DNA of 64,000 bases from assembly GCA_903834925.1 (NCBI GenBank), contig CAILLA010000138.1:1-64000 (forward strand). The letters are read 5' to 3'. Source of the DNA: an uncultured Schlesneria sp. GTDB taxonomy: Bacteria; Planctomycetota; Planctomycetia; Planctomycetales; Planctomycetaceae. The notes under the pieces were generated by a model. The model saw only the letters and a program-made list of their open reading frames with translations. It was not told the origin of the DNA and ran no database searches. How positions within the stretch are numbered: the first letter of the stretch is position 1; each line of letters starts with the position of its first letter. Both the position numbers and the translations under genes were made by a program. Shown one piece after another: positions 1 through 64,000 of the stretch.

Positions 1-182
1 GAAGAGCACTGCTTGACTGCGGACAGTCAAGCAGTGGCACGGGAGCCTTCCTTTTGACGGTCCAGGCTGAAGAGCACTGCTTGACTGAGGACGGTCAAGC
101 AGTGGCACGGGAGCCTGCCTTTTGACGGTCCCGGCTGAAGAGCACTGCTTGACTGCGGACAGTCAAGCAGTGGCACGGGAGC
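1..182. repeat. 68-bp tandem repeat, each unit carrying a 13-bp hairpin
   Basis: About 2.7 copies of a 68-bp unit start at 1, 69 and 137. Each unit opens with GAAGAGCACTG, contains the stem CACTGCTTGACTG / CAGTCAAGCAGTG around a CGGA loop (perfect in copies 1 and 3; copy 2 has one wobble pair) and closes with CAGTGGCAC. The same end motifs occur in elements near 30.2, 41.4 and 53.2 kb, so this is a local tandem amplification of a dispersed family. It lies before the first gene and has no coding potential. The array may continue to the left of the window. Confidence 0.85.
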
Positions 183-371
183 TGATTTGTTCGATGGTCT
201 TTCGTCTTCAATGCTCGGCAACGCTTGAAGAGATCGGCTGAACGCCGATCTGCCTGCGCCGCTGGCTTCGGGTTAAACTAGGAAATTACGGACTTTCGCA
301 TTTTGCGGATGACATATCCGTTGTCGCTTGTGTAGATTGATTTTGGAGTGTCACCTGAAGGAATCTCGACA
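183..371. other. Leader region before the first gene, with one small hairpin
   Basis: No gene is seen here. A perfect 8-bp inverted repeat (AGATCGGC / GCCGATCT, loop TGAAC) lies at 231-251. It has no T-tract, so it is not a convincing terminator. The bases just before 372 hold the AAGGA ribosome binding site of the DUF1501 gene. Confidence 0.4.
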
Positions 372-1781
372 ATGGCTATCACACAACAAAATCGTTCAAT
401 GCCGTGGGACTGGTGGGATCGGGTTCCCGTTTCTCGGCGAAAACTTTTAAGACTCGGTAGCCTTGGTTTGGCGGGGATGGGGCTGACGTTGCCTCGGTTG
501 CTGGCTTCTGACTCCAGTCCGGTAAAACCGAATCAGACATCTCTGGCCGACAATTGTATCCTGCTGTTCCTGAATGGCGGTCCAAGCCATCTCGACATGT
601 GGGATATGAAGCCAAACGCGCCCGATGGAATCCGGGGCGAGTTTCAGCCGATTTCGACCTCATTGGTCGACTACCAGATGTGCGAGCACTTGCCGCGGCT
701 TGCAAGGCAAGCTCATCTGGCGACGATCGTGCGATCGATGAATCATACGGTCAATAACTCGCATGCGGCGGCGGTTTATGCATCGCTGACCGGGCATGAT
801 CGGGGTGAGCAAGGTGGTGGAACCAAGTCGACCGATCATCCATCGCTCGGTTCGATTATGGCTCGTTTACGGCCGACTGCGGCGAATGTGGTGCCGCATG
901 TTTGCCTTCCGTATGTCACCAAGGAGGGTGCGGGCGGGCCACCGCAACCGGGCTTCTTTGGAGGATTTCTTGGGCATTCACTCGACCCTTTGTTCGTGTT
1001 GAAAGACCCTAACGCACCGGATTTTCGTGTTCCCGAATTGTCGCTGCAGAACGAAGTCTCGTCGGATCGACTGGCGGCGAGACGTCGATTATTTGAGATG
1101 TCCGAAGCGTCGAGCGAAAGTGGTCCATCGACCAGCCGAGAAATGGTTCGGATGCAATCGCGAGCATTGGATCTGCTTACTTCGGAGCGGACTCAGCGAG
1201 CATTTCGACTGACGGACGAGACCGACGCGACTCGTGAATCGTATGGTCGCAACATCTACGGTCAGAGTACTTTGTTGGCGCGTCGATTGCTTGAGGCGGG
1301 GACTCGAATCGTGACGATTTCCTGGGCACCCGATGCGAACGCCACGTGGGATACTCATGGTTCGAATTTCAAGAGTTTGAAGGGGACCTTGTTGCCTCAG
1401 TTCGACGCGGCTTGTTCCAGCCTGATCGCGGACTTATCTGAGCGAGGGATGCTTGAGCGGACGATCGTCGCGGTTCTGGGTGACTTCGGTCGAACTCCTC
1501 GGATTAACGCAAATGCCGGTGGAAGAGACCACTGGAATTTCTGTTATAGTGTGATGCTGGTCGGTGGTGGTTTTCAGCCCGGCCTGATTCATGGGACGAG
1601 CGACAGCACTGGAGCATTTCCTGCGAGCCATCCGCTTGTTCCCGGTGATATTATTTCAACCATTTACACGGCATTGGGTGTCAATCCGACGACGGATATT
1701 CACGATCAGTTCCAACGACCTTACCGGGTCGTTCCCGCTGGTGAGGTTGTCGGAGATCTTTTGCGCCGTCGGATTACGTGA
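372..1781 (+). CDS. DUF1501 family secreted protein
   Basis: A 469-residue member of the DUF1501 family, which is abundant in planctomycetes and related to the alkaline-phosphatase/sulfatase fold. The exact reaction is unknown. The N-terminus has a twin-arginine leader (SRRKLL at residues 21-26, then a hydrophobic run), so Tat export of a folded protein is likely. Typical family blocks are present: GGPSHLDMWD near the start of the mature protein, YGRNIYGQSTLLARRL in the middle and GDFGRTPR followed by GGRDHWN near the end. The ATG at 372 is preferred over a GTG at 348 because AAGGA sits 9-10 bases upstream of it. In planctomycetes such genes often sit beside DUF1549/DUF1553 cytochrome genes, but none is adjacent here. 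A second DUF1501 gene lies near 58 kb. Confidence 0.9.
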   Translation: MAITQQNRSMPWDWWDRVPVSRRKLLRLGSLGLAGMGLTLPRLLASDSSPVKPNQTSLADNCILLFLNGGPSHLDMWDMKPNAPDGIRGEFQPISTSLVDYQMCEHLPRLARQAHLATIVRSMNHTVNNSHAAAVYASLTGHDRGEQGGGTKSTDHPSLGSIMARLRPTAANVVPHVCLPYVTKEGAGGPPQPGFFGGFLGHSLDPLFVLKDPNAPDFRVPELSLQNEVSSDRLAARRRLFEMSEASSESGPSTSREMVRMQSRALDLLTSERTQRAFRLTDETDATRESYGRNIYGQSTLLARRLLEAGTRIVTISWAPDANATWDTHGSNFKSLKGTLLPQFDAACSSLIADLSERGMLERTIVAVLGDFGRTPRINANAGGRDHWNFCYSVMLVGGGFQPGLIHGTSDSTGAFPASHPLVPGDIISTIYTALGVNPTTDIHDQFQRPYRVVPAGEVVGDLLRRRIT

Positions 1782-1806
1782 TCGCCGGTCATGAAGGGGA
1801 ACCATC

Positions 1807-2898
1807 GTGACGATTGACGAAGCCTGTCGGGCTGCTGCGAAATTAATTGACGAGCGGGGCCAATTGTTGAATGGCCATCTGCTTCGACTTGTCGAAGGGG
1901 ACAAAGTTCTGTTCCGCGAAGTGCGGGACACGTTAATCAGGACGGGGCAAGCCGAGGATCGATCGGGTGTCGGCCTGGTAAGAGCCGAAACGACATCTGC
2001 GATCGCGTATGACGCTTCTTATAATAAGAGTGCGGCAACGACCCAGTCGGCACTGTGTGAAGTTGTCGAAGTGATTCGCGAACCCGTTACGGCAACGATC
2101 ACGGAATCCGAATCGAGCCCCATTGATTGGTGGCTGATGGCATCTGGAGTTATTAAAGGCCCGTTTGAGCTGCATGTCCTTTATCGAATGAGGATGAATG
2201 ACGAGATTGGCCCGGGTGACGTGGTGCGTCGCGGCACATCCGGTTTGTGGCGTCAGCCAGGCGATGTCCTCGTTCCAACTCCCCTGGAAGTTCGTGACGG
2301 TTTACAGATCGGGAGGAACATTCGTTCTTCGGAATCGAATGACAACACCATCAATGATGAGGGCAAGCCTGAGTCAACCGCGTTGGGGGCACCTTACCTT
2401 CCGCCCGCTAAGGCATGGACGGCAGATGATCGACCTCGAACGAATTGGTTCAGCCGAGGCTGGGTGTTGGTCGCAGATCTGGTCGGTGGCACCCGGCGAC
2501 TGGTCCAGGTGCTGATTTTTGTCGCAGTCGTTGCAGCAATCAGTTATTGGTGGCATCAACCGCCGCCGGTCAGCACAATTTACAAGGAATTCACTGATTG
2601 TTCGCGGTCGTTACAAAAGCTTCGAGAACGCCGAGTCGGTCGATCCGAATGGGCACCGACCGTGACTCGACTTCGGCCACGTGTCCAAAGTATTGTCGAT
2701 CGTTTGCAGTACCGCAGTCATCCTGTGCAGAAAGAACTTTATTTCGCAGGGAAACTTGGTTTACTTCCGCTGCTGGACATTCCTGCAAATCCAGCAGATT
2801 CGGAACGAATTTTCGACAAGCACATGAATGCGGCCCGAGTTTTGCTGGATGGTTCTCTAGAAAAGCCAACCATCAGCATTGGGAATAGCGACAAATGA
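1807..2898 (+). CDS. GYF_2-domain single-pass membrane protein
   Basis: A 363-residue protein of unknown function. Residues 108-155 match the GYF_2 pattern common in planctomycetes (DWWLMASG, GPFEL, then a hydrophobic helix and GLWRQPGDV); such domains are thought to bind peptides. One transmembrane helix is at about 231-249, followed by a roughly 110-residue C-terminal region rich in Arg and Leu helices. The first 60 residues are helical and charged. The GTG start at 1807 has GAAGGGGA 7-8 bases upstream. It begins 25 bases after the DUF1501 gene on the same strand, so co-transcription is plausible. A related GYF-like segment occurs in the Ser/Thr kinase at 56-57.7 kb. Confidence 0.75.
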   Translation: MTIDEACRAAAKLIDERGQLLNGHLLRLVEGDKVLFREVRDTLIRTGQAEDRSGVGLVRAETTSAIAYDASYNKSAATTQSALCEVVEVIREPVTATITESESSPIDWWLMASGVIKGPFELHVLYRMRMNDEIGPGDVVRRGTSGLWRQPGDVLVPTPLEVRDGLQIGRNIRSSESNDNTINDEGKPESTALGAPYLPPAKAWTADDRPRTNWFSRGWVLVADLVGGTRRLVQVLIFVAVVAAISYWWHQPPPVSTIYKEFTDCSRSLQKLRERRVGRSEWAPTVTRLRPRVQSIVDRLQYRSHPVQKELYFAGKLGLLPLLDIPANPADSERIFDKHMNAARVLLDGSLEKPTISIGNSDK

Positions 2899-3126
2899 TT
2901 TTGATTCGATCTTGAGGGCCTTGAGGAATAAGTCCTGATTCTTAGGTCCCTTGAAGTGATCAAGGCAGGCTCGTACCAGGCTCGTGTCAGAAATCGCAAT
3001 GATTGTCGGTGTCACGTTGCTTTGGTAGGATCGTGTCGTCTCAATCGTTCAACCACAATGATTTTGGATGTTCGGTAAGAGACAAACCCCGCCCTAACGC
3101 TCATTTCACAAGCAGGCCCTGTACGG

Positions 3127-4980
3127 ATGGATTCAAACCTCTACAAGCATCTCGGAGCTCACCTTGATACCCAAAATGGCGAATCGGGAGTTCGATTTGC
3201 CGTCTGGGCACCAAATGCCACGGAAGTTTCGGTTCTTTGTGACCTCAATTCGTGGATGCATGGTCGGTACTGGTTGAATTCGAGCAGCAATGGGGTGTGG
3301 TGGGGTTTCGTGCCCGGGATGAAGCATGGCGACCCGTATAAATACGGGATTCGGACTCGAGCGGGGCACTTGCTTCAGAAGTCGGACCCTTATGCATTTT
3401 CCTGCGAAGTCCCGCCGAAAAGTGCGTCGGTCGTCTACAATTTGGGCGGGCATGCCTGGCGCGACAACGAATGGCTGGCAAAACGAGAATCCTCAAACTG
3501 GTACGAGCAACCGGTCTCGGTCTATGAAGTCCATCTGGGTTCGTGGAAGCGACCGACAGATGGTCGGCAATATTTCACATACGGCGAAATTGGTAGGATG
3601 CTGGTCGATTACGTGAAGGATCTTGGCTACACGCACATCGAACTGATGCCGGTGAACGAGTATCCGTTTGACGGTTCCTGGGGTTATCAGGCGACGGGCT
3701 ATTTTGCGCCGACAAGTCGGTTTGGATCACCGCATGATTTCATGGAATTCGTAGAAATCTTCCATGCTGCGGGGATCGGGGTAATTATCGACTGGGTTCC
3801 GGCCCACTTTCCCACGGACGGACATTCGCTCGGCTCGTTTGACGGGACCGCTTGTTATGAACACGAAGATCCGCGGAAGGGGTTTCATCCCGACTGGGGA
3901 ACATTGATTTTCAATTATGGCCGCACCGAGGTTCGCGACTTTCTGTTGTCGAGTGCCAGGTTCTGGATGGAGACATTTCACATCGATGGGCTGCGCGTGG
4001 ATGCCGTGGCGTCGATGTTGTATCTGGACTATTCGCGGAAGCCTGGCGAATGGGTTCCGAATATGTTCGGCGGACGTGAAAACCTGGAAGCGATCGACTT
4101 TCTGAAGGAAATGAATACGGACTTGTACCGGGAATTTCCGGGTATATTGACGATCGCCGAAGAATCGACCGCATGGGGAGGCGTCTCGCGTCCGGTCTAT
4201 ACGGGTGGTCTCGGGTTCGGAATGAAGTGGGACATGGGCTGGATGAACGACACGTTGCGGTACATGCGACGTGAGCCAGTTCATCGTAAGCACCATCAAA
4301 ACGAATTGTCGTTCCGGATGGTTTATGCATTTACCGAAAACTTCATGTTGCCATTGTCACACGACGAAGTGGTCCATGGAAAATGTTCGCTGCTGTCGCA
4401 GATGCCCGGCGATCACTGGCAGAAATTTGCCAACCTGCGGACGCTTTTCGGATACCAGTACACTCAGCCCGGCAAGAAACTGTTGTTTATGGGGGGCGAG
4501 ATTGGTCAGTGGCTCGAATGGAACCACAACACACAACTCGACTGGCCGCTACTTGAGAGTCCATTGCACGAAGGGATGCACAGGCTGGTTCGAGACCTCA
4601 ACACGCTCTACCGAAACGAGCCTGCCCTGCACCAACTCGATATGTCTGGAGAAGGTTTTCGGTGGATTTCCTGCGACGATTCTTTGAACAGCGTTTTCGC
4701 ATACGTTCGACAGGGACGGGCGGCGAATGATCGCGTGATCGTCGTGATCAACTTTACGCCAATCCCCAGGTACAACTACAGAATCGGTGTTCCTGCGGCA
4801 GGGTATTACATTGAACGGATCAACACGGATTCGAGTCTGTATGGCGGGTCAAACGTCGGCAACATTGGCGGAGTCTATTCGCAACCCGGTGAATGTCACG
4901 GTGAGCATCAGTATGTTTCGCTGACATTGCCTCCACTGGCGATGTTGGTGCTCAAGCCGGTCACTAACGTTGGCTCATGA
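3127..4980 (+). CDS. glgB: 1,4-alpha-glucan branching enzyme
   Basis: A 617-residue glycogen branching enzyme (GH13), which moves alpha-1,4 segments to form alpha-1,6 branches. A CBM48-type N-terminal domain (about 1-100, with [15 protein letters not shown]) precedes the catalytic barrel. The catalytic triad is visible: nucleophile D292 in DGLRVDAV, acid/base E345 in IAEEST and D413 in [10 protein letters not shown]. The spacings match the E. coli enzyme (405, 458, 526). It lacks the extra N-terminal N1 domain of the 728-residue E. coli protein. No other glycogen gene is in the window. Its stop codon lies one base before the next start, so it is tightly coupled to a histidine kinase gene. Confidence 0.95.
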
Positions 4981-4981
4981 A

Positions 4982-6376
4982 ATGAGCACATCCGAGCGAG
5001 AGTTAGACAATTTTGATTGGGAGCTTGCGACCCAGGCGATTACCGTACGGATTCGCTGGTTCGGGATCTGCGTCGGTTATGTTCTGGTCAACTTAATCGG
5101 ACAAGGCCATAACCGAGGCATTCTGAATGCGATCTTGTTGCTCGGTGCGATTTACGCGTTATTGGATACGATCTGGTCATTGCGCGGTCGAGTGTTTTTA
5201 AGTGAATGGCCGATTTTCATTTCGTTCATGGAAGCGCTGTTTATCGGGCTTTTATGTCATTTTGACGAGGGGTTACTCAGCGCCTTTCGGTTTTATTATT
5301 TTCTATCGTTGCTCGTCTGTGCGATCCGTTATGCGCCGTTGGTCACCTGGGTTACGTTTGCGCTGCATTCGCTGAGTTACGTGACATTGGCTTTGACACG
5401 TCAGATTACGACTCGTGATGAAATTTCGGCTCTGATCCTGATGCCGATTTTTATTGGCTGGGTTACCTGGGCCTGTGTTTCGTTATCGGGGCTTTTGAAG
5501 TGGGCAAGCGACCGGTTACGTGACCTGAATGGGAAATTGCAACAGAATCAGGCTCTGCTGGAACACCGCATCAGTGAGCGAACCCGGCAATTGCAAGAGT
5601 CTCAAGCCATGCTGGTGCAGCAGGAAAAGCAGGCTGCATTCGGGCTGTTGGCTGCGGGGATTGCTCATGAAGTCGGGAATCCGTTGGCCGCAATCAGTTC
5701 GCTTGTGCAGCTGTTGAATCGTCGAAATATCGAAGGAGAGACCCGGGAAAAGCTATCACTTGTCGATGATCAATTGCGTCGGATTCAGAGAACCCTTCGT
5801 GAGCTTGTCGACTTCAGTCGTCCTGCGGTGAACGAACAAACTCGTTGCGATATTCATGCGATGATCGACGCGGCCCTGAATATCGCCAAGTATTACAAGC
5901 GAAAAAAAGGGAAAACAATCGTCACGCGGTATGTCGAAAACGTGCCACTGTTGATGATCGTCCGCGATCAGCTGGTTCAGGTGTTTCTCAATTTGATTCT
6001 GAATGCCATGGATGCCACGGAAGAAGGGGGGACCATTGAAATTCAGACATCGCGAGAGGATTTCTGGTTACGAATCGACTTTCGCGACGATGGGCAAGGT
6101 GTACCGGAACATTTGCAGGCTCGGATTTTTCGTCCCTACTTTACCACAAAGGCAACAGGGACTGGTCTTGGCCTGTTTGTCAGCAGGAATATCGTTGAAC
6201 AGAATGGGGGGCGGATTGAGCTGAGTAAAACGTCGCCCGAGGGGACAATGTTTTCGGTGTACCTCGAATGCGGCGAGGAAGCCGGCGAATCAACCGATTC
6301 GCCGCTTGGGATACATGGTCAGAACAATCCGCCTGACACAACAACAGGTTCGGATCGGCGAATGCCAGGTGGATAA
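4982..6376 (+). CDS. Membrane-bound sensor histidine kinase
   Basis: A roughly 464-residue kinase. The N-terminal 165 residues hold about six hydrophobic helices forming a membrane sensor with no recognisable extracellular loop domain. A coiled-coil stretch (LNGKLQQNQALLEHRISERTR) follows, then HisKA with phospho-acceptor H229 (AHEVGNPLAAI), the N box (N341 in LILNAMDA), DDGQGVPE and the G2 box TGTGLGLFV. The H-box and ATP site are intact, so it should be active. The gene starts one base after the glgB stop; a TTG at 4970 inside glgB is an alternative start. No response regulator is adjacent, so the partner is elsewhere. Coupling to glgB hints at a link to carbon or energy storage, but that is inference. 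Confidence 0.85.
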   Translation: MSTSERELDNFDWELATQAITVRIRWFGICVGYVLVNLIGQGHNRGILNAILLLGAIYALLDTIWSLRGRVFLSEWPIFISFMEALFIGLLCHFDEGLLSAFRFYYFLSLLVCAIRYAPLVTWVTFALHSLSYVTLALTRQITTRDEISALILMPIFIGWVTWACVSLSGLLKWASDRLRDLNGKLQQNQALLEHRISERTRQLQESQAMLVQQEKQAAFGLLAAGIAHEVGNPLAAISSLVQLLNRRNIEGETREKLSLVDDQLRRIQRTLRELVDFSRPAVNEQTRCDIHAMIDAALNIAKYYKRKKGKTIVTRYVENVPLLMIVRDQLVQVFLNLILNAMDATEEGGTIEIQTSREDFWLRIDFRDDGQGVPEHLQARIFRPYFTTKATGTGLGLFVSRNIVEQNGGRIELSKTSPEGTMFSVYLECGEEAGESTDSPLGIHGQNNPPDTTTGSDRRMPGG

Positions 6377-6658
6377 TTGGGGCTGTCGAATGGACACGTC
6401 TCCTTGCCCGGGGGAAGACACAGTACTAGAATCCGAAGTGACTTGGATTGTTCAAGCGTTGAAGTGATGAACCGAGGCGATCGGTCAGGGTGAGATTCCT
6501 GAGATTGCCAATGTTAATGCAGCACTTGGGCCAATCCACGGTTTCATAAGTTCGCGGCAGCGTGCTTGATGAAGATGAATGTGCCCTGTTGATTGATATG
6601 TTTTCAAATCGAGACACGACAGGTTGGACCTGTCCCTCACCACCTTGGAGGCTGAGTA

Positions 6659-9175
6659 ATGTACGAGCGATTTACTGATCGCGCCCGGAAAGTTATGCAA
6701 CTTGCCAATCAGGAAGCTCAGCGGTTCAACCACGAGTATATTGGCACTGAGCACATCCTACTCGGCTTGGTAAAAGAAGGTTCTGGCGTCGCCGCCAACG
6801 TTCTGAAGAACCTCGAAGTTGATCTGCGGAAGATTCGTTTGGAAGTGGAAAAGATCGTTCAGTCGGGGCCGGATATGGTCACGATGGGAAAACTTCCGCA
6901 AACACCGCGTGCGAAGAAGGTTGTTGAGTACGCGATGGAAGAGGCTCGAAACCTCAACCATAACTACGTCGGCACCGAACACTTGCTGCTCGGATTGATC
7001 CGCGAACAAGAGGGGGTTGCCGCTCAGGTTCTGATGAATCTGGGTTTAAAGCTCGAAGACGTTCGGGAGGAAGTTCTGAATCTGCTTGGCCACGGTGTCG
7101 AAGGTGGTGCCGAGGGGACTTCCGAGCGAGCTGGCAGCGGACAGGCCGGGCCGGCCGGAAAGACTCCGAAAAGCAAGACACCAGCTCTCGACAGTTTTGG
7201 TCGCGACCTGACGGAACTCGCTCGTCAATCAAAACTGGACCCCGTCATTGGTCGGTCCAACGAAATTGAGCGAGTGATTCAGATTCTTTGTCGACGCCAG
7301 AAGAATAACCCGGTTTTGCTGGGTGAAGCCGGCGTCGGGAAGACTGCGATTGTCGAAGGTTTTGCCCAGATGGTCGTGAATGGTGAGGTGCCGGAATTGC
7401 TTCGCGACAAGCGCATTGTCGTACTCGATCTCGCGATGATGGTCGCTGGTACGAAATATCGTGGCCAGTTCGAAGAGCGAATCAAGGCGGTGATGAACGA
7501 AGTCAAACGAGCGAAGAACACGATCCTGTTCATCGATGAATTACATACACTTGTCGGTGCGGGTGGTGCTGAAGGGGCGATCGACGCTTCCAATGTGCTG
7601 AAACCAGCCCTCAGTCGCGGTGAAATTCAGTGTATCGGTGCGACGACGCTTGACGAGTTCCGCAAGTACATTGAAAAAGACGGTGCTCTTGAACGCCGAT
7701 TCCAGACAGTGATTGTCGAACCGCCATCGCCTTCTCAAACAATCGAGATCCTGAAGGGACTTCGAGATCGTTACGAACAACATCATCGTGTACAGATTAC
7801 GGATGATGCCTTGGCAAAAGCGGTCGAGCTTTCTACGCGGTATATCACCTCACGTTGTCTGCCAGACAAAGCGATCGATGTTATTGACGAATCGGGTGCC
7901 AGAATTCGATTGAAGTCGATGGTTCGTCCGCCTGATTTGAAGGAACTTGAAGGCGAAGTTGAGCGTCTCAATGCAGCCAAGGAAGAGGCGGTCGCCAATC
8001 AGGACTTTGAGAAGGCAGCATCGCTTCGCGATCAGGCAGATAAGCTGAAAAAGAAGAAAGAGACGATCAATAAGGACTGGCGCGAAAAGTCCAAAGAGAA
8101 AGAGGGCGTCGTCGATGCCGAAGTAATCGCGGAAGTCGTCGCCAAGATGACCGGTATTCCATTGACGCGATTGTCGAGCGAAGACGCGGTCCGACTGCTC
8201 AAGATGGAAGAGGAATTGCATCGTCGGGTTGTCAGCCAGAACGAAGCGATCAAGCAGGTTGCGAAATGCGTTCGTCGTAGCCGAAGCGGCCTGAAAGATC
8301 CGCGTCGTCCGACAGGCGTGTTTCTGTTTGCGGGTCCAACCGGTGTTGGAAAGACCCTCACGGCAAAGACGCTTGCTGAATTCATGTTCGGCGATCAGGA
8401 CGCTCTAATTCAGATCGATATGTCAGAGTACATGGAGAAGCACAATGTCAGCCGCCTGATCGGTGCTCCTCCTGGCTATGTCGGGTTTGAAGACGGTGGC
8501 CAATTGACGGAAAAGATTCGTCGACGACCCTATGCGGTTGTGCTTCTCGACGAAATCGAGAAGGCTCACCCGGACGTGTTCAATATGCTTCTGCAGATTA
8601 TGGAAGAAGGCCATCTCACCGACAGCTTCGGTCGGAAAGTCGACTTCAAGAACACAATTTTGATTATGACGACGAATGCCGGGGCACTTGCCGTTAATAA
8701 CGAATTTGGATTTGCTCCAAAGGATAACGACACAAGTTACGATCGGATGAAAGAGCGTCTGCAACACGAGCTTGAGCGCGAGTTTAAGCCTGAGTTCCTT
8801 GGCCGCCTGGATGAGATCGTCGTCTTCCGTTCGCTGACCGAAGAAAACTTGAAACAGATCGTTGTGATTGAGTTGGCCAAGGTTCGCGAACGGCTGGCGG
8901 AAAAGGGTCTGACATTGGTTTTGACCGACGAAGCCAAGCAGTTCATTATTTCCAAGGGGAACGCGACCGAATACGGCGCTCGACCACTACGTCGCGCTGT
9001 CGAGACCTACATCGAAGACCCGTTGTCTGAGAACCTGCTGCAAGGTTCGTTTGAAGGCTCGAATACAATTACGGTTAAGGTGAAGGAAGTTGGCGATCAA
9101 AAGCAACTTGATTTTGAGGCATCAACGCAAGAGCAGACCCCTTCGACAGAACTCGCCACAGCACAGGCGACGTAA
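6659..9175 (+). CDS. clpC: ATP-dependent Clp protease ATPase subunit ClpC
   Basis: An 838-residue AAA+ unfoldase that feeds substrates to ClpP. The two N-terminal Clp_N repeats (each with YIGTEH or [11 protein letters not shown]) are followed by AAA module 1 (Walker [10 protein letters not shown]228; Walker [11 protein letters not shown]), a UvrB/UvrC-type middle helix region (about 425-460) that separates ClpC from ClpA and ClpB, and AAA module 2 (GPTGVGKT, K565; [11 protein letters not shown]). The small C-terminal domain ends in a low-complexity Thr/Ala tail. GGAGG sits 7 bases before the ATG. A factor-independent terminator follows at 9213. No clpP, mcsA or mcsB gene is next to it. Confidence 0.96.
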
Positions 9176-9212
9176 TCTGTGCAGGAGTAGAGAGAACTGA
9201 GGTATGGAAAAC

Positions 9213-9247
9213 ACAGCCCGATCGATCTTTCGACCGGGCTGTGTCTT
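9213..9247 (+). terminator. Rho-independent terminator of clpC
   Basis: A 13-bp stem (ACAGCCCGATCGA / TCGACCGGGCTGT, one mismatch) with a TCTT loop at 9213-9242, followed by GTCTTTAT. It lies 37 bases after the clpC stop codon. Confidence 0.75.
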
Positions 9248-9526
9248 TATCGACTTGGAAACCCATCATTTGCAATTTGGAGGGTGGTTACAACGGACCG
9301 GCCTGTCAAAGAATTCGTGAATGGTTACCTAAACATTCAGAATTCTCTGGATATCCAAATTCCACTCGTTGACATCGGTCTGTGAGCGGCGTTAAAACGA
9401 AATAAGAATTTATCGGAGTGAAATAGAGCGCGGCAGGAGCCGCCTTTTTGAGGCAGTCGGCGTCAGGGAATTTCGGGCGCTGGCGATTGCCGAAGTCGAG
9501 TTTTGTGCTGGAAGGTAGTTGTCATC

Positions 9527-10495
9527 ATGGCTCGTGTGGCACGTTTTGCGATTGTATTGGTGTCGATTTTCGGTTTCCAGATGTCGTCAACGCAGGAATG
9601 CCATGCAGGGGTGATTCCCTGGATGTATGATGCAATCTTTGGCCCGGTTGGTAGCATGAGGCCAACTTATGGTTATGCCCCGATGACTGCTGGCTATGTT
9701 CCCATGACGGCCAATTACGCCCCGTATGAAACAGCCTACATTCCCATGTCAGCTGCTTATGCACCCATGGGAATGGCTGGTTATGGCAGCTATGGAAACA
9801 GTTGCAATTCATGCAGTCAGCAGTCGAACTACGGAGTTTCCAGTTGCAGTTCCTGTGGATCTGGCAATTGCTCTGCCGGGTCGAATTGCTCAAGTTGCAG
9901 CGGCGGTTCCACGACGGCTGGTTACGGATCAACTGTGGTTGGCGGGCCGACTCCAGACGCAACCAGCGTTTTGAAGGAAGAGAACCGTAAGGTTTACGAA
10001 CTCGAACGGAAGCTGGAAGAACTTGATCACCTGCAGAAGCAGCACGAAAAATTTCTCAAGCGGCAGCATCAGGATTACTCACCCGAACAATACACGCCAA
10101 GAACGTATCAGGAAGAGATTGTTCGTCCCAAGAAACAGACGCTCGAATCTGATGCAGCGGACCCAAACAAATTCGAGGCACCAATTCGCGGGCCAGCTCC
10201 AGGTTTTGATCCGAAAGAGACGGAAGAAGAAACCCGCAAGCCAACCATTGAACTCCCTCCGAAAGGCGATTCGAAGTCAGATGGGGCGAATGACAAGGGT
10301 ACAACAAAAGTGAAAGAAACCGAACCTCAGACTTTTCACCGAGATGGTCAGGTGACGGCACATGCGGTCGCCCCTCGGGTCCGAATGCAGATCGTCACGA
10401 ACAAGGCCACGAACGGAATTGCAAAGCTGAATAAGAAGCCGATCACAACATCATCAGCTTCGAATTCCGTTCAGGTTGCGAATCAATCAAACTGA
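9527..10495 (+). CDS. Secreted low-complexity protein with Y-x-P-M and Cys/Ser repeats
   Basis: A 322-residue protein of unknown function. Residues 1-28 form a signal peptide (hydrophobic core, ending near CHAG). Next come about seven tyrosine-proline-methionine units (YAPM, YVPM, YIPM variants, about 35-90), a Cys/Ser/Gly-rich segment of about 50 residues with paired cysteines (CNSC, CSSCGSGNC), an acidic-basic coiled coil (EENRKVYELERKLEEL) and a charged Pro/Lys/Thr-rich tail. The ATG at 9527 has GAAGG 11-15 bases upstream and is preferred to an upstream TTG at 9503. The composition suggests a cell-surface or structural protein with disulphide crosslinks; this is inference. Confidence 0.75.
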   Translation: MARVARFAIVLVSIFGFQMSSTQECHAGVIPWMYDAIFGPVGSMRPTYGYAPMTAGYVPMTANYAPYETAYIPMSAAYAPMGMAGYGSYGNSCNSCSQQSNYGVSSCSSCGSGNCSAGSNCSSCSGGSTTAGYGSTVVGGPTPDATSVLKEENRKVYELERKLEELDHLQKQHEKFLKRQHQDYSPEQYTPRTYQEEIVRPKKQTLESDAADPNKFEAPIRGPAPGFDPKETEEETRKPTIELPPKGDSKSDGANDKGTTKVKETEPQTFHRDGQVTAHAVAPRVRMQIVTNKATNGIAKLNKKPITTSSASNSVQVANQSN

Positions 10496-10665
10496 TCCGC
10501 GTTGATGAACAAAATATTGAGGGCGACGTAGGTTTTCTACGAGCATTACCGGCGATCTTGCCAGTGGGACCATCACTGATTTCCCTCAGTGACGCTGTTG
10601 GAAATGGCCTCTCGGCGAGCTTTACGGTTCGTTAACAGTCAGGAAATTTCAAGGACGAAGCGAGG

Positions 10666-11619
10666 ATGTTTCTAGGTATTGAAATCGGCGGCACGAAGCT
10701 TCAACTTGGAGTTGGTCACGGTGACGGTTCTGAATTCGTCGCATTCGAACGTCTTGACGTCGATATTTCGCGCGGGGGCGAGGGGATTCGGGAGCAGATT
10801 CGAAAAGTCGGCCGCGAATTGGTGACGAAACACGGCGTTGAACGCGCGGCCTATGGATTCGGCGGACCGATCTTCGGGTCACGAGGGATTGTCCAGACCA
10901 GCCACCAGGTTTCCGGTTGGGACCAGTTTCCGCTGAGCCAATGGACTGAACGGGAGCTTGGAGTTCCAACGAAACTTGGAAACGATTGCGACGTCGCTGG
11001 CTTGGCCGAAGCGTGCTTTGGTGCGGGACGAGACGCACGAAGTGTCTTCTACGTGACTGTCGGTACCGGTATCGGCGGTGGACTTGTTTTTGACCGTAAG
11101 ATTCACGGAACGGATCGTCCGGCGTCCGCGGAGATAGGTCACTTACGGCCTGGTCTACACGCAACATCATACTCTCAAACGATTGAATCACAGGCGGCCG
11201 GGCCGGGAATTACGATCGCGACTCGAAATCGGCTAGAGTCCATTCAAAAGGTCGGCGAATCGACACGAGATCTCTTCGACTTTCGCGAACGTTGCTGCGG
11301 CGACTTTCAGAAGCTCACGACGAAAGTCATCGGTGAAGCTGCGATGGCCGGTAACCAATTGGCAAGAGACCAGTATATCACTGCGACAAACGTGCTCGGC
11401 TGGGGGATTGCCCAGCTGATTACTCTCATCGCACCTGAAGTGGTCATTGTCGGTGGAGGAGTTTCTCTTGTAGGTGAAGAAATCTTTTTCGCACCATTGC
11501 GATCGGCAGTCCAGCAATACGTATTTCCTCCATTGCGAGATTCTTATCGACTGGTTCCAGCGGAGCTCGGCGAAAGCGTTGTCGTTCACGGTGCCTTGGC
11601 GTTGGCCAAAAGTGCTTAA
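10666..11619 (+). CDS. ROK family sugar kinase (glucokinase-like)
   Basis: A 317-residue ROK (repressor/ORF/kinase) family protein, likely phosphorylating a hexose. The phosphate-binding IEIGGTKLQLGVG motif is at the N-terminus and VTVGTGIGGGL lies mid-protein. The N-terminal helix-turn-helix of ROK repressors is absent, so it is an enzyme rather than a regulator. The Cys-rich zinc motif typical of many ROK glucokinases is missing: after the conserved GH there are no CxCG cysteines. Substrate cannot be told from sequence. An Asn-Asp pair (LGNDCDVAGLAE) marks the catalytic Asp region. Upstream, 10496-10665 holds a small hairpin (CACTGA / TCAGTG, 10574-10591) and no gene. Confidence 0.85.
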   Translation: MFLGIEIGGTKLQLGVGHGDGSEFVAFERLDVDISRGGEGIREQIRKVGRELVTKHGVERAAYGFGGPIFGSRGIVQTSHQVSGWDQFPLSQWTERELGVPTKLGNDCDVAGLAEACFGAGRDARSVFYVTVGTGIGGGLVFDRKIHGTDRPASAEIGHLRPGLHATSYSQTIESQAAGPGITIATRNRLESIQKVGESTRDLFDFRERCCGDFQKLTTKVIGEAAMAGNQLARDQYITATNVLGWGIAQLITLIAPEVVIVGGGVSLVGEEIFFAPLRSAVQQYVFPPLRDSYRLVPAELGESVVVHGALALAKSA

Positions 11620-11620
11620 C

Positions 11621-11637
11621 GGCTCATCGATTGAGCC
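11621..11637 (+). terminator. Weak hairpin after the ROK kinase gene
   Basis: A 6-bp stem GGCTCA / TGAGCC with a 5-base loop directly follows the stop codon. A short T-run (ATTTTTCT) comes about 10 bases further on. It could terminate the ROK kinase transcript, but the stem is short. Confidence 0.35.
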
Positions 11638-11706
11638 AGCGAGGTGATTTTTCTGTGATCGAGGATACGCGGCCCAGCGTATGTGATTTGAGTCATTCTT
11701 ATGATT

Positions 11707-12201
11707 TCAAGCTTGGCTTCTTGCTCGACTCGCAGCTCCTTCACGAAAGTCGACAGGTCCGAAATTGAAGATCTTGCCAAAACCTGCAACGAATCGAGCT
11801 GTTTTGGCCTCTATAAGATAGAGTTCAAAGTCACCGAGAGAAAATGTCGTCGCAGAATCCGGAAACTTTTTCAGATACAAATCCGCTAACTCTTTATAGC
11901 TCCCCGAATTTCTGGGGATCTTTACCGCATTGCCAAGTATTGACGCTCGCATCAGTGTCTGTGGGTCTCGGGCACCAGTGTCTGGTTCGGCAATCATGAG
12001 CCCAACCCGTGGCGTGTGAGAAATGTCTTGAGTATGTTGAGCAAGACCGCTGATGTGAATGATGAACGATGCTAAATCTGGTGTTTCTGAGAACGGCACC
12101 ATGGAGACCGCTGGATTTCCATCATGCAGAGTTCCCAGGGAGGCTATTCGTTGCGATGTGATCAAATGAGCATATTCTAATTGTGGGGATGTTTGAGACA
12201 T
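11707..12201 (-). CDS. Pyridoxamine 5'-phosphate oxidase-like (HugZ-type) split-barrel protein
   Basis: A 164-residue member of the FMN-binding split-barrel superfamily. The pattern SQRIASLGTLHDGNPAVSMVPF followed by HISGLAQHTQDISHTPRVGLMI matches the N-terminal half of HugZ-like haem-utilisation and general PPOX proteins. The later part (PQTLMRASILGNAV, then an aromatic segment FELYLIEAKTARFVAGFG) corresponds to the second barrel half. The extra C-terminal DUF2470 domain of full HugZ is absent. Likely role: flavin- or haem-linked redox chemistry in the cytoplasm; substrate unknown. The gene converges with the ROK kinase and diverges from the methyltransferase. Confidence 0.8.
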   Translation of the reverse strand: MSQTSPQLEYAHLITSQRIASLGTLHDGNPAVSMVPFSETPDLASFIIHISGLAQHTQDISHTPRVGLMIAEPDTGARDPQTLMRASILGNAVKIPRNSGSYKELADLYLKKFPDSATTFSLGDFELYLIEAKTARFVAGFGKIFNFGPVDFREGAASRARSQA

Positions 12202-12520
12202 GCAAATTCACTTTCCAATTCAATTGTCGGGACCCAAAAAATCATGGACAGGCCCAATATTCCGATTATATTGCACAAGTCAATAAGCGGAACAATTTTT
12301 CTGTTGTTGAGCACCTCTGCGAAATTCCGTTTCGATTGATAAAAAGAAACGATGGTCCCAGACTTTCTCGACCGCATCATGTCAAAGTCACGATTGGTCT
12401 ACTTGGGACAGACATGATTTTGCTTTATGATCATTTCGCATATGGATCACTTTTATTTCAAGTGATGTGCTCGCACCCTCATTCGTGCGAGAGGCGGTTA
12501 GGATAAAGGAGTGCGGTCGC

Positions 12521-13429
12521 ATGACCGAGTTTATCGTCTCTACTGAGACTTACAATGCAGACACCGAGGCCGACCAGCTGCAAACCAGTCTGGACGACAA
12601 GCGGTTCGAATCCCCTTCAATCCGGCAACGAATAAGCTACGCTCTTACAAACCCTGGCAAGAATTACCTCATTCCCCGTTTCCTGCTGCGGTCCTTGCTG
12701 AAAACAAGTCGGAGTCCATTAATCGCAGAGTCCTTTGTTCGACCTGGTGGCTGGCGGTCAATGGAAATTGTCTACAAGAACGCACCAACTGTCGACTGGC
12801 TTGATCGACAGGCTTTGAAAGACAATCCCATTACAATGGCTGCTCGAAATCGAAGAACGATCGTTATCAAACGATTGACGCGATTGATTCAAGAGCAGGG
12901 TTCGACCGGTGATGTCACACTCTTGGGGATCGGAGCCGGTCCAGGTCGACTTCTTCAGACAGCGATGGCAAATTCCAAGATCGAATTGCCTCACATTTCC
13001 GCTTATGTGATTGATCTTGACGCAGATGCCTTCCCCTACGGTCGAGAACTTGCGGCAAGCTTTGGTCTGCTCGATCAAGTTCGGTTTATCCACGGTGACG
13101 CCCGGCGCATCGGAGACACTCTACCTGGTGTTAGTGTTAACATTGCCAAGCTTGTCGGCATTATCGAATACTTGGACGATTTGCAGCTTATTGAGATGCT
13201 TAGCACCGTTCGAGCAGTGATGGTTCCTGGCGGCAGTCTGGTTACGCACGGATTTGTGGATAAGTATGGTACAGGTCGGTTTTTCGCTCGGGTATTTGGC
13301 CTAAACCACCACCAGCGCGATGCCGAATACCTCACGGACATTCTTGTAAACAATGGTTTTCGTGTAGCAGAGTGTGAGTATGAACCGACGGGGATCCATC
13401 CAATTATCACCGCAGTCCGCGTCGATTAG
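12521..13429 (+). CDS. Class I SAM-dependent methyltransferase
   Basis: A 302-residue protein. Motif I (LLGIGAGPGRLLQTA) binds S-adenosylmethionine; the following strand ends in VIDLDADAF (ribose-binding acid) and the FIHGDARRI segment contacts adenine. The Rossmann fold is flanked by a roughly 130-residue N-terminal helical region with no recognisable domain. Substrate unknown. The ATG at 12521 is chosen because AAGGAG lies 9 bases upstream; an in-frame upstream TTG at 12467 is less likely. The 319 bases between the divergent start at 12201 and this start hold both promoters and no other gene. Confidence 0.75.
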   Translation: MTEFIVSTETYNADTEADQLQTSLDDKRFESPSIRQRISYALTNPGKNYLIPRFLLRSLLKTSRSPLIAESFVRPGGWRSMEIVYKNAPTVDWLDRQALKDNPITMAARNRRTIVIKRLTRLIQEQGSTGDVTLLGIGAGPGRLLQTAMANSKIELPHISAYVIDLDADAFPYGRELAASFGLLDQVRFIHGDARRIGDTLPGVSVNIAKLVGIIEYLDDLQLIEMLSTVRAVMVPGGSLVTHGFVDKYGTGRFFARVFGLNHHQRDAEYLTDILVNNGFRVAECEYEPTGIHPIITAVRVD

Positions 13430-13734
13430 CCGATGCGGTTCCTGCGAAATCGGGTTCGGAATTGCGTCCGTTTGGTACCACTTTGACATAACTATCAGTT
13501 CGATTCACAAGAATTCAGCGACTCCTTGCTCGTCAGCAGGAATCTCAACGCGAGAAATCTAGTAACCACTTCTCATTTCGAACATCTAACGAAAGACCTT
13601 GCGCGGAAATAAGCAATTGACTTTGCGGCCGATAAAAAAAGAAGTCGCTCGAGCAAAGGACGTACCCGATTGACTGCAATCGTTAAGGGTGAAGTCCGTT
13701 CGGTCGGGGCATTTTGAGAACAGGGAACTGCGGT
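13430..13734. other. Intergenic region, no gene recognised
   Basis: About 305 bases between the methyltransferase and the TlpA-like gene. No ORF with a plausible start, no strong hairpin and no member of the palindromic repeat families is seen. It probably carries the promoter of the downstream gene. Confidence 0.4.
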
Positions 13735-14886
13735 ATGAGATTTCAATCGACCAAATTTCTAAGAATTGCAGGAATCTTATTGATTGGATTCTCTTGTGAT
13801 GGGTTTCTAAAAACCTCCGCAGCTCCACCCAAACCCACTTCTACCAAGCTATCCTCGAAGCAATCCGCTGAGGATACACCACCCGAAGTTCCCGCAGTTC
13901 CTTTTCTGACGCTGGGATTGATACGTGACCCGGCCGTCCATTCAGAACTCGGACTCGACACAAAACAAATCAGCGGCGTCCAAACAGCAATCGCTCAAGT
14001 TGATCAGCCGTTCTGGAGATTGCGAGATATCCCTGTGAAGGATTGCTCGAAGGAACTCGATACACTCCTGACGAATTTACGCCGAAGCCTCAAGTTAGAA
14101 CTGAATTCGAGACAGTTTGAGCGTTTCGAACAACTTATTTTGCAGGCACGCAACTGGAAGGCTGTGGTCACTCCTGATGTGGCCGAACGTTTGAAGCTCT
14201 CAACCGATCAAGTGTCGCGTTTGCGAGCCCTTTTGGCAGATGTCCCTCGTCAACGAGAGGAAAACGAAAAGACACTCATCGGATTATCTGCCGCCAATCA
14301 GGAGGCGGCACGAAACAAGCAACTGAAATTGGAATCGAAGAAATTTGCGGAGGTCTTGACCTCTCAACAGCAGGCACAACTGGGTCAACTTCTCGGTAAG
14401 CCATTCGATCTGGATCGAGTGACGAAGGTCGGATGCGTTGCTCCCGAAATGCAGAATGTCTCGGCCTGGATCAACGCTCAACCAATGACCATGGAGCAGT
14501 TGCGAGGAAAGGTGGTTGTGGTTCATTTCTGGGCTTTCGGGTGTATCAATTGCATTCGTAACCTGCCACATTACGATTCCTGGCATGAAAAGTTCGCGAA
14601 GTCTGGTTTGACGATTGTTGGTATTCACACGCCAGAAACCGAATCTGAGCGGTCACTCGAGAATTTGAAGCGGCAAGTCGTCGAAAGAAAGATCGAATAT
14701 CCCGTCGCATTTGATGCATCGGCTCAGAACTGGAAGGCGTGGGCCAATGATGTATGGCCAAGCGTTTACCTGATCGATAAGCAAGGTCGCGTACGAAACT
14801 GGTGGTACGGTGAATTGAATTGGAAGGGTGCGACGGGCGAAGAATTCTTTCGCAAGCGAATCGAAGAACTCCTTAACGAGAAATAG
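13735..14886 (+). CDS. TlpA-like exported thioredoxin with N-terminal helical domain
   Basis: A 383-residue protein. The leader ends in IGFSC, which may be a lipobox, so it could be a lipoprotein facing the periplasm. Residues 55-230 are helical and charged with no family I recognise. Residues about 240-383 form an AhpC/TSA-Redoxin thioredoxin fold with the active-site pair C270-I-N-C273 (AFGCINCIRNLP), a cis-proline region (VWPSVYLID) and WYGELN near the end. The expected role is thiol-disulphide exchange or cytochrome maturation outside the cytoplasm. The ATG at 13735 follows CAGGGAA; a TTG at 13714 is the alternative. The next gene begins 5 bases after its stop, indicating an operon. Confidence 0.85.
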   Translation: MRFQSTKFLRIAGILLIGFSCDGFLKTSAAPPKPTSTKLSSKQSAEDTPPEVPAVPFLTLGLIRDPAVHSELGLDTKQISGVQTAIAQVDQPFWRLRDIPVKDCSKELDTLLTNLRRSLKLELNSRQFERFEQLILQARNWKAVVTPDVAERLKLSTDQVSRLRALLADVPRQREENEKTLIGLSAANQEAARNKQLKLESKKFAEVLTSQQQAQLGQLLGKPFDLDRVTKVGCVAPEMQNVSAWINAQPMTMEQLRGKVVVVHFWAFGCINCIRNLPHYDSWHEKFAKSGLTIVGIHTPETESERSLENLKRQVVERKIEYPVAFDASAQNWKAWANDVWPSVYLIDKQGRVRNWWYGELNWKGATGEEFFRKRIEELLNEK

Positions 14887-14891
14887 TCCCT

Positions 14892-15278
14892 ATGAAGATT
14901 CTGAGGACGCATCACGTTGCGATTATCTGCTCTGACTATACCAGGTCGAAATACTTTTATACGCAAGTCCTCGGGCTCGAGATTGTTTCAGAAGTGTATC
15001 GCCAGGAACGTAACTCTTATAAACTCGACCTTCGGTTGCCGGATGGAGTGCAGATCGAACTCTTCTCGTTTACCAATCCGCCCGCCCGATTATCCTATCC
15101 CGAGGCACGGGGATTGAGGCATCTGGCGTTCGAAGTTCCCAACGTTGATAAAGCGGTCGTAGAGCTTCAGAATCACGGAGTCGCAGTGGAACAAGTCCGC
15201 GTCGATGAGTATACCGGTAAGCGATACACGTTCTTTGTCGACCCGGATGGGCTGCCACTGGAACTCTATGAACGTTGA
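14892..15278 (+). CDS. gloA2: VOC family protein of the YaeR/GloA2 type
   Basis: A 128-residue glyoxalase-fold metalloprotein very close to E. coli YaeR in length and motifs (HHVAIICSDY, ELFSF, GLRHLAFEV, FFVDPDGLPLELYE). Predicted metal ligands are H8, E56, H77 and E124, all present. The natural substrate of this subgroup is not settled; lactoylglutathione-lyase activity is often annotated but unproven. It is translated just behind the TlpA-like gene. Confidence 0.9.
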   Translation: MKILRTHHVAIICSDYTRSKYFYTQVLGLEIVSEVYRQERNSYKLDLRLPDGVQIELFSFTNPPARLSYPEARGLRHLAFEVPNVDKAVVELQNHGVAVEQVRVDEYTGKRYTFFVDPDGLPLELYER

Positions 15279-15335
15279 TTGTTGATACCGCTCCGTCTGC
15301 CGAACTGGCCTTGATGATCGAAGGGAACTGAGACC

Positions 15336-17117
15336 ATGAATTCAAGACCTCAAGTAAATTGCCGTTCGATGATTCACTCACACTTTTGCGTTGATCGTGG
15401 AGGAGTGTCAGGGGTTGTCGGCATGACAGGAGCGGTTCTGTGCGTGATCATTGGTTCGATCGGACGGGCGGAAGACGTGGTGCCGCCAGAGAAACTCGTT
15501 GATCGCTGGGTCTATCTGGCCGTCAATTTACAAGGTGAGCGTGAGCCCGAGCATACACTGTCAATTCTTCGTCGGGCTAAGGTGGCGGGCTACAACGGCA
15601 TCCTGCTGGCCGATTATAAATTCCATGTCTTGGACCGCGTCGTTGATCGCTATTTCAAAAACATCAAGACCGTTCGCAGCTTGGCTGACGAGTTGGGTCT
15701 CGAAATCATCCCGGCAGTTGCTCCATTTGGGTACAGCAATGGCATTCTGGCTCACAATCCTAATTTGGCGGAAGAGATTCCGGTCAAAGACTTGCCGATG
15801 GTCGTTAGTAAAGGGATCGCGATTGTCGACACCCAATGGAAGCCACTCGCAGAGGGTGGCTTTGAAAAATACGACAAGAACAAGGTCTTGGGCTGGGACT
15901 ATCAGGATGGTCCAGGCTCATTGAGCTTCATCGATACGAAGGTCAAGCATTCTGGTGGAGCTTCGCTACGGTTTGAACAGCTGTCATCGGTCGAACCGAA
16001 GAATGGGCTTGGGCGACTGATTCACAAAGTGAGGGGCAAAGCCTGGAGACAGTATCATGCCTCAATGTGGGTCAAAACAGAAGGATTCGAAAAATCCAAC
16101 GAAGTCCGACTGATGGCAATCAACATCGCTGGTCGGACCCTTTCGCATTCCTTTCTTGGGGTCAAGCCGACCCAGGACTGGACGTTACATCATTCGGTCT
16201 TCAATTCACTAGAGAGCGACGACTTTACATTCTATTGTGGGGTGTGGGGCGGGACAACAGGTAAGATCTGGTTTGATGACGTCCGTTTGGAAGAGGTTCC
16301 GTTTGTGAATCTTTTACGCCGCGACGACTGTCCTTTGGTTGTCGCTGATGAAAACGGCAAACCTTATGAGGAAGGCAAAGACTTCGTTCGACTGGCCGAT
16401 CCTCGCTTGGGAAACGTTCCATGGGAAGGCGAATACGAGGTCTTTCACGAACCACCCCGGTTGACGATCCCATCGGGAAGTCGCATCACAGATGGCGCAA
16501 AACTTAAGGTCAGCTACTTCCACACGGCAACAATTTATGAGGGGCAGGTTCCCGCCGCACTGAATCACCCCAATGTTTTCAAAATCGTTGACGAACAAGT
16601 CCGTGGTGTTGAGAAATTGCTTTCCCCCAAAAGCTACATGTTGTCACACGATGAAATCCGCATCGGCAATTGGGGGGCCACGATTCGAGGGGACAACCGA
16701 ACGGCAGGGCAGGCGCTCGTCGACAACATGAGACAGACAGTTAAGTTAGTCAGGGCCATCAATCCAAAATCCCGTTTATGCACGTGGAGTGACATGTTCG
16801 ATCCGCACCACAATGCAGTTGATGGTCCTTATTACCTGGTCAACGGCAGCTGGAAAGGTTCATGGGAAGGGCTTGAACCGGGGATGACAATCCTCAACTG
16901 GAACACTGAGAAAGCCGACGACAGCTTGGCTTTTTTTGAAAAACTTGGCTGCCCCCAGATCCTGGCGGGGTACTACGACGGCGACCCTAAAAGCATCGTT
17001 CCCTGGCTCAAAAAAGCCAAAGGACTTAAGACACTTCGCGGTGTCATGTACACGACCTGGGTCAACAAATACGACGACCTGGAAGCCTTTGCGAAAGCGG
17101 CATGGGGGAAACCCTAA
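15336..17117 (+). CDS. Secreted TIM-barrel-like protein, probable carbohydrate-active enzyme
   Basis: A 593-residue exported protein. The leader has its hydrophobic core at about residues 25-42. The N-terminal part (RWVYLAVNLQ, AGYNGILLADYKF, ADELGLEIIPAVAPFGYSNG) and the C-terminal part (YMLSHDEIRIGNWG, NPKSRLCTWSDMFDPHHNAV, GCPQILAGYYDGD) look like the two halves of a TIM barrel resembling GH20-type enzymes. They are split by a beta-rich insert (about 160-330) with a jelly-roll appearance (SGGASLRFEQLSS, GKIWFDDVRLEE) like a carbohydrate-binding module. H-D-E in SHDEIRIG is a candidate catalytic site. Substrate unknown. GAAGGGAA precedes the ATG. Confidence 0.65.
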   Translation: MNSRPQVNCRSMIHSHFCVDRGGVSGVVGMTGAVLCVIIGSIGRAEDVVPPEKLVDRWVYLAVNLQGEREPEHTLSILRRAKVAGYNGILLADYKFHVLDRVVDRYFKNIKTVRSLADELGLEIIPAVAPFGYSNGILAHNPNLAEEIPVKDLPMVVSKGIAIVDTQWKPLAEGGFEKYDKNKVLGWDYQDGPGSLSFIDTKVKHSGGASLRFEQLSSVEPKNGLGRLIHKVRGKAWRQYHASMWVKTEGFEKSNEVRLMAINIAGRTLSHSFLGVKPTQDWTLHHSVFNSLESDDFTFYCGVWGGTTGKIWFDDVRLEEVPFVNLLRRDDCPLVVADENGKPYEEGKDFVRLADPRLGNVPWEGEYEVFHEPPRLTIPSGSRITDGAKLKVSYFHTATIYEGQVPAALNHPNVFKIVDEQVRGVEKLLSPKSYMLSHDEIRIGNWGATIRGDNRTAGQALVDNMRQTVKLVRAINPKSRLCTWSDMFDPHHNAVDGPYYLVNGSWKGSWEGLEPGMTILNWNTEKADDSLAFFEKLGCPQILAGYYDGDPKSIVPWLKKAKGLKTLRGVMYTTWVNKYDDLEAFAKAAWGKP

Positions 17118-17164
17118 GTCCAGTCATCGCACCAACGCTCACGTCTCCGCCGTCCCACGAATAA

Positions 17165-18097
17165 CTATCTCGGCAGCGGTTGCTTATAACGATTCGGATT
17201 GGCCGGAACGAATGGATCATCTTCCTCGTCAGGAATCGGAACCAACGCTCTTCGTGATGATGGTGGTGGTGAATCCCGATAATCGGATCGATCATCGGAT
17301 GGGTAACGAGGTTCGACACGACTGGCAGAATCACGGCGCCGCCTTATTGGCGTCTCAATGTCATCGGCTGGAGCTGACAACCGACGTGGTGGTTGTGCGG
17401 CGGGGTATCCCTGATCGTCATCGTCCTCATCAGAAATTAAACTTCGACGGGGTTCAGGTGCAAATTCATCAAACGAAGTTCGCCTCGCGCTGGTATTCGT
17501 CGGCGTCAGTGGCGAACGCTTCTCGGGCAGAATCGAGTTATTGATTTGACCATCATCATTGTAGTTCAGATTAAGAGGAAGCTCGCGATTCAGCTGCTGC
17601 AAATACGGACTAAGAATCTGGTGCATCGCTTTGGGCAGGATCGGATACACCGCATTGATAATCTTGGCTGCGATGGAACTGCTTTCAGACTTCAAAATCA
17701 GATCGCGAGCCATGATTGAATAGATGAGCAGAATCACCGTAATCGCTAGAGTCAGCAAAATTCCCTTCAATGCACCAAGCAATGCACCAAGATGACGATC
17801 GAATTCTGTCAACTTGGCCTTTTCAATCCCCTCGCGGAACGAACGGACCAGAAGATAAACCACCATCGAAACGCCGATGTAAATGGTTACCAATGCAAAC
17901 AGTCGATTCTGTGGTGGATCGCCGAAATAGTGAGCGGTTGTGACAGACATGGGCATCGCAACCATATAGCCCAGCACCAGCGACATGATCGGCGCGATCT
18001 GCCATGTGGCTCCTTTCCAGAAGCCGTGAACTGTGGCAAATAATACGATCAGAGCCATGACTCCGTCGTATGCGGTAACCCCACCCAATGCCGCCAT
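17165..18097 (-). CDS. CvpA family inner-membrane protein with disordered tail
   Basis: A 310-residue protein. Residues 1-150 carry four hydrophobic helices with the CvpA pattern (YDGVMALIVLFATVHGFWKG, then RHLGALLGALKGILLTLAI). CvpA is needed for colicin V production in E. coli and is linked to envelope homeostasis elsewhere. The C-terminal 120 residues are Arg/Pro/Asp-rich and likely disordered (RRSLISDEDDDDQGYP). AAGGA lies upstream of the ATG at 18097. It converges with the secreted barrel protein, with only 47 bases between the stops. Confidence 0.8.
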   Translation of the reverse strand: MAALGGVTAYDGVMALIVLFATVHGFWKGATWQIAPIMSLVLGYMVAMPMSVTTAHYFGDPPQNRLFALVTIYIGVSMVVYLLVRSFREGIEKAKLTEFDRHLGALLGALKGILLTLAITVILLIYSIMARDLILKSESSSIAAKIINAVYPILPKAMHQILSPYLQQLNRELPLNLNYNDDGQINNSILPEKRSPLTPTNTSARRTSFDEFAPEPRRSLISDEDDDDQGYPAAQPPRRLSAPADDIETPIRRRRDSASRVEPRYPSDDRSDYRDSPPPSSRRALVPIPDEEDDPFVPANPNRYKQPLPR

Positions 18098-18208
18098 GAT
18101 CTCAATCCTTCACGTCGTAAACCCGAGTTGCCTTGATTTAAGAATGTGTAAACAGACGGTAAGACGGGTTAACATGTCCCATCCAGAGATGGGTTTACTA
18201 TCGCATTA

Positions 18209-19009
18209 TTACCGCCAATCCAGGTTGTCCTGGAACGTTTGATCTGGCTCTTCTTGTCGACGGATCGACGTGGGATACTGCTGCTGGTGTGAAGTCACGC
18301 GAACTCGTTTCGGTTGTTCCGCAATCTCTGTCGGTTCAAGCTGACCAGGACTGACACGTTGAAACGGTGCGGCCACTTCAGGGTGCCCTTTATCATTCGT
18401 TGCGAATACCGACATGCCCGTCAGCAGGCCCCATGTTGCGGTGTTCGCACTGCGGACATTTCCGAAAAACTTCATCGCAGTCCCGAACGACTTCTTAAAC
18501 CTGAGGTGTCTCCCTTGAAGTTCGATCGCCCAGATTTCGTCAAGAATCAAGTGGACCATATAGCCAATGACGGCTCCGACGCCTTTGAAACTACGACCGA
18601 GACTCACTCCCGTGTCGCAAATGACATAGGCGATCAGTCCCGCAATGATGGCCGCAGGAATGCTGTGGAACATTCCCCGATGCACGGACACTTTCAGCAT
18701 TTCACCGAAGCCAAAACGGATCATCAGGTAAAGCGGTGCTCCAAACAACATGATGTGTTCGGTCGCCAGCCCTTCGTAATGGAATCGATAAAATAGCAGC
18801 ATTGGTGCGACTGCGGCAAGAAAACTGAGCGTTTCACGGGCAGGGACGGCATGATCGCTATCCAAATCTGGCATGATTCCGCAGATGGCACAAAGGCCAC
18901 CGCCAATCGCACAGGTCGATAGCGGCAATCCAAGGACCGACGCACCGACGTAGGCGTATCCAACGCCAACTAGCGTGCTCACGGTGATGTGTGTATGAAA
19001 CCCGGCCAT
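18209..19009 (-). CDS. YdjM/LexA-regulated-type metal-dependent hydrolase, membrane protein
   Basis: A 266-residue polytopic membrane protein of the YdjM (DUF457) family. The pattern is clear: FHTHITVSTLVGVGYAYVG at the N-terminus, ICGIMPDLDSDHAVP (acidic metal-ligand cluster), then HRGMFHSIPAAI and the HLILDEI helix. These His/Asp residues give the family its metal-dependent hydrolase label. The C-terminal 70 residues are polar and Gln/Pro-rich. The ATG at 19009 has AAGGA 6 bases upstream; a longer reading to 19225 would run through an intergenic palindrome and is rejected. Function is unknown; in E. coli ydjM is SOS-induced, but no LexA box was recognised here. Confidence 0.8.
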   Translation of the reverse strand: MAGFHTHITVSTLVGVGYAYVGASVLGLPLSTCAIGGGLCAICGIMPDLDSDHAVPARETLSFLAAVAPMLLFYRFHYEGLATEHIMLFGAPLYLMIRFGFGEMLKVSVHRGMFHSIPAAIIAGLIAYVICDTGVSLGRSFKGVGAVIGYMVHLILDEIWAIELQGRHLRFKKSFGTAMKFFGNVRSANTATWGLLTGMSVFATNDKGHPEVAAPFQRVSPGQLEPTEIAEQPKRVRVTSHQQQYPTSIRRQEEPDQTFQDNLDWR

Positions 19010-19154
19010 CGGCGTCCTTGCCTCACATCCGTGGACCGATTGTGATTTGTCAATATGGAAAGTTGTCGCATGGGGTCCAACGCGCGCCGGGAACGTATCG
19101 AGAACAGGCAATTCAGTCAAGATGAGGAAACTTCGTGTGACAGACTCGTTGGTT

Positions 19155-19225
19155 TTTGTAGTGTGGGCATTAGCCCGCACAAAATCATGTGGCGCACGGG
19201 CTGAAGCCCATGCTACGGCTTGCAC
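19155..19225. repeat. Intergenic palindrome pair of the GCGGGC-n-GCCCGC type
   Basis: Two adjacent imperfect palindromes (GTGGGCATTAGCCCGCAC and GCACGGGCTGAAGCCCATGC) lie between the divergent YdjM-like and ThuA genes. Shorter relatives (GCGGGC, 3-base loop, GCCCGC) occur near 25669, 29930, 30095 and 39349. The remainder of 19010-19354 shows no gene. Confidence 0.6.
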
Positions 19226-19354
19226 CTTGGCTTTTTCAATTTATACAACCTGACAACCTTGATGACTCGCCACCAGCATTCGCCGGGCTGTATAACTCCA
19301 TTCGTTAGTAATCTTCCAACAAAACATTTCATTTCAACTTTGGGCGAAAGACTC

Positions 19355-20281
19355 ATGCTTCGAACATTTGTCACGGTGACGGGATGTCTGTTGTTCACGG
19401 GTGTGTGCGTGTCGGCAATGGCCGATGAAAAAACGCAACCGATCCGAGTCGTCGTATGGGACGAACAGCAGCCAGCTCAAAAACAGGCTTACGACAACTT
19501 TCTCGGCAACGCGATTGCTGATTTTTTGAAGCAGCGACCGGGCCTGACGGTCAAGTCGGTTCGCCTGGACGATCCCGAACAAGGACTTTCGAAAGCGACA
19601 CTCGATGAGTGCGATGTTCTCATCTGGTGGGGTCACGTACGACAACGTGAGATCAAACGCGAAACGGGCCAAGACTTGGTCGAACGAATCAAGCAAGGAA
19701 AGCTCGCCATGATCTCGCTCCACTCGGCACACTGGTCGATCCCGTTCATCGAGGCCATGAACGAACGAGCAATCGCGGACGCACTTGCGACGCTCACGCC
19801 CGAAGAACGAAAGAAAGCCAAGGTTGATGCGATTCGACCCGAGCAATATAGCCAGCCCAAACGAGACGCCGTATTGACACCAAACGTGGAAAAAATCACG
19901 CAACCCGATGGAACAATCCTGCTCAAGGTCAACCTCCCAAACTGCTGTTTCCCCGCCTACCGTGGCGATGGCAAACCGAGTCACGTCCGTACGTTGCTCG
20001 CTAATCATCCGATCGCAAAAGGAATTCCTAAACAATTCGATATCCCACATACCGAGATGTACGACGAACCGTTTCACGTTCCCGCCCCCGATGAAGTCGT
20101 CTTCGAAGAACGCTGGGACGCAGGCGAACGGTTCCGTAGCGGCAGCATCTGGAAAATCGGTAACGGACGGCTGTTCTACTTCCGGCCCGGCCATGAAACA
20201 TTCGATGTTTTCAAACAACCGGAAACATTACAAATCCTGGAAAACGCCGTTCGTTGGTTAGCGCCCCCAATAGTGCAGTAG
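19355..20281 (+). CDS. ThuA-domain secreted protein
   Basis: A 308-residue protein with a signal peptide (hydrophobic core to about residue 24, ending in SAMA). The mature part is a ThuA-like class I glutamine amidotransferase fold: RVVVWDEQQP, CDVLIWWGHV, AMISLHSAHWSIPF (the position of the family's conserved His) and GRLFYFRPGHETFDVF near the end. ThuA proteins are associated with trehalose and other sugar use, and secreted forms are numerous in planctomycetes. The reaction is not established. The ATG at 19355 is preferred because sequence upstream is repeat-derived. Confidence 0.85.
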   Translation: MLRTFVTVTGCLLFTGVCVSAMADEKTQPIRVVVWDEQQPAQKQAYDNFLGNAIADFLKQRPGLTVKSVRLDDPEQGLSKATLDECDVLIWWGHVRQREIKRETGQDLVERIKQGKLAMISLHSAHWSIPFIEAMNERAIADALATLTPEERKKAKVDAIRPEQYSQPKRDAVLTPNVEKITQPDGTILLKVNLPNCCFPAYRGDGKPSHVRTLLANHPIAKGIPKQFDIPHTEMYDEPFHVPAPDEVVFEERWDAGERFRSGSIWKIGNGRLFYFRPGHETFDVFKQPETLQILENAVRWLAPPIVQ

Positions 20282-20411
20282 GGTGGGACAAGTCCTCGCA
20301 GTCCCACCGATCAACCTAAGTTGGTTTTGTCCGCAGGAGGGCGAAGTTCCTGCTGTGTCAAAAATTAAATACAAGCATCGACCCAACGGCACGGCAGGAA
20401 CCTTACCCTCC
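20282..20411. terminator. Two inverted repeats between convergent genes (probable bidirectional terminator)
   Basis: First, GGTGGGAC / GTCCCACC at 20282-20308 with an 11-base loop; a relative lies near 39840. Second, a 22-base imperfect inverted repeat (18/22) at 20336-20357 and 20390-20411 with cores TTCCTGC / GCAGGAA around an AT-rich loop. They fill the gap between the stops of the ThuA gene and the DUF4132 gene. Confidence 0.5.
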
Positions 20412-20418
20412 CGACGAG

Positions 20419-23400
20419 TCATCTCAACTGGTCCAGGATCGACGGATCTTGAATTTCGTGATCTTTCGCCAAAAGCAAAACCTTTGAAATCAATTCCGCC
20501 GTTCGTGGGTCGTCATCGGCGAACGGTAAAAACAATCGGCCGCGATGTTGAGCGTGAACCGGGATGATACAGATCGATCCACCTGGCATCCGATGAACGA
20601 TCGCGCTCCCTAAATGGACGGAATACTCCCCTAGCCTTCCCTTGATTAATGCGTGAACTCCCTTAATCCGCACGTTTTTCAAGCCAAGTAACTCGGTCGT
20701 TTCCCGCAACAGAGCCGTTCGCATTTCGACCGTCGATGCACTCGCCTCAGGGTCAACGCCGCCTCGATGAGCGACACTCACGACAAGATCAATGTCCCGC
20801 ATTACCTCGCTGAAAATCCTCACCGGAACCTCATTAAGCGGAGGTGGCTCCTTCTTGTCGCGATGCGCAAAACGGATTCCAGACAGCGTCAAACCTTCGA
20901 CTTCTGCTGCCGTACCCGCGTTATATTGAAAACCAACACTTGCAGTGATTCCAACATCGTGAAAGGTCTTGAAGACATCATCCTGAGTATTCCATCCCCG
21001 TGAATTCCAGAGCGCAAACCCTTGCGTCGGATTGATCTGCTGTCCTGCATATCGCTGCGACGCCGCTCCGTCCGATTGTTCCTGCTTAGTGACGACATAC
21101 AGTTCGCGAAAGACCTGCTTAAACGGTTGCATCCTTTCAGTAGTGAAACATTCATGCTGCCAACGATCCCAGTCTTTACGCTTGAGAAGATCAGCGGGAT
21201 GAGCTATTCGAAAATGGTCACCCTTCTTGATCGGTATTATCGTCCCGGCGTGATCGCGAAGTGACTTCCCTCTCTTGTCGAGGTATCCCATCCGTTTTTG
21301 ATCGGCATCGTCGACCAGCACCAGTCGTGTCAATAACGGAGCGAGAATCGCATGCTCGCTGAGCGTTTCCATCTCGGCCCCCGTAAATCGATCGCCTCGG
21401 CACATCGCCGCTTCGAGCGATTGCTTCATGCGCGATGCCTTCTTGCGTAACGCGGCCCCTCGTTCAAACAACTCGGCAATCTCGGCATGCTTCTTCTTGA
21501 TTGCAGGTGGAACCGACTTGAGCGTCTTATTCTCCCGTTGAATCGTCAGCTCCGGCTTCGCTTGTTCATCAAGGAACAGAGTGACGGTGACACCGTCTTT
21601 GGTCACAGCAACCGGCCCCTTGGCCAGGTCTTTAACCGCTTCAGCTTCCATCGCCCATTCAAATCGAAGCGGATCGGGATAGCCCGCCAGTCGAGCCAGA
21701 TTGTCGAACCCGATGTCGCAAGCCCGCATGGCACTTGGTCGCGTCAGTCCCGAAAGTTGTCGGGCGTATCGGCGGTATTCCTGAAGTACTTCGTATCGTT
21801 CGAGAATATCGCGATCTTGCTTCGTTCCCTTTGCCAGAGGTAACAGTCCAAGCAGTCGGACGTGTTCTTTTCGTTGCTTCTGCTGAATACTGTCGACCAG
21901 ATCCTGTTTTGGCGTATTTCCCAGCAGGACATCCGCTAGGAACTGAGCCTTCTTGGCTTGAGCCGGATTCGCGGCGTACCGAGCCGCGTCGGCCATTTGA
22001 TGCCACCGGTCGGAACCGAGTAACTCCCACGTCCGATGGAACCAGGCAACATCCACAGCCCCTTGTGTCCGCTCTTCGTCGGTCAGTGCCGTGCGTTCCA
22101 ACAACAATCGTTGCCAGGGGGTCAGCGTGCGTCGTGTAACTGTCGTTTCGGCAGCGTGATCTTCGGCGTCGTCGAGATCGTCATCCGCCGTAACATCTTT
22201 GGAAGAATCAACCTTTTCTTCCTGAATCCCTTCCGCCTCGGCCGCCGCGCTCTCGACCGATGAATTCCATCCGGTATCCATATGAGCGACGAACCAATAC
22301 AGCCCCTCGGCAAACCCCTTCCAATTCAGGTAACTTTCGACAAAACGCGTCCATTGAGGTGCGAGGAATGCCAGCTCCAACAACCGCTGCCCTGTGCAAT
22401 ACCCTTCCTTGATCGCTTGACTGACCAGCTTGTCGAACTCCGCTTGCTTGTCGCTTTCCATGGGATACGTTGACTGAAGTAAATGAGTCAGTGTCGAGCC
22501 GCGACTGGCATTATTCTGTCGCCAACTCGACCCCTTCTTCAGCTTCGCTTTGTCGATGGCCGACAACACACGGAACAACGTTGACATGCCAAAAAAGGAT
22601 TGGATCGAGAGAGCCAAAATTGTTGCGGGGGTCGCTGCTTCGCCGCGAGTCAACTCGATCTCCAACACGCGAGCTCGAATCCGGTCCAGCATCTCCGTGA
22701 TTTCAGGAAGATCCCGAATCTCTTTTGCACGGTCGTCGTCCATTGTTCGTTGAGTCAGATTGGCCAGGTCTGGGAACGTAGATCCATACTGTTCGATGTC
22801 GCGAGGTCCGATCAGCTGATCCATCAAATCATCCGACGTGGCGAACCCCAGTTTACGAGACTCTGCCACCCAGCGAAATTCTGGGCGATCACGTTTCGCA
22901 CCCGGTCGCGGTTCGTCCCGCCAATGCTCCAGCGACCAGAATCGCTGAAGCTGTTTGGGCGTGAGATCTTTCCGGCAAATCAATAGCGCAGCATTGAGAT
23001 CATCTCGCCAATATTCAAACAACTGCCATTGACGCCAGTCATCGTCCGTTTCCTGGCCGATCATGATCCGAAATTGCCGCATGTTATCGCTTGATACGAG
23101 TTTCTCACTTGGTTTCACCAGTTCTGAGTGCAAGTCGTCAGGCACCAGACTATAGGTGGTCTCGATGCGATCCAGCATCCAGTCAACGAATCCTTCCGGC
23201 GGATACAAGAACAGCAGCCACTCCAAAAGTTTGCTGACAAGAGATTCGTACTTCAACTTCAACCCGGAAACGTCGCCGATCACCTCTCGACAGATGGACT
23301 TTGCCTGTGCTGAACTTCTTGACCATTTTTGGATTTCGTCGTAGTCCCAGTGTCCGACCAGTTCCGACGTACAATAGGCTCGAAGGAGTTCCAGGCCATC

Positions 23401-25596
23401 ACGATCACGTAGCGATTTGGGGCGGTTCTTGTACCAGTCCGTCCAGACATCATTCAGCGGCAAGTGACGAATCTCTGTTTCGGGCGTCCCTTTTGTCCGA
23501 TCAAAACTGGGGAACCAATGGGTAACGTTTCCCAGCAATTCTTGGCGAGGCCCATCGTAAGCCTTGATTCTAATGGGCGTCTCACGGTGCTGATGAATCA
23601 ATTCGTCCAAGCCTTGCAGACACTTGAGTGCAGCGGGAGTGAACGATTCGCCCGGACGCCGTTTCGGAGCGATGACTGGCGACCGTTTTGTGGGGTCCAT
23701 CAGCCCGAGCCCGTTCTCCAGTGTAATGGCCTCTTGATCAGACTCGCCGATCGCACTGATTTGTGTCTGTTCTTCCTTGCTCAGATTCTTTCGAGTCTCG
23801 ACAAAAGTAATCGCTTTCTGTTGGCATTGCTGGCGTTCCCGATTCGCTTCGGAAAGGTGACGTAGGATTTCCAACCCGGCCAATCGTTGAGGGGCGTCTC
23901 TTGATCCGGTTAGTCGATCAGCGGTCGCCAGCGCCGCACTATCCTCTTGTTTCAACAGCAACTTGATCCCAGACTGCCGCAGGTCAGACGCCTTTCGAGT
24001 CATCAGTCCTTCCAGAGCCACAGCCTCGTCACCTGTTGGCACCTGTTGTATCAGTGACTCAAAGGCGGCCTGACGAACGTTCTGCGACGCATGTCCCGTC
24101 AGCGAAAACAGGGTCTCACGAGTCAGCTTGTCCCACTTTTTCTGTTGAGCCAATAATCGAACGGCATTCATTTGTTGCCACGAATCCATTCCCTTCAAAT
24201 AGGGGATAATACGAGTAACCGGCCGCTCTCCCAGCAATCCCAACAGTGCGGCGGCAACCGTTGACCGGTCTGCATTCCGTTCGGTCCATGGCCAGACAAG
24301 TGCTTTCAGCTTGAATGGCTTTTCCGGCAGGCGAAGATACAACCGCTCGGCCGCTTCAAATCCGTCAGTACTCTGTTCCTGCTCGTCGTCATTGCCTGCT
24401 ACTAGGGCCTCAAAATCCTCACCAACAGACAGGCCCGCCGATTGCTTCAGAGCACACAGTGCCACTTGAAGATTGGGGTCATCGATTGCGGGAGCTTTTG
24501 CCTGATTGGCGGCCTTGATATCCAGCAAGCCAAGATACCACGCAGCAACAAACCGAATTTCATCGGACTTGTGAGCGAGAAGTTTTGCGGCATGAGGAAT
24601 CGAGGCATGCGCGTCATCGAACCCAATACACCAAAGCGCTCGAAAGACCGTGTCCGGATTGTCGCTTTGAAGACCCTTCAGGCCTGCTGCGGGATCATCT
24701 AAGAAATGGAGCGTCTGTTTGATAATGTCGTTGATCACTTTGACAGAAACAGAATCCCACATCAGCCCCAGCCAGACATTGACCGCTCGTGTGACCGCAC
24801 TGAATCGAGCCAGGTCATGCTCCGCAATTAGCCTCAGCATCCGCCGAAAGGCAATAGGATGAGACTCGTCAACCGCATCCAGAATCGATTGCCGAAGTCC
24901 TTCCTGACGCTGTGCTGCCAGCAGCGTCTTTTCCATCAGTTCCCAGCCCTCTTCACGCGACGACATCAGCAGCGACTTGACGACATGAGAACCCATCGAA
25001 CCGATTTCGTGCTCGTTGGTCACCGATTGACGCAGAATCTCAAAAACCTCGCGTCCTTCCTTATCATCCGACTCGATCAGAGCTGCGAGCAATGGCCCGA
25101 CAACCGACGCCCCGTAGTCAAAGGCATAGGGTGTCCATTGAGCCAACCAGGACAGAGTAACGTCCTGCTCGCGGTAATTCACCAGGCGACTTTGTAATGT
25201 CTGCAGCCATTGAATACGCGATTCGAGTGTAACCGACGGATCACCCGGTGCTCGAAACGATTTTCTGCGGTAGCCAATCTGGTACGGAGTCGTCTTGAGT
25301 AATTGCCATGCCGCTTCAACCCAGTCTGCGAATCGAGGAAAGAAAAGGCGAAAAATCCGCGTTCGGTCTTTAGCCGATAGACGTTCCAGCTCAACCGCCG
25401 CTTGCAGGCGATTTTTATTTTTCATTTCCCAATCATCGATCTCCACTCCCTTTTCATCGTAGCCGAGAATTGCCATGGCGATTGATTTTTGAGATTTCGG
25501 AAGCTTTTTCGCCTCGACGAGAAACCGATCAACATTCCCTTCGGCCGAGAGTTTCCAATCCGCCAGTCGCTTTTCCGCCGCTTCTTTACTGAGCAT
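20419..25596 (-). CDS. DUF4132 domain giant protein with HEAT-like repeats
   Basis: A 1725-residue cytoplasmic protein with no signal peptide or membrane helix. The N-terminal 250 residues are helical. Residues about 290-650 look like HEAT/ARM repeats (for example NPDTVFRALWCIGFDDAHAS and SDEIRFVAAWYLGLL). The C-terminal third carries the DUF4132 segment known from E. coli YehI (RFTGAEMETLSEHAIL, then MGYLDKRGKSL, IAHPADLLKRKDW). The last 150 residues form a separate conserved block (IFSEVMRDIDLVVSVAHRGG to the end). In other bacteria DUF4132 genes often sit with MoxR ATPase, VWA and MolR/WGR genes, but none of those is here. The only candidate partner is the GG-tailed protein upstream at 25847-26272. 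AGGAAA precedes the ATG. Biochemical function unknown. Confidence 0.8.
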   Translation of the reverse strand: MLSKEAAEKRLADWKLSAEGNVDRFLVEAKKLPKSQKSIAMAILGYDEKGVEIDDWEMKNKNRLQAAVELERLSAKDRTRIFRLFFPRFADWVEAAWQLLKTTPYQIGYRRKSFRAPGDPSVTLESRIQWLQTLQSRLVNYREQDVTLSWLAQWTPYAFDYGASVVGPLLAALIESDDKEGREVFEILRQSVTNEHEIGSMGSHVVKSLLMSSREEGWELMEKTLLAAQRQEGLRQSILDAVDESHPIAFRRMLRLIAEHDLARFSAVTRAVNVWLGLMWDSVSVKVINDIIKQTLHFLDDPAAGLKGLQSDNPDTVFRALWCIGFDDAHASIPHAAKLLAHKSDEIRFVAAWYLGLLDIKAANQAKAPAIDDPNLQVALCALKQSAGLSVGEDFEALVAGNDDEQEQSTDGFEAAERLYLRLPEKPFKLKALVWPWTERNADRSTVAAALLGLLGERPVTRIIPYLKGMDSWQQMNAVRLLAQQKKWDKLTRETLFSLTGHASQNVRQAAFESLIQQVPTGDEAVALEGLMTRKASDLRQSGIKLLLKQEDSAALATADRLTGSRDAPQRLAGLEILRHLSEANRERQQCQQKAITFVETRKNLSKEEQTQISAIGESDQEAITLENGLGLMDPTKRSPVIAPKRRPGESFTPAALKCLQGLDELIHQHRETPIRIKAYDGPRQELLGNVTHWFPSFDRTKGTPETEIRHLPLNDVWTDWYKNRPKSLRDRDGLELLRAYCTSELVGHWDYDEIQKWSRSSAQAKSICREVIGDVSGLKLKYESLVSKLLEWLLFLYPPEGFVDWMLDRIETTYSLVPDDLHSELVKPSEKLVSSDNMRQFRIMIGQETDDDWRQWQLFEYWRDDLNAALLICRKDLTPKQLQRFWSLEHWRDEPRPGAKRDRPEFRWVAESRKLGFATSDDLMDQLIGPRDIEQYGSTFPDLANLTQRTMDDDRAKEIRDLPEITEMLDRIRARVLEIELTRGEAATPATILALSIQSFFGMSTLFRVLSAIDKAKLKKGSSWRQNNASRGSTLTHLLQSTYPMESDKQAEFDKLVSQAIKEGYCTGQRLLELAFLAPQWTRFVESYLNWKGFAEGLYWFVAHMDTGWNSSVESAAAEAEGIQEEKVDSSKDVTADDDLDDAEDHAAETTVTRRTLTPWQRLLLERTALTDEERTQGAVDVAWFHRTWELLGSDRWHQMADAARYAANPAQAKKAQFLADVLLGNTPKQDLVDSIQQKQRKEHVRLLGLLPLAKGTKQDRDILERYEVLQEYRRYARQLSGLTRPSAMRACDIGFDNLARLAGYPDPLRFEWAMEAEAVKDLAKGPVAVTKDGVTVTLFLDEQAKPELTIQRENKTLKSVPPAIKKKHAEIAELFERGAALRKKASRMKQSLEAAMCRGDRFTGAEMETLSEHAILAPLLTRLVLVDDADQKRMGYLDKRGKSLRDHAGTIIPIKKGDHFRIAHPADLLKRKDWDRWQHECFTTERMQPFKQVFRELYVVTKQEQSDGAASQRYAGQQINPTQGFALWNSRGWNTQDDVFKTFHDVGITASVGFQYNAGTAAEVEGLTLSGIRFAHRDKKEPPPLNEVPVRIFSEVMRDIDLVVSVAHRGGVDPEASASTVEMRTALLRETTELLGLKNVRIKGVHALIKGRLGEYSVHLGSAIVHRMPGGSICIIPVHAQHRGRLFLPFADDDPRTAELISKVLLLAKDHEIQDPSILDQLR

Positions 25597-25668
25597 CGCT
25601 TTTTCCTGTTTGGCTCACCTGTCTGGTATACAGACAAATTACGCCGATCACGAACAACCTGAAGCGGG

Positions 25669-25771
25669 CATTGCCCGCAACCCAATCCGGCGAAGATTTT
25701 GAATCACGAAATGCACGAAAAAATTAGTCGAGGCGAGCCGGCCGACGTAAGTCCCCGGATTCTTTTCTTCT
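25669..25771. repeat. Mosaic palindromic repeat (GCGGGC hairpin plus AGGCGAGCC element)
   Basis: The segment opens with a GCGGGC-ATT-GCCCGC hairpin, continues with a conserved spacer (a GAATCACGAAATGCACGAAA-like tract) and closes with AGGCGAGCC, a short palindrome and GGATTCTTTTCTTC. An almost identical mosaic lies at 29928-30035, and the second half occurs inverted at 39570-39608. Confidence 0.7.
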
Positions 25772-25846
25772 ACAGATTCTTTGCGCCACGCAAAGGAAAC
25801 AGACGTTAGTACTACAAACACCTTCTGGACGGTCAACAATGGCGAC

Positions 25847-26272
25847 TTAACCACCCGCCAAAAGCGTTAACCGTATAAAGACAATCTGGCTTTCGTCTTG
25901 GACGAACACCTGCTGATCGAGTTCCGTCTGTTCGATGCCATCAATTACCACAAGGTAGAGACCATCTTCGAACGCTTGCAAAGCGGTTCCTACAGCAGAT
26001 TCCGCATCGACCTCTTGGAGCGGAACATCACTGCCACCCGATTGGATTTTTCCTTTGACCGCCCCTGCCTCGATCTGCTTAGAGGTCAGTACATGAACGA
26101 ATTGCCGGTCAAGTTGCCGCTCCTTGAAGGCAGTGACTTCAGCACGAACGACCGATTCAATCAATTGCCGAAGTGTCACTCCATTGTCATCTCGAAATTC
26201 AGGAGGAATGGGAATCGACCAGTCCTCAAACAACTTCTTTTTCTGCCCGAGCGATTTTCCCACGATGACCAT
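25847..26272 (-). CDS. Small protein with beta-grasp-like tail ending in Gly-Gly (candidate ubiquitin-like protein)
   Basis: A 141-residue protein not recognised from a named family. It starts with two short strands (MVIVGKSL, FEDWSIPIPP), a helix (TLRQLIESVVRAEVTAF) and a strand (QFVHVLTSKQIEAG). It ends with the order strand-turn-strand seen in ThiS/MoaD/ubiquitin-like folds: LYLVVIDGIEQTEL, VQDESQIVFIRLTLLAGG. The last two residues, 140-141, are Gly-Gly immediately before the stop codon, as in activated Ubl proteins. GAGGGG lies 7 bases before the ATG. It is 250 bases upstream of, and on the same strand as, the DUF4132 gene, with a repeat between them. No E1, E2 or JAB-type gene is in the window. 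The Ubl call is inference from tail pattern and context. Confidence 0.6.
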   Translation of the reverse strand: MVIVGKSLGQKKKLFEDWSIPIPPEFRDDNGVTLRQLIESVVRAEVTAFKERQLDRQFVHVLTSKQIEAGAVKGKIQSGGSDVPLQEVDAESAVGTALQAFEDGLYLVVIDGIEQTELDQQVFVQDESQIVFIRLTLLAGG

Positions 26273-26554
26273 ACAAAACCCCTCGAAACGGAAAGCAAGA
26301 GAACGGATTCCAACGGACGGTCCAAGCCGAAAATTCGACAACACATAAAATGGGATGCGGAAAAGTGCGAGAAGTGTGCCGCGATTATGAAATTGCGCTC
26401 AAAACATTTCAACGCAGCGTTCGGTCATTCCATGTGAGCCCGACTTCGTTGTCTGACGGTTCCGTTGTGCGACGGTCTCCTGACCTCGCACAAGCAGCCG
26501 ACCGAAGGTCTCCTCTGCGCGTCTTCCGCTCGGTTGAGTGTCTTCGTCTCGATC

Positions 26555-26592
26555 GAGCACCTTCGGTCAGGTTGAGCACCTTCGGTCAGGTT
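26555..26592 (+). repeat. Two perfect tandem copies of a 19-bp unit
   Basis: The unit GAGCACCTTCGGTCAGGTT occurs at 26555-26573 and 26574-26592. Diverged fragments (GTCTTCCGCTCGGTTGAG) lie just upstream, so the array was probably longer. Confidence 0.8.
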
Positions 26593-26720
26593 GAGTGTAC
26601 TCTAAGGCAAACATGACGGAGCCACTAAAATCCCGAAGGTCGACCGCACTTCAAATTCCAACAGCAGATCACCCACCGACTCAAAAAACGAATGGTTAAC
26701 CCACATAAAATGTAATTCCC

Positions 26721-26821
26721 AGGCGAGCCGTGGATGTCAATCCACGGATTCTTCTCCTCGTCGATAAAACACGTCACAAACAAACCAGGCGAGCCGTGGA
26801 TGTCAATCCACGGATTCTTCT
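26721..26821. repeat. Two copies of the AGGCGAGCC palindromic element
   Basis: Two 35-bp copies, 66 bases apart, share AGGCGAG, an 8-bp perfect stem CCGTGGAT / ATCCACGG with loop GTCA (26728-26747 and 26794-26813) and the tail ATTCTTCT. Related copies at 25731, 29995 and 39570 keep the flanks but have a different stem (CCGGG / CCCGG). Confidence 0.8.
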
Positions 26822-26982
26822 CAATCGCCATGTCGAAAAACGTAGAAGACGACAAAATGTATACAAAAAACAACTTGCGTGTCAACCGTTTTCAACGAAC
26901 AGTTTCTTAACATTTGGAATGTGCTCATCAAAGAGCCACGAGGGTGCCACCACAGATCCACACAGATAATGAGGATTATGTC

Positions 26983-27105
26983 CCAGGAAAAACAGTGGAA
27001 AACGCGTTTTCTGATGATTCGCACGAATCAGAATCGGGCGAGATGAAAAGTTTTGTAAATTTTCTGATTAGCGAAGATGAGTGCGGACTAGTGTTCCAAT
27101 ATTCT
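26983..27105 (-). repeat. Mosaic intergenic repeat, inverted copy
   Basis: Read on the minus strand this begins GGAACACTAGTCCGCAC and continues with CGCTAATCAG, an AT-rich spacer and GATTCGTGCGAATCATC. It matches 30360-30475 and 39450-39530 on the plus strand with scattered differences. It is non-coding. Confidence 0.65.
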
Positions 27106-27161
27106 TTTCTTCGTCTCCGCTTTCTAAAAGCCCTGCTCGCTTCCTGATCGCTCGATGCTTC

Positions 27162-27992
27162 TCAACGTAGCGGCTCGAGAGTGCCTCTGACGGCCTCCAA
27201 CGCGAGAATCGAAAGACAAGTGGTTTCGACATTGGCCAATCCGATTTTCTTTCCCGACGCATCATAATCAGTGATCCAGCCTCCGGACGGATCTTGTAAC
27301 GACAACAATCGTTCGAGCAGACCATCAGGTGCCTCGGCTTTCGGGACCCAATACGCAGCAAGCAAGGCCAGAGCCAGCTTGTACGTCGAATATCTCTTCA
27401 GCTGCTTCGTCGCTTCATCGACAAAACCTTTTCCATCCCACATCTTCAATGCCTGTTCCCAGGTTTGCCAGGCCGACTTCTGATCCTTTTCTGCAAGGCT
27501 GGCCATCAACAAAAAGTCGGCGTAACTTTCCCATCCGACCACGATATCGCTGAGCACCACTTCGGTCCGAATCACCTTGTCACCGACTCGTCTGACATCC
27601 TTCAGTTGAAACTGCCGGAATGGCAACGGGTTCTTCAACTCACCGAACAAAAGTTCGATCTTCCCCGAATGCTCAACTCCCTCCCGCTTCATCGACGCTC
27701 GAATCTGCCGGGCCGTTTCCGGATGACTTTCATTCAGCACTTTCGCCGCAAGATAATTATCGTGAAAAATCCAATAAACCTTGGCACCACGGTATTCCGG
27801 CAACAGCCCAAGATCCTGATCCATCAAATCAACCAGAAATCGTCGAGCTTTCTGCAGGACCAGCTTGAGCGACTCAGCGGTAACCAGTTTCGACGGTTCA
27901 TCAGCGGCCATTCCTAGCTGACCAGCTGCCGCAAATCCCAACGCCCCCAGTTTCATGGCTTGACGCCGTGTGAGCATATTGAGCTGACGCAT
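27162..27992 (-). CDS. Exported prenyltransferase/terpenoid-cyclase-like alpha-barrel protein
   Basis: A 276-residue protein. The leader has a twin-arginine motif (LTRRQAMKLGALGFAAAG), so Tat export is likely. The mature protein is all-helical, and its C-terminal part (LLSLQDPSGGWITDYDASG, then NVETTCLSILALEAV) shows the QxxxGGW-type repeat of the squalene-cyclase/prenyltransferase barrel. In planctomycetes short secreted forms are common and are not known to be cyclases; the DxDD catalytic motif is not seen. The ATG at 27992 follows AGGAATCG; an ATG at 28022 is the alternative. Function unknown. Confidence 0.65.
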   Translation of the reverse strand: MRQLNMLTRRQAMKLGALGFAAAGQLGMAADEPSKLVTAESLKLVLQKARRFLVDLMDQDLGLLPEYRGAKVYWIFHDNYLAAKVLNESHPETARQIRASMKREGVEHSGKIELLFGELKNPLPFRQFQLKDVRRVGDKVIRTEVVLSDIVVGWESYADFLLMASLAEKDQKSAWQTWEQALKMWDGKGFVDEATKQLKRYSTYKLALALLAAYWVPKAEAPDGLLERLLSLQDPSGGWITDYDASGKKIGLANVETTCLSILALEAVRGTLEPLR

Positions 27993-28492
27993 GATTCGAT
28001 TCCTGTTTTCAATATCAACCATCGAAGCACGTTGCTGGGGAGTTAGAAGATTGGTGAATGCGATGGATCATGGTTGAAATCAAGTTGTATTCTACTTGAT
28101 TTCTCGTGAATCGGTTATCGATGCGTTTTGCCTGAAGAGCACGACGTTGGCTCGGCAATCGACTTAAGAAATGACGATCGACGCGTTTCTTCACCGTCTG
28201 AGAGCACCCCTTCGTCGATTGAAGGAATCGTTGTCGATCAGAAGTAACGAAGTGGCAATTATTCTGGCGCGACTTCGCAGGGAGTTCCAGTTCACGATCG
28301 GTTTCGACAATGCAGAGTCAGATTCCACGAAAGAATCCAACGGTTTCATGGGACTTATGGGACGAATAGGACCATTGGGACAAAGTTCGTAGGATCGTCG
28401 TCATACCGTCCCATGTGTCCCATCAGTCCCATTCTTCGTCCTGTCATCCAATCCCGCGCCGTATACGGTTACTTCGTGCCGCGTCTCCACAG
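27993..28492. other. Intergenic region with GGGAC-rich repeat, no gene supported
   Basis: About 500 bases. Near 28346-28440 there are repeated ATGGGAC/GTCCCAT words in both orientations (CATGGGACTTATGGGACG, then GTCCCATGTGTCCCATCAGT). They form an inverted repeat at the 3' side of the propeller gene and resemble 52995-53040. A 73-codon reading at 28171-28392 ends inside the repeat and is not called. Confidence 0.5.
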
Positions 28493-29779
28493 TCACGGAA
28501 TCCAGCGTGGATGATCGGCTCCGAGATCGCTGACTCCACGTGTGATCGTACGCGGATTCTTTCCGTCGCTTTCCATTACCCAGATTGCGGGGGCTTCTCC
28601 TGTGGCGGCTCGGCAAAAGACGATGTGTTTGTTGTCGGGCGACTGGCTTGCGCGGAAGTCCCAGACGTTTTCTGTTTCGGGGGTTAACAGGGTCACGGAA
28701 CCGGTCGTGGGGTCGAGCCGACAGATTTGGGTTCCGCCATGAGCCAGTTCCGGCTTGAAATCTCGATTGAAGTGATCGAGATCGGGCTGGTTCACTCGAT
28801 ATTGCCAGGGAACCTTGGCGTCTTTGGTTCTGCGAGGGAACAGGATGTGGCCACCATGAGTCCACGCGGGGACGTTGGAACCACCTCCACGCGTTTTTTG
28901 ATCGCCATAAGTCGCGGCAAACCACATCGATTGGCCGGATGTCAGCACTCGATGTTCCGAACCGTCAGGACGTCCAATACAGACATCGGCCCAGTCGTGG
29001 CCAGGGTCTTGCTGGTTCAGGCAGTCGACGTACAAAACCCATTTGCCGTCCGGTGACCACTGAGTTCCAAAATAAAGGTGGCCCGGTTGTGCCGCGACGC
29101 GAATTCGGTTTGATCCGTCGATATCGCTGGTCCAGACCTGATATCCCTGTGGGCTGGCCAGGTGAAAGGCAACTCGCTTTCGATCCGGGCTGAGACTCAT
29201 CCCATACGGAAGCCCCTCGCCCGCTTTTGTAAACTCGCGAGCGTCGCTTCCATCCAGACGAACGCTATAGATCTGACCGACCTTGTTTTTGACAACCTGA
29301 ATCAGCAGACGATCATCATCGATCAGCAGTGCCGGTGTCGTGAAGGGGGCGATGCGGTCCTTCGTACAGATTTCGTCAAGCGATCCAGACTCAAGATCAT
29401 ACTGCCACAAATGAGTCGGCGTCTGAGTGTAGTATTCTTCGAACGGACGACCAGGCCCATCGCGGCGTGGTTCCATACTCAACACGACGACGCGCCGTCC
29501 ATCCCCGAAACAGGAACCTGGTTGCCACGTCGCCTGCCCAGGTACGTCGAAGTTCAGGTATTTCGGTTCACTTCCTTCGACATTTGCGATACCGGTCTTT
29601 CCTTGGGAGGTAAAGAAGAATCGAGTTGATGCCGCATGCGCGGAAACTCCATCAGCCCCGAACACGGACGAAAAACAAAGACCCCAGGCTACCACAAGTG
29701 ATTGAATCATCACGCCGCGCCGGCTCAGCGCGTTTGAAGGTTGTCGACTGAGTTGAATATCGTCCTGGTTTTTATCCAT
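28493..29779 (-). CDS. Exported TolB/WD40-like beta-propeller protein
   Basis: A 428-residue protein. The leader contains a twin-arginine pair (LSRRGVMIQSLVVAWGL). The mature part has repeated TolB/PD40 motifs: GMSLSPDRKRVAFH, GTQWSPDGKWVLYVD, RASQSPDNKHIVFC, each with SPD followed by a strand. Such propellers bind protein partners or oligosaccharides in the periplasm. No peptidase or kinase domain is fused. The ATG at 29779 is chosen because the longer frame to 30067 is repeat-derived. The stop is 93 bases from the intergenic repeat at 28346. Confidence 0.75.
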   Translation of the reverse strand: MDKNQDDIQLSRQPSNALSRRGVMIQSLVVAWGLCFSSVFGADGVSAHAASTRFFFTSQGKTGIANVEGSEPKYLNFDVPGQATWQPGSCFGDGRRVVVLSMEPRRDGPGRPFEEYYTQTPTHLWQYDLESGSLDEICTKDRIAPFTTPALLIDDDRLLIQVVKNKVGQIYSVRLDGSDAREFTKAGEGLPYGMSLSPDRKRVAFHLASPQGYQVWTSDIDGSNRIRVAAQPGHLYFGTQWSPDGKWVLYVDCLNQQDPGHDWADVCIGRPDGSEHRVLTSGQSMWFAATYGDQKTRGGGSNVPAWTHGGHILFPRRTKDAKVPWQYRVNQPDLDHFNRDFKPELAHGGTQICRLDPTTGSVTLLTPETENVWDFRASQSPDNKHIVFCRAATGEAPAIWVMESDGKNPRTITRGVSDLGADHPRWIP

Positions 29780-29927
29780 CAGTTTGACCTTCGATTCTGT
29801 GTCAATTGGTTGAGGCGGTTCGCTTTCGTAAGCAAATTCCGTGAGCGATTCTCCCGTTTTCGTCAGGCATAATCTACGCCAGTCGCTATGGAAAACACTC
29901 AAATGAATTTCGTTACAGATACACCTG

Positions 29928-30035
29928 GTGCGGGCTTCGCCCGCAATCCAATCTGGAGAAGAATTTGAACCACGAAAAACACGAAAAAACAGTCGAGGCG
30001 AGCCGGGCGACGTAAGTCCCCGGATTCTTTTCTTC
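29928..30035. repeat. Mosaic palindromic repeat, copy of 25669-25771
   Basis: GCGGGC-TTC-GCCCGC hairpin, a conserved spacer with CACGAAAAACACGAAAAAAC, then AGGCGAGCC with stem CCGGG / CCCGG and the tail ATTCTTTTCTTC. The following 60 bases (GATTCTTCGCGCC, AAACGTTAGTA) are also shared with the copy at 25.7 kb. Confidence 0.75.
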
Positions 30036-30167
30036 AATAGATTCTTCGCGCCCAGCAAAGAAATCAAACGTTAGTAACACAGATCCGCCAGTCGCGGGTT
30101 TGCCCGCAAACCAGCGGCAAGAACAGGCAGGAATAGGAATGGATAGGTCAAAGGCCACGCCGGGACG

Positions 30168-30309
30168 AATTTTGGTCGTGTGCCACTGGCGGCAGCTTTG
30201 GGCCGCCAGTGTTTTCAAACAACCCAAGAGGTTTGAAGAGCACTGGCACACGAAGACGCACGCCAGTGGCACACGAAGACGAATGCCCCCGTCTTCCCGA
30301 CCAAAAATC
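30168..30309. repeat. Composite nested inverted repeat of the GTGCCAC family
   Basis: The left hairpin CACTGGCGGC / GCCGCCAGTG and the right hairpin CACTGGC / GCCAGTG are joined by a linker whose ends pair (TTTTCAAAC / GTTTGAAGA). GTGTGCCACTGG at 30178 pairs with CCAGTGGCACAC ending at 30273, and an outer pair (TTTTGGTCG / CGACCAAAA) extends it. The architecture matches 41363-41460 and 53132-53234, but the stem sequences differ. Confidence 0.75.
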
Positions 30310-30329
30310 CTGTGTTGGATCAAACGGCT

Positions 30330-30475
30330 TTCAGCGACCAAAAGAGGAAGAAAAGAAAGATTGGAACACTAATCTGCACGAATCTACGCTAATCAGGCAA
30401 GTCAAAATTCTTTTGATTTGTCCTGATTCATATTCGTGTGATTCGTCAGATTCGTGGTTCAGAATCTTTTTGGAA
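30330..30475 (+). repeat. Mosaic intergenic repeat with CGCTAATCAG core
   Basis: Contains TCAGCGACCAAAAGAGGAAG, GGAACACTAATCTGCAC, ACGCTAATCAG and AGTCAAAATTCTTTTGAT. The same order occurs at 39412-39510 and, inverted, at 26983-27105. It sits between the propeller gene and the end of the signalling cluster. No gene is seen in 29780-30580. Confidence 0.7.
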
Positions 30476-30580
30476 TTCACGGCAGTTGGCTCATTACAAA
30501 CCTGGTGCCGCTCACGACGCACATACGATCATCGCAAGATCAACGATCACCCTCGTTTATAAATTACAAGAAGGCTCGGT

Positions 30581-31930
30581 TCACGTCGATTGGCGGAAGG
30601 CTTGTTGGTCAATCTTTCGATCTTTGATCACAGAATAGATCGCTGCACGCGTTAGCCCCGACAGACGCGATGCCTCAGCGACGTTTCCGGCGGTCTTGTT
30701 CAGCAGCCAGCAGATATAGATGAAACGCGGAACGTCGGAGATTTCCTTCCAACTGCAAATTTTCCCTTCATCATCGCTTTGAATCAGCGACGATTCAAAG
30801 AACGGAATCGTTGTAATCCAGTTTGAGGGGGACGCGGCCTGTGAATTATGATCAATCGCCTCCGCCAGCGCCATCAGGTTCGGCCAGGTCAACGCTGAAG
30901 TGAGTTTTGAAAGGAGTTGCGTAACGCCGAATACGTCGTTCACGCAACTCGCACCCGATGATTTCACAATTCGATTCACCCATTCGTCGCCATCGCAAAT
31001 CGCTTGCGGCGAATCGGGAATCTCAATTTCGTGCAGTGGATAATCGGAACCGATCGAACGCCGCCATCGCGTTTTGAATTCCCCCTTCGATGTTGCGGCA
31101 AATGAGATTCGAACGCGGAGTTCAAGATCACGATCAGAACCGACGCGACGGAACCGCTTTTGTCGCAGCGCTCCGGCAAGAAACTCAAGCGAACTCGAAT
31201 CCAGTTCTTGCGATTGATGAATCAGCAAATTATCAGGCGACTGCGAATCAAATAAACCTCGGGTGACAACCGGGTTGCCAATCCCTCTCCCGATACACTC
31301 ACCGGAAAGAAGTCGGACCACTGACTCGGACGAGGAACTTATGCGAGCAGCGTCAATTTCACGAATTGGGCGTTGTCCAACGACTTCACGTAATTGCCAT
31401 TCTGCATACTCGCGAGCCATCACATCGTCTTTTGCAATCACGAGGATTTCCGATTGATCGACGGGTTTTGTGGGCAGAAAATCGCGTACGACGCCCCAAA
31501 TCAAATGTTGCGGTGACGTTGGCAATTTCTCGCTTGATGCGGCTGCCGTCTCGGCATTGGCACGATGAGCCAGTCCCCTTTCAATTGCGTTTCGAATGTG
31601 TGACGTATCATGACTTTTTTCGACGAAATGATCCGCCCTGGCTGCCGTACATTCCGCGTCGGATGTGCGATGTGCTGAATAGACAATTTTCACCGTTTCT
31701 GGAGAGACTTCATCGGCATATTCCAGAACCATTCGTCCGTCACCATCGGATAGAATCCAATCCAAAACAATGACGTCAAATCGGTCGACAGAAATTTCAT
31801 AGATCGCTTCTTGGACTGATCGAGCGATTCGAGTGTGAAGCAGATATTTCGCGAGGTATTCGCGCAAAGCGTCGCCCAGGCGTTCGTCGTCGTCAACGAT
31901 GAGCACTCGACCTCGTGGTGAAACGTGCAT
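30581..31930 (-). CDS. NtrC-like response regulator with degenerate AAA+ core and Fis-type HTH
   Basis: A 449-residue protein. REC domain at 8-122 with the acidic pocket D13/D14, phospho-acceptor D57 (VIVLDW), S85 and K105. Residues about 160-300 align by pattern with the sigma-54 AAA+ domain (SSSLEFLAGALRQKRFRRVG, then LELRVRISFAAT, and LTWPNLMALAEAID at the WPGNVREL position). However, no Walker A, no Walker B acid pair and no GAFTGA loop are present (GLFDSQSPDN stands in their place). A Fis-type HTH closes the protein (GNVAEASRLSGLTRAAIYSV, about 415-435). It should bind DNA under phosphorylation control but cannot remodel sigma-54 holoenzyme. It is the last gene of the signalling cluster, 157 bases after its neighbour. 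Confidence 0.8.
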   Translation of the reverse strand: MHVSPRGRVLIVDDDERLGDALREYLAKYLLHTRIARSVQEAIYEISVDRFDVIVLDWILSDGDGRMVLEYADEVSPETVKIVYSAHRTSDAECTAARADHFVEKSHDTSHIRNAIERGLAHRANAETAAASSEKLPTSPQHLIWGVVRDFLPTKPVDQSEILVIAKDDVMAREYAEWQLREVVGQRPIREIDAARISSSSESVVRLLSGECIGRGIGNPVVTRGLFDSQSPDNLLIHQSQELDSSSLEFLAGALRQKRFRRVGSDRDLELRVRISFAATSKGEFKTRWRRSIGSDYPLHEIEIPDSPQAICDGDEWVNRIVKSSGASCVNDVFGVTQLLSKLTSALTWPNLMALAEAIDHNSQAASPSNWITTIPFFESSLIQSDDEGKICSWKEISDVPRFIYICWLLNKTAGNVAEASRLSGLTRAAIYSVIKDRKIDQQAFRQST

Positions 31931-32087
31931 GGATGTTTTGCCTACTTGTTTTTTACATCAAAAGTGTTGTGTTGGAATGCCACTGACGAGCAACGTCTCG
32001 CGCCAGCATTGTGTGAGACGGAACTCAAAGACGTAGACACGGTGAATCAGAATCCCGTTGCCCCAAGTTCCGGGTTGGGCTGAACAA

Positions 32088-33107
32088 TTACGGATGATAA
32101 AAAGTGATTTCAACAGGTGCCGATAAATGCGTTAGTCCGCATGTTTCGACGCGGCATTTACCTGCCGCAAATCGGTCAAACCACCGGCGTCGACGCGTAG
32201 TCAACCACTCCCGAACAACGGCAATTTCATGGGGCTTTGCCCGGAGTGCCATTTGGAACCCGATATCCCCGGTTCGACCGACAATCGCGGGAATCCCTGG
32301 ACTGCGTTGCCCAAAAAGCCCTGAAACCAATAACCCTGGGACCACGGCCGCCCCGAACGGACATTGTTCAAAACCAGCCTTCCATTCACCGTCGACTTCT
32401 CCAACCGTCTTTTCGAACGCTTCAATGGCGTTTTTCACACCTTCCTGCTCTGGGGATGTGTCATGAAATGACGCCCACATTGACTGATCATGCATCGAAT
32501 GGACCCTGCCACCCGACGCTTCGATAGACGATTCAAAGAATTTGGCACCAAGCGCAATGGCAGCAAAGTCCATATTGCGCAGGTCATATTTTGGAAGATC
32601 AGCTGGCGTTATTTCTGGAAGACGAAACCGAGCGGCAAGGATTGCACCACGTGTTCGCGAAAGGCTCAGCGACCGCAGTTCTCGCACCTCGTCATTGGCG
32701 CGATTTCCGAACTGCTTGACTTGAATGGAAAGGTGGATTGCCTCAATCAATTTCGCTCGAAACTGTTTTGACGCCGACTTCTCCAAAAAAATGACGGGGC
32801 CCAATCTTTCGGGCAGTCCATCGTATGATTTCGGCGGAAATGCCGAAAATGCGATGACGGGCATTCTCGGTGCCATACGCGTTGCTAATTCCAGGCCACC
32901 CGGTTTTCCATCGGCCATCATTAAGTCACAAACGAAAACATCGAGCGTCGAGGCATGGGCTTCCAACAGTGCTTCAGCCTCCTCGACATTCTTCGCCGTC
33001 AGAATTTCAATCTTGTTTTCAAACGATTTCTGAACAAAATCGACGACGCCATTGAGAAACTTCTCGTCGTCATCAAGGATCAAGATTTGAGCAATATCCA
33101 GGATCAT
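32088..33107 (-). CDS. Response regulator with degenerate class III nucleotidyl cyclase-like domain
   Basis: A 339-residue protein. REC domain at 7-128 with D12-D14, phospho-acceptor D61 (VFVCDLMM), S88 and K110. Residues about 155-300 follow the class III cyclase pattern: AILAARF at the first metal-Asp strand, a helix, SGGRVHSMHDQSMWASF at the second metal-Asp hairpin, a helix (AIEAFEKTV), GAAVVPGLLVSGLFG for the VSGLVG strand and VGRTGDIGFQMALRA for the nucleotide-binding helix. D207 at the second metal position is kept. The first metal Asp is replaced (ARFRLPE), so catalysis is unlikely and a ligand-binding or scaffold role is more plausible. GGAG lies 8 bases before the ATG. It follows the REC-kinase gene by 36 bases. 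Confidence 0.7.
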   Translation of the reverse strand: MILDIAQILILDDDEKFLNGVVDFVQKSFENKIEILTAKNVEEAEALLEAHASTLDVFVCDLMMADGKPGGLELATRMAPRMPVIAFSAFPPKSYDGLPERLGPVIFLEKSASKQFRAKLIEAIHLSIQVKQFGNRANDEVRELRSLSLSRTRGAILAARFRLPEITPADLPKYDLRNMDFAAIALGAKFFESSIEASGGRVHSMHDQSMWASFHDTSPEQEGVKNAIEAFEKTVGEVDGEWKAGFEQCPFGAAVVPGLLVSGLFGQRSPGIPAIVGRTGDIGFQMALRAKPHEIAVVREWLTTRRRRWFDRFAAGKCRVETCGLTHLSAPVEITFYHP

Positions 33108-33143
33108 TTTGCATCTCCAGTTGAAACGTACGATTAACGGATC

Positions 33144-34268
33144 TCATTTTTCTAATGGAAAAGTCATTTCAACGACCGCTCCATTTGGTTTGCGGTTAAA
33201 GTAACGCATCGATCCACCGCATCGCTCGACGACGACCTTGACGAAATAAAGTCCCATGCCAAAGTTCTTCGAAGGCGACGAGTCTCCACTTCCCTTCTTG
33301 CCCGTTACGAATGGCAGATGAGCACGCTCTAGCAATTCCGACGGAAAACCGGGGCCATTATCAGACACGCGAAGTGAAGCGAACTGCCCCTGTAGTTCTG
33401 CCGACAGTTCGATTTCCCCTTCGCTTTGGCCAATCGCCTCCATCGAATTATGAAAAAGCGTTTCAAAGACCTGCGGGAGCAGATCCTGAATACAAAGCAC
33501 ATTCAGATCATTGGGGACGGAGTTTTTCAATTCCACAAACAACTTTGAGCGTGCCATATGCCTTTGTGCAATCTTGAACCCTTCGTTTGCGGCGTTAACA
33601 ACAAGAGTCGCCTTAAAAAGCAATGAATTCTCTGATTCCAGCCGCCAGACATCATGCAAGCTGTTGACGCACAATTCCGTTAAGTCAATTGATTTTCGCA
33701 GACTAACTCCTGCCCGCTTGGCTTCACCCAAATCGGCTGCGTTCTCAATGATGTCGATATCAAAACCACAGCTTGCTAGCCGATTTTTTAATTGATGATT
33801 CACGCCTTGTGCAAGATTTCGAGTGGCATCTAGTCGCTCACTTATGAGCCGTCTTTCGTTTTCAGTCTTTTTTTCGTTTTCCTTAGCCTGTTGTAATTCA
33901 CGCCACTGCATTAACGCGGTTCTTACGACTTCAAAGACCTGCTCGAAACGCGGGCCTTTCATCACCATCGACCATGCTCCTTTTTTTAGGGCCTTGACAG
34001 CGGTGTCGACATCGCCAAATGCGGTAAAAAACACAACACAAGTTTGCGACCGGGTCTTCAAAATCGCTTCGAGAGTCCAAAAACCATCCCGTTTTGGCAT
34101 ACGCATATCTAGTAGGACAACGTCGAAAGGAGTTGTCTCGATCACCTTAACAGCGCTTTCCCCATCAAAAACGGCCTCCGCCGTCCACCCTTCCTGGCAG
34201 AATAGTCTTTTATAGGTTTTTGCCAGATCGACTTCGTCGTCTACAATCAGAATTGTTGGAGAGTCCAT
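33144..34268 (-). CDS. Receiver-histidine kinase hybrid (REC-HK)
   Basis: A 374-residue protein. The N-terminal REC domain has D10/D11, phospho-acceptor D54 (VVLLDMRMP), T82 and K104 (MKG, without the usual proline). A coiled-coil helix (about 120-150) leads to a dimerisation helix with H158 in GVNHQLKNRLA, where the residue after His is Gln rather than Glu/Asp. An HATPase_c domain follows, with N box HNSMEAI, DNGPGFPSEL and a G2 box of the form NFGMGLYFVK. It has no transmembrane segment, so it is a soluble kinase controlled by phosphotransfer to its own receiver. It starts 8 bases after the upstream kinase gene. Confidence 0.85.
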   Translation of the reverse strand: MDSPTILIVDDEVDLAKTYKRLFCQEGWTAEAVFDGESAVKVIETTPFDVVLLDMRMPKRDGFWTLEAILKTRSQTCVVFFTAFGDVDTAVKALKKGAWSMVMKGPRFEQVFEVVRTALMQWRELQQAKENEKKTENERRLISERLDATRNLAQGVNHQLKNRLASCGFDIDIIENAADLGEAKRAGVSLRKSIDLTELCVNSLHDVWRLESENSLLFKATLVVNAANEGFKIAQRHMARSKLFVELKNSVPNDLNVLCIQDLLPQVFETLFHNSMEAIGQSEGEIELSAELQGQFASLRVSDNGPGFPSELLERAHLPFVTGKKGSGDSSPSKNFGMGLYFVKVVVERCGGSMRYFNRKPNGAVVEMTFPLEK

Positions 34269-34276
34269 TTCTTGAA

Positions 34277-36700
34277 TTATCCTTCGTACGGACTTACCGC
34301 GATGGGAAAAACTGCCGTCATTGATGTGCCTTTACCTTCGACGCTCCTCGCCCTTAACTCTGCCCCAGCTGCCGCCAAGACCTTCCTGCAGAGATATAGA
34401 CCCAAACCACTTCCACCTGCAGGCAGCGGTTCAAATGGACTGAACGAAAACAAGCCTTCCAAGGTTTCCTGCGACATCCCAACACCGGTGTCGGTGATTT
34501 CAAAATTAACATATCTTGTATCTAGTGTGGCATTCAGGCTGACGCTGAGCGTACCTCCATTTGGCATTGCCTTAGCGGCGTTCCAAAATAAGTCAGACAA
34601 AGCCATACGAAGCGCGTCAGGAGGCCCATTAATCAAGGGCAGTGACGGAGCGATCGAGGTATTCACTGAGATCTGCCGAAACTCTAAGTCTTCTCGAATG
34701 ATCGCAACAAGGTCTTCGATTATCGGTCCCAATTTCAGCGTTTGTGAAAGCGTACCATGCGGTCTTGCCCACTCGATCAGCAGCTCAAGTGTTTTTAAAG
34801 ATCGTTGAGTCGCGTTCTCAATTGTCCTTATTGCTTCAAGAACATCAGTTCGTGGAACATCTAAGTAGTCCTTGTCGCATTGGCGGCGGACTAAATCTAG
34901 CGACGCCTGAATCGTTGCAAGGGGATTTCTCATACCGTGAGCAACACCTGCGGACAGAAGTGCTAAATCGTGCAGCTTGGCTTGTTGTATAAGAGCAGCT
35001 TCTATTCGCTGACTTTCATCGAGCTTCGCTAACGCAATTGAAACGCGTTTGGCGACTGCACCCAAATACCGCTCGTCAATTTCATCAAGATTAATTTCTA
35101 CGTTACAACGAAGAAATAGAACCCCAATTACTTTGTCACCGCAAAAAATCGGTTCAACAACAACCGATTTTGCGTATTTAAGAAACCGCTTCCAAATATC
35201 ATTGTCAAGTGTGTCGTAGTATTCACGAAACGACAGATCGCTCCACACATCTCTGACAAAAACCATTTTTCCTGTTTCAAGACATGTGTTACACATTCCG
35301 GTTTGTCGCGAATGTGTAACATTTCTCAAGTCGTCATCGCCGTCGTCGATAACGCAGACCGCTTTTAAAATGTCGAACTGATTATTCCGCACAAAAACGA
35401 CGCCAGCGTCTGCCTGCACCATCTTTGCAAGTGTTTTACCCATTATTCGAAAGACTACCGGCAATCCGCTGCCGTCCGTGAGCGGGCAATCAATGTCGTT
35501 CAATGCAGTTGCCCATTCTTCTCGACGGTTGCTTGCACGAAGCTCAAGCACGAATTGGAGTGCATCGGCAAATAGCGCACTTAAATGCGACATTAACTCT
35601 ATATCTTCAATATTTAAATGATAACGTGATTTCTTATCATCGGCAGAAATCAGGCCAACTAAACCTGCGGCAGATACAAGTGGAATTTGAATTTGTGTCG
35701 TTACGCCTGTTTTATCCAACTCCTCAAAGCAGGGGTCGTTCTTAAAATCATCAAGCGTAAGCAAAAACGGACGTCGCTCGCCAAGCGCCCGTCTTGCCTG
35801 AGGGTCACGTATGGGAAAGGGACGGCCGCGCATTACGAAATCTGACGGCATGCCTCTAGAGGTGAATCCTGCCATTGTTTCCACGGTGCCAAGGTAAACT
35901 CGAACTCTCGCATAGCCGAATCGCTCGTGTAACCAAGTGGCGACAAATTCAACTAGCTCCTCCCGGGTGGAGGTTCTAACAACAGTAAATAGTTTTTGGC
36001 GGAATTCGTCTAACAATTTGCGTTTTGTTACATCAATGGCAGTCGTGACAATGAATTCCCGGCCAGTTTTGCTACGAGCGATCGATTTGTTACTCCAGAC
36101 TGTGCGATTCCCTTCCGTTGATTCGATCCAGATTCCATTGGGAGGTGAATCTTCAACTTGCGTTTTTGTTTCGCGGCTTGTCCAATGTTTTCTTGCTGAA
36201 TTTTCAAGTTCGATGACGCTATCACTTTTACAGACGGTGACCTCAACGTTCATTGCGTCAAGTACTGCTTGCAGCATTTCAATTTCTCCGTCAGTCGCGA
36301 GTTTGCTCTGGCGGAGGGAGTGCATCAGCACGAGAGAGTCGATTGCCGCCATCAAATCCTGCGTCTGATAGGGCTTACGCATGAAGAGCGTTGCTCCAGC
36401 TAGAAATGCATCTTGCGCTTTGTCTTCATCATGTCCGGTAAAGACAAGCACCGGAAGGATTGGCTGTCGGCGACGAATCGCACGAAGAGTTTCGAGGCCA
36501 CTTAATCTATTTGCTCCAAGGGACAAGTCGATTGCGCACGCTTTCACTGTTGCCGTGTGCTTCTCAAGTAAGCGAACAATATCGTCGCCACGGTCTGTGT
36601 CAACGCAATGGTATCCTCGCAACTCTAAAAGCCCAGAGAGCGCTTTTCGTTGCGAATCGGAATCGTCGACAATAATGACAGTGTTTTTCTGTTTTGCCAT
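34277..36700 (-). CDS. Hybrid sensor kinase REC-PAS-GAF-GAF-HisKA-HATPase
   Basis: An 807-residue soluble protein. REC at 7-125 (D12/D13, D58, T88, K109). A PAS-like segment covers about 140-225 (MLQAVLDAMNVEVTV, ending FIVTTAIDVTKRK). GAF 1 covers about 235-385 (TTQIQIPLVSAAGLVGLISAD) and GAF 2 about 410-560 (SVVVEPIFCGDKVIGVLFL), the latter with a CNTC pair at 470-473 that could bind metal or sense redox. HisKA has H588 in GVAHGMRNPLATI; the usual acidic residue after His is Gly. The HATPase domain has DTGVGMSQETLEG and GSGLGLYLCRK. It starts only 5 bases after the stop of the S1-REC kinase, so both are co-translated. Confidence 0.85.
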   Translation of the reverse strand: MAKQKNTVIIVDDSDSQRKALSGLLELRGYHCVDTDRGDDIVRLLEKHTATVKACAIDLSLGANRLSGLETLRAIRRRQPILPVLVFTGHDEDKAQDAFLAGATLFMRKPYQTQDLMAAIDSLVLMHSLRQSKLATDGEIEMLQAVLDAMNVEVTVCKSDSVIELENSARKHWTSRETKTQVEDSPPNGIWIESTEGNRTVWSNKSIARSKTGREFIVTTAIDVTKRKLLDEFRQKLFTVVRTSTREELVEFVATWLHERFGYARVRVYLGTVETMAGFTSRGMPSDFVMRGRPFPIRDPQARRALGERRPFLLTLDDFKNDPCFEELDKTGVTTQIQIPLVSAAGLVGLISADDKKSRYHLNIEDIELMSHLSALFADALQFVLELRASNRREEWATALNDIDCPLTDGSGLPVVFRIMGKTLAKMVQADAGVVFVRNNQFDILKAVCVIDDGDDDLRNVTHSRQTGMCNTCLETGKMVFVRDVWSDLSFREYYDTLDNDIWKRFLKYAKSVVVEPIFCGDKVIGVLFLRCNVEINLDEIDERYLGAVAKRVSIALAKLDESQRIEAALIQQAKLHDLALLSAGVAHGMRNPLATIQASLDLVRRQCDKDYLDVPRTDVLEAIRTIENATQRSLKTLELLIEWARPHGTLSQTLKLGPIIEDLVAIIREDLEFRQISVNTSIAPSLPLINGPPDALRMALSDLFWNAAKAMPNGGTLSVSLNATLDTRYVNFEITDTGVGMSQETLEGLFSFSPFEPLPAGGSGLGLYLCRKVLAAAGAELRARSVEGKGTSMTAVFPIAVSPYEG

Positions 36701-36705
36701 TTCAG

Positions 36706-39033
36706 TTATCCAACAATCGGAAGACGGAGCAACATGGTTGTACCGAGATACTTCAGGCTGGATTCCACTTCCAATTGTCCACCAAGGGATTCAGAAATCA
36801 TTCTTGCAACGTACAGGCCAAGGCCAGTTCCATGGCTTCGCGTTGTGAAGAACGGCTCAAAGATTTGTTTCCGATTGTTCCAATCCAAACCGAAAGCGTT
36901 GTCCTCGACACGGATTGCAAATTCAGGTGTTTGGTCGATCGATCGACGTCGAACGCTCAACGTAACAAATCCGCTTTCATGTTTTCGAAAGATCCTCACA
37001 TGCTGAATTGCATTGAGCAACAGGTTCATAATTACCTGCCTGAGCGCCGATGATACTGGCATCTCCAACTCAGCGCATTCGGCCAAATCAAAATGCAGGT
37101 AAACGTTATCCTTTTCTGCCATCGAACGACATTTTTCGACCGAATCACCAAGGATGTAACGTAGCGGAATAAGTTCACTCTTGGTCGTACGGGTCAGTCC
37201 AAGTGCTGAGTCTAAAAGTTGACGCAAGTGGCTGGTATGCTTCTGGAGACTCTCCAGGCCGTCGACGGTTTTCACTTGCCGATTACGCGAATCGCCCGCA
37301 TCAGCGTAAGTCGTGTTGTTAAGTGCGACGAGGTAATCCGTCATGCTGGTAAGCGATTGAACCTCGTTCCGGATTTCATGCGTCATGCCGAGCAGAATAC
37401 TTCCCGCGACGAGAACTCGCTGATTTCGAAACAATTGTGCGTCAAGTGATGCCCGCTCAATGGCGAGGCTCATTGCAGTTACGGTTTGCCGGAAGTCTCG
37501 GACGCCTGCAGGAGAGACTAAGTCATAGTTTTCAGGCAGAAAAGCAAAGACCCCCATCGGATTCGCCTGACTTTCAACCTTTAGCGGCATTCCGTAGATC
37601 GCAATTGTATTGAGGTCCTGTAACAGCGGGCGAAGAGGCTCACGCTCTTCAGACGTCAATCCTGGTCGGTTAAGCCGAAAAAAGCCGCCGGCATTCCCGA
37701 GCAGCACGTCGCCAACGAAGCTGAACCGCAATGAGTCCGAATATTCTTGAATCGAGCTGGGCTTAAGGTCGAAAGCACGTACACACTGCACCGAATTTGT
37801 CGATTTCTGAAGACGAAGAATCGCAACCTTTGCGACCCCAAATGGCTCACGTAATGCGCCAAGGTAATTATCGAAAACCTGGCGAATCGATTGCGATAGT
37901 CGATCAACTTCCGTGGATGAAAGCTGAGCGAGACTGCCGATCGATTCTTCACCAGCCCACATTCGCTCAGTCGAAGAAGTTTCGTCATCACCCTCGACAA
38001 TGCTGACAAATTGCTGCGTTGTGATTGGCTTGGCGACCACCTGGAATTGATCCACAACTCCATTCGTTAATACACCGGGGTTTCCCGTCAACAAGACTCG
38101 CCTTGAATGGGGAAATTTCGCCGCCACGCGACGCAGCAAGTCAACCCCCATGCCATCTTTTAATTGCTGGTCAATGACGGCGACGTCGATTTGTTTCGCA
38201 TTCGCAATAAGGGGTTCGGCTTCGGCGACAAACGCAGCCCGCATGACATGATGCCCGCGATCCTTTAAGGCAGCTTTAAACGGGTATGTGATATCAGGCT
38301 CGTCGTCAACGATCAGTACGGTTAACTGTCCTTTTGCGGTTCGCTGAGCCAGCGACTGCGTCACGGAATCTAGGTTTTCTCTGAGATCAAGCTCGGCAGC
38401 TTGTCCCACGCGCCATTTGTCTAATGTCGATTGCCGAACTGCATCGAGTTTCTTTACTGCTGCTGCAAGATCCAAAACCACCCGTCGACGCGGTTGGTCA
38501 AAAGCAATGATCGTCGATTTCAGGCAATCTCCCTTAGCGAGGCTCCACGGCGTATGCAACTCATCTTCCGGGGGCTCTGGCAGCTTGGGAACCCGCTCGA
38601 GCGGGATCTCCCCTTGAAGACCACCGGTAAGACGGACAACGACAACGTTTGGTGTCAATTCGTGGATCACACCGTCGACGATATCGCCGACCCGATGGGC
38701 GCTGACATACTGGTCGAAAGGAGTTGTTTCCGCTGCTTTGCGGCTAATGATCAATTCGCGACGAACGTCTTCATAAGCAACCACGCACGCATCAAAATAA
38801 GTCCCCTCGGGAACCGTCGACGCGTTCTGTTTTGTCGGATCCCAGTCAATTTCAATATTCCGCATGACCGCAGGAATACGACCGGCTCCCACTTCGCAGA
38901 GTGCTCCGAGACCAACGTGCTTTCGAACGACAGCCGAAACCCGCGTGCCAGGTGGGTTTACTGACTTCGCACGATTCCATTCGGAATCAGTCAAGGATCG
39001 TTTTCTGAACACAGATGCCATTGCATGCACCAT
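36706..39033 (-). CDS. S1-S1-REC-GAF-histidine kinase fusion
   Basis: A 775-residue soluble protein and the first gene of the signalling cluster. Two S1-like OB folds lead: about 28-98 (GTRVSAVVRKHVGLGALCEV, ending RRELIISRKA) and about 114-190 (VGDIVDGVIHELTPNVVVVR, GLQGEIPLERV, ending RRRVVLDL). The REC domain is at 238-348 with D243/D244, D288, T316 and K335. A GAF-like domain covers about 370-535. HisKA has H552 in GMTHEIRNEVQS, keeping the acidic residue. HATPase has N674, DNAFGLD and GTGLGLYVARM. S1 domains usually bind RNA, and their fusion to a phosphorelay kinase is uncommon. The start is the first ATG at 39033; an ATG at 39021 is also possible. No ribosome binding site is obvious for either. 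Confidence 0.8.
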   Translation of the reverse strand: MVHAMASVFRKRSLTDSEWNRAKSVNPPGTRVSAVVRKHVGLGALCEVGAGRIPAVMRNIEIDWDPTKQNASTVPEGTYFDACVVAYEDVRRELIISRKAAETTPFDQYVSAHRVGDIVDGVIHELTPNVVVVRLTGGLQGEIPLERVPKLPEPPEDELHTPWSLAKGDCLKSTIIAFDQPRRRVVLDLAAAVKKLDAVRQSTLDKWRVGQAAELDLRENLDSVTQSLAQRTAKGQLTVLIVDDEPDITYPFKAALKDRGHHVMRAAFVAEAEPLIANAKQIDVAVIDQQLKDGMGVDLLRRVAAKFPHSRRVLLTGNPGVLTNGVVDQFQVVAKPITTQQFVSIVEGDDETSSTERMWAGEESIGSLAQLSSTEVDRLSQSIRQVFDNYLGALREPFGVAKVAILRLQKSTNSVQCVRAFDLKPSSIQEYSDSLRFSFVGDVLLGNAGGFFRLNRPGLTSEEREPLRPLLQDLNTIAIYGMPLKVESQANPMGVFAFLPENYDLVSPAGVRDFRQTVTAMSLAIERASLDAQLFRNQRVLVAGSILLGMTHEIRNEVQSLTSMTDYLVALNNTTYADAGDSRNRQVKTVDGLESLQKHTSHLRQLLDSALGLTRTTKSELIPLRYILGDSVEKCRSMAEKDNVYLHFDLAECAELEMPVSSALRQVIMNLLLNAIQHVRIFRKHESGFVTLSVRRRSIDQTPEFAIRVEDNAFGLDWNNRKQIFEPFFTTRSHGTGLGLYVARMISESLGGQLEVESSLKYLGTTMLLRLPIVG

Positions 39034-39962
39034 ATTTTGAGCACGAGTCGTGTTGTGTGTGTTATTTTATAGGCGCTTGTCCTCGATTTCAAGCGAGAAT
39101 TGCCGTGAAACTTGATTTCTTCAAAAAGTTTGGCTCCGGACTCCGGTGGAGGATGAGTCGACTGTTCGTTGAGCTCAAGACGGATAGCGTCCGGCAGCGT
39201 CTCTGTACAAACATGATGACTGAGCGTGATTAAATCCGGGATTTTCGGTCAACTTGTTGTTGATCGACAGCCAGACGCATTCCACGGATTGCTGGCTGCG
39301 ACACATTTATTAAATAAACTCAAGAGGGTTTAGCTACTGATGCGCACAGCGCGGGCTTTGCCCGCAACTCAGAGGGAAGATCAAGCAGGAACAGCCGTGG
39401 GATAAGTCAATTGGCCTTCAGCGACCAGAAGAGGAAGAAATGAAAGGTTAGAACACTAATCCGCACTAATCTACGCTAATCAGAAAAGTCAAAATTCTTT
39501 TGATGTCTCTTGATTTGTATTCGTCTTACCAGCGTTCGATTTGTTTGCAGGGTGCGAAGAAACTGTGGAAGAAAAGAATCCGGGGACTTACGTCGCCCGG
39601 CTCGCCTGGCCAACGTGCGAATGATAACCCAATTCTGAACCGGTCGTCCGGCTCGCTTGAACCGGCTGTGCAGGCTTACGCTACCCGGCTCGACTGGACT
39701 GATTTTTTTCGTGTTTTTGGTTTTTTTCGTGGTTCAAATTCTTCTCGAATTCGGGTTGCTGGCGACGCCCGCGCCAGGCGATTCGTCAGAGTCGTGGTTA
39801 AGAATCTTTTTGAATACTGTGGGTTCTTGATGTTATGGTGGGACATCGAAGACTTGTCCCACCCTACGAATTTCGACTACAAATTCAGGCCACGAATTTC
39901 GACGAAACCGAATCAAGACTCGGGTGGTACCTCGCCCTCCCGATGAAAAGAATTGCTGGTGG
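39034..39962. other. 930-bp intergenic region made of repeats, no gene supported
   Basis: Upstream of the signalling cluster. 39034-39330 is free of recognised repeats and probably holds the cluster promoter. 39349-39530 is a GCGGGC hairpin followed by a mosaic repeat copy. 39570-39608 is an inverted AGGCGAGCC element. 39640-39700 holds further GGCTCGAC/CCGGCTCG words. 39837-39863 is a GGTGGGAC / GTCCCACC hairpin related to 20282. No ORF has a convincing start. Confidence 0.55.
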
Positions 39963-41357
39963 TCAGAGCGTTTTCAGGTATTCGAGGACTGATTGCTTTT
40001 CGGGTTCGGTCAAGCTGTCGGGGAAACGATGTCCGGCGGCACTTTTGTCTGGTAGCTCTGTGTCGAAATAGCGACGACGTTGTGCTGGGACCATAGCGGA
40101 TTTCGGTACTTTTTCGAATGACTCGATTTCCAGGCCGACTTGGGTCTTGTCGTAGCCGTCTTCGGTTCGCTTCCAGACGGTGGGTCGCGAGTCACTGTGC
40201 AGGACGTGCCACAATGTTGGAACGCTTCCATTATGAAAATAAGGGGCGCTGGCCCAGATCCCGTCCAGCGGTGGCGGGACGTAGCCGACTGGGTCGACTT
40301 CGACGTGATCTTCGCCATATCGGCTTAGCCAGCCTCGCTTCATCCACATGCGATGCTCTGGCGTCAATGACTTCATCCGGAGCGTGTCGGTTCCGATTTC
40401 TTCGAGCGGTATCGTGTGCTGTTCGTACTTTCCTTCCGGTCCGTAAGTGCCGTGACAGCGGGCACAATTACGGTTGAAGACCTGTTCACCCTGACTCGCC
40501 AGGTCACGGTTGATTTCAAAGGGATATTTGGGAGGTTCAACCGATTCAATCCAGGCGAGGATTTCAGCAAACTCCGGCTCCCATTTCGTCAATTGTTCGG
40601 GCGAGACTTTGGGCAACAGGATGAACTGCATCAATGGGCGAGGCGTTTTCGGTGCGAAGCCATCGATATAAAGCGAACTCTTTTTGCGAACATTCCAGAA
40701 CGGAGGGGCATCGACGTCATGATGCAGTAACGGAGGCAACCGGCGGGTAAGATCAACGGTCATATCCGGGTTGCGGTAGGCTCCCAGGACAATCCCGAAC
40801 ACAACTGCGTTGGTCGTTCCGTCGGTCGTGCTGAGCGGCATCTGAATTGAGCCCAGATCGAGATGTGAAAGAGCTTTTCCGAGGTTCAGCTTCACCGCTC
40901 GAATGTCTTCGCTCAGGGTTTGCAACGCCGTGTGAGAATTCGGAAGACCGGGTATGGTTCGACCTGCCACTTTGCCGCCATGACAGGCAAGGCAGTTCAT
41001 CGACCAGTTTCCTTCACGGTCAACGACGTAGCCAAGTGCTGGCAGGCTGCCGTCCACGTCGTCGGGGTCAGGAATCAGGCCGTAATACGAAAAGGTGAGT
41101 CGGCGACGAGTTGCCGTGTCACTTTTTTCTGCCTTCGATTTTTCAGGTTCGGGCCAAACGGTCCATAGCTCATTGAAGACCTCGTTGTCGAAGTCTGGTG
41201 GAAGGTACTGATGCGTTCGTAGATTGTCGTAACCCCTTGCGGCCATTGTGGCAATTTCCGCACCGACGACGGTTGATGCGTTTGAATTTGTGAGCAGCAG
41301 AAACAAGCATACCAGGAAAAGCAGGCGACGTAGTGCGTTGTCAAGCTTCTGAATCAG
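39963..41357 (-). CDS. Exported di-haem cytochrome c
   Basis: About 464 residues. A hydrophobic leader (LRRLLFLVCLFLLL) is followed by a mature protein with two haem c sites, CLACH (C122/C125/H126) and CARCH (C298/C301/H302). The second domain has the pattern SQGEQVFNRNCARCHG, then PPPLDGIWASAPYFHNGSVP, as in MauG/di-haem peroxidase-like planctomycete cytochromes; candidate distal Met ligands follow each site. It probably carries electrons in the periplasm. The start is unclear: no ATG lies between the leader and the repeat element, so a CTG at 41357 is used here. An ATG at 41450 would place the palindromic element of 41334-41485 inside the coding sequence. Confidence 0.75.
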   Translation of the reverse strand: MIQKLDNALRRLLFLVCLFLLLTNSNASTVVGAEIATMAARGYDNLRTHQYLPPDFDNEVFNELWTVWPEPEKSKAEKSDTATRRRLTFSYYGLIPDPDDVDGSLPALGYVVDREGNWSMNCLACHGGKVAGRTIPGLPNSHTALQTLSEDIRAVKLNLGKALSHLDLGSIQMPLSTTDGTTNAVVFGIVLGAYRNPDMTVDLTRRLPPLLHHDVDAPPFWNVRKKSSLYIDGFAPKTPRPLMQFILLPKVSPEQLTKWEPEFAEILAWIESVEPPKYPFEINRDLASQGEQVFNRNCARCHGTYGPEGKYEQHTIPLEEIGTDTLRMKSLTPEHRMWMKRGWLSRYGEDHVEVDPVGYVPPPLDGIWASAPYFHNGSVPTLWHVLHSDSRPTVWKRTEDGYDKTQVGLEIESFEKVPKSAMVPAQRRRYFDTELPDKSAAGHRFPDSLTEPEKQSVLEYLKTL

Positions 41358-41485
41358 GGCCCTGTGCCACTGCTTCAGAGTCTTCGGAGAAGCAGTGTCT
41401 TCTCTTTTTTCGAGGCAATCGAAGAGCACTGTATGACCGAAGACGGTCATACAGTGGCACCCTAATTGAGAAGCTTGACAAAGCC
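41334..41485. repeat. Composite nested inverted repeat of the GTGCCAC family with long outer arms
   Basis: The left hairpin CACTGCTTC / GAAGCAGTG encloses AGAGTCTTCGGA. The right hairpin CACTGTATGACCG / CGGTCATACAGTG has loop AAGA. The linker ends TCTTC and GAAGA pair, GTGCCACTG (41364) pairs with CAGTGGCAC (ending 41460), and about 20 further bases outside pair imperfectly (TTGTCAAGCTTCT / AGAAGCTTGACAA). The whole could fold into a three-way structure. It overlaps the uncertain 5' end of the cytochrome gene. Confidence 0.8.
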
Positions 41486-41756
41486 TTAGACTCGCCACGA
41501 TCCGAGACGGGTTTGACAGAACCTCAGATCCCGCATATATCGCCAGAGAGCCGCCCGGCAATCCTCGCGCTTCGGTGGTTTGAACCTGATGGAACGTTCG
41601 CATGGCCACTTTGATCACAATCCGTTTCCCCTTGCTATCCAGCGGAGCATACCCGCATTCAATGCCAATTGTCATTGATGCTGGATTTTATCACTGTCGG
41701 CAATTCCGCATTTGCGGTAGCTGGCGGTTGAATGCTCTATCGAAGCAAACTTCGTT

Positions 41757-43160
41757 GTGAAAACAACGGACAAGAATCTTTCCCCACAGGATGGGGTTAA
41801 ATGGACTGGAGACGAATTGTCATCGCCGACTGAACACCTCAATCGCGAACAGGCCGCGAAACCACCGGCTCCGAATCCTCTGTTGCCCCAAGACAACTCC
41901 TTAAAACGGGATTTGCGGCTCAGTATTGGTGATGGATCTGCTTACGGCGTGATGATTGGTGTTGGCGAGACTTATCTTCAGGCGTTTGTGCTGGAAATTG
42001 GTAAGGGGGAAATCTTTGCGGCACTGATCGCAACCGTCCCGCAGTTGATCGGTAGCCTGCTTCAGTTGATTTCGCCAACAGCGGTTCGGATAACGGGATC
42101 GCACAAGTGGTGGGTGGTCTTTTGTGCGGGCTTGCAAGGGCTGTGCTTTATCCCTTTGATTCTGGCCGCGTGGTTCGGCAATATTTCGGAACCAGCGGTT
42201 TTGTTTGTTGTTTCACTGTATTGGGCAACAAGTTTAGGGGCTGGTCCCGCGTGGAATACGTGGCAAGGAACGATTATCCCTCGGGATATTCGAGCACGAT
42301 TCTTCGCCAAGCGGGCTCGATTATGTCAGTTGGCGACGCTGGCCGGGTTTCTTGGCGGCGGATTCGCTTTGAAGGCGGCCCAGGCCGAAGGGAAAGCGGT
42401 TCCACTTTTCGCGATCTTGTTTGGCATTGCCCTGGTCTGTCGCGCGATCTCGACGCTATGCCTTAGCCTACAGAGTGAGCCATTTCCAATTCCGCCCAAA
42501 ATGCGATTTCTGTCGCTCGGCGAACAATGGCATCGCTTTTCACGAGGTTCTTCGGGCCGATTGCTGGTGTTTGCGGTTGGAATGCAGGTCGGGGTCTATA
42601 TCGCCGGGCCGTTTTTCGTACCGTACATGTTCAAAGTGCTGGGATTCAAATACCACCACTATGCATTGTTGATTGGAGCGTCGTTTGTCGCGAAGTTCAT
42701 TTCCCTGAGGTATTGGGGGAAGTTGGCACATCGAACGGGGGCGCACCGATTGTTGTGGATTGGGTCGCTCGGTCTGGTCCCGCTAGCGGGTGGTTGGGTG
42801 ATCAGCAGCAATTACATCTGGTTGATCTCACTGCAACTGGTCGCCGGTGCCGCCTGGGGGGCGTACGAGCTGGCTCTTGTGTTGTTATTCTTCGAGACGA
42901 TTCACGAATCAGAACGAACCAGTCTTTTAACGCTGTACAACGTCGCCAACAGCATTGCATTGGCAGTGGGATCACTGATTGGGGCGGCGATCATCAACGG
43001 ACTGGGGATCTCGGCGACATCCTACTTGTGGGTTTTTGCGGCTTCGACCGCTTGGCGAGCCGGGGTCCTGCTGCTTCTCAGACGCGTCCGATCAACGCCG
43101 GTTGAAACGGTTGCCGGAAGTCGGCCTGCGAGCGTATTACCGACTGGTAAGGTGAGTTAA
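41757..43160 (+). CDS. Major facilitator superfamily transporter
   Basis: A 467-residue membrane protein with about 12 hydrophobic helices after a roughly 55-residue polar N-terminal extension. The first helix region reads GDGSAYGVMIGVGETYLQAFV. The loop after helix 2 is short, and a central polar stretch (about 240-265) separates the two six-helix halves. MFS fold is likely but the substrate is unknown. Loop motif A is degenerate. The start is GTG at 41757 without a strong ribosome binding site. It diverges from the cytochrome c gene, separated by the composite repeat. The stop overlaps the A-run of the terminator at 43157. Confidence 0.8.
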   Translation: MKTTDKNLSPQDGVKWTGDELSSPTEHLNREQAAKPPAPNPLLPQDNSLKRDLRLSIGDGSAYGVMIGVGETYLQAFVLEIGKGEIFAALIATVPQLIGSLLQLISPTAVRITGSHKWWVVFCAGLQGLCFIPLILAAWFGNISEPAVLFVVSLYWATSLGAGPAWNTWQGTIIPRDIRARFFAKRARLCQLATLAGFLGGGFALKAAQAEGKAVPLFAILFGIALVCRAISTLCLSLQSEPFPIPPKMRFLSLGEQWHRFSRGSSGRLLVFAVGMQVGVYIAGPFFVPYMFKVLGFKYHHYALLIGASFVAKFISLRYWGKLAHRTGAHRLLWIGSLGLVPLAGGWVISSNYIWLISLQLVAGAAWGAYELALVLLFFETIHESERTSLLTLYNVANSIALAVGSLIGAAIINGLGISATSYLWVFAASTAWRAGVLLLLRRVRSTPVETVAGSRPASVLPTGKVS

Positions 43161-43197
43161 AAAAGAGACTCCTGCAAGAAGGGGGTTCTTGCAGGAG
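43157..43197 (-). terminator. Strong Rho-independent terminator (minus-strand T-tract)
   Basis: A perfect 12-bp stem CTCCTGCAAGAA / TTCTTGCAGGAG with a GGGGG loop (43169-43197). Read on the minus strand it is followed by TCTCTTTTTTAA, a good T-tract, so it can end transcripts of the 43595-49181 genes. It may also end the MFS transcript, although that side lacks a T-run. Confidence 0.75.
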
Positions 43198-43594
43198 CTC
43201 CATGCGTCTGGGATGGATAAATAATGCCGGGAACAACGAACCCTTGAATCAACGCATGGGAAGAAAAGCTTTTCAAGCTGCTGAAATAAACGTCGAGGAA
43301 AGACCTGACAAACGAATCTTTTTATCGACAATATTTCATTGCATTTGCCATGCCAGATGTTTTAGTTCGGAATTTCCCCGAAATCCCGCTAAAAATCCGG
43401 TTTGTTCAAGGTAAGTTTGCCGAGTGTGACGCAAACACCGCAGTATTCTAATTCACTTGCATGATCCTGAGACTGATGGCAGGCTGAGAAATGCCTTTGT
43501 CTTTCAAGGTTCCAACGTTGGCCCCGACGCTGGCAGTGTCGGCCACGGTCGGCAAAGAAATACATGGGTCTATGTAAGATTCAAACGTCGATCG
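43198..43594. other. Intergenic region, nothing recognised
   Basis: About 400 bases between the terminator and the stop of the membrane-protein gene at 43595. A 28-codon ATG reading exists at 43492-43578 but has no supporting features. No repeat-family member is seen. Confidence 0.4.
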
Positions 43595-44503
43595 TCACGC
43601 TTGTTGGTTCTGTGTGCGGCCCTCTTCGTTCAAGCGGTAGAGCCTCCAAAGTGCCATGAAGTACAGTACGAGCGTACTGATGACACCGTGCAGCACCACA
43701 TAAACCCGGGTAGAAAGAGTCGGTTCGACCAGGCCGATCCATTCCATAGCGGCGTACCATCGCAGCAGGCTGATGCCGAAAACAATGGGTATGGCAATCA
43801 CCCAAATGTAATGGTAAAGAAGTGGCCATTCTGATGTTCGAATGGGAAACAACCATTGACGCATGGAGAGGTGCGAACCACCCGTCGCTGCCTTAAGAAA
43901 CTCGACCCAGTTATTCGGCGAAGCTGCGGAGATCGTATCGACGATGATTTGCCGATGCCGAAGAAAACCGATCCAAATTCCACAGAATAGAGTGATATAC
44001 AACGACTGGGTGAAGAGCGCATGGAGATAAACAAACGGTAAGGGATGCTGCGAGTCCAGTAGAATCCGGACGTACGGATTCCCTTCCAATTCCAGATCGG
44101 GGCTGTGTGCGACCGTCACCGCCATATCAAGAATGGCCCCGCCAACGATAAAGAGTCCACCGAAAGCCGTAATCCCCCACGGCAATCGCGTTTTGCCCTG
44201 ATTCACCAGCCGATCGAGCAGGACCAGGGCGATAAAACCCAGGGCCGGCAGCGAATACGCGGTATAGATATGCAGCCGCCACGAATCACCAGGTAATAAT
44301 CCTGCCAGTTTGTGGGATATGGGATAGCCGATAACGCTTTCGAATTCCCTCCAGACTTCCGATTCGAGACTTTCCTGATGAGCCAGGGAATGCAATCCGA
44401 GATCGCAGCCAATCCAGAGCAACACAATGCTCGATGCAATCATAAATCGCCGCAGCGTGACATTCTCGTTCCAGTAAACCACAGATTCGTCGGCTTGCGT
44501 CAC
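43595..44503 (-). CDS. Polytopic membrane protein of unknown function
   Basis: A 302-residue protein with about six to seven hydrophobic helices (for example FMIASSIVLLWIGCDLGLH, AYSLPALGFIALVLLDRLV, YIWVIAIPIVFGISLLRWY). No family is recognised. A conserved-looking extramembrane segment SPDLELEGNPYVRILLDSQH follows helix 3. The GTG start at 44503 is chosen because GGGAG lies 7-8 bases upstream; a longer reading would overlap the upstream gene. It lies 28 bases behind the giant PQQ protein and is probably co-expressed, so it may anchor or support it. That link is inference. Confidence 0.65.
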   Translation of the reverse strand: MTQADESVVYWNENVTLRRFMIASSIVLLWIGCDLGLHSLAHQESLESEVWREFESVIGYPISHKLAGLLPGDSWRLHIYTAYSLPALGFIALVLLDRLVNQGKTRLPWGITAFGGLFIVGGAILDMAVTVAHSPDLELEGNPYVRILLDSQHPLPFVYLHALFTQSLYITLFCGIWIGFLRHRQIIVDTISAASPNNWVEFLKAATGGSHLSMRQWLFPIRTSEWPLLYHYIWVIAIPIVFGISLLRWYAAMEWIGLVEPTLSTRVYVVLHGVISTLVLYFMALWRLYRLNEEGRTQNQQA

Positions 44504-44531
44504 AATGCTTCTCCCTGATCCGCTTGGGTTA

Positions 44532-47500
44532 TCAGTCAGGAACACGATCGGTTTTCGTTCGCTGCTCGTTTTCGGCCGCATCAGCAGGGCGGTCTGGAGC
44601 GTAGTTCATTCGAATCGTCTCTTGGGTCAACTTCAGCTCTAGAATGCCTTGTTGCGGGTCCGGGTTCAATAGGAAATAAGGAAGGACATCAACATTTCGC
44701 CTGATCAGAAGCGACTTTCCGTTTCGTTTATCAATTACTCGCAACATCCCTTCGCTGGCGTCATTTTTCCCTTTGGGTAACAGTTTCCAGGTCTGAACCA
44801 GCACTGGTGCCGCTTTTGATTGGTCGAGACCAAGTGGTTCGTCTTGAAGGTCTCGTTTCCAAAGGATTTTTGGCTGATGACGATTTACTGCATATAGCGG
44901 TCCATTAAGAAACTTCAGTCGATAAGCCCCGTTCGGCTGCGGTGCCTTGAGTGCTTCCAAGCTGGTTTTAGATGGATTGGTAGGAGATAATTTTGCGTCA
45001 GAGGATTTCGAATTTGGCCCGTTGACCGGAGCGGCTCCGATCGCGGTCGTCAATGCGATATACCACCGCTCTGGATCATGCCACGCGACAATACCCGTCA
45101 TCGATTCCGCATCGACCGAAAGTGGCGCACAAATGGGAATACCTGTTCGAGCCGCCAGCAAGTTAAGTTCACCATTGGGTGTCACGACAGCCAGAGTTTC
45201 TGTGTCCATGACAGCGATCAACGATTTGGCATCGTCAACACGAGACCAAACCAACTGACCGGTGCGCAAATCGTGCAATTCCAGACGAATGTTTTCTTTG
45301 CGAGAAGCAGTCCAAACCAGCGAGCCACGATGATGGATCATCGCATCGGGAGATGAAAACGCAACTCCATCGGCGAGTTTTCGTCCATCGATTGCACTGA
45401 GGATTTCCAGCTGTTCAGCATCAATCCAGACGAAGACACAATGATCGTCACCGAGAATCGTCGCATTACTGGGGACATCGCGTCGTTGCCACAATTCGTG
45501 CCCGGTCTCGGTTTCGACCGCGACGAGTGTGGTTCCTTTTTGATAGCAAAGATAGGCGGGGCGCACGGGACCGACCTTGCCTAGTGGGCGACCCGCAAGA
45601 TCGACGACGACTTGCTGATCGTCGTGAACCCATGATTGACCGCCGAGAATTTTTGTTTCACCGAATGGCAATTGCAGATCGATTGGATTCGCCCAGAGAA
45701 GTTTTGAATTTGGTTCTCCCCGTTCGTCAAGCGGTGTCACCGCGAACAGATCGCTCCCGACCAGCAACACGACGACTCGCCCGACACCCCATGCCTCACG
45801 CAGCATGTAACCGGACGGACCTCGATATTGGGATGCTGATTTCGGCAGTTCAAGTTTTCGTTCGTGGTCTTCGTCCTGGCCACTTTGAAAGAAAGATTCG
45901 CCTCGAAACACGACTTCGTTGCCCGTTCGATCGACGGCAATATCGATTCGTTCGGCCAGACTACCGGGTTCGGCGTGCGTTGGAACAAGAGGGCAATAAA
46001 CGCCAAAATTCCGTTCGTTCCTTGAATCGATTTCCGGCTGCGTGTCGGGCCAAATGTCTGTTGAAGCTTCGGTCATGCTGTTGAGGATCACCGGATCTTT
46101 CTCAATTCGCTCGGATTCGGTTTGACCGTCGGGAAATGTCGCGGTGGGAAATTCGCGAAGAATTCGTTGCCGGATTGCACGGGCATCTTGTGTCGAACCG
46201 ACATGATCAAAACGATGAGCCAATCGGTCCAATGCTTGTAAGGCAATTGTCGCGTCTTTTGCTCCTGACGCGTCGAGCAGACGGAGTTCGATTTCGACAA
46301 GCGAGCTTTTTCGAAGCGCTTTTTCATCGACCGAGAGAGAGACTTGCCGACTCCAATCGAGTCCGCGCCAGCGATTGGCAAGTTGTAGCACGGCAAGTCG
46401 GTCGCGACTTTTGCGGGCGAGTTTCAGTCTGGCATTGAATAGTTCATCAAGGCTGTCTCGTTCATTCGGATTGATTCGAAGGTAGGCTTCTTCGATGAGG
46501 CCGAGCAACACACGATCTTTCCGGACAACCGTCGACGATGTTTTTACCATGGAGCCATAAGGATCAAGTTCTGCAGACAAGCCTTCGAGCGAGGCTTCAA
46601 CGGTTGCAGGAAAATCGCCAACCGACAAAGCCGATGCACCGATGGCTGCTGCTGCGACAAATTTGAAGTCCGCATTATCCGCCAGCTGCGTCAACTGCTG
46701 CGCCAGGTCTTTACGGTCTGTGACCGATCGATCCGCCGCAGTGTTTGACAAGGCTGCGATTAACGCCTGACGACGCAGATCGCGAGCTGGCGACGAGGTC
46801 AGTCCCTCAAGGCGATTACGAGCGGTCTCAATCTCGCCGGCTTGAAGGTCAAGTAACGCAGCACGCACACGGAAGGACTCATTGTCAGGGTCTCGCCCCA
46901 GTTCCTGATCGACGCTTCGCCGCACTTCTTCCAGTCTTGGCAGTAGTATCACGCCTTGCCGACTTGCAGAAATCCAGCCGCGATCTGTTTCTGCGATCCC
47001 TCCGAGCGGCGGTTCGCTGGACGACGATTCCGATAGCACCTTTCCGTCATTTACGGCAAGAAAGGTCATCCCTCCGAAGCGGTCAGGAACTAAGAGGGCT
47101 GAACCAACAAGCGCCGCCGGACCACTGACTTCAGTGACGACGGTTCTCCACTGCACGTGGCCTGTGTAAAGATCGTGGGCACGAACAGCGTCACCTTCGA
47201 CGACGATCACCATGTCGTTGGCAAGTCCGGCAACAAGCAGCCCTCCGTTCCGAGGGGCTTGCCAAAGCGGCTTGCCGTCCGGCAATCGAATTGCGTGTAG
47301 CTCTTCTGACTCAGGCGAAGCAAAGACCAGAATCGAGCTTTCTGGCGGGCCAAACGCTTCCGTTTGTTGCTGGTTCGACGTGCTTATTTGGGGGGCATTG
47401 ATCACTTTGACAAACGGTTCTCGCCACGATTCCCACCAATGTTCATGGCCGATCGAGCTTCCAGGCAGCCCAGGGCGTCCGATGAGATCGTTTGTCGATA

Positions 47501-49181
47501 CCGTCGTGGCAGTGTAACGATACCCCCAGACAATCGATCGTAAAAACGGATCAATCGCCGCGACGATACCTGAGCCGGTTGGGCATAATAAGAGGCCATC
47601 GGACCAGACAATCGGGCAGGCGATACGAGAATGTTGTAGATCTTCTTCGACAGGAAGGGGGGCCGTTCCAATCGTCATCGACCAAACAAGAGTTCCTTTT
47701 TCGGGCTCAAGAACTAGAAGTAACAAATCTGTGTCATGTTGCGCGACGACATACAGTTGGCCGTCCAGCAACAATGGACACCCTTGAAAAAAGAAGCCTG
47801 TCAAAGGCACTTCTGATTCCGACGGAGTTGCCCCGACCTCCCATTCGAGTTCACCAGATTGAGTGGAGTAACAACAGAGCTTGTTGAAGCTTGGCCCGCG
47901 AAAACGTCCCTTCGGGAACTCGCGGTCAATTCGGAGTTCGCTGGATCGATCTGGTTCCTGGACCGCGAAAAGGCGAGAGCCGTCGGTCGACATTCGATTG
48001 AAGATCGAATCGGCCTGACCCCGCCGTTGAACCCAGTCGGTAACGACGGATTGGAACGCATTATTCTCGAATCCCCGCTTTCCAATCAGTTGGAATTCTG
48101 TGTTTGCAATGGCCCACATTGGGTGACCGGTGTTTAAATCGAACGCCTTGATTTCGTCTAACGTCCGAACAATCACTTGCTGACCGACTATCATTGGTCG
48201 AATCATTGGAATCGGTCTGATTCCTTGATCTCGTTGTTTCTGTTCGACGATTTCAAGATTCGCTCGTTGGGGGACCGTAAATTCCTGCTTCCATGTAGGA
48301 TGTAGCACAGGTCGTTCTCGTCTCCATTCGTCGGTCGAGAACGGTCGATCCGCGCGCGGGCTACTTGAAGGAACAGCCCCCTTCTCCTTGGGAAGTTCTG
48401 CCAACCATTCGCCCAAGTTCTGCGAGCGTCCCGCAATGACCACGCTGAGATTCCGGTTGATTCCTGAAAGGAGACGCGTTGGGGCAAGTGACTCAAGTGG
48501 AAAATTCTCGTCCGGCTTGGTTCCGATGCTGGCGATCAGTGCTAAAGCACGTTGTCGCTCGTTCGCTTTTGGGTGCCTCGCAACTCTCAGGAAGGCGGAA
48601 ACCGCCTGTTCAGACCTGCCGTGGTCGCGTTCATAACAACCGATCCACCACCAGGCATCTGCCGCCAATGTCGTATCTGCATATTTGGAAAGGAAGACCC
48701 CAACCTCAGTCATTCCAGCGGCTCTTACCTGGTCCCACGCGATTTTGGCTGAAACCCGACGTTGCTCTTCGAATCGCTGGCGTATTTCCGCAGGCATCTG
48801 TTTGAGCAACCTTTGGACTTCTTCGCGGGCTGAAACCTCCGTCGCACCGTCGATGGGGACGAATGAATCCGGGTCGGTCAGGACTTGGTCGATCAAAGGA
48901 AGGGCTTTGAGAAATTCTTTCCGTTCGACGGATTGCCGGATGATTTCCAGGCGCTGGATGACCGATTGGTCTTGAACAAGCTTGAGCGCACTTTGTCGCC
49001 CCAGCTTCTCTCGTGCACCATTCTGGACGATGGGCCCAGGTCGGTTAGGTTTTCTGACCTCTAGCTTGGGTGGTTGAGGTTTGGGAGGTTGAGCCCAAAG
49101 CGCGGTTGAAAAGAAGAACACAATCGCTGCCGCTGTGGCGATTTGCCGAATCTTCCGCGATCGATTTGAGTCGCCGTTCAC
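44532..49181 (-). CDS. Giant exported PQQ-like beta-propeller/TPR protein
   Basis: A 1549-residue protein with a signal peptide (IATAAAIVFFFSTALWAQ) and a Pro/Lys-rich linker. Residues about 60-230 are helical with TPR-like character (WWIGCYERDHGRSEQAVSAF). Residues about 320-770 form a PQQ-type propeller (AFDLNTGHPMWA, VLEPEKGTLVWSM, AHDLYTGHVQWR). A second helical block (about 790-1040, ending near LREFPTATFP) follows, then a second propeller (about 1090-1500: VAVETETGHELWQR, LHDLRTGQLVWSR). Such proteins usually scaffold rather than catalyse; no quinoprotein catalytic residues or cofactor site could be assigned. The GTG start has AGGAGCGAG upstream. It heads a two-gene operon. Confidence 0.75.
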   Translation of the reverse strand: MNGDSNRSRKIRQIATAAAIVFFFSTALWAQPPKPQPPKLEVRKPNRPGPIVQNGAREKLGRQSALKLVQDQSVIQRLEIIRQSVERKEFLKALPLIDQVLTDPDSFVPIDGATEVSAREEVQRLLKQMPAEIRQRFEEQRRVSAKIAWDQVRAAGMTEVGVFLSKYADTTLAADAWWWIGCYERDHGRSEQAVSAFLRVARHPKANERQRALALIASIGTKPDENFPLESLAPTRLLSGINRNLSVVIAGRSQNLGEWLAELPKEKGAVPSSSPRADRPFSTDEWRRERPVLHPTWKQEFTVPQRANLEIVEQKQRDQGIRPIPMIRPMIVGQQVIVRTLDEIKAFDLNTGHPMWAIANTEFQLIGKRGFENNAFQSVVTDWVQRRGQADSIFNRMSTDGSRLFAVQEPDRSSELRIDREFPKGRFRGPSFNKLCCYSTQSGELEWEVGATPSESEVPLTGFFFQGCPLLLDGQLYVVAQHDTDLLLLVLEPEKGTLVWSMTIGTAPLPVEEDLQHSRIACPIVWSDGLLLCPTGSGIVAAIDPFLRSIVWGYRYTATTVSTNDLIGRPGLPGSSIGHEHWWESWREPFVKVINAPQISTSNQQQTEAFGPPESSILVFASPESEELHAIRLPDGKPLWQAPRNGGLLVAGLANDMVIVVEGDAVRAHDLYTGHVQWRTVVTEVSGPAALVGSALLVPDRFGGMTFLAVNDGKVLSESSSSEPPLGGIAETDRGWISASRQGVILLPRLEEVRRSVDQELGRDPDNESFRVRAALLDLQAGEIETARNRLEGLTSSPARDLRRQALIAALSNTAADRSVTDRKDLAQQLTQLADNADFKFVAAAAIGASALSVGDFPATVEASLEGLSAELDPYGSMVKTSSTVVRKDRVLLGLIEEAYLRINPNERDSLDELFNARLKLARKSRDRLAVLQLANRWRGLDWSRQVSLSVDEKALRKSSLVEIELRLLDASGAKDATIALQALDRLAHRFDHVGSTQDARAIRQRILREFPTATFPDGQTESERIEKDPVILNSMTEASTDIWPDTQPEIDSRNERNFGVYCPLVPTHAEPGSLAERIDIAVDRTGNEVVFRGESFFQSGQDEDHERKLELPKSASQYRGPSGYMLREAWGVGRVVVLLVGSDLFAVTPLDERGEPNSKLLWANPIDLQLPFGETKILGGQSWVHDDQQVVVDLAGRPLGKVGPVRPAYLCYQKGTTLVAVETETGHELWQRRDVPSNATILGDDHCVFVWIDAEQLEILSAIDGRKLADGVAFSSPDAMIHHRGSLVWTASRKENIRLELHDLRTGQLVWSRVDDAKSLIAVMDTETLAVVTPNGELNLLAARTGIPICAPLSVDAESMTGIVAWHDPERWYIALTTAIGAAPVNGPNSKSSDAKLSPTNPSKTSLEALKAPQPNGAYRLKFLNGPLYAVNRHQPKILWKRDLQDEPLGLDQSKAAPVLVQTWKLLPKGKNDASEGMLRVIDKRNGKSLLIRRNVDVLPYFLLNPDPQQGILELKLTQETIRMNYAPDRPADAAENEQRTKTDRVPD

Positions 49182-49417
49182 AACTCGCTCCTGAATAGCA
49201 CTTTGAGATTGTCCCGGCGCCGCCCGACTTCCGCAACTACGTCAGGATAAATTTTGAAGTTGATTCGGATCGCCGTAAGTGATTGCGGGTCCACCCTTTG
49301 AAGTCGTTCAAATTCCAGTCTGGACGGATAACGCTCTTTGTTCTGTAATAGTGGCATTCCGTTCTCAAGTGTTGCTCACACCGATTTAACGTAGTTACTC
49401 GCAGGGATGCTGAATCC

Positions 49418-51463
49418 GTGAAGACATGGAGTCGACTGGGATTACTTGTTTGGCCATACCGGAGAAAGCTGTTTCTTTCAGCCTCTTTTGGCGTGGTTGC
49501 TGCATTTCTGTGGAGCTTCGAATTACTGCTGACGTTCCCGATCACAGTCATGTTCGGAGAACATCACACACTGGCAAACTATTCTCATCACGAAATGGTG
49601 AAGGCCGCAGAGGCGATTGATCAAAAAAATGCCCGGCTCGCTCAGTTAGATGAACAACTTCGCCTGATACCAGAAAATGGTGAGCGTCGTCGAGCCTCCG
49701 AGCGGGTTGAGGTCATTGAAGATCAACAGCGACTTCGGATGGAAGTTGATGTCTATACATCAAAGCTCTGGATGCTGAGCTGGTTTGAATCCAAGATCAT
49801 ACGCAATCTTCCCACAGACCAGTTCCAGATGTTCGCATTACTGTTTGCATTTATTTTACTGGTGACATTGGCAAAAGGATTATCGGGTTATTGCCAGGAT
49901 GTGTTGGCAGGAAGTGTCGCCGAGTCAGTCGTCATCGATCTTCGGCAGCAATTGTTCCGAAGCGCATTGCGTCTTGATCCTCAAACGTTATCGCTCGAAG
50001 GGACTTCAACCTGGTTGACCGATTTTACGTTCTCTTTGCAGAACCTTGCGAATGCGATGACGGAACTCGGTGGCCGCGTCGTGCGCGAACCTTTAAAAGC
50101 GGTTTCGTGTCTTGCTGCTTTGCTTTACTTTAATTGGAAACTGACGGTTATCTTTTTGTTGTTCATGCCTGTACTCGGCGGACTGTTTCATTGGTTGGGA
50201 CTGCGGTTGAAGCGTGCTGCCAACCGAACGGTCGACAGCATGGGACGTATCTACAAACGGTTGGAAGAAACCTTTCACAATGTGAAAGCGGTCATTGCAT
50301 TTGATCGAGCAGGCCGACATCGGCGAGAATTTCATCTTGAAAACAAAACCTTTTATCAGCAGGCGATGAAGCTCGTGCAGATCGATGCAATGAGCGGCCC
50401 GGCTGCGGAATTGCTGGGGATGTTGGCTGCAAGCGCCGTTCTATTGCCAGCGGCTTTCCTGGTGCTGCGTAACACAACGACCATTTGGGGTATTCCACTT
50501 GCCTCGTCACCGCCGACGTTTCCCGAACTGGCGGCGTTCTATGTCCTGCTGGCAGGAGTGCTTGAACCCGTTCGAAAATTTTCGAAATTCTATAACACCA
50601 TTCGACAATCCACCGCGATTGCCGAACGATTGTTTCAACGCATGGATACGGTCTCGTTGATAACCCCCCCCGTTTCAGCACAGTTCCTGCCGTTGCTTAG
50701 TCAGTCAATCGAATTTCGTGACGTCACGTTTCAATATGCAAAACAGGCAAACGATGTTACTGAGCGGGCATTCGTGTTAAATGGCCTCGACCTGACGATC
50801 AATGCAGGTGAAAGCGTTGCCGTGGTTGGTCCGAATGGCTCGGGAAAATCGACGTTGGTCAATTTATTACCGCGATTCTATGACCCAAATCATGGAGACG
50901 TACTTTTCGACGGCATCAATTTGAAAGATGCAAGAATCCGCGATATTCGCGAACAAATTGCATTGGTTCCACAAGAAACCCATTTGTTCGATAACACAAT
51001 TATTGAAAATATTCGTTACGGTCGACCTGGCGCGTCTGACGAAGAGGTTCACGATGCTGCAATGAGGGCGCACGTTCTCGAGTTTACCGACGCCATGCCG
51101 CTTGGACTACTCACACCTGTCGGAGAGCATGGCAAGCAATTGTCAGGGGGACAACGACAGCGAATTGCACTTTCCCGCGCAATTTTACGAGACCCGCGTC
51201 TCTTAATTCTGGACGAACCAACTTCCGCCGTCGATGCACAAAGCGAACAATTCATTCACGCGTCATTACGTGACTTTGTCAAAGGCCGAACGACGATTCT
51301 GATTACTCACTGTTTGACGCCAACACTGCTTGAATTCTTGGACCGGATTGTCGTCGTTGACCGGGGTCGAGTTGTTGCAACGGGCTGTCATCCCGAACTG
51401 CTGGGGACCTGTTCGGTCTACCAGAGGCTATGGCACGCTCAAACTCAGCGAGCTGCCGCTTAA
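49418..51463 (+). CDS. ABC transporter, fused permease-ATPase (MsbA-like exporter)
   Basis: A 681-residue half-transporter. The membrane domain (about 15-420) has six helices. Between helices 1 and 2 is an unusual insert of about 85 residues (about 50-135) that is charged and coiled-coil-like (IDQKNARLAQLDEQLRL, ERVEVIEDQQRLRMEVDV), expected on the periplasmic side. The ATPase domain has Walker A GPNGSGKST (K477), a Q-loop region (ALVPQETHLF), signature LSGGQRQ (576-581), Walker B LLILDEPTSAVD (D599/E600) and switch H631. All catalytic residues are intact. A lipid or lipid-linked substrate is likely for this subfamily. The GTG start at 49418 lies 236 bases from the divergent PQQ gene. Confidence 0.88.
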   Translation: MKTWSRLGLLVWPYRRKLFLSASFGVVAAFLWSFELLLTFPITVMFGEHHTLANYSHHEMVKAAEAIDQKNARLAQLDEQLRLIPENGERRRASERVEVIEDQQRLRMEVDVYTSKLWMLSWFESKIIRNLPTDQFQMFALLFAFILLVTLAKGLSGYCQDVLAGSVAESVVIDLRQQLFRSALRLDPQTLSLEGTSTWLTDFTFSLQNLANAMTELGGRVVREPLKAVSCLAALLYFNWKLTVIFLLFMPVLGGLFHWLGLRLKRAANRTVDSMGRIYKRLEETFHNVKAVIAFDRAGRHRREFHLENKTFYQQAMKLVQIDAMSGPAAELLGMLAASAVLLPAAFLVLRNTTTIWGIPLASSPPTFPELAAFYVLLAGVLEPVRKFSKFYNTIRQSTAIAERLFQRMDTVSLITPPVSAQFLPLLSQSIEFRDVTFQYAKQANDVTERAFVLNGLDLTINAGESVAVVGPNGSGKSTLVNLLPRFYDPNHGDVLFDGINLKDARIRDIREQIALVPQETHLFDNTIIENIRYGRPGASDEEVHDAAMRAHVLEFTDAMPLGLLTPVGEHGKQLSGGQRQRIALSRAILRDPRLLILDEPTSAVDAQSEQFIHASLRDFVKGRTTILITHCLTPTLLEFLDRIVVVDRGRVVATGCHPELLGTCSVYQRLWHAQTQRAAA

Positions 51464-51598
51464 TCAACTTTCTTTGATCTTGCTCGTTCAAGTTGGATTG
51501 AAGCGGCTGTAATCAAAATGCTGATCCGGGAAGACTGGTTTTGCCGAAACCAGACCCGTGGTGAGACTGACTGTACTGAAGTGAGTTGAAAAGATTCA

Positions 51599-52969
51599 TT
51601 GGATAGAATTGTGTCGGTGAAATGGGTGAACTGGCGAACTGGTCTTGTGATCGGCGCAATTGCAATTTTTGCGATGACGCAGATCCCCGGTTTCGGCACG
51701 CCCGAAGTTCATAACGCAAATTCCCCATCGAACTTCGTACTGGTCGATCCTCGCCCTTCCGTTGATGACTGGCCCTGGTCGTTGGGTGCGGATCATCGGA
51801 ATGCTTCGAATGCCACAAACTTCCCCTTGCAGTGGTCACCAAGTGATCATGAGGGATGGCAGGTCCCCATTCCCGGCCACGGGAATGCTTCGCCTTGCCT
51901 TTGGGGGAATCAGCTGTTTTTGCCGATTCTTGACTCTGCTTCCCAGCGATTAGTTCTGCTCTGCTTCCGGCGCGATACAGGCCGAATCGTTTGGCGGGCG
52001 ACGTTACACCAGGAACAGATTCCAAAGTCACTTGATAGGGGGGCGACGGCTTCGTCGTCACCTGCATGCGATGGTCAAAACGTTTTTACGGTTTCCAACG
52101 TTCAGGGAAAGCTTTGGATCACTGCCGTCGAGACGACGGGGCGAGTTGCCTGGCAGCGAGAGGTTGGACCGTATCGTTCGCATGAGCCGTATCGTTCGTC
52201 TCCAATCCTGTTTAAATCCCTCGTTATCGTGAGTGCCGATCAACCACACGCCAGCTTCATCGCAGCCGTTCATCGGCAGACCGGCGAAATCATCTGGCGA
52301 ATTAAACGTCCCAACGGCGCAAGCTTTGGTACGCCAATCGTTGCCACGATCTCAGAGCGGCCACAACTTGTGCTGAGTGGAGCGGGCGGCATTACCAGTT
52401 ATGACCCGTACAATGGGAATCGCATTTGGACTTGCTCAACGTTAGCCGAACGAGTTGCCAACACGATTGCCTTTGATGCGGACCATGTTTTTGCAACATA
52501 CGCACGTCCTAACGCGGAAATTGTCTGCATTGCCGCAAACGGAAATGGTGACGTTACAAAGTCGCATATTTCCTGGCGATTACCAAAAATCGGCAGCGAA
52601 CGTCCTAGCCCGATTCACTTCGATGGTTTGTTATACGCTCTCACCGATGATGGTCGCCTGGCATGCATCCAACCCACGACAGGGAAGATCGAATGGACGA
52701 GGCAGCTGGAAGGAACGTTCGCAGCCTCGCCAGTCGTCGCGGGGCCGTTTCTTTTCTGCGTCAATGAAGCAGGTGTTACGTACCACGTGCGTGCAAGCGC
52801 GGCGAGTGCGCCTGTGATAACAAATGCCCTTTTTGAAGAAACCGTTGCTACACCAATCATTGCTGGGGACTCGATTTTCTTTCGAACTGCCGGCCGGCTT
52901 CATCGCGTCGTTGCTTCGGAACCTCAGCCAGTTGTGGAGCGTCCAAACGATGGCAAGCGACGGTTCTGA
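51599..52969 (+). CDS. Exported PQQ-like beta-propeller protein
   Basis: About 456 residues. An N-terminal hydrophobic segment (GLVIGAIAIFAMTQIPGFG) may be a signal peptide or anchor. Repeated propeller blades follow with the PQQ pattern: CFRRDTGRIVWRATL, VETTGRVAWQREVG, VHRQTGEIIWRIK, YDPYNGNRIWTC, IQPTTGKIEWTRQL. No catalytic domain. Possible roles are periplasmic scaffolding or BamB-like work. The start is uncertain between TTG 51599, GTG 51611 and GTG 51617. It lies 135 bases after the ABC transporter gene on the same strand. Confidence 0.8.
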   Translation: MDRIVSVKWVNWRTGLVIGAIAIFAMTQIPGFGTPEVHNANSPSNFVLVDPRPSVDDWPWSLGADHRNASNATNFPLQWSPSDHEGWQVPIPGHGNASPCLWGNQLFLPILDSASQRLVLLCFRRDTGRIVWRATLHQEQIPKSLDRGATASSSPACDGQNVFTVSNVQGKLWITAVETTGRVAWQREVGPYRSHEPYRSSPILFKSLVIVSADQPHASFIAAVHRQTGEIIWRIKRPNGASFGTPIVATISERPQLVLSGAGGITSYDPYNGNRIWTCSTLAERVANTIAFDADHVFATYARPNAEIVCIAANGNGDVTKSHISWRLPKIGSERPSPIHFDGLLYALTDDGRLACIQPTTGKIEWTRQLEGTFAASPVVAGPFLFCVNEAGVTYHVRASAASAPVITNALFEETVATPIIAGDSIFFRTAGRLHRVVASEPQPVVERPNDGKRRF

Positions 52970-52994
52970 AGTCGCTGCCGGGGAATTGCAGTAA

Positions 52995-53040
52995 TAAGTC
53001 TTATGGGACGGATAAGACGTATACGACCTATGGGATTTAG
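52995..53040. repeat. TATGGGAC-type intergenic repeat
   Basis: Contains GTCTTATGGGACGGATAAG followed by CGACCTATGGGATTTAGG, words shared with 28346-28440. It sits just past the PQQ gene stop. Confidence 0.5.
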
Positions 53041-53131
53041 GTGACATTGGCGTTCGCTTGCGGATTGCGGCGCCACCAGATGCCCTGCCTTAGATCGTGA
53101 CTGGCGCGTCGGCAAGACCTAACGTTCGGGT

Positions 53132-53234
53132 CTTGTGCCACTGCATCGGAGTCTTCGGAGACGCAGTGTCTTCGATTTGATCCCGGCAATCGAAGAGCAC
53201 TGAGTGACCGGAGACGGTCATTCAGTGGCACAAG
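53132..53234. repeat. Composite nested inverted repeat of the GTGCCAC family
   Basis: Outer arms CTTGTGCCACTG (53132-53143) and CAGTGGCACAAG (53223-53234) are perfect 12-mers. Inside are a left hairpin with loop GAGTCTTCGG, linker ends TCTTCGATT / AATCGAAGA that pair, and a right hairpin CACTGAGTGACCG / CGGTCATTCAGTG. It lies between convergent genes, which fits a bidirectional terminator role, although other copies are not between convergent genes. Confidence 0.8.
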
Positions 53235-53257
53235 AATCTGTTCGCTTCGACAGCGCT

Positions 53258-54259
53258 CTAGCGGACCTTGCCTGAAATCCTTTTGCCGTCGATGGTCAGG
53301 ATAACCGGCGTTTCAGGTTGGCATGAAGGCCGCTTGATCATTCCTAACGCAACGACCGATTGTGATGCTTGCGCCTGAGTTTGACCGATTTCAATTGCGG
53401 CCGATGTGATGACACCAACTTCAATTGTTCCTGACACGTCGTAAATAACAGTTCCCGCAATCGGCACAACTGTTGAATCGAACTGAAGTCGCCTCAATTC
53501 GCGATTTGTGTGCCCGAGTGCATCCAGTCGGGCGATCGTTTCCTGACCCAGATAGCAACCTTTATTAAACGAAACACATTGTTTCGTTCGAGCGACTTCC
53601 TGTGCAAGCTGATCGTCAGTGATGTCCACACCGTACACGGGATACCCCGCTTCAATCCTCAATAATTCGAACAGTTCGTGGGTCCCTTCGGCCACACCCA
53701 AGCCAGAGAGACTCAACTTGACTCTTTCGATTTGGCTAAGCGGGACCGACATCAGAAATCCAGGGGAACCTAACAGGTCCACACGACGGATATGGATCGA
53801 CAAGCTGTCGGTTTCCCGTTCAATCGAACTTCCGGCCGAAGTCCCTTCATCAAGCTGAAGCAATTGAGCAGCCAGTGGCCCGGTGACAAAAAGTTCGCCC
53901 CGTTCATCCGTTCGCGGAATGAATTGCACATCATCGACCAGCAGGAATTTTCCCAAATGACTGATGATTGTCTGCTGCTGACCTGGTGTTCCATCCAGCC
54001 AGAGCGAGTTCTCGCCGCAAAATACGAATCCATGCGCGACAACCTTCCCTTTCAGATTGGTCACAAACGTTTCACAACCTTGCCCCGGTTTCAATCGTTT
54101 GATGTCGTTTGAGGTGAAGCTATGCAGAAATCGAACTCGATCTGCGCCGGTGATTTCGATTTGAGTCCGATCGCTCAGATCGAAAATGGCCACGCTTGTT
54201 CTGGCCGCATTCAGGGCTTCAGAAAGTGTCTTAGATGAGGCGTGAGAAGCAGCTGACAT
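53258..54259 (-). CDS. ygfZ: YgfZ/GcvT-family folate-binding protein
   Basis: A 333-residue tetrahydrofolate-binding protein related to the glycine-cleavage T protein. YgfZ helps maintain iron-sulphur enzymes. The N-terminal segment (FDLSDRTQIEITGADRVRFL, SNDIK) and the signature KGCYLGQE (233-240, with C235) are clear. The C-terminal barrel is shortened but present. It starts 12 bases after the murJ stop, so the two are likely co-transcribed. Confidence 0.9.
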   Translation of the reverse strand: MSAASHASSKTLSEALNAARTSVAIFDLSDRTQIEITGADRVRFLHSFTSNDIKRLKPGQGCETFVTNLKGKVVAHGFVFCGENSLWLDGTPGQQQTIISHLGKFLLVDDVQFIPRTDERGELFVTGPLAAQLLQLDEGTSAGSSIERETDSLSIHIRRVDLLGSPGFLMSVPLSQIERVKLSLSGLGVAEGTHELFELLRIEAGYPVYGVDITDDQLAQEVARTKQCVSFNKGCYLGQETIARLDALGHTNRELRRLQFDSTVVPIAGTVIYDVSGTIEVGVITSAAIEIGQTQAQASQSVVALGMIKRPSCQPETPVILTIDGKRISGKVR

Positions 54260-54271
54260 TGTATTCGGCCT

Positions 54272-55945
54272 TCAACTTTCGAGATTCGGGTCAGGCATTC
54301 GTTTTCCCGAAACAACAAGCCACGGTTCGACTAATCCTATCAGACGAGCACACAACAGAAAGGCAATTGCACCAACCGCCAAGGGGATACCGAGTCGAAT
54401 CGCACGTCCAAAAACGAGTCCTGGAGAACTGAGCAAATGGAGTAATACCTGACAGACGACTGCCATGACCGCTGTTGCCAGGATTGTTTTTATCGTTGTC
54501 CACCCGATCTCGCACCAGTGCAAGTAACCGACCTTGCGTTGCAATACCAATGCCGTCGCCGCACTTTGACCAGCCGCAACGAGTGCCGTTGCCAACGCGA
54601 GGCCGCAACCGCCCAGCGGCCAGATTAACGTCAGATTCAAGATCAGGTTCGCAAACATCGCTGCTATGCCGATGTACATTGGCGTCAACCGGTCACCGAT
54701 TGCGTAAAACCCTCGCTGCAAAATCAACAGGCCGCAATAGGCCCAAACACCAGAGCCGTATGCTGCGATCATATCACCAGTTCGACGAGCATCGTCCGCG
54801 TTGAATTTCCCGTATTCGAAAAAGAGCGTTGCCAGTGGGTGACCAATCAAGATCAGCCCGACACTCGCCGGAAGCCCGATGGCAATCACGAGGCGAACTC
54901 CCAGTGACAAATCGGCTCGCAGTTTCTCGGTCTCGCCCCGTTGTGCATGTGAAGTAAACAGCGGAAACAATACTGTCCCCAATGCAACCCCGAAGACACC
55001 CAGTGGAAACTGATATAATCGCTGACCGAGATAAAGCGCGGTTGCTGTTCCGGCCGGAAGCGGATATTTCGGCGATCCAGGCAACGGCATCAACAAACTG
55101 AGATCGGCAGGTTGAGTGAACCCCCAGGCAATAAAACTATCGAGAACTGCATTCAATTGGGTGACGGACAACCCGATAATCACCGGCAACATGTCCGTCG
55201 CAATCTTCCAGACGCGATCCATCGCAAGTCGCCAGTCCGATCGAAAACCAAACCCGTTTGAGTAAAGCACGATTAGAGGAAACAGCAACTGCAGTACCCC
55301 TCCGATCAGCACACAAACGCCGATGACATAAGCCTGGTTCACATCATCTTTCCAGAGTGGCGCAAGCAGCCACAAACTGAGCAACCAGACAAGATTCAGG
55401 ATCGATGGAACCAATGCGGGCCAGACGAATTTTCCCAGCGCATTCAGTACGGCTCCCAACTGAGCGGCAAGGCAGATCAGTACGACATAGGGCATCAGAA
55501 GCGCGGACAGATTACGCAGCAGGGTTGCTTCCGGGCTGAGTTGCATGAACCAACCCAGCGACCAGATTGCCCCCTCAAACAAAACAATCATCGAACACAA
55601 AAACCCCGCCAACGACCAGAAGACGGCCCAGGTGACACGCGCTGCGGATTCGCTTCCTCGTTCACGTAGATCCGAGACGAAAACGGGCAGAAATGCCGTT
55701 GTTAAGGCCCCTTCGCCGAGTAAAACCCGCGCCAGGTTAGGGAGTCGAAAAGCGACCGTAAACGAATCCATGACAGGCCCCGCTCCGAAAAGTACCCCCA
55801 TCGCCTGGTCACGCATCAGACCAAGTATGCGGCTACCAATCGTGCAAAGACTGACGATTCGAAGATTTTTTGAGACGTGTTGTAATGACTCGTTCAAGGA
55901 GAAATCCGTTTCATGCGACAAGCTGCCATCCGGTGTTGGAGGCAA
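54272..55945 (-). CDS. murJ: Lipid II flippase MurJ
   Basis: A 557-residue MOP-superfamily flippase for peptidoglycan precursors, with about 14 membrane helices. Family motifs include SRILGLMRDQAMGVLFG near the N-terminus, FRLPNLARVLLGEGALTTAFLPVF and PLFTSHAQRG in the middle, with GQRLYQFPLGVFGVALGTV before it. The start is uncertain: a TTG at 55945 opens the frame, and the next in-frame TTG (LSHETDF) is possible. Its presence fits the finding that planctomycetes make peptidoglycan. It lies between ygfZ and the Ser/Thr kinase gene on the same strand. Confidence 0.9.
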   Translation of the reverse strand: MPPTPDGSLSHETDFSLNESLQHVSKNLRIVSLCTIGSRILGLMRDQAMGVLFGAGPVMDSFTVAFRLPNLARVLLGEGALTTAFLPVFVSDLRERGSESAARVTWAVFWSLAGFLCSMIVLFEGAIWSLGWFMQLSPEATLLRNLSALLMPYVVLICLAAQLGAVLNALGKFVWPALVPSILNLVWLLSLWLLAPLWKDDVNQAYVIGVCVLIGGVLQLLFPLIVLYSNGFGFRSDWRLAMDRVWKIATDMLPVIIGLSVTQLNAVLDSFIAWGFTQPADLSLLMPLPGSPKYPLPAGTATALYLGQRLYQFPLGVFGVALGTVLFPLFTSHAQRGETEKLRADLSLGVRLVIAIGLPASVGLILIGHPLATLFFEYGKFNADDARRTGDMIAAYGSGVWAYCGLLILQRGFYAIGDRLTPMYIGIAAMFANLILNLTLIWPLGGCGLALATALVAAGQSAATALVLQRKVGYLHWCEIGWTTIKTILATAVMAVVCQVLLHLLSSPGLVFGRAIRLGIPLAVGAIAFLLCARLIGLVEPWLVVSGKRMPDPNLES

Positions 55946-56012
55946 GGTAGGCGATTGTCGTCATCAATTCCACTGAATCCCAACGACGCTCGTCACTGGG
56001 CGTCATGGCGAC

Positions 56013-57671
56013 TCATTTTTGAAACGAGTTAAACAGCTGGGCAAATTTATCCCAAATTGGTTGCCTGAAAATCAAGATCGCTGCCAGTCCTCCGAAAACA
56101 ATCGTCAGCCAGATCACCAGACTGACCAGGCCCGCAGTATTAGAAATCAGGTTCCTGAACCATCGAGTCCAGCCGCGCCGGTCGTATTGTCGTCCAATCG
56201 TGGCGAATTCAGATTTCAGGCCCGCCGATTTCTGTTGGGCCTTCTCGCGGATAATGCGACCTTCGACCGCTTTCTGGAACTCTGGATAATAAGCGATCGG
56301 AGCGAACGAATCGGCGGGGTTTTTCTTGACCCGCGCCTTTTGATCGATTGTTCCGTTCTTCAAGGCCGTCTGGATTTGCGATGAGGTCAACTTGCCGACA
56401 GTATCCTTTCCTTGTGCCGTCTTGTATTGGACGATCCAGGTATCCCCGGCAGACGACGAGTCGTCCGGCGGTTGACGACCCGGCGCTGCGGCATCTGAGC
56501 TGGAAGTCTTACGGACGCCGGTTGAGGGCGTTCGACCCGCTTGCGAGGCTGTTCCTTGTCCCTTCTGAACTCCTTGTGAACTGTGTGTTGACTGACCACT
56601 TCCTGTCGAGGAACTTCGCACGTAGCGATCGGGCACGTCGATAAAAGTGAGTGACGGGTTTTCGAGGCCCAGCCCCGACAGCATTCTGATCACTTCTCCG
56701 AAATCTTTGAATCGCCGTTCCAAATCCTTCTCGATCATTTTGTCGATCATGAGATCGAGTCTGTCTGGAACTTCTGGATTGAGTTTGCGAGCCGAATCAA
56801 ACCGCCCTTTTTCCTTGGCAAGAATCACTTCAGTGGCGGAATTGCCCGCGAAAGGAAGCTTTCCCGTTAGAAAATAGTAAAGCGTGATCCCCAGAGCATA
56901 GATGTCCGATCGTCCGTCAACATGCTTCGCGTTTCTTGCCTGCTCGGGTGCCATGTAATATGGAGTTCCGAGTCCGGTTCCACTGGCGGTCATCGAAAGA
57001 TCATCGTCCAAGGCCTTGGCAAGGCCAAAGTCGGCGACCTTTACCTTCCCTTTGCTGGTCAACATAATATTGTCAGGCTTGATGTCGCGATGGATCAGAT
57101 TTTGGCTATGTGCGAACTGTAACGCCTCGGCACAACGCAAGGTCACATGCAGAGCATCGCCGATCGAGAGCTTGCCGAGAGTATCCATCCACTTTTGCAT
57201 GCTCTTGCCATCCACGAATTCCATCGCCACGTAGTGAATGCCACGATCTTCATCGACGTCGAACACGCTTACTGCATTCTCGTGGTTCATGCGTGCCATC
57301 GACCGTGCCTCTTTATAGAAGCGGGCCACAAAATCCTCTTTCGCCGCCAAAGCCTTTGAAAGCACTTTCACCGCTGCCGGTCGGCGGAGTTTCGTATCCT
57401 CACCCAGATAAACTTCTCCCATCCCTCCCTGCCCAAGCTTTTTCGTTAATTTGTATTTCCCAAGTTGAGAAGTCCCCGACTTTTTGGCGCCGCTGTTGGT
57501 CTCACTTGGTTTACCTTTTTCGGAGTCCGTTCGTTTCTCGTTTGATACAGGAACGGGAATTTCGTTGCGTTCCGGCACCTCTGTTGCGTCTGAGTTCGGC
57601 ACAAAAGTAGCGTCTAAACTCTCCTCGGAATTCGACTTGGCTTTTGCGTCACCTGATGGCGTGTGATCCAT
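56013..57671 (-). CDS. Ser/Thr protein kinase with GYF-like domain and C-terminal membrane helix
   Basis: A 552-residue protein. A disordered N-terminus (1-70) leads to a Hanks-type kinase: Gly loop GQGGMGEVY (81-89), K102 in AAVKVL, E121, HRDIKPDN (D196), DFG (D214) and APEQAR. All catalytic residues are present and it is an RD kinase. After a Ser/Gly/Thr linker (about 365-420), residues 425-485 resemble a GYF_2 domain (WIVQYKTAQGKDTVGKLTSS, then VKKNPADSFAPI). A single membrane helix (about 520-545) is near the C-terminus, so the kinase faces the cytoplasm. The ATG at 57671 follows AAGGG; a longer frame to 57752 is less likely. murJ is the next gene, which raises a cell-wall control role as inference. 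Confidence 0.88.
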   Translation of the reverse strand: MDHTPSGDAKAKSNSEESLDATFVPNSDATEVPERNEIPVPVSNEKRTDSEKGKPSETNSGAKKSGTSQLGKYKLTKKLGQGGMGEVYLGEDTKLRRPAAVKVLSKALAAKEDFVARFYKEARSMARMNHENAVSVFDVDEDRGIHYVAMEFVDGKSMQKWMDTLGKLSIGDALHVTLRCAEALQFAHSQNLIHRDIKPDNIMLTSKGKVKVADFGLAKALDDDLSMTASGTGLGTPYYMAPEQARNAKHVDGRSDIYALGITLYYFLTGKLPFAGNSATEVILAKEKGRFDSARKLNPEVPDRLDLMIDKMIEKDLERRFKDFGEVIRMLSGLGLENPSLTFIDVPDRYVRSSSTGSGQSTHSSQGVQKGQGTASQAGRTPSTGVRKTSSSDAAAPGRQPPDDSSSAGDTWIVQYKTAQGKDTVGKLTSSQIQTALKNGTIDQKARVKKNPADSFAPIAYYPEFQKAVEGRIIREKAQQKSAGLKSEFATIGRQYDRRGWTRWFRNLISNTAGLVSLVIWLTIVFGGLAAILIFRQPIWDKFAQLFNSFQK

Positions 57672-57799
57672 GTTGTCCAAGCCCTTAAAGAATGATCGGT
57701 TCAACGGTCCTGACGCGATTTTTCGGCAACCGGAAGTGTTCGCTGAATCCAACGAACTGTGTCGCCACGGTCTGTTCGGGCCATTTCCCCACGGCCATT

Positions 57800-59107
57800 T
57801 CAGACCAGTTCCGAGATCGGCTGACCTTGTTCCAGGACGAAAACAGGTCGACCTGCTTGATTGACAAACTGGGCTTGTGGATCGAGTCCAAGATGTTGGA
57901 AAATGGTTGCCATCAGATCTCGTGGTGTGATGGGCTTCGACTTGGGAACGTCAACTTTTGGCATGGATTCGCCGATGACCTGCCCCATTCGGAAACTGCC
58001 GCCTGATAAAGCGAGGGTGCTCAGCGGTGCCCAGTGATCACGACCACCGGTGCGGTTAATTCGAGGCGTTCGTCCAAACTCGCCCGTGATCACTAGCAGC
58101 ACATTTTCCGTCATTCCGCGCGAAGCGACGTCGTGAACAAACGCGGCCACGGCGTGGTCCAAAGCCGGGACAAGGCGCTTCAAGTTCTTTTCAATCGTCC
58201 CATGCATATCCCAACCACCATAGTTAATGGTGACAAACCCACACCCCGCTTCGACCAATCGCCGAGCCATCAGCATCTGTTGAGCCAGTTGATCCTTGCC
58301 GTACGCTTTACGTGTCGAGTCGCTTTCCTTTTCGATGTTGAATGCGTCGGCAGCACTTCCCTGAAGGATATTGAACGCCTGCTGCTCGAACGCGTCCAGC
58401 CCATCCATCAGACCGTGAGAATCCGTGTCACGACGAAATCGATCAAGATTTCCGAGAAGTTCGCGGCGATCGTCGAAACGGTCCACTTTAGTCCCCAGCG
58501 TCAAGTTCTTGCGGGCCTGTCCGTTGGAATCGAACGGACCATAGGCCGGCCCCAGGAACGCCGGTCCGTCTGCAAGGATATTGGAAAGTCGTACGTACGA
58601 GGGAATTCCCGTCAGAGAGTCATTTGCACCGCGGATCTTTGAGCTAATGGAACCAATCGATGGACGCGTCGGCTGCCCCCCATTGTCAATGGCCCGATTG
58701 TCATAGCCCGTCATGACGAAATGCGTTCCGCCCGCATGCCCGCTGTTGTTGTGCGCAAACGAGCGAACGAACGCCATCTTATCCGCCACCTGGGCGATTT
58801 CGTTAAAGTGTCCGCCGATTCGCACTCCTGGAATGTTGGTTTCCGTGTCACCTGTCACGCTCCGGTATTCCGATGGAGCCGTCATCTTGGGGTCAAACGT
58901 TTCAATGTGGGTCGGACCACCCCCAAGCCACAGCCAGACAACCGAAGTCGATTTGACAGACTGACCTGCTTCCGCTGCCAGAGATCGGGCTGCCAGTAAG
59001 TTCGACAGGGAGAATCCCCCGTAACCCAATGCACCCACCTTCAGGAAATTGCGCCGCGACGTTTTGTCACAGTCCAGATAACGGCAATTCGTCGAGAGAG
59101 TCAGCAT
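57800..59107 (-). CDS. DUF1501 family secreted protein
   Basis: A 435-residue member of the same family as the gene at 372. A Tat-type leader is present (TSRRNFLKVGALGYGG, residues about 17-32). Family motifs: WLWLGGGPTHIETFDPK, AHNNSGHAGGTHFVMTGYDN, ARRLVEAGCGFVTINYGGWD and GEFGRTPRINRTGGRDHW. AGGAG lies 9 bases before the ATG at 59107, which rules against the longer frame to 59206. It precedes the Ser/Thr kinase gene by 128 bases on the same strand. Confidence 0.92.
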   Translation of the reverse strand: MLTLSTNCRYLDCDKTSRRNFLKVGALGYGGFSLSNLLAARSLAAEAGQSVKSTSVVWLWLGGGPTHIETFDPKMTAPSEYRSVTGDTETNIPGVRIGGHFNEIAQVADKMAFVRSFAHNNSGHAGGTHFVMTGYDNRAIDNGGQPTRPSIGSISSKIRGANDSLTGIPSYVRLSNILADGPAFLGPAYGPFDSNGQARKNLTLGTKVDRFDDRRELLGNLDRFRRDTDSHGLMDGLDAFEQQAFNILQGSAADAFNIEKESDSTRKAYGKDQLAQQMLMARRLVEAGCGFVTINYGGWDMHGTIEKNLKRLVPALDHAVAAFVHDVASRGMTENVLLVITGEFGRTPRINRTGGRDHWAPLSTLALSGGSFRMGQVIGESMPKVDVPKSKPITPRDLMATIFQHLGLDPQAQFVNQAGRPVFVLEQGQPISELV

Positions 59108-59253
59108 TAAACGAACTCCTGAAAGCGAGTGAGGATGAGAAAATGCACCCCATGACATATCAATATCCTGCAATATGATTGTCGAGCTGTAAAGCCTTAT
59201 CTCCAAAGTTTTAAAGTTTTTTTGCTGGGCTCAGGTCGATGCGTTGAGGTTCA

Positions 59254-59559
59254 GTGGGTGAAATGCGCAAGTTTTACGATTTTCCGTTTGATAAAGCGAA
59301 TGTATTTCCGGTGGATAAAGCGGATGGCCGCTTGTTAAGTGTACAACTGCGAGGTAAACCGCCCATCGCAACTACGCCAATCGACGAAATTGCTAATTTG
59401 TTTAGCATCGTTTCGATTGACTCACTCTTGTTGGAATGGAATCGGGCGATGTTAAAGAAATTAAGTCAGCGGTGCGGTGTTTTGGCTGAAGATCAGGTGT
59501 CGGGTAATGCCGCCACCAACGACCAGATCACCGGAATTAATGCCGTGAACGTAAAGTAA
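59254..59559 (+). CDS. Possible small hypothetical protein (doubtful)
   Basis: A 101-codon reading with GTG start and no clear ribosome binding site. The translation (for example MRKFYDFPFDKANVFPVDKA, LLEWNRAMLKKLSQRCGVL) has a normal composition but no family I recognise. It lies alone in the 688-base gap 59108-59795. It may be chance, and I would not rely on it. Confidence 0.2.
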   Translation: MGEMRKFYDFPFDKANVFPVDKADGRLLSVQLRGKPPIATTPIDEIANLFSIVSIDSLLLEWNRAMLKKLSQRCGVLAEDQVSGNAATNDQITGINAVNVK

Positions 59560-59631
59560 CAGGAACAATACAGCCACCTGGCATCCGCTCATGGACTGGT
59601 ACGTTGCTGGGAAGCTCGTGTGATGTGGAAA

Positions 59632-59769
59632 TTACTTGAAATTCCCGGCTTTTGCTCGTTCCAGATCGATTTCGGCTTTTCATCGTTCGGCTTTGGCCTT
59701 GAGATAGACTGTCCAGCCAAGGTGTGAGTGCATCACGACCTGAGCTATCATTTCTTCAAACTCAGTCAT
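59632..59769 (-). pseudogene. Small ORF interrupted by an in-frame TGA
   Basis: A 46-codon reading: 29 residues from ATG 59769 (MTEFEEMIAQVVMHSHLGWT, then VYLKAKAER), a TGA at 59680-59682, then 15 more residues in the same frame (KAEIDLERAKAGNFK) to a TAA. Both halves look like one continuous charged helix, so the TGA appears to break a real small gene. It starts 26 bases after the sdpI stop on the same strand. Alternatives are a genuine 29-residue protein, or recoding of TGA, for which I see no evidence. Confidence 0.4.
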
Positions 59770-59795
59770 TGTTTCCACGATCGCCCCATGCGCGG

Positions 59796-60467
59796 TTAAT
59801 TGTCATTTCGATCCAGTTCTCCGCGACTCTCAAGGACTTTATAAAGATAAAGTGAGTAGGCCACTGGAAAGAGTGAAGCGAACAGAATCGCACTCAACAT
59901 GATGACGAACATGGGCATTGGCGGCAGGCCAACCACGGCTGCCACAAAACCAATCGCGCCGGCACACACGAAAAGCTTTGCTGCCAGGCGATGAGTTGTA
60001 TTCCACACTCGTTCGCTGGCAATGGTCCATGGAGTTCTGATTCCGACCCAAAAATTACGTCGGATTTTTCCCAGAAGATTTCCCAAAGCGGCGAACATCA
60101 GACACATACCACCAACGATTACTCGTGAAGCATCAAATTTCGGATCGATTGCGGTCCAAAGCATCACTCCCTGCATGTAAGCCAGGTAACTGAGAATGAT
60201 CAAAACAATGAATTCGTAAGTCGAGTAAAACGAACTCAATGTGAATTGTTTTGGAGACAACCACGGTAAAGCACGGAAGATGAGCAGCAGAACGAACATC
60301 ATCAGCGGGATGAGAGAAACACCCCACAACTTGGCACTCCAGCCATCGATTTCGCCGCGGATATTCCAATGGATTGGAATCCGATCGGGCAACGATGGAT
60401 ACACTGCCACTGACATGATAATTACGGCGGCGATCAATCCGATCGACACCAGTAGAGAACGGCTCAT
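59796..60467 (-). CDS. sdpI: SdpI family membrane protein with DUF1648
   Basis: A 223-residue protein with six hydrophobic helices. The N-terminus carries the DUF1648 pattern (YPSLPDRIPIHWNIRGEIDG, then LIPLMMFVLLLIF). The C-terminal part carries the SdpI pattern (LLGKIRRNFWVGIRTPWTIA, then VWNTTHRLAAKLFV). In Bacillus subtilis SdpI gives immunity to the SDP toxin and sequesters the SdpR repressor. Start and stop overlap the sdpR gene by ATGA, so the two are translationally coupled. No SDP toxin gene is seen nearby; an immunity or signal-relay role is inferred from the family. Confidence 0.88.
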   Translation of the reverse strand: MSRSLLVSIGLIAAVIIMSVAVYPSLPDRIPIHWNIRGEIDGWSAKLWGVSLIPLMMFVLLLIFRALPWLSPKQFTLSSFYSTYEFIVLIILSYLAYMQGVMLWTAIDPKFDASRVIVGGMCLMFAALGNLLGKIRRNFWVGIRTPWTIASERVWNTTHRLAAKLFVCAGAIGFVAAVVGLPPMPMFVIMLSAILFASLFPVAYSLYLYKVLESRGELDRNDN

Positions 60468-60751
60468 GTTTCGTTGTTCCTCTTGGGGGCGCTTCGGAAG
60501 AAGTCCATCATCCAGGCCAACATGTCTTGTACTACCGTGGTGTTCAACGTGTAGATGATCTGCTGCCCTTCGCGGCGACAGGTGATCAGGTCGGCTTCTT
60601 TAAGTACCGCAAAGTGATGCGACATCGACGGCTTGGTCATGTCGAACTTTTCCGTGAGTTGCCCTGCCGACATTTCATTGAGGCCTAACAATCGCAAAAT
60701 CTCACGACGCGTGGGGTCGGAAAGAGCCTTGAAGACTTCGTTGTTGGACAT
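60464..60751 (-). CDS. sdpR: ArsR family autorepressor of the SdpR type
   Basis: A 95-residue winged-helix repressor: FKALSDPTRREILRLL, the recognition region MTKPSMSHHFAVLKEADLI and the wing CRREGQQIIYTLN. No metal-binding Cys pair is seen, in line with non-metal SdpR-like members. It lies between the hydrolase (4-base gap) and sdpI (4-base overlap). The palindrome at 62224-62247 upstream of the operon is its likely operator. Confidence 0.88.
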   Translation of the reverse strand: MSNNEVFKALSDPTRREILRLLGLNEMSAGQLTEKFDMTKPSMSHHFAVLKEADLITCRREGQQIIYTLNTTVVQDMLAWMMDFFRSAPKRNNET

Positions 60752-60755
60752 GAAA

Positions 60756-62204
60756 TCACTTTTTAACCGTATGCTTCAGGGTCCAATCACCGATCAAAGT
60801 CAACACATCGGAGCTGATGGTTTCTTCGATTGTTCCGTATTCGCTCAGCGAGCCCGTCTTGCTCGTTTGAAACAGATGATTGAGCGCTGGAAAGACATGA
60901 ATCTCATGGTCTTTATGGCCAGAGACCTTTAATGCTGCTTCGAGTGGCGGACGATTCTGGCTTGGTGCAACTTGAAGGTCTCGTTCGCCGAACAGGGCCA
61001 AGATTGGACAGCGGACACGTTCCAAATCGTGTTGTGGATTCTGCTGGAGAAATCGGCGAAACCACGGTGACGAGACTTTCTTTGCTTCGGCTTTGAGAGC
61101 CGCATCGTTGACCGAAATCGCGGCAAGCGGAGTCAATTTCTGTTTCCATTCGGCAAGTGCCTTATCCACATTCGCCTCCGCTGTCGCACGGTCGGAACTC
61201 GTTTTAACGGCAGCGAACAAGCCGCGTTGCAGTTCCCGGTTCTGCTCAATCGCCGCGTCGGTTGCTCCTGCGGCCCTTGAAATTAATTCCGATTGCTTGA
61301 ACAGCAGTTCGTCCCCCGGTACGGTCGTCGTGGCGAGCAAGACAATAAAGGTCACGAGATCGGATTTCGCGGCGACCTCAACCGCAATATTGGCTCCTTC
61401 ACTATGTCCGAGGAGACCAATGCGATCACCATCAACGTCTGGTCGCGAACGAAGAAACTCGATTCCGGCCATCACATCACCGACAAAGTCCTCAGTGGTC
61501 GCATTGGCCACGTCGCCGGTCGATCCACTGACGCCACGGTCATCGACGCGAAGTACAGCAAGCCCGCGACGTGTCAGCTCATCCGCCAACAATAAAAATG
61601 GCTTGTGGCCAAAGAGTTCTTCGTCGCGATTCTGTGAACCGGATCCGGTAATCAGCAAGACGGCTGGATATCGTCCAGGTTCGCGCGGCTTTGTCAAAGT
61701 GCCCGCGAACTTTGCTTTCCCAATGGAGTTCTCGTAACTCACCTCAATTTCGTCGTACGGGAACGGTCGCTTGGGTTCTTGCGGCCTCTTTAATGCTGGT
61801 GATTTGGTACCGGGAATTAATACCAACGGAAACGATTGCCCACCTTGTTTCCATTGGCCGTCAATTTTCTTTTTGTCGTCACTGAACTTTCCTTCAAAAC
61901 GGCCATTCAATCGCTTGATCTCGAAAACCACCGAGTCTTTGTCCAGCGAGACATTGTCGATCTTGATGCCAAATGCCGCTTGATCGGGGCTGTCCATCAA
62001 TGCGTTCCATGATCCGTCCGCGTTCTTCTTCAAATCAAAGACCAGCTTCAACTTGATCGCCCCGACATTAAGAGTCCCCACCCACACACCTTCCAGGTTC
62101 GGTTCTGTTGCAGGCTCGGCACCGAAGGCGGTCCCCAGAACGAATACGAGTAGAATTGTGTAGCGGAGTGCTCGAACTTTCCCGGTCGAATCAAATGAAG
62201 TCAT
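60756..62204 (-). CDS. Exported alpha/beta hydrolase with N-terminal beta domain
   Basis: A 482-residue protein with a signal peptide (YTILLVFVLGTAFGAE). Residues about 35-140 form a beta-rich domain (GVWVGTLNVGAIKLKLVFDL, GRFEGKFSDDKKKIDGQW). Residues about 155-480 are an alpha/beta hydrolase: oxyanion region LLITGSGSQNRDE, nucleophile elbow GLLGHSEGA (Ser), acid in FGERDLQV and His in ALNHLFQ. All three triad members are present. It resembles peptidase S9/dienelactone-hydrolase-like esterases; substrate unknown. It is the first gene of the operon with sdpR and sdpI. The ATG at 62204 is used; a GTG at 62210 is possible. Confidence 0.85.
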   Translation of the reverse strand: MTSFDSTGKVRALRYTILLVFVLGTAFGAEPATEPNLEGVWVGTLNVGAIKLKLVFDLKKNADGSWNALMDSPDQAAFGIKIDNVSLDKDSVVFEIKRLNGRFEGKFSDDKKKIDGQWKQGGQSFPLVLIPGTKSPALKRPQEPKRPFPYDEIEVSYENSIGKAKFAGTLTKPREPGRYPAVLLITGSGSQNRDEELFGHKPFLLLADELTRRGLAVLRVDDRGVSGSTGDVANATTEDFVGDVMAGIEFLRSRPDVDGDRIGLLGHSEGANIAVEVAAKSDLVTFIVLLATTTVPGDELLFKQSELISRAAGATDAAIEQNRELQRGLFAAVKTSSDRATAEANVDKALAEWKQKLTPLAAISVNDAALKAEAKKVSSPWFRRFLQQNPQHDLERVRCPILALFGERDLQVAPSQNRPPLEAALKVSGHKDHEIHVFPALNHLFQTSKTGSLSEYGTIEETISSDVLTLIGDWTLKHTVKK

Positions 62205-62223
62205 GGTCACACGATCCAGAGAG

Positions 62224-62247
62224 TTAGACTGTTAGGCAACTGTCTAA
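62224..62247. promoter_or_regulatory. Palindromic operator upstream of the hydrolase-sdpR-sdpI operon
   Basis: Two half-sites, TTAGACTGTT and AACTGTCTAA, are separated by 4 bases, giving 18 of 24 positions symmetric. It ends 20 bases before the hydrolase start on the operon's strand. The size and TTAG/CTAA ends fit an ArsR-type dimer site, so SdpR autoregulation is likely. Confidence 0.6.
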
Positions 62248-62297
62248 ATGATGGCTCGCGACATCGTTGTCGTCAAGGAGCGTAAAAGAATTCAGGC

Positions 62298-62527
62298 GGG
62301 TGCCACGGTCTTGGAGTCTTCGACAAGGCCGTGCTGGCTTCGGGATTGGGTTTTGTCGTTCGAAGGAAAACGACGGCATGAAGAGACGGCATGGGGAAGG
62401 GTAATCCTTTTGGATCTATCTACTGGGCTCGTCGAGCACGAGACGAAAAATGAATTCCACAAACACTCTTGGCCTTCCTCAACAAAATCCCACGGCCTTG
62501 TCGAAGACTCCAAGACCGTGGCACCCC
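62298..62527. mobile_element. MITE-like element with 36-bp perfect terminal inverted repeats
   Basis: A 230-bp segment flanked by perfect 36-bp inverted repeats (62298-62333 and 62492-62527) that start GGGTGCCACGG. Each arm is itself a hairpin (CACGGTCTTG / CAAGGCCGTG around GAGTCTTCGA), and the interior holds more small palindromes (CTCGT / ACGAG). It has no coding sequence. The loop and GTGCCAC ends tie it to the composite elements at 41.4 and 53.1 kb. Its right end is 12 bases from the flavodoxin stop. No clear target-site duplication is seen. Confidence 0.75.
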
Positions 62528-62538
62528 TTTCTTGTCGT

Positions 62539-63099
62539 CTATGCCTCAGGCATCATTCGTTCGGACATTTTTCGTGATGGATGCTCGTTGTGTCGTGCGT
62601 GTACGTAAACTGCGGTCCATTCGGCGAGACGGCGACCGAGTTTACGGCAGGCAGCCTGGGTCTCTTCGTCCCGAGGTTCTTTGGCGGCGATCGCGCCGTA
62701 ATGCAGCGTTAAATCGCGGCTGACGTAATCGGTAACGCCGAACACCAGAAATCCGAAGTTCATCAGCACCGTTAACAAACTTTGGCAGACCAGTTCTGAT
62801 CCACCACCCCAACCTCCCGATGAGCTGAATGCACAGGCGATTTTTCCGTCGATCTTGGCCCATTGCGGCATCATCGTTTCGTCCCAGAACCGCTTCATTT
62901 TCCAGCTCAGTAATCCCATATTTGTCGGGCTGCCGACAGCCAGTCCATCGCACCAGACGACGTCGTCAGCAGTGGCTTCTTCCACCGAACGCAAACGAAC
63001 TTCGGTGTCCGAAATGCTTTTGGCTCCTTCAGCTACCAGAGCTGCCATTTGGGCCGTGTGACCGGTTTTGGAATCGAAGAGAACGAGGATCTTGTTCAT
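62539..63099 (-). CDS. Flavodoxin-like (WrbA/NQO family) FMN protein
   Basis: A 186-residue flavodoxin fold. The phosphate loop is DSKTGHTAQMA at residues 9-19. The second FMN loop is AVGSPTNMGLLSWKMKRFWD and the third is AFSSSGGWGGGSEL. The pattern is that of WrbA-like NAD(P)H:quinone oxidoreductases, but a C-terminal extension rich in His and Arg is present. It likely reduces quinones or serves as an electron carrier in the cytoplasm. Transcription could run on through the MITE-like element toward the hydrolase operon, which has its own operator. Confidence 0.85.
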   Translation of the reverse strand: MNKILVLFDSKTGHTAQMAALVAEGAKSISDTEVRLRSVEEATADDVVWCDGLAVGSPTNMGLLSWKMKRFWDETMMPQWAKIDGKIACAFSSSGGWGGGSELVCQSLLTVLMNFGFLVFGVTDYVSRDLTLHYGAIAAKEPRDEETQAACRKLGRRLAEWTAVYVHARHNEHPSRKMSERMMPEA

Positions 63100-63152
63100 G
63101 TGATGGCTTTAGGTGAGTGAGTGCTGGTAACAAGTTGACACGTCATAAAGAG

Positions 63153-63248
63153 GGGGTCGGGTGTTCAAATTTCAAAATTGGCCGATCTTGCGGTTTCAAT
63201 TAATCAGCGGATTCAGCGGCCAATTGTGAAATTTTGACGCCCGACCCC
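63153..63248. repeat. Inverted repeat with about 31-bp arms (GGGGTCGGG family)
   Basis: Arms 63153-63183 and 63218-63248 match at about 27 of 31 positions, with termini GGGGTCGGG / CCCGACCCC and inner ends AATTGGCC / GGCCAATT, around a 34-base loop. It is non-coding and lies between divergent genes. The rest of 63100-63408 shows no gene. Confidence 0.75.
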
Positions 63249-63408
63249 AGAACGCTAGGCCAACGTCATACCTTCAGCGCTCGATGACCGCCAGTGATCA
63301 CCGCAAACAACCTTAAACTTGGCGACACATATCGACATAATCCTGAAATTCTGATACCGGACGGTCTGGCGAACAATCGCCCGAGGCACGGATGCTGAAG
63401 GACCAGTG

Positions 63409-64000
63409 ATGAATCCCGATTTTTTACAGACAATTTGGACATTCGCGGTCACAGTCGCCTGTTATGTCGCTGTTGCGACAGAACTGATTTCGCCCAGGTT
63501 CGAAACGATGCCCGCAGAGGATGTTGATCAGGCGATCGCCATCTATGATCAAATGGTTCGGCTTGATCCTGAATCGCCCGGGGCCTACTTGCGGCGTGGT
63601 TATGCCTGGGTCGTCAGGCAAGATTTCGATAAAGCGATCGCGGATTTTGATGCTGCTATTTGCATCGACTACGATTCCGCAGGAGCCTATCTCCTTCGCG
63701 GAACCGCCTGGAAGGAACTGAAGCGGTTTGAATACGCGCTGGCCGACTTTAGCGAAGCCATCAAGCTCGATCCCGCTCTTCGAAACGCCTACGTTCAGCG
63801 TGGGGCGGTCAGGGGACTGAGAAAAGAATTCGATCAGGGCCTGGCCGATTTAGATGAAGCCATCCGGCTGGATCAGTCGTACAGCCCATCCTATTCCGGA
63901 CGCGGCTGGATACGGATGTCAAAGGGAGACCTTGTCCTGGCTCTGGCCGACTTTGACGAAGCGATTCGACTCGATCCGAACGATGCCAGCAGTTATGGCA
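63409..64000 (+). CDS. TPR protein with N-terminal membrane anchor (truncated by the window end)
   Basis: 197 codons are visible and the frame is open at the edge. A hydrophobic N-terminus (TIWTFAVTVACYVAVATELI) is a signal anchor. At least five tetratricopeptide units follow at a 34-residue period, each of the form AIADFDxAIxxD or ALADFxEAIxLDP (for example FEYALADFSEAIKLDP). TPR arrays mediate protein contacts. The ATG at 63409 has AAGGA 6 bases upstream. Total length and any C-terminal domain are unknown. Confidence 0.85.
   Translation, partial: MNPDFLQTIWTFAVTVACYVAVATELISPRFETMPAEDVDQAIAIYDQMVRLDPESPGAYLRRGYAWVVRQDFDKAIADFDAAICIDYDSAGAYLLRGTAWKELKRFEYALADFSEAIKLDPALRNAYVQRGAVRGLRKEFDQGLADLDEAIRLDQSYSPSYSGRGWIRMSKGDLVLALADFDEAIRLDPNDASSYG

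Follow-up and report, generated by a model that had tools for sequence, protein, structure and literature searches.

A probable beta-grasp protein paired with a DUF4132-DUF7737 giant as a candidate damage-response module

The window analysed here is a stretch of 64,000 nucleotides from an uncultured Schlesneria sp. (contig CAILLA010000138.1), and the two genes under study lie on its reverse strand (Table 1). The upstream gene encodes a protein of 141 amino acids, with a GAGGGG stretch six bases ahead of its ATG at 26272 and a C-terminus, VFIRLTLLAGG, that is followed directly by TAA (coordinates include the stop codon). The giant gene, 250 bases downstream, encodes 1725 amino acids, in which a Pfam scan identifies DUF5724 (E 1e-201), DUF4132 (E 3e-40), DUF7737 (E 8e-36), and HEAT_2 (E 4e-8), and its 138.7 bits against PF13569 (DUF4132; gathering score 27) make it a member of that family. 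The open reading frames, their translations, and the Pfam scan are thus in agreement with an earlier note on this DNA, which described a GG-tailed ORF of 141 residues upstream of, and on the same strand as, a HEAT/DUF4132 protein of 1725 residues. The same note saw no E1 in the window, and there is indeed no ThiF-type match on the window's contig; the two ThiF-type genes of the genome are found on contigs C128 and C229. The spacer between the genes carries one copy of a 23-base repeat that is present in three copies in the whole window.

Table 1. Features of the pair and its surroundings in the window
Feature	Position	Strand	Basis
Gene for the small, putative beta-grasp (ubiquitin/MoaD-like) protein	25847..26272	-	ORF and translation, homologues, AlphaFold model, fold search
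Gene for the giant partner (HEAT repeats, DUF5724, DUF4132, DUF7737)	20419..25596	-	Pfam scan; same-strand pairing in other genomes
Giant residues 1352-1725, to which the short partners in the second branch align	20419..21543	-	blastp, alignment A3
Intergenic spacer between both genes, 250 bases	25597..25846	-	
Region upstream of the small gene, checked for an operator	26273..26572	-	

Relatives of the small protein without internal stops were found in 24 of the 170 genomes of its own order by single-sequence search, and in 30 of them with a profile, and a search of the GTDB contigs yielded 61 loci; because intact relatives recur in this way, the small ORF is more than a chance reading frame. 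The family spans ten NCBI phylum names, many of the records being metagenome bins, as well as one actinomycete. At the limits used, the protein belongs to no Pfam, NCBIfam, or PADLOC family; the cut-off of PF02597 (ThiS/MoaD) is not reached, as 2 of 70 members match with E no higher than 1, the lowest being 0.17, and PDB sequence searches with profiles of the small protein and of the giant returned nothing significant. The AlphaFold model of the small protein (pLDDT 76.5) runs from two strands (residues 2-7 and 15-19) through a helix (34-58) and a helical insert to three further strands (106-110, 113-115, and 129-134), with residues 139-141 forming one of two stretches of pLDDT below 50. In a VIA fold search, most of the 50 rows listed, at Z 6.0-8.0, belong to chains with a ubiquitin fold, with MoaD (5mpo_B, Z 7.6) and Urm1 (7q5n_G, Z 6.9) near the top, and the list includes 5MPO, 3PO0, 1WGK, and 1VJK, all four of which were named independently for the Deinococcus radiodurans relative in the passages of PMC9650054 drawn on here. 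The small protein most likely adopts a beta-grasp fold, closest to MoaD, Urm1, and ubiquitin at middling scores, an assignment of only moderate confidence because Foldseek gave no match at E 0.001 (best E 0.14).

The pairing of the small protein with a DUF4132-DUF7737 giant is real. A long giant adjoins the small gene at 56 of the 61 GTDB-contig loci, on the same strand in all 56, and the five unpaired loci comprise four near a contig end (L043, L059, L060, and L090) and one orphan in 20 kb (L041). Within the order to which the window belongs, 31 of 37 small genes have a DUF7737 match no more than 6.5 kb away, again always on the same strand (31/31), and DUF7737 is present in 28 of the 30 genomes that carry the small gene (170 genomes; Fisher 2e-25), and DUF4132 in 29. 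No small gene is nearby at 27 of 58 DUF4132 places in the order, a few of which are fragments or split pairs, nor at 10 of 41 DUF7737 places, some of them likewise fragments. The order of the genes is inverted, giant first, with the pair kept at L052, L063, L064, L069, L094, and L108, and exceptions to pairing include the orphan mentioned above and one split pair (G152). These findings support two suggestions of the earlier note, namely a ubiquitin/ThiS-like fold, for which structure prediction and fold search gave a beta-grasp model and mostly ubiquitin-fold chains, albeit at moderate confidence, and co-occurrence with the DUF4132 giant, which the neighbourhood survey found at nearly all loci.

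In a second branch of the family, the partner is a shorter DUF4132-DUF7737 protein, and blastp of the window's giant against these short partners aligns residues 1352-1725, which cover DUF4132, a middle stretch, and DUF7737. Alignment A3 of this part has 30 invariant columns, with the motifs QPFKQ..RE.Y, SE...D.DL, GS, PF...D, and D..I.D.....Q. A model of giant residues 1170-1725 (pLDDT 86.8) drew no Foldseek match from either the PDB or a viral library at E 0.001, and its VIA rows, with Z up to 7.8, lie mainly over the helical part (residues 17-137).

The D. radiodurans counterpart of the window's pair is drA0165-drA0166. SEP068184 (DR_A0165) falls into the small family by profile (E 1e-37), shares its fold class, and occupies the same place directly upstream of a DUF4132 giant. 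According to a passage of PMC8533742 with its Table 2, drA0165-drA0166 forms a putative operon within the radiation/desiccation regulon governed by DdrO and is upregulated when DdrO is depleted, and the DRA0166 protein increases with mitomycin C in the wild type but not in an irrE mutant; this passage proposes no function beyond a possible molybdopterin link and draws no connection to a wider family. Whereas SEP068184 is described as Deinococcus-specific and without an RDRM, the DdrO damage motif, in the sections of PMC9650054 cited here, where the giant figures merely as the downstream gene, we find relatives under ten phylum names and an exact RDRM ~80 bases upstream of drA0165. The motif precedes the pair in all four Deinococcus plasmid records (three exact, one with two mismatches), and no damage operator was found upstream of the pair in a Deinococcales MAG (L066). 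The statement in the earlier note that no such system had been described therefore holds in part: the Deinococcus members have been published separately, as SEP068184/DR_A0165 and as the DdrO-regulated drA0165-drA0166, and the wider family and its pairing are absent among the matches listed from the open-licence literature. DUF4132 itself is mentioned in PMC9334617 and PMC11674859.

A LexA-type box lies upstream of the pair at all five Paenibacillus loci, and the only other places in P. terrae with this pattern, which was chosen after seeing the site, are the regions ahead of recA and ahead of an argR cluster. Seven other Bacillota loci scanned with one mismatch allowed had no such box. Across 59 upstream regions, six match LexA-like sites, as opposed to ~0.7 expected at the all-loci background. 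Single further LexA-like sites at L049, L043, and L047, the last of these from the same scan of 59 regions, are not counted as evidence. Damage-type boxes thus precede the pair in two phyla, and because two groups carry DNA-damage switches at this position, the pair resembles a module of the damage response. Upstream of the window's own pair we found neither a damage operator nor a motif clearly common with the recA and lexA promoters of the same genome; the three upstream regions have at most one common 10-mer (CATGGAATGA, recA and pair), estimated to be within chance.

Genes for RNA repair are also found around the pair at some loci of two genera. RlaP genes lie within 10 kb of it at four Paenibacillus and three Flavobacterium loci, a post hoc find that concerns one family among many; of ten genomes tested, seven carry RlaP, four of them near the pair and three at another place, and the other three lack it, and the 5.3 Mb of P. 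terrae contain just one RlaP gene. TatD genes are likewise near the pair in both genera, accompanied at some Flavobacterium loci by an RNA ligase, an exonuclease, and a phosphoesterase; the RNA ligase (RLIG1) is near the pair at L081 and L083. In Paenibacillus, transporter genes lie between the pair and the RlaP/TatD genes.

The C-terminal tail bears on whether the small protein might act as a genuine ubiquitin-like modifier or carrier of sulfur. In that case a general E1 of the ThiF/MoeB type, with its gene at another place, would activate the terminal Gly, and the giant would serve as ligase, protease, or sulfur acceptor. Lineages that lack GG would then rely on a tail trimmed to a single Gly, as is the case for UFM1 and ATG8. 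The tails were counted at 104 loci. Most neighbourhoods came from peptide-pattern searches with a single query, which over-represents close relatives, including near copies within a genus, and gene distances are rough because reading frames were taken between stops or from the earliest start codon. GG is the commonest ending (61 loci), followed by extended tails (26), GA (14), and GM, a single G, and RSS (one each). GG is found in every member seen of the short-partner branch, and Gly140 is invariant in the 70-row alignment A1; together with the low pLDDT of residues 139-141 and the two ThiF genes in the genome, these features would suit a modifier. However, 43 of the 104 loci lack a C-terminal Gly-Gly, with a partner in view at 40 of the 43, and GG and other endings have replaced one another at least eight times on a partner tree of a quick kind, which led us to reject the GG tail as a conserved conjugation signal. 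The extensions begin with S, R, M, T, L, or G, and hence offer no constant cleavage site, and, among the protein clusters listed from 80 neighbourhoods and judged by eye from their sequences, no E1-like gene recurs beside the pair. A modifier is, accordingly, unlikely in our judgement. The proposal that the small protein is a ubiquitin-like partner or modifier of the DUF4132 protein thus stands in its first half, given the conserved pairing, and finds no support in its second, and the expectation that homologues would end in GG does not hold for the 43 loci.

A different role, that of a chaperone or antitoxin-like inhibitor restraining a toxic or damaging giant, would make the module a damage-triggered effector. 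Consistent with this, the two genes form a unit, two bases apart in some Deinococcus records, and deletion of drA0165 raised peroxide survival in the sections of PMC9650054 cited here; the deletion alone was nevertheless viable and left drA0166 expression unchanged, which does not fit an essential antitoxin, and an orphan small gene exists (L041). PADLOC-DB has no family for the two window proteins, four relatives, or E. coli YehI, a search of phage records with a shorter partner (L095) gave nothing at E 1e-4, and the small-family profile found no confirmed viral contig (one peptide pattern). On these grounds a phage or defence system was rejected, although phage family phrog_20839 matches the shorter partner (E 1e-21, residues 373-633) and points against rejecting a phage link; an inhibitor seems to us distinctly improbable. 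The least probable account, and one we give very little weight, is that the main role of the small protein is to regulate thioredoxin, a role proposed for the D. radiodurans protein SEP068184, with the giant an incidental neighbour. It draws on the peroxide phenotype and on the pull-down of Trx1 (DR_A0164) with SEP068184, both from PMC9650054. However, D. radiodurans has trxC next to the pair, but no trxC is annotated there in D. psychrotolerans, D. ficus, or Deinococcus sp. D7000, so that we rejected a recurring thioredoxin partner, and no thioredoxin cluster stands out in the neighbourhood clustering elsewhere, whereas the giant is kept.

The explanation we favour, and consider probable though far from certain, is that the small protein works non-covalently with a DUF4132-DUF7737 machine when nucleic acids are damaged, the two forming one module. 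A beta-grasp subunit with a flexible C-terminal tail would bind the giant and form no covalent attachment. The dock is likely the giant's C-terminal DUF4132-DUF7737 part, since this is common to both types of partner. The tail of MoaD enters MoaE, and by analogy the nearly invariant L-x-G may fit a conserved groove or active site, leaving the last residue and the short aromatic extensions free to vary. The module would be made, or made more, on nucleic-acid damage, under DdrO/IrrE in Deinococcus and probably LexA in Paenibacillus, and would act in the response to that damage, with RNA repair as a possible branch and DUF4132-DUF7737 as its presumably enzymatic part. A bolder version, which we regard as rather unlikely, is that DUF4132-DUF7737 is a new enzyme, perhaps of RNA repair, whose active site takes a dedicated beta-grasp tail as carrier or switch, in a widespread and undescribed damage machine with tail chemistry relaxed in some lineages. 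Such chemistry could explain the constancy of GG in the short-partner branch, which counts against the non-covalent view. Section 34 of PMC9650054, which names Trx1, Rsr, and others among the co-immunoprecipitated proteins but not DR_A0166, also counts against the favoured explanation, as do the middling fold scores, the loci at which no damage operator was found, the genomes with RlaP away from the pair or absent, the orphan L041, and the split pair G152.

Among known systems, MoaD, ThiS, Urm1, and SAMP1 resemble the small protein in fold, in the place of a flexible C-terminal tail, and in a tail that often ends in GG, but in the small family the last Gly is not kept, a long helical insert is present, no recurring E1 neighbour is seen, and sequence matches are not significant. 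Hub1 is ubiquitin-like and binds its partner non-covalently, a likeness of mode only, as it is a eukaryotic splicing factor without a DUF4132 partner in the passages of PMC4141198 cited here. E. coli MolR/YehI has DUF4132 in common with the giant but lacks DUF5724 and DUF7737, and yehI sits with MoxR, VWA, and SWIM genes, none of which appear in a Pfam scan of ten window ORFs (15336 to 36700). A search of the 27 kb around yehI, the small gene yehK included, gave nothing related to the small protein (best E 1.6), and neighbourhood clustering together with the contrast with E. coli yehI-yehQ led us to reject for the giant the MoxR/VWA/MolR setting that the earlier note mentions for DUF4132 proteins.

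The pair looks like a candidate damage-response module rather than an obvious protein tag, and its description joins two sets of uncharacterised proteins in a single module that is open to testing and that gives DUF4132, a widely annotated domain, both a partner and a setting in regulation. A stress protein published from D. radiodurans and described there as Deinococcus-specific now belongs to a family under ten NCBI phylum names and in an actinomycete. The natural series from GG through GA to aromatic extensions lets one ask by what route ubiquitin-like proteins abandon or escape the chemistry of the tail, and if the giant were indeed an enzyme that takes the tail, the module would bridge sulfur-carrier and modifier proteins and purely structural ubiquitin-like partners.

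The adjacency described in the earlier note, a GG-ending small protein beside a DUF4132 giant on the same strand, is borne out by the ORFs, their translation, and the Pfam scan (see the table), and the two genes, on contig C138 of a 9.0-Mb genome in 307 contigs, are spaced by 250 bases. The small protein matched no family in Pfam, NCBIfam, or PADLOC scans, and a Pfam scan of 70 relatives, each alone, gave no consistent match. One copy of a 23-base sequence that looks like a dispersed intergenic repeat sits between the two genes, and a 38-base perfect direct repeat upstream of the pair (26719-26756 and 26785-26822, 66 bases apart) is in part similar to it.

Positions of the paired genes and of the 23-base repeat in the window
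Feature	Position	Strand	Basis
Small protein, 141 residues, tail VFIRLTLLAGG, then stop at once	25847-26272	-	ORF and translation
Giant, 1725 residues, DUF5724, DUF4132, DUF7737, and HEAT repeats	20419-25596	-	ORF and Pfam scan
23-base repeat, exact copy	25745-25767	-	3 copies in window, 0.00 expected
23-base repeat, exact copy	30010-30032	-	as above
23-base repeat, exact copy	39571-39593	+	as above

Searched with the single sequence, 24 of 170 genomes of its own order, Planctomycetales, contain relatives of the small protein, and the GTDB contigs have them at 61 loci, out of 129 stretches that fitted a pattern; a profile from 70 members found 30 of the 170 and 11 of 199 genomes sampled from the phylum. 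By NCBI names, the family records, many of them metagenome bins, belong to Planctomycetota, Verrucomicrobiota, Lentisphaerota, Armatimonadota, Chloroflexota, Cyanobacteriota, Deinococcota, Bacillota, Bacteroidota, and Pseudomonadota, with the actinomycete Nonomuraea a later addition. The long giant adjoins the small gene on the same strand in 56 of the 61 GTDB-contig loci, with the giant first in three Sphingobacterium loci and L052; the loci with no giant in view are four near a contig end (L043, L059, L060, and L090) and one orphan in 20 kb (L041). A second branch of the family, with 27-33% identity to the window protein, adjoins in either gene order a shorter partner of roughly 550-1280 residues stop to stop (318 at L093), which in the two scanned has DUF4132 and DUF7737 without DUF5724. 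The short partners align with residues 1352-1725 of the window giant, and in some other long partners this alignment starts somewhat earlier.

Within the own order, DUF4132 co-occurs in 29 of 30 small-gene carriers (Fisher 4e-23), and 27 of 58 DUF4132 places lack the small gene within 6.5 kb. DUF7737 tracks the small gene better than DUF4132 does, being present in 28 of the 30 carriers and 4 other genomes (Fisher 2e-25) and within 6.5 kb of 31 of 37 small genes, on the same strand in all 31; because these genomes are related, both Fisher values overstate independence, and the occurrence in many phyla speaks more strongly for the pairing. Four of the six small genes without a nearby DUF7737 are cut by a contig end or split (G062, G147, G163, and G008 contig C96), that of G134 is itself a partial hit, and that on G152 contig C50 is truly separated, with DUF7737 on another contig. 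The co-occurrence raised in the earlier note extends to other genomes. The pair as a conserved system was not found in the literature among the matches listed. Several genomes of the order (G012, G015, G025, G032, G033, G077, G120, and G162) encode, with no small beta-grasp gene nearby, a DUF4132 protein of far smaller size, in open frames of 276-353 aa.

The AlphaFold2 model of the small protein, from 70 aligned sequences (mean pLDDT 76.5, pTM 0.69), has the beta-grasp order of strands and helix with a helical insert, and its last three residues are disordered. Foldseek against the PDB gave nothing at E 0.001, and its top rows are ubiquitin or ubiquitin-like, from E 0.14 upward. The top VIA-align 2 row is a human U11 snRNP chain, which we take to be a ubiquitin-like protein (Z 8.0, rmsd 3.2, 86 aligned), followed by MoaD of human molybdopterin synthase (Z 7.6, rmsd 3.7, 80 aligned) and Urm1 (Z 6.9, rmsd 3.8, 91 aligned), where Z below 8 may reflect just a common arrangement; the rest of the matches listed are mostly ubiquitin, NEDD8, ISG15, MoaD, or SAMP1. 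The beta-grasp fold suggested by the earlier note is, at middling scores, the most likely one. For the D. radiodurans homologue, PMC9650054 independently lists 5MPO, 3PO0, 1WGK, 1VJK, and 6JBZ, the first four of which recur in our VIA-align 2 list and the last in the Foldseek list.

Such a fold, with a GG terminus, could indicate a modifier that is conjugated through its tail, as the earlier note allowed. Among 104 loci with a closed C-terminus, a count that still includes near copies within a genus, 61 end in GG, 14 in GA, and 1 each in GM, a single G, and RSS, while 26 carry two or more extra residues (e.g., SLW, RMW, SYW, MRY, and GLW); 19 short loci repeating longer ones, L107 (on the contig of L033), the open-ended L090, and loci retrieved with another aim were left out. 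A quick tree of 83 partner proteins requires at least 8 changes of the GG label, 7 of which are forced by well-supported branches, 7 for GA, and 1 for the extended form. By the census and these changes, the last Gly is gained and lost while the partner persists, except in the short-partner branch, where GG ends all 20 tree rows and the separately placed L115. All 70 rows of the alignment share Phe101, Leu138, and Gly140; the RSS-ending L059 is not among these rows. With 43 of 104 loci ending otherwise, the conserved GG tail of a modifier is not borne out, and we dropped the assignment of the small protein as a ubiquitin-like modifier. Single-Gly tails serve some modifiers (UFM1 and ATG8), which leaves conjugation some probability; judged from the tails themselves, it is unlikely.

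In the giant, residues 1170-1725, modelled from 54 sequences (pLDDT 86.8), contain 30 invariant columns, 13 of them charged, with the motifs QPFKQ..RE.Y, SE...D.DL, GS, PF...D, and a closing D..I.D.....Q, and this conserved part looks enzymatic from its residues. No solved or viral structure matched the model significantly, and the DUF4132-DUF7737 domain itself was barely covered. A phage family of unknown function, phrog_20839 (947 positions), matches residues 373-633 of one short partner (L095:10215-12857, E 1e-21).

A link to DNA damage comes from Deinococcus. According to PMC8533742, drA0165-drA0166 of D. radiodurans is a putative operon of the DdrO regulon; DRA0166 contains a DUF4132, the DdrO damage motif (RDRM) stands at -83, and mitomycin C induces DRA0166 protein in wild-type cells, an induction that an irrE mutant lacks. 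We identified this operon as the Deinococcus version of the window pair because NZ_OV024759.1, with different locus tags, encodes after trxC a 134-aa small homologue ending TALAGG and, after a gap of two bases, a DUF5724/DUF4132/DUF7737 protein, and because the printed RDRM is exact at L110:7904-7923 of D. radiodurans (chance expectation in the locus, 0.00). Ahead of the same pair, the core is exact in D. psychrotolerans and Deinococcus sp. D7000 and has two mismatches in D. ficus; the RDRM was not found in a Deinococcales MAG (L066). In PMC9650054, DR_A0165 is said to lack an RDRM and not to be found outside Deinococcus, and both statements are contradicted by this site and by the relatives elsewhere; the former is also at odds with PMC8533742. 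The same paper reports higher DR_A0165 protein levels after gamma rays and after peroxide, better peroxide survival on deletion of drA0165, and pull-down of Trx1 by DR_A0165, with Rsr one of 157 co-precipitated proteins.

In Paenibacillus, CGAACAA[A/G]CATTCG lies 103-105 bases upstream in all five loci, which are close relatives (0.005 expected per 200 bases in these genera), with flanks more variable than the box. In the 5.3 Mb of P. terrae, CGAACNNNCRTTCG, a pattern chosen after seeing the site, matches three times (reversed control, 20): at the pair, just 5' of the recA coding region, and 5' of an argR-containing run of genes, one of them a truncated ORF that we read as RecN (AAA_23 above its cut-off; SMC_N at E 1e-7, below its cut-off). 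PMC2248561 cites CGAACRNRYGTTYC as the Firmicute LexA consensus. At one mismatch, the box was absent from all seven other Bacillota loci scanned, and upstream of the window pair there is no clear operator.

Clustering of 977 ORFs from 80 neighbourhoods returned only two widespread families, those of the giant and of the small protein; the larger remaining clusters, by eye, resemble ABC transporters, response regulators, pilin-like proteins, sulfatases, and ORFs antisense to the small gene. One group of neighbours is not generic. Four Paenibacillus loci (L067, L070, L071, and L072) and three Flavobacterium loci (L081, L083, and L085) have, no more than 10 kb from the pair, a gene for RlaP, which Pfam names the RNA repair pathway DNA polymerase beta family. 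A TatD nuclease gene is likewise near the pair in four Paenibacillus loci and a single Flavobacterium locus. L081 and L083 also contain an RNA ligase (RLIG1, E 9e-7), and L081 has an RNase_T exonuclease and, in addition, a calcineurin-like phosphoesterase. The single RlaP gene of P. terrae is the one near the pair. Of ten genomes tested, four have RlaP near the pair, three have it elsewhere, and three lack it; RlaP counts as a lead rather than as a third component of the module. On a Bacteroides finegoldii plasmid (L112:6239-13996), a rhomboid protease gene upstream and a GAF-domain gene downstream flank the pair on the same strand.

The small protein would dock by its tail or surface onto the DUF4132-DUF7737 partner, and it is in such docking only that it may resemble MoaD with MoaE or Hub1 with its partner. 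Most likely, the small protein belongs, as a beta-grasp subunit bound without covalent attachment, to a DUF4132-DUF7737 machine serving a nucleic-acid damage response.
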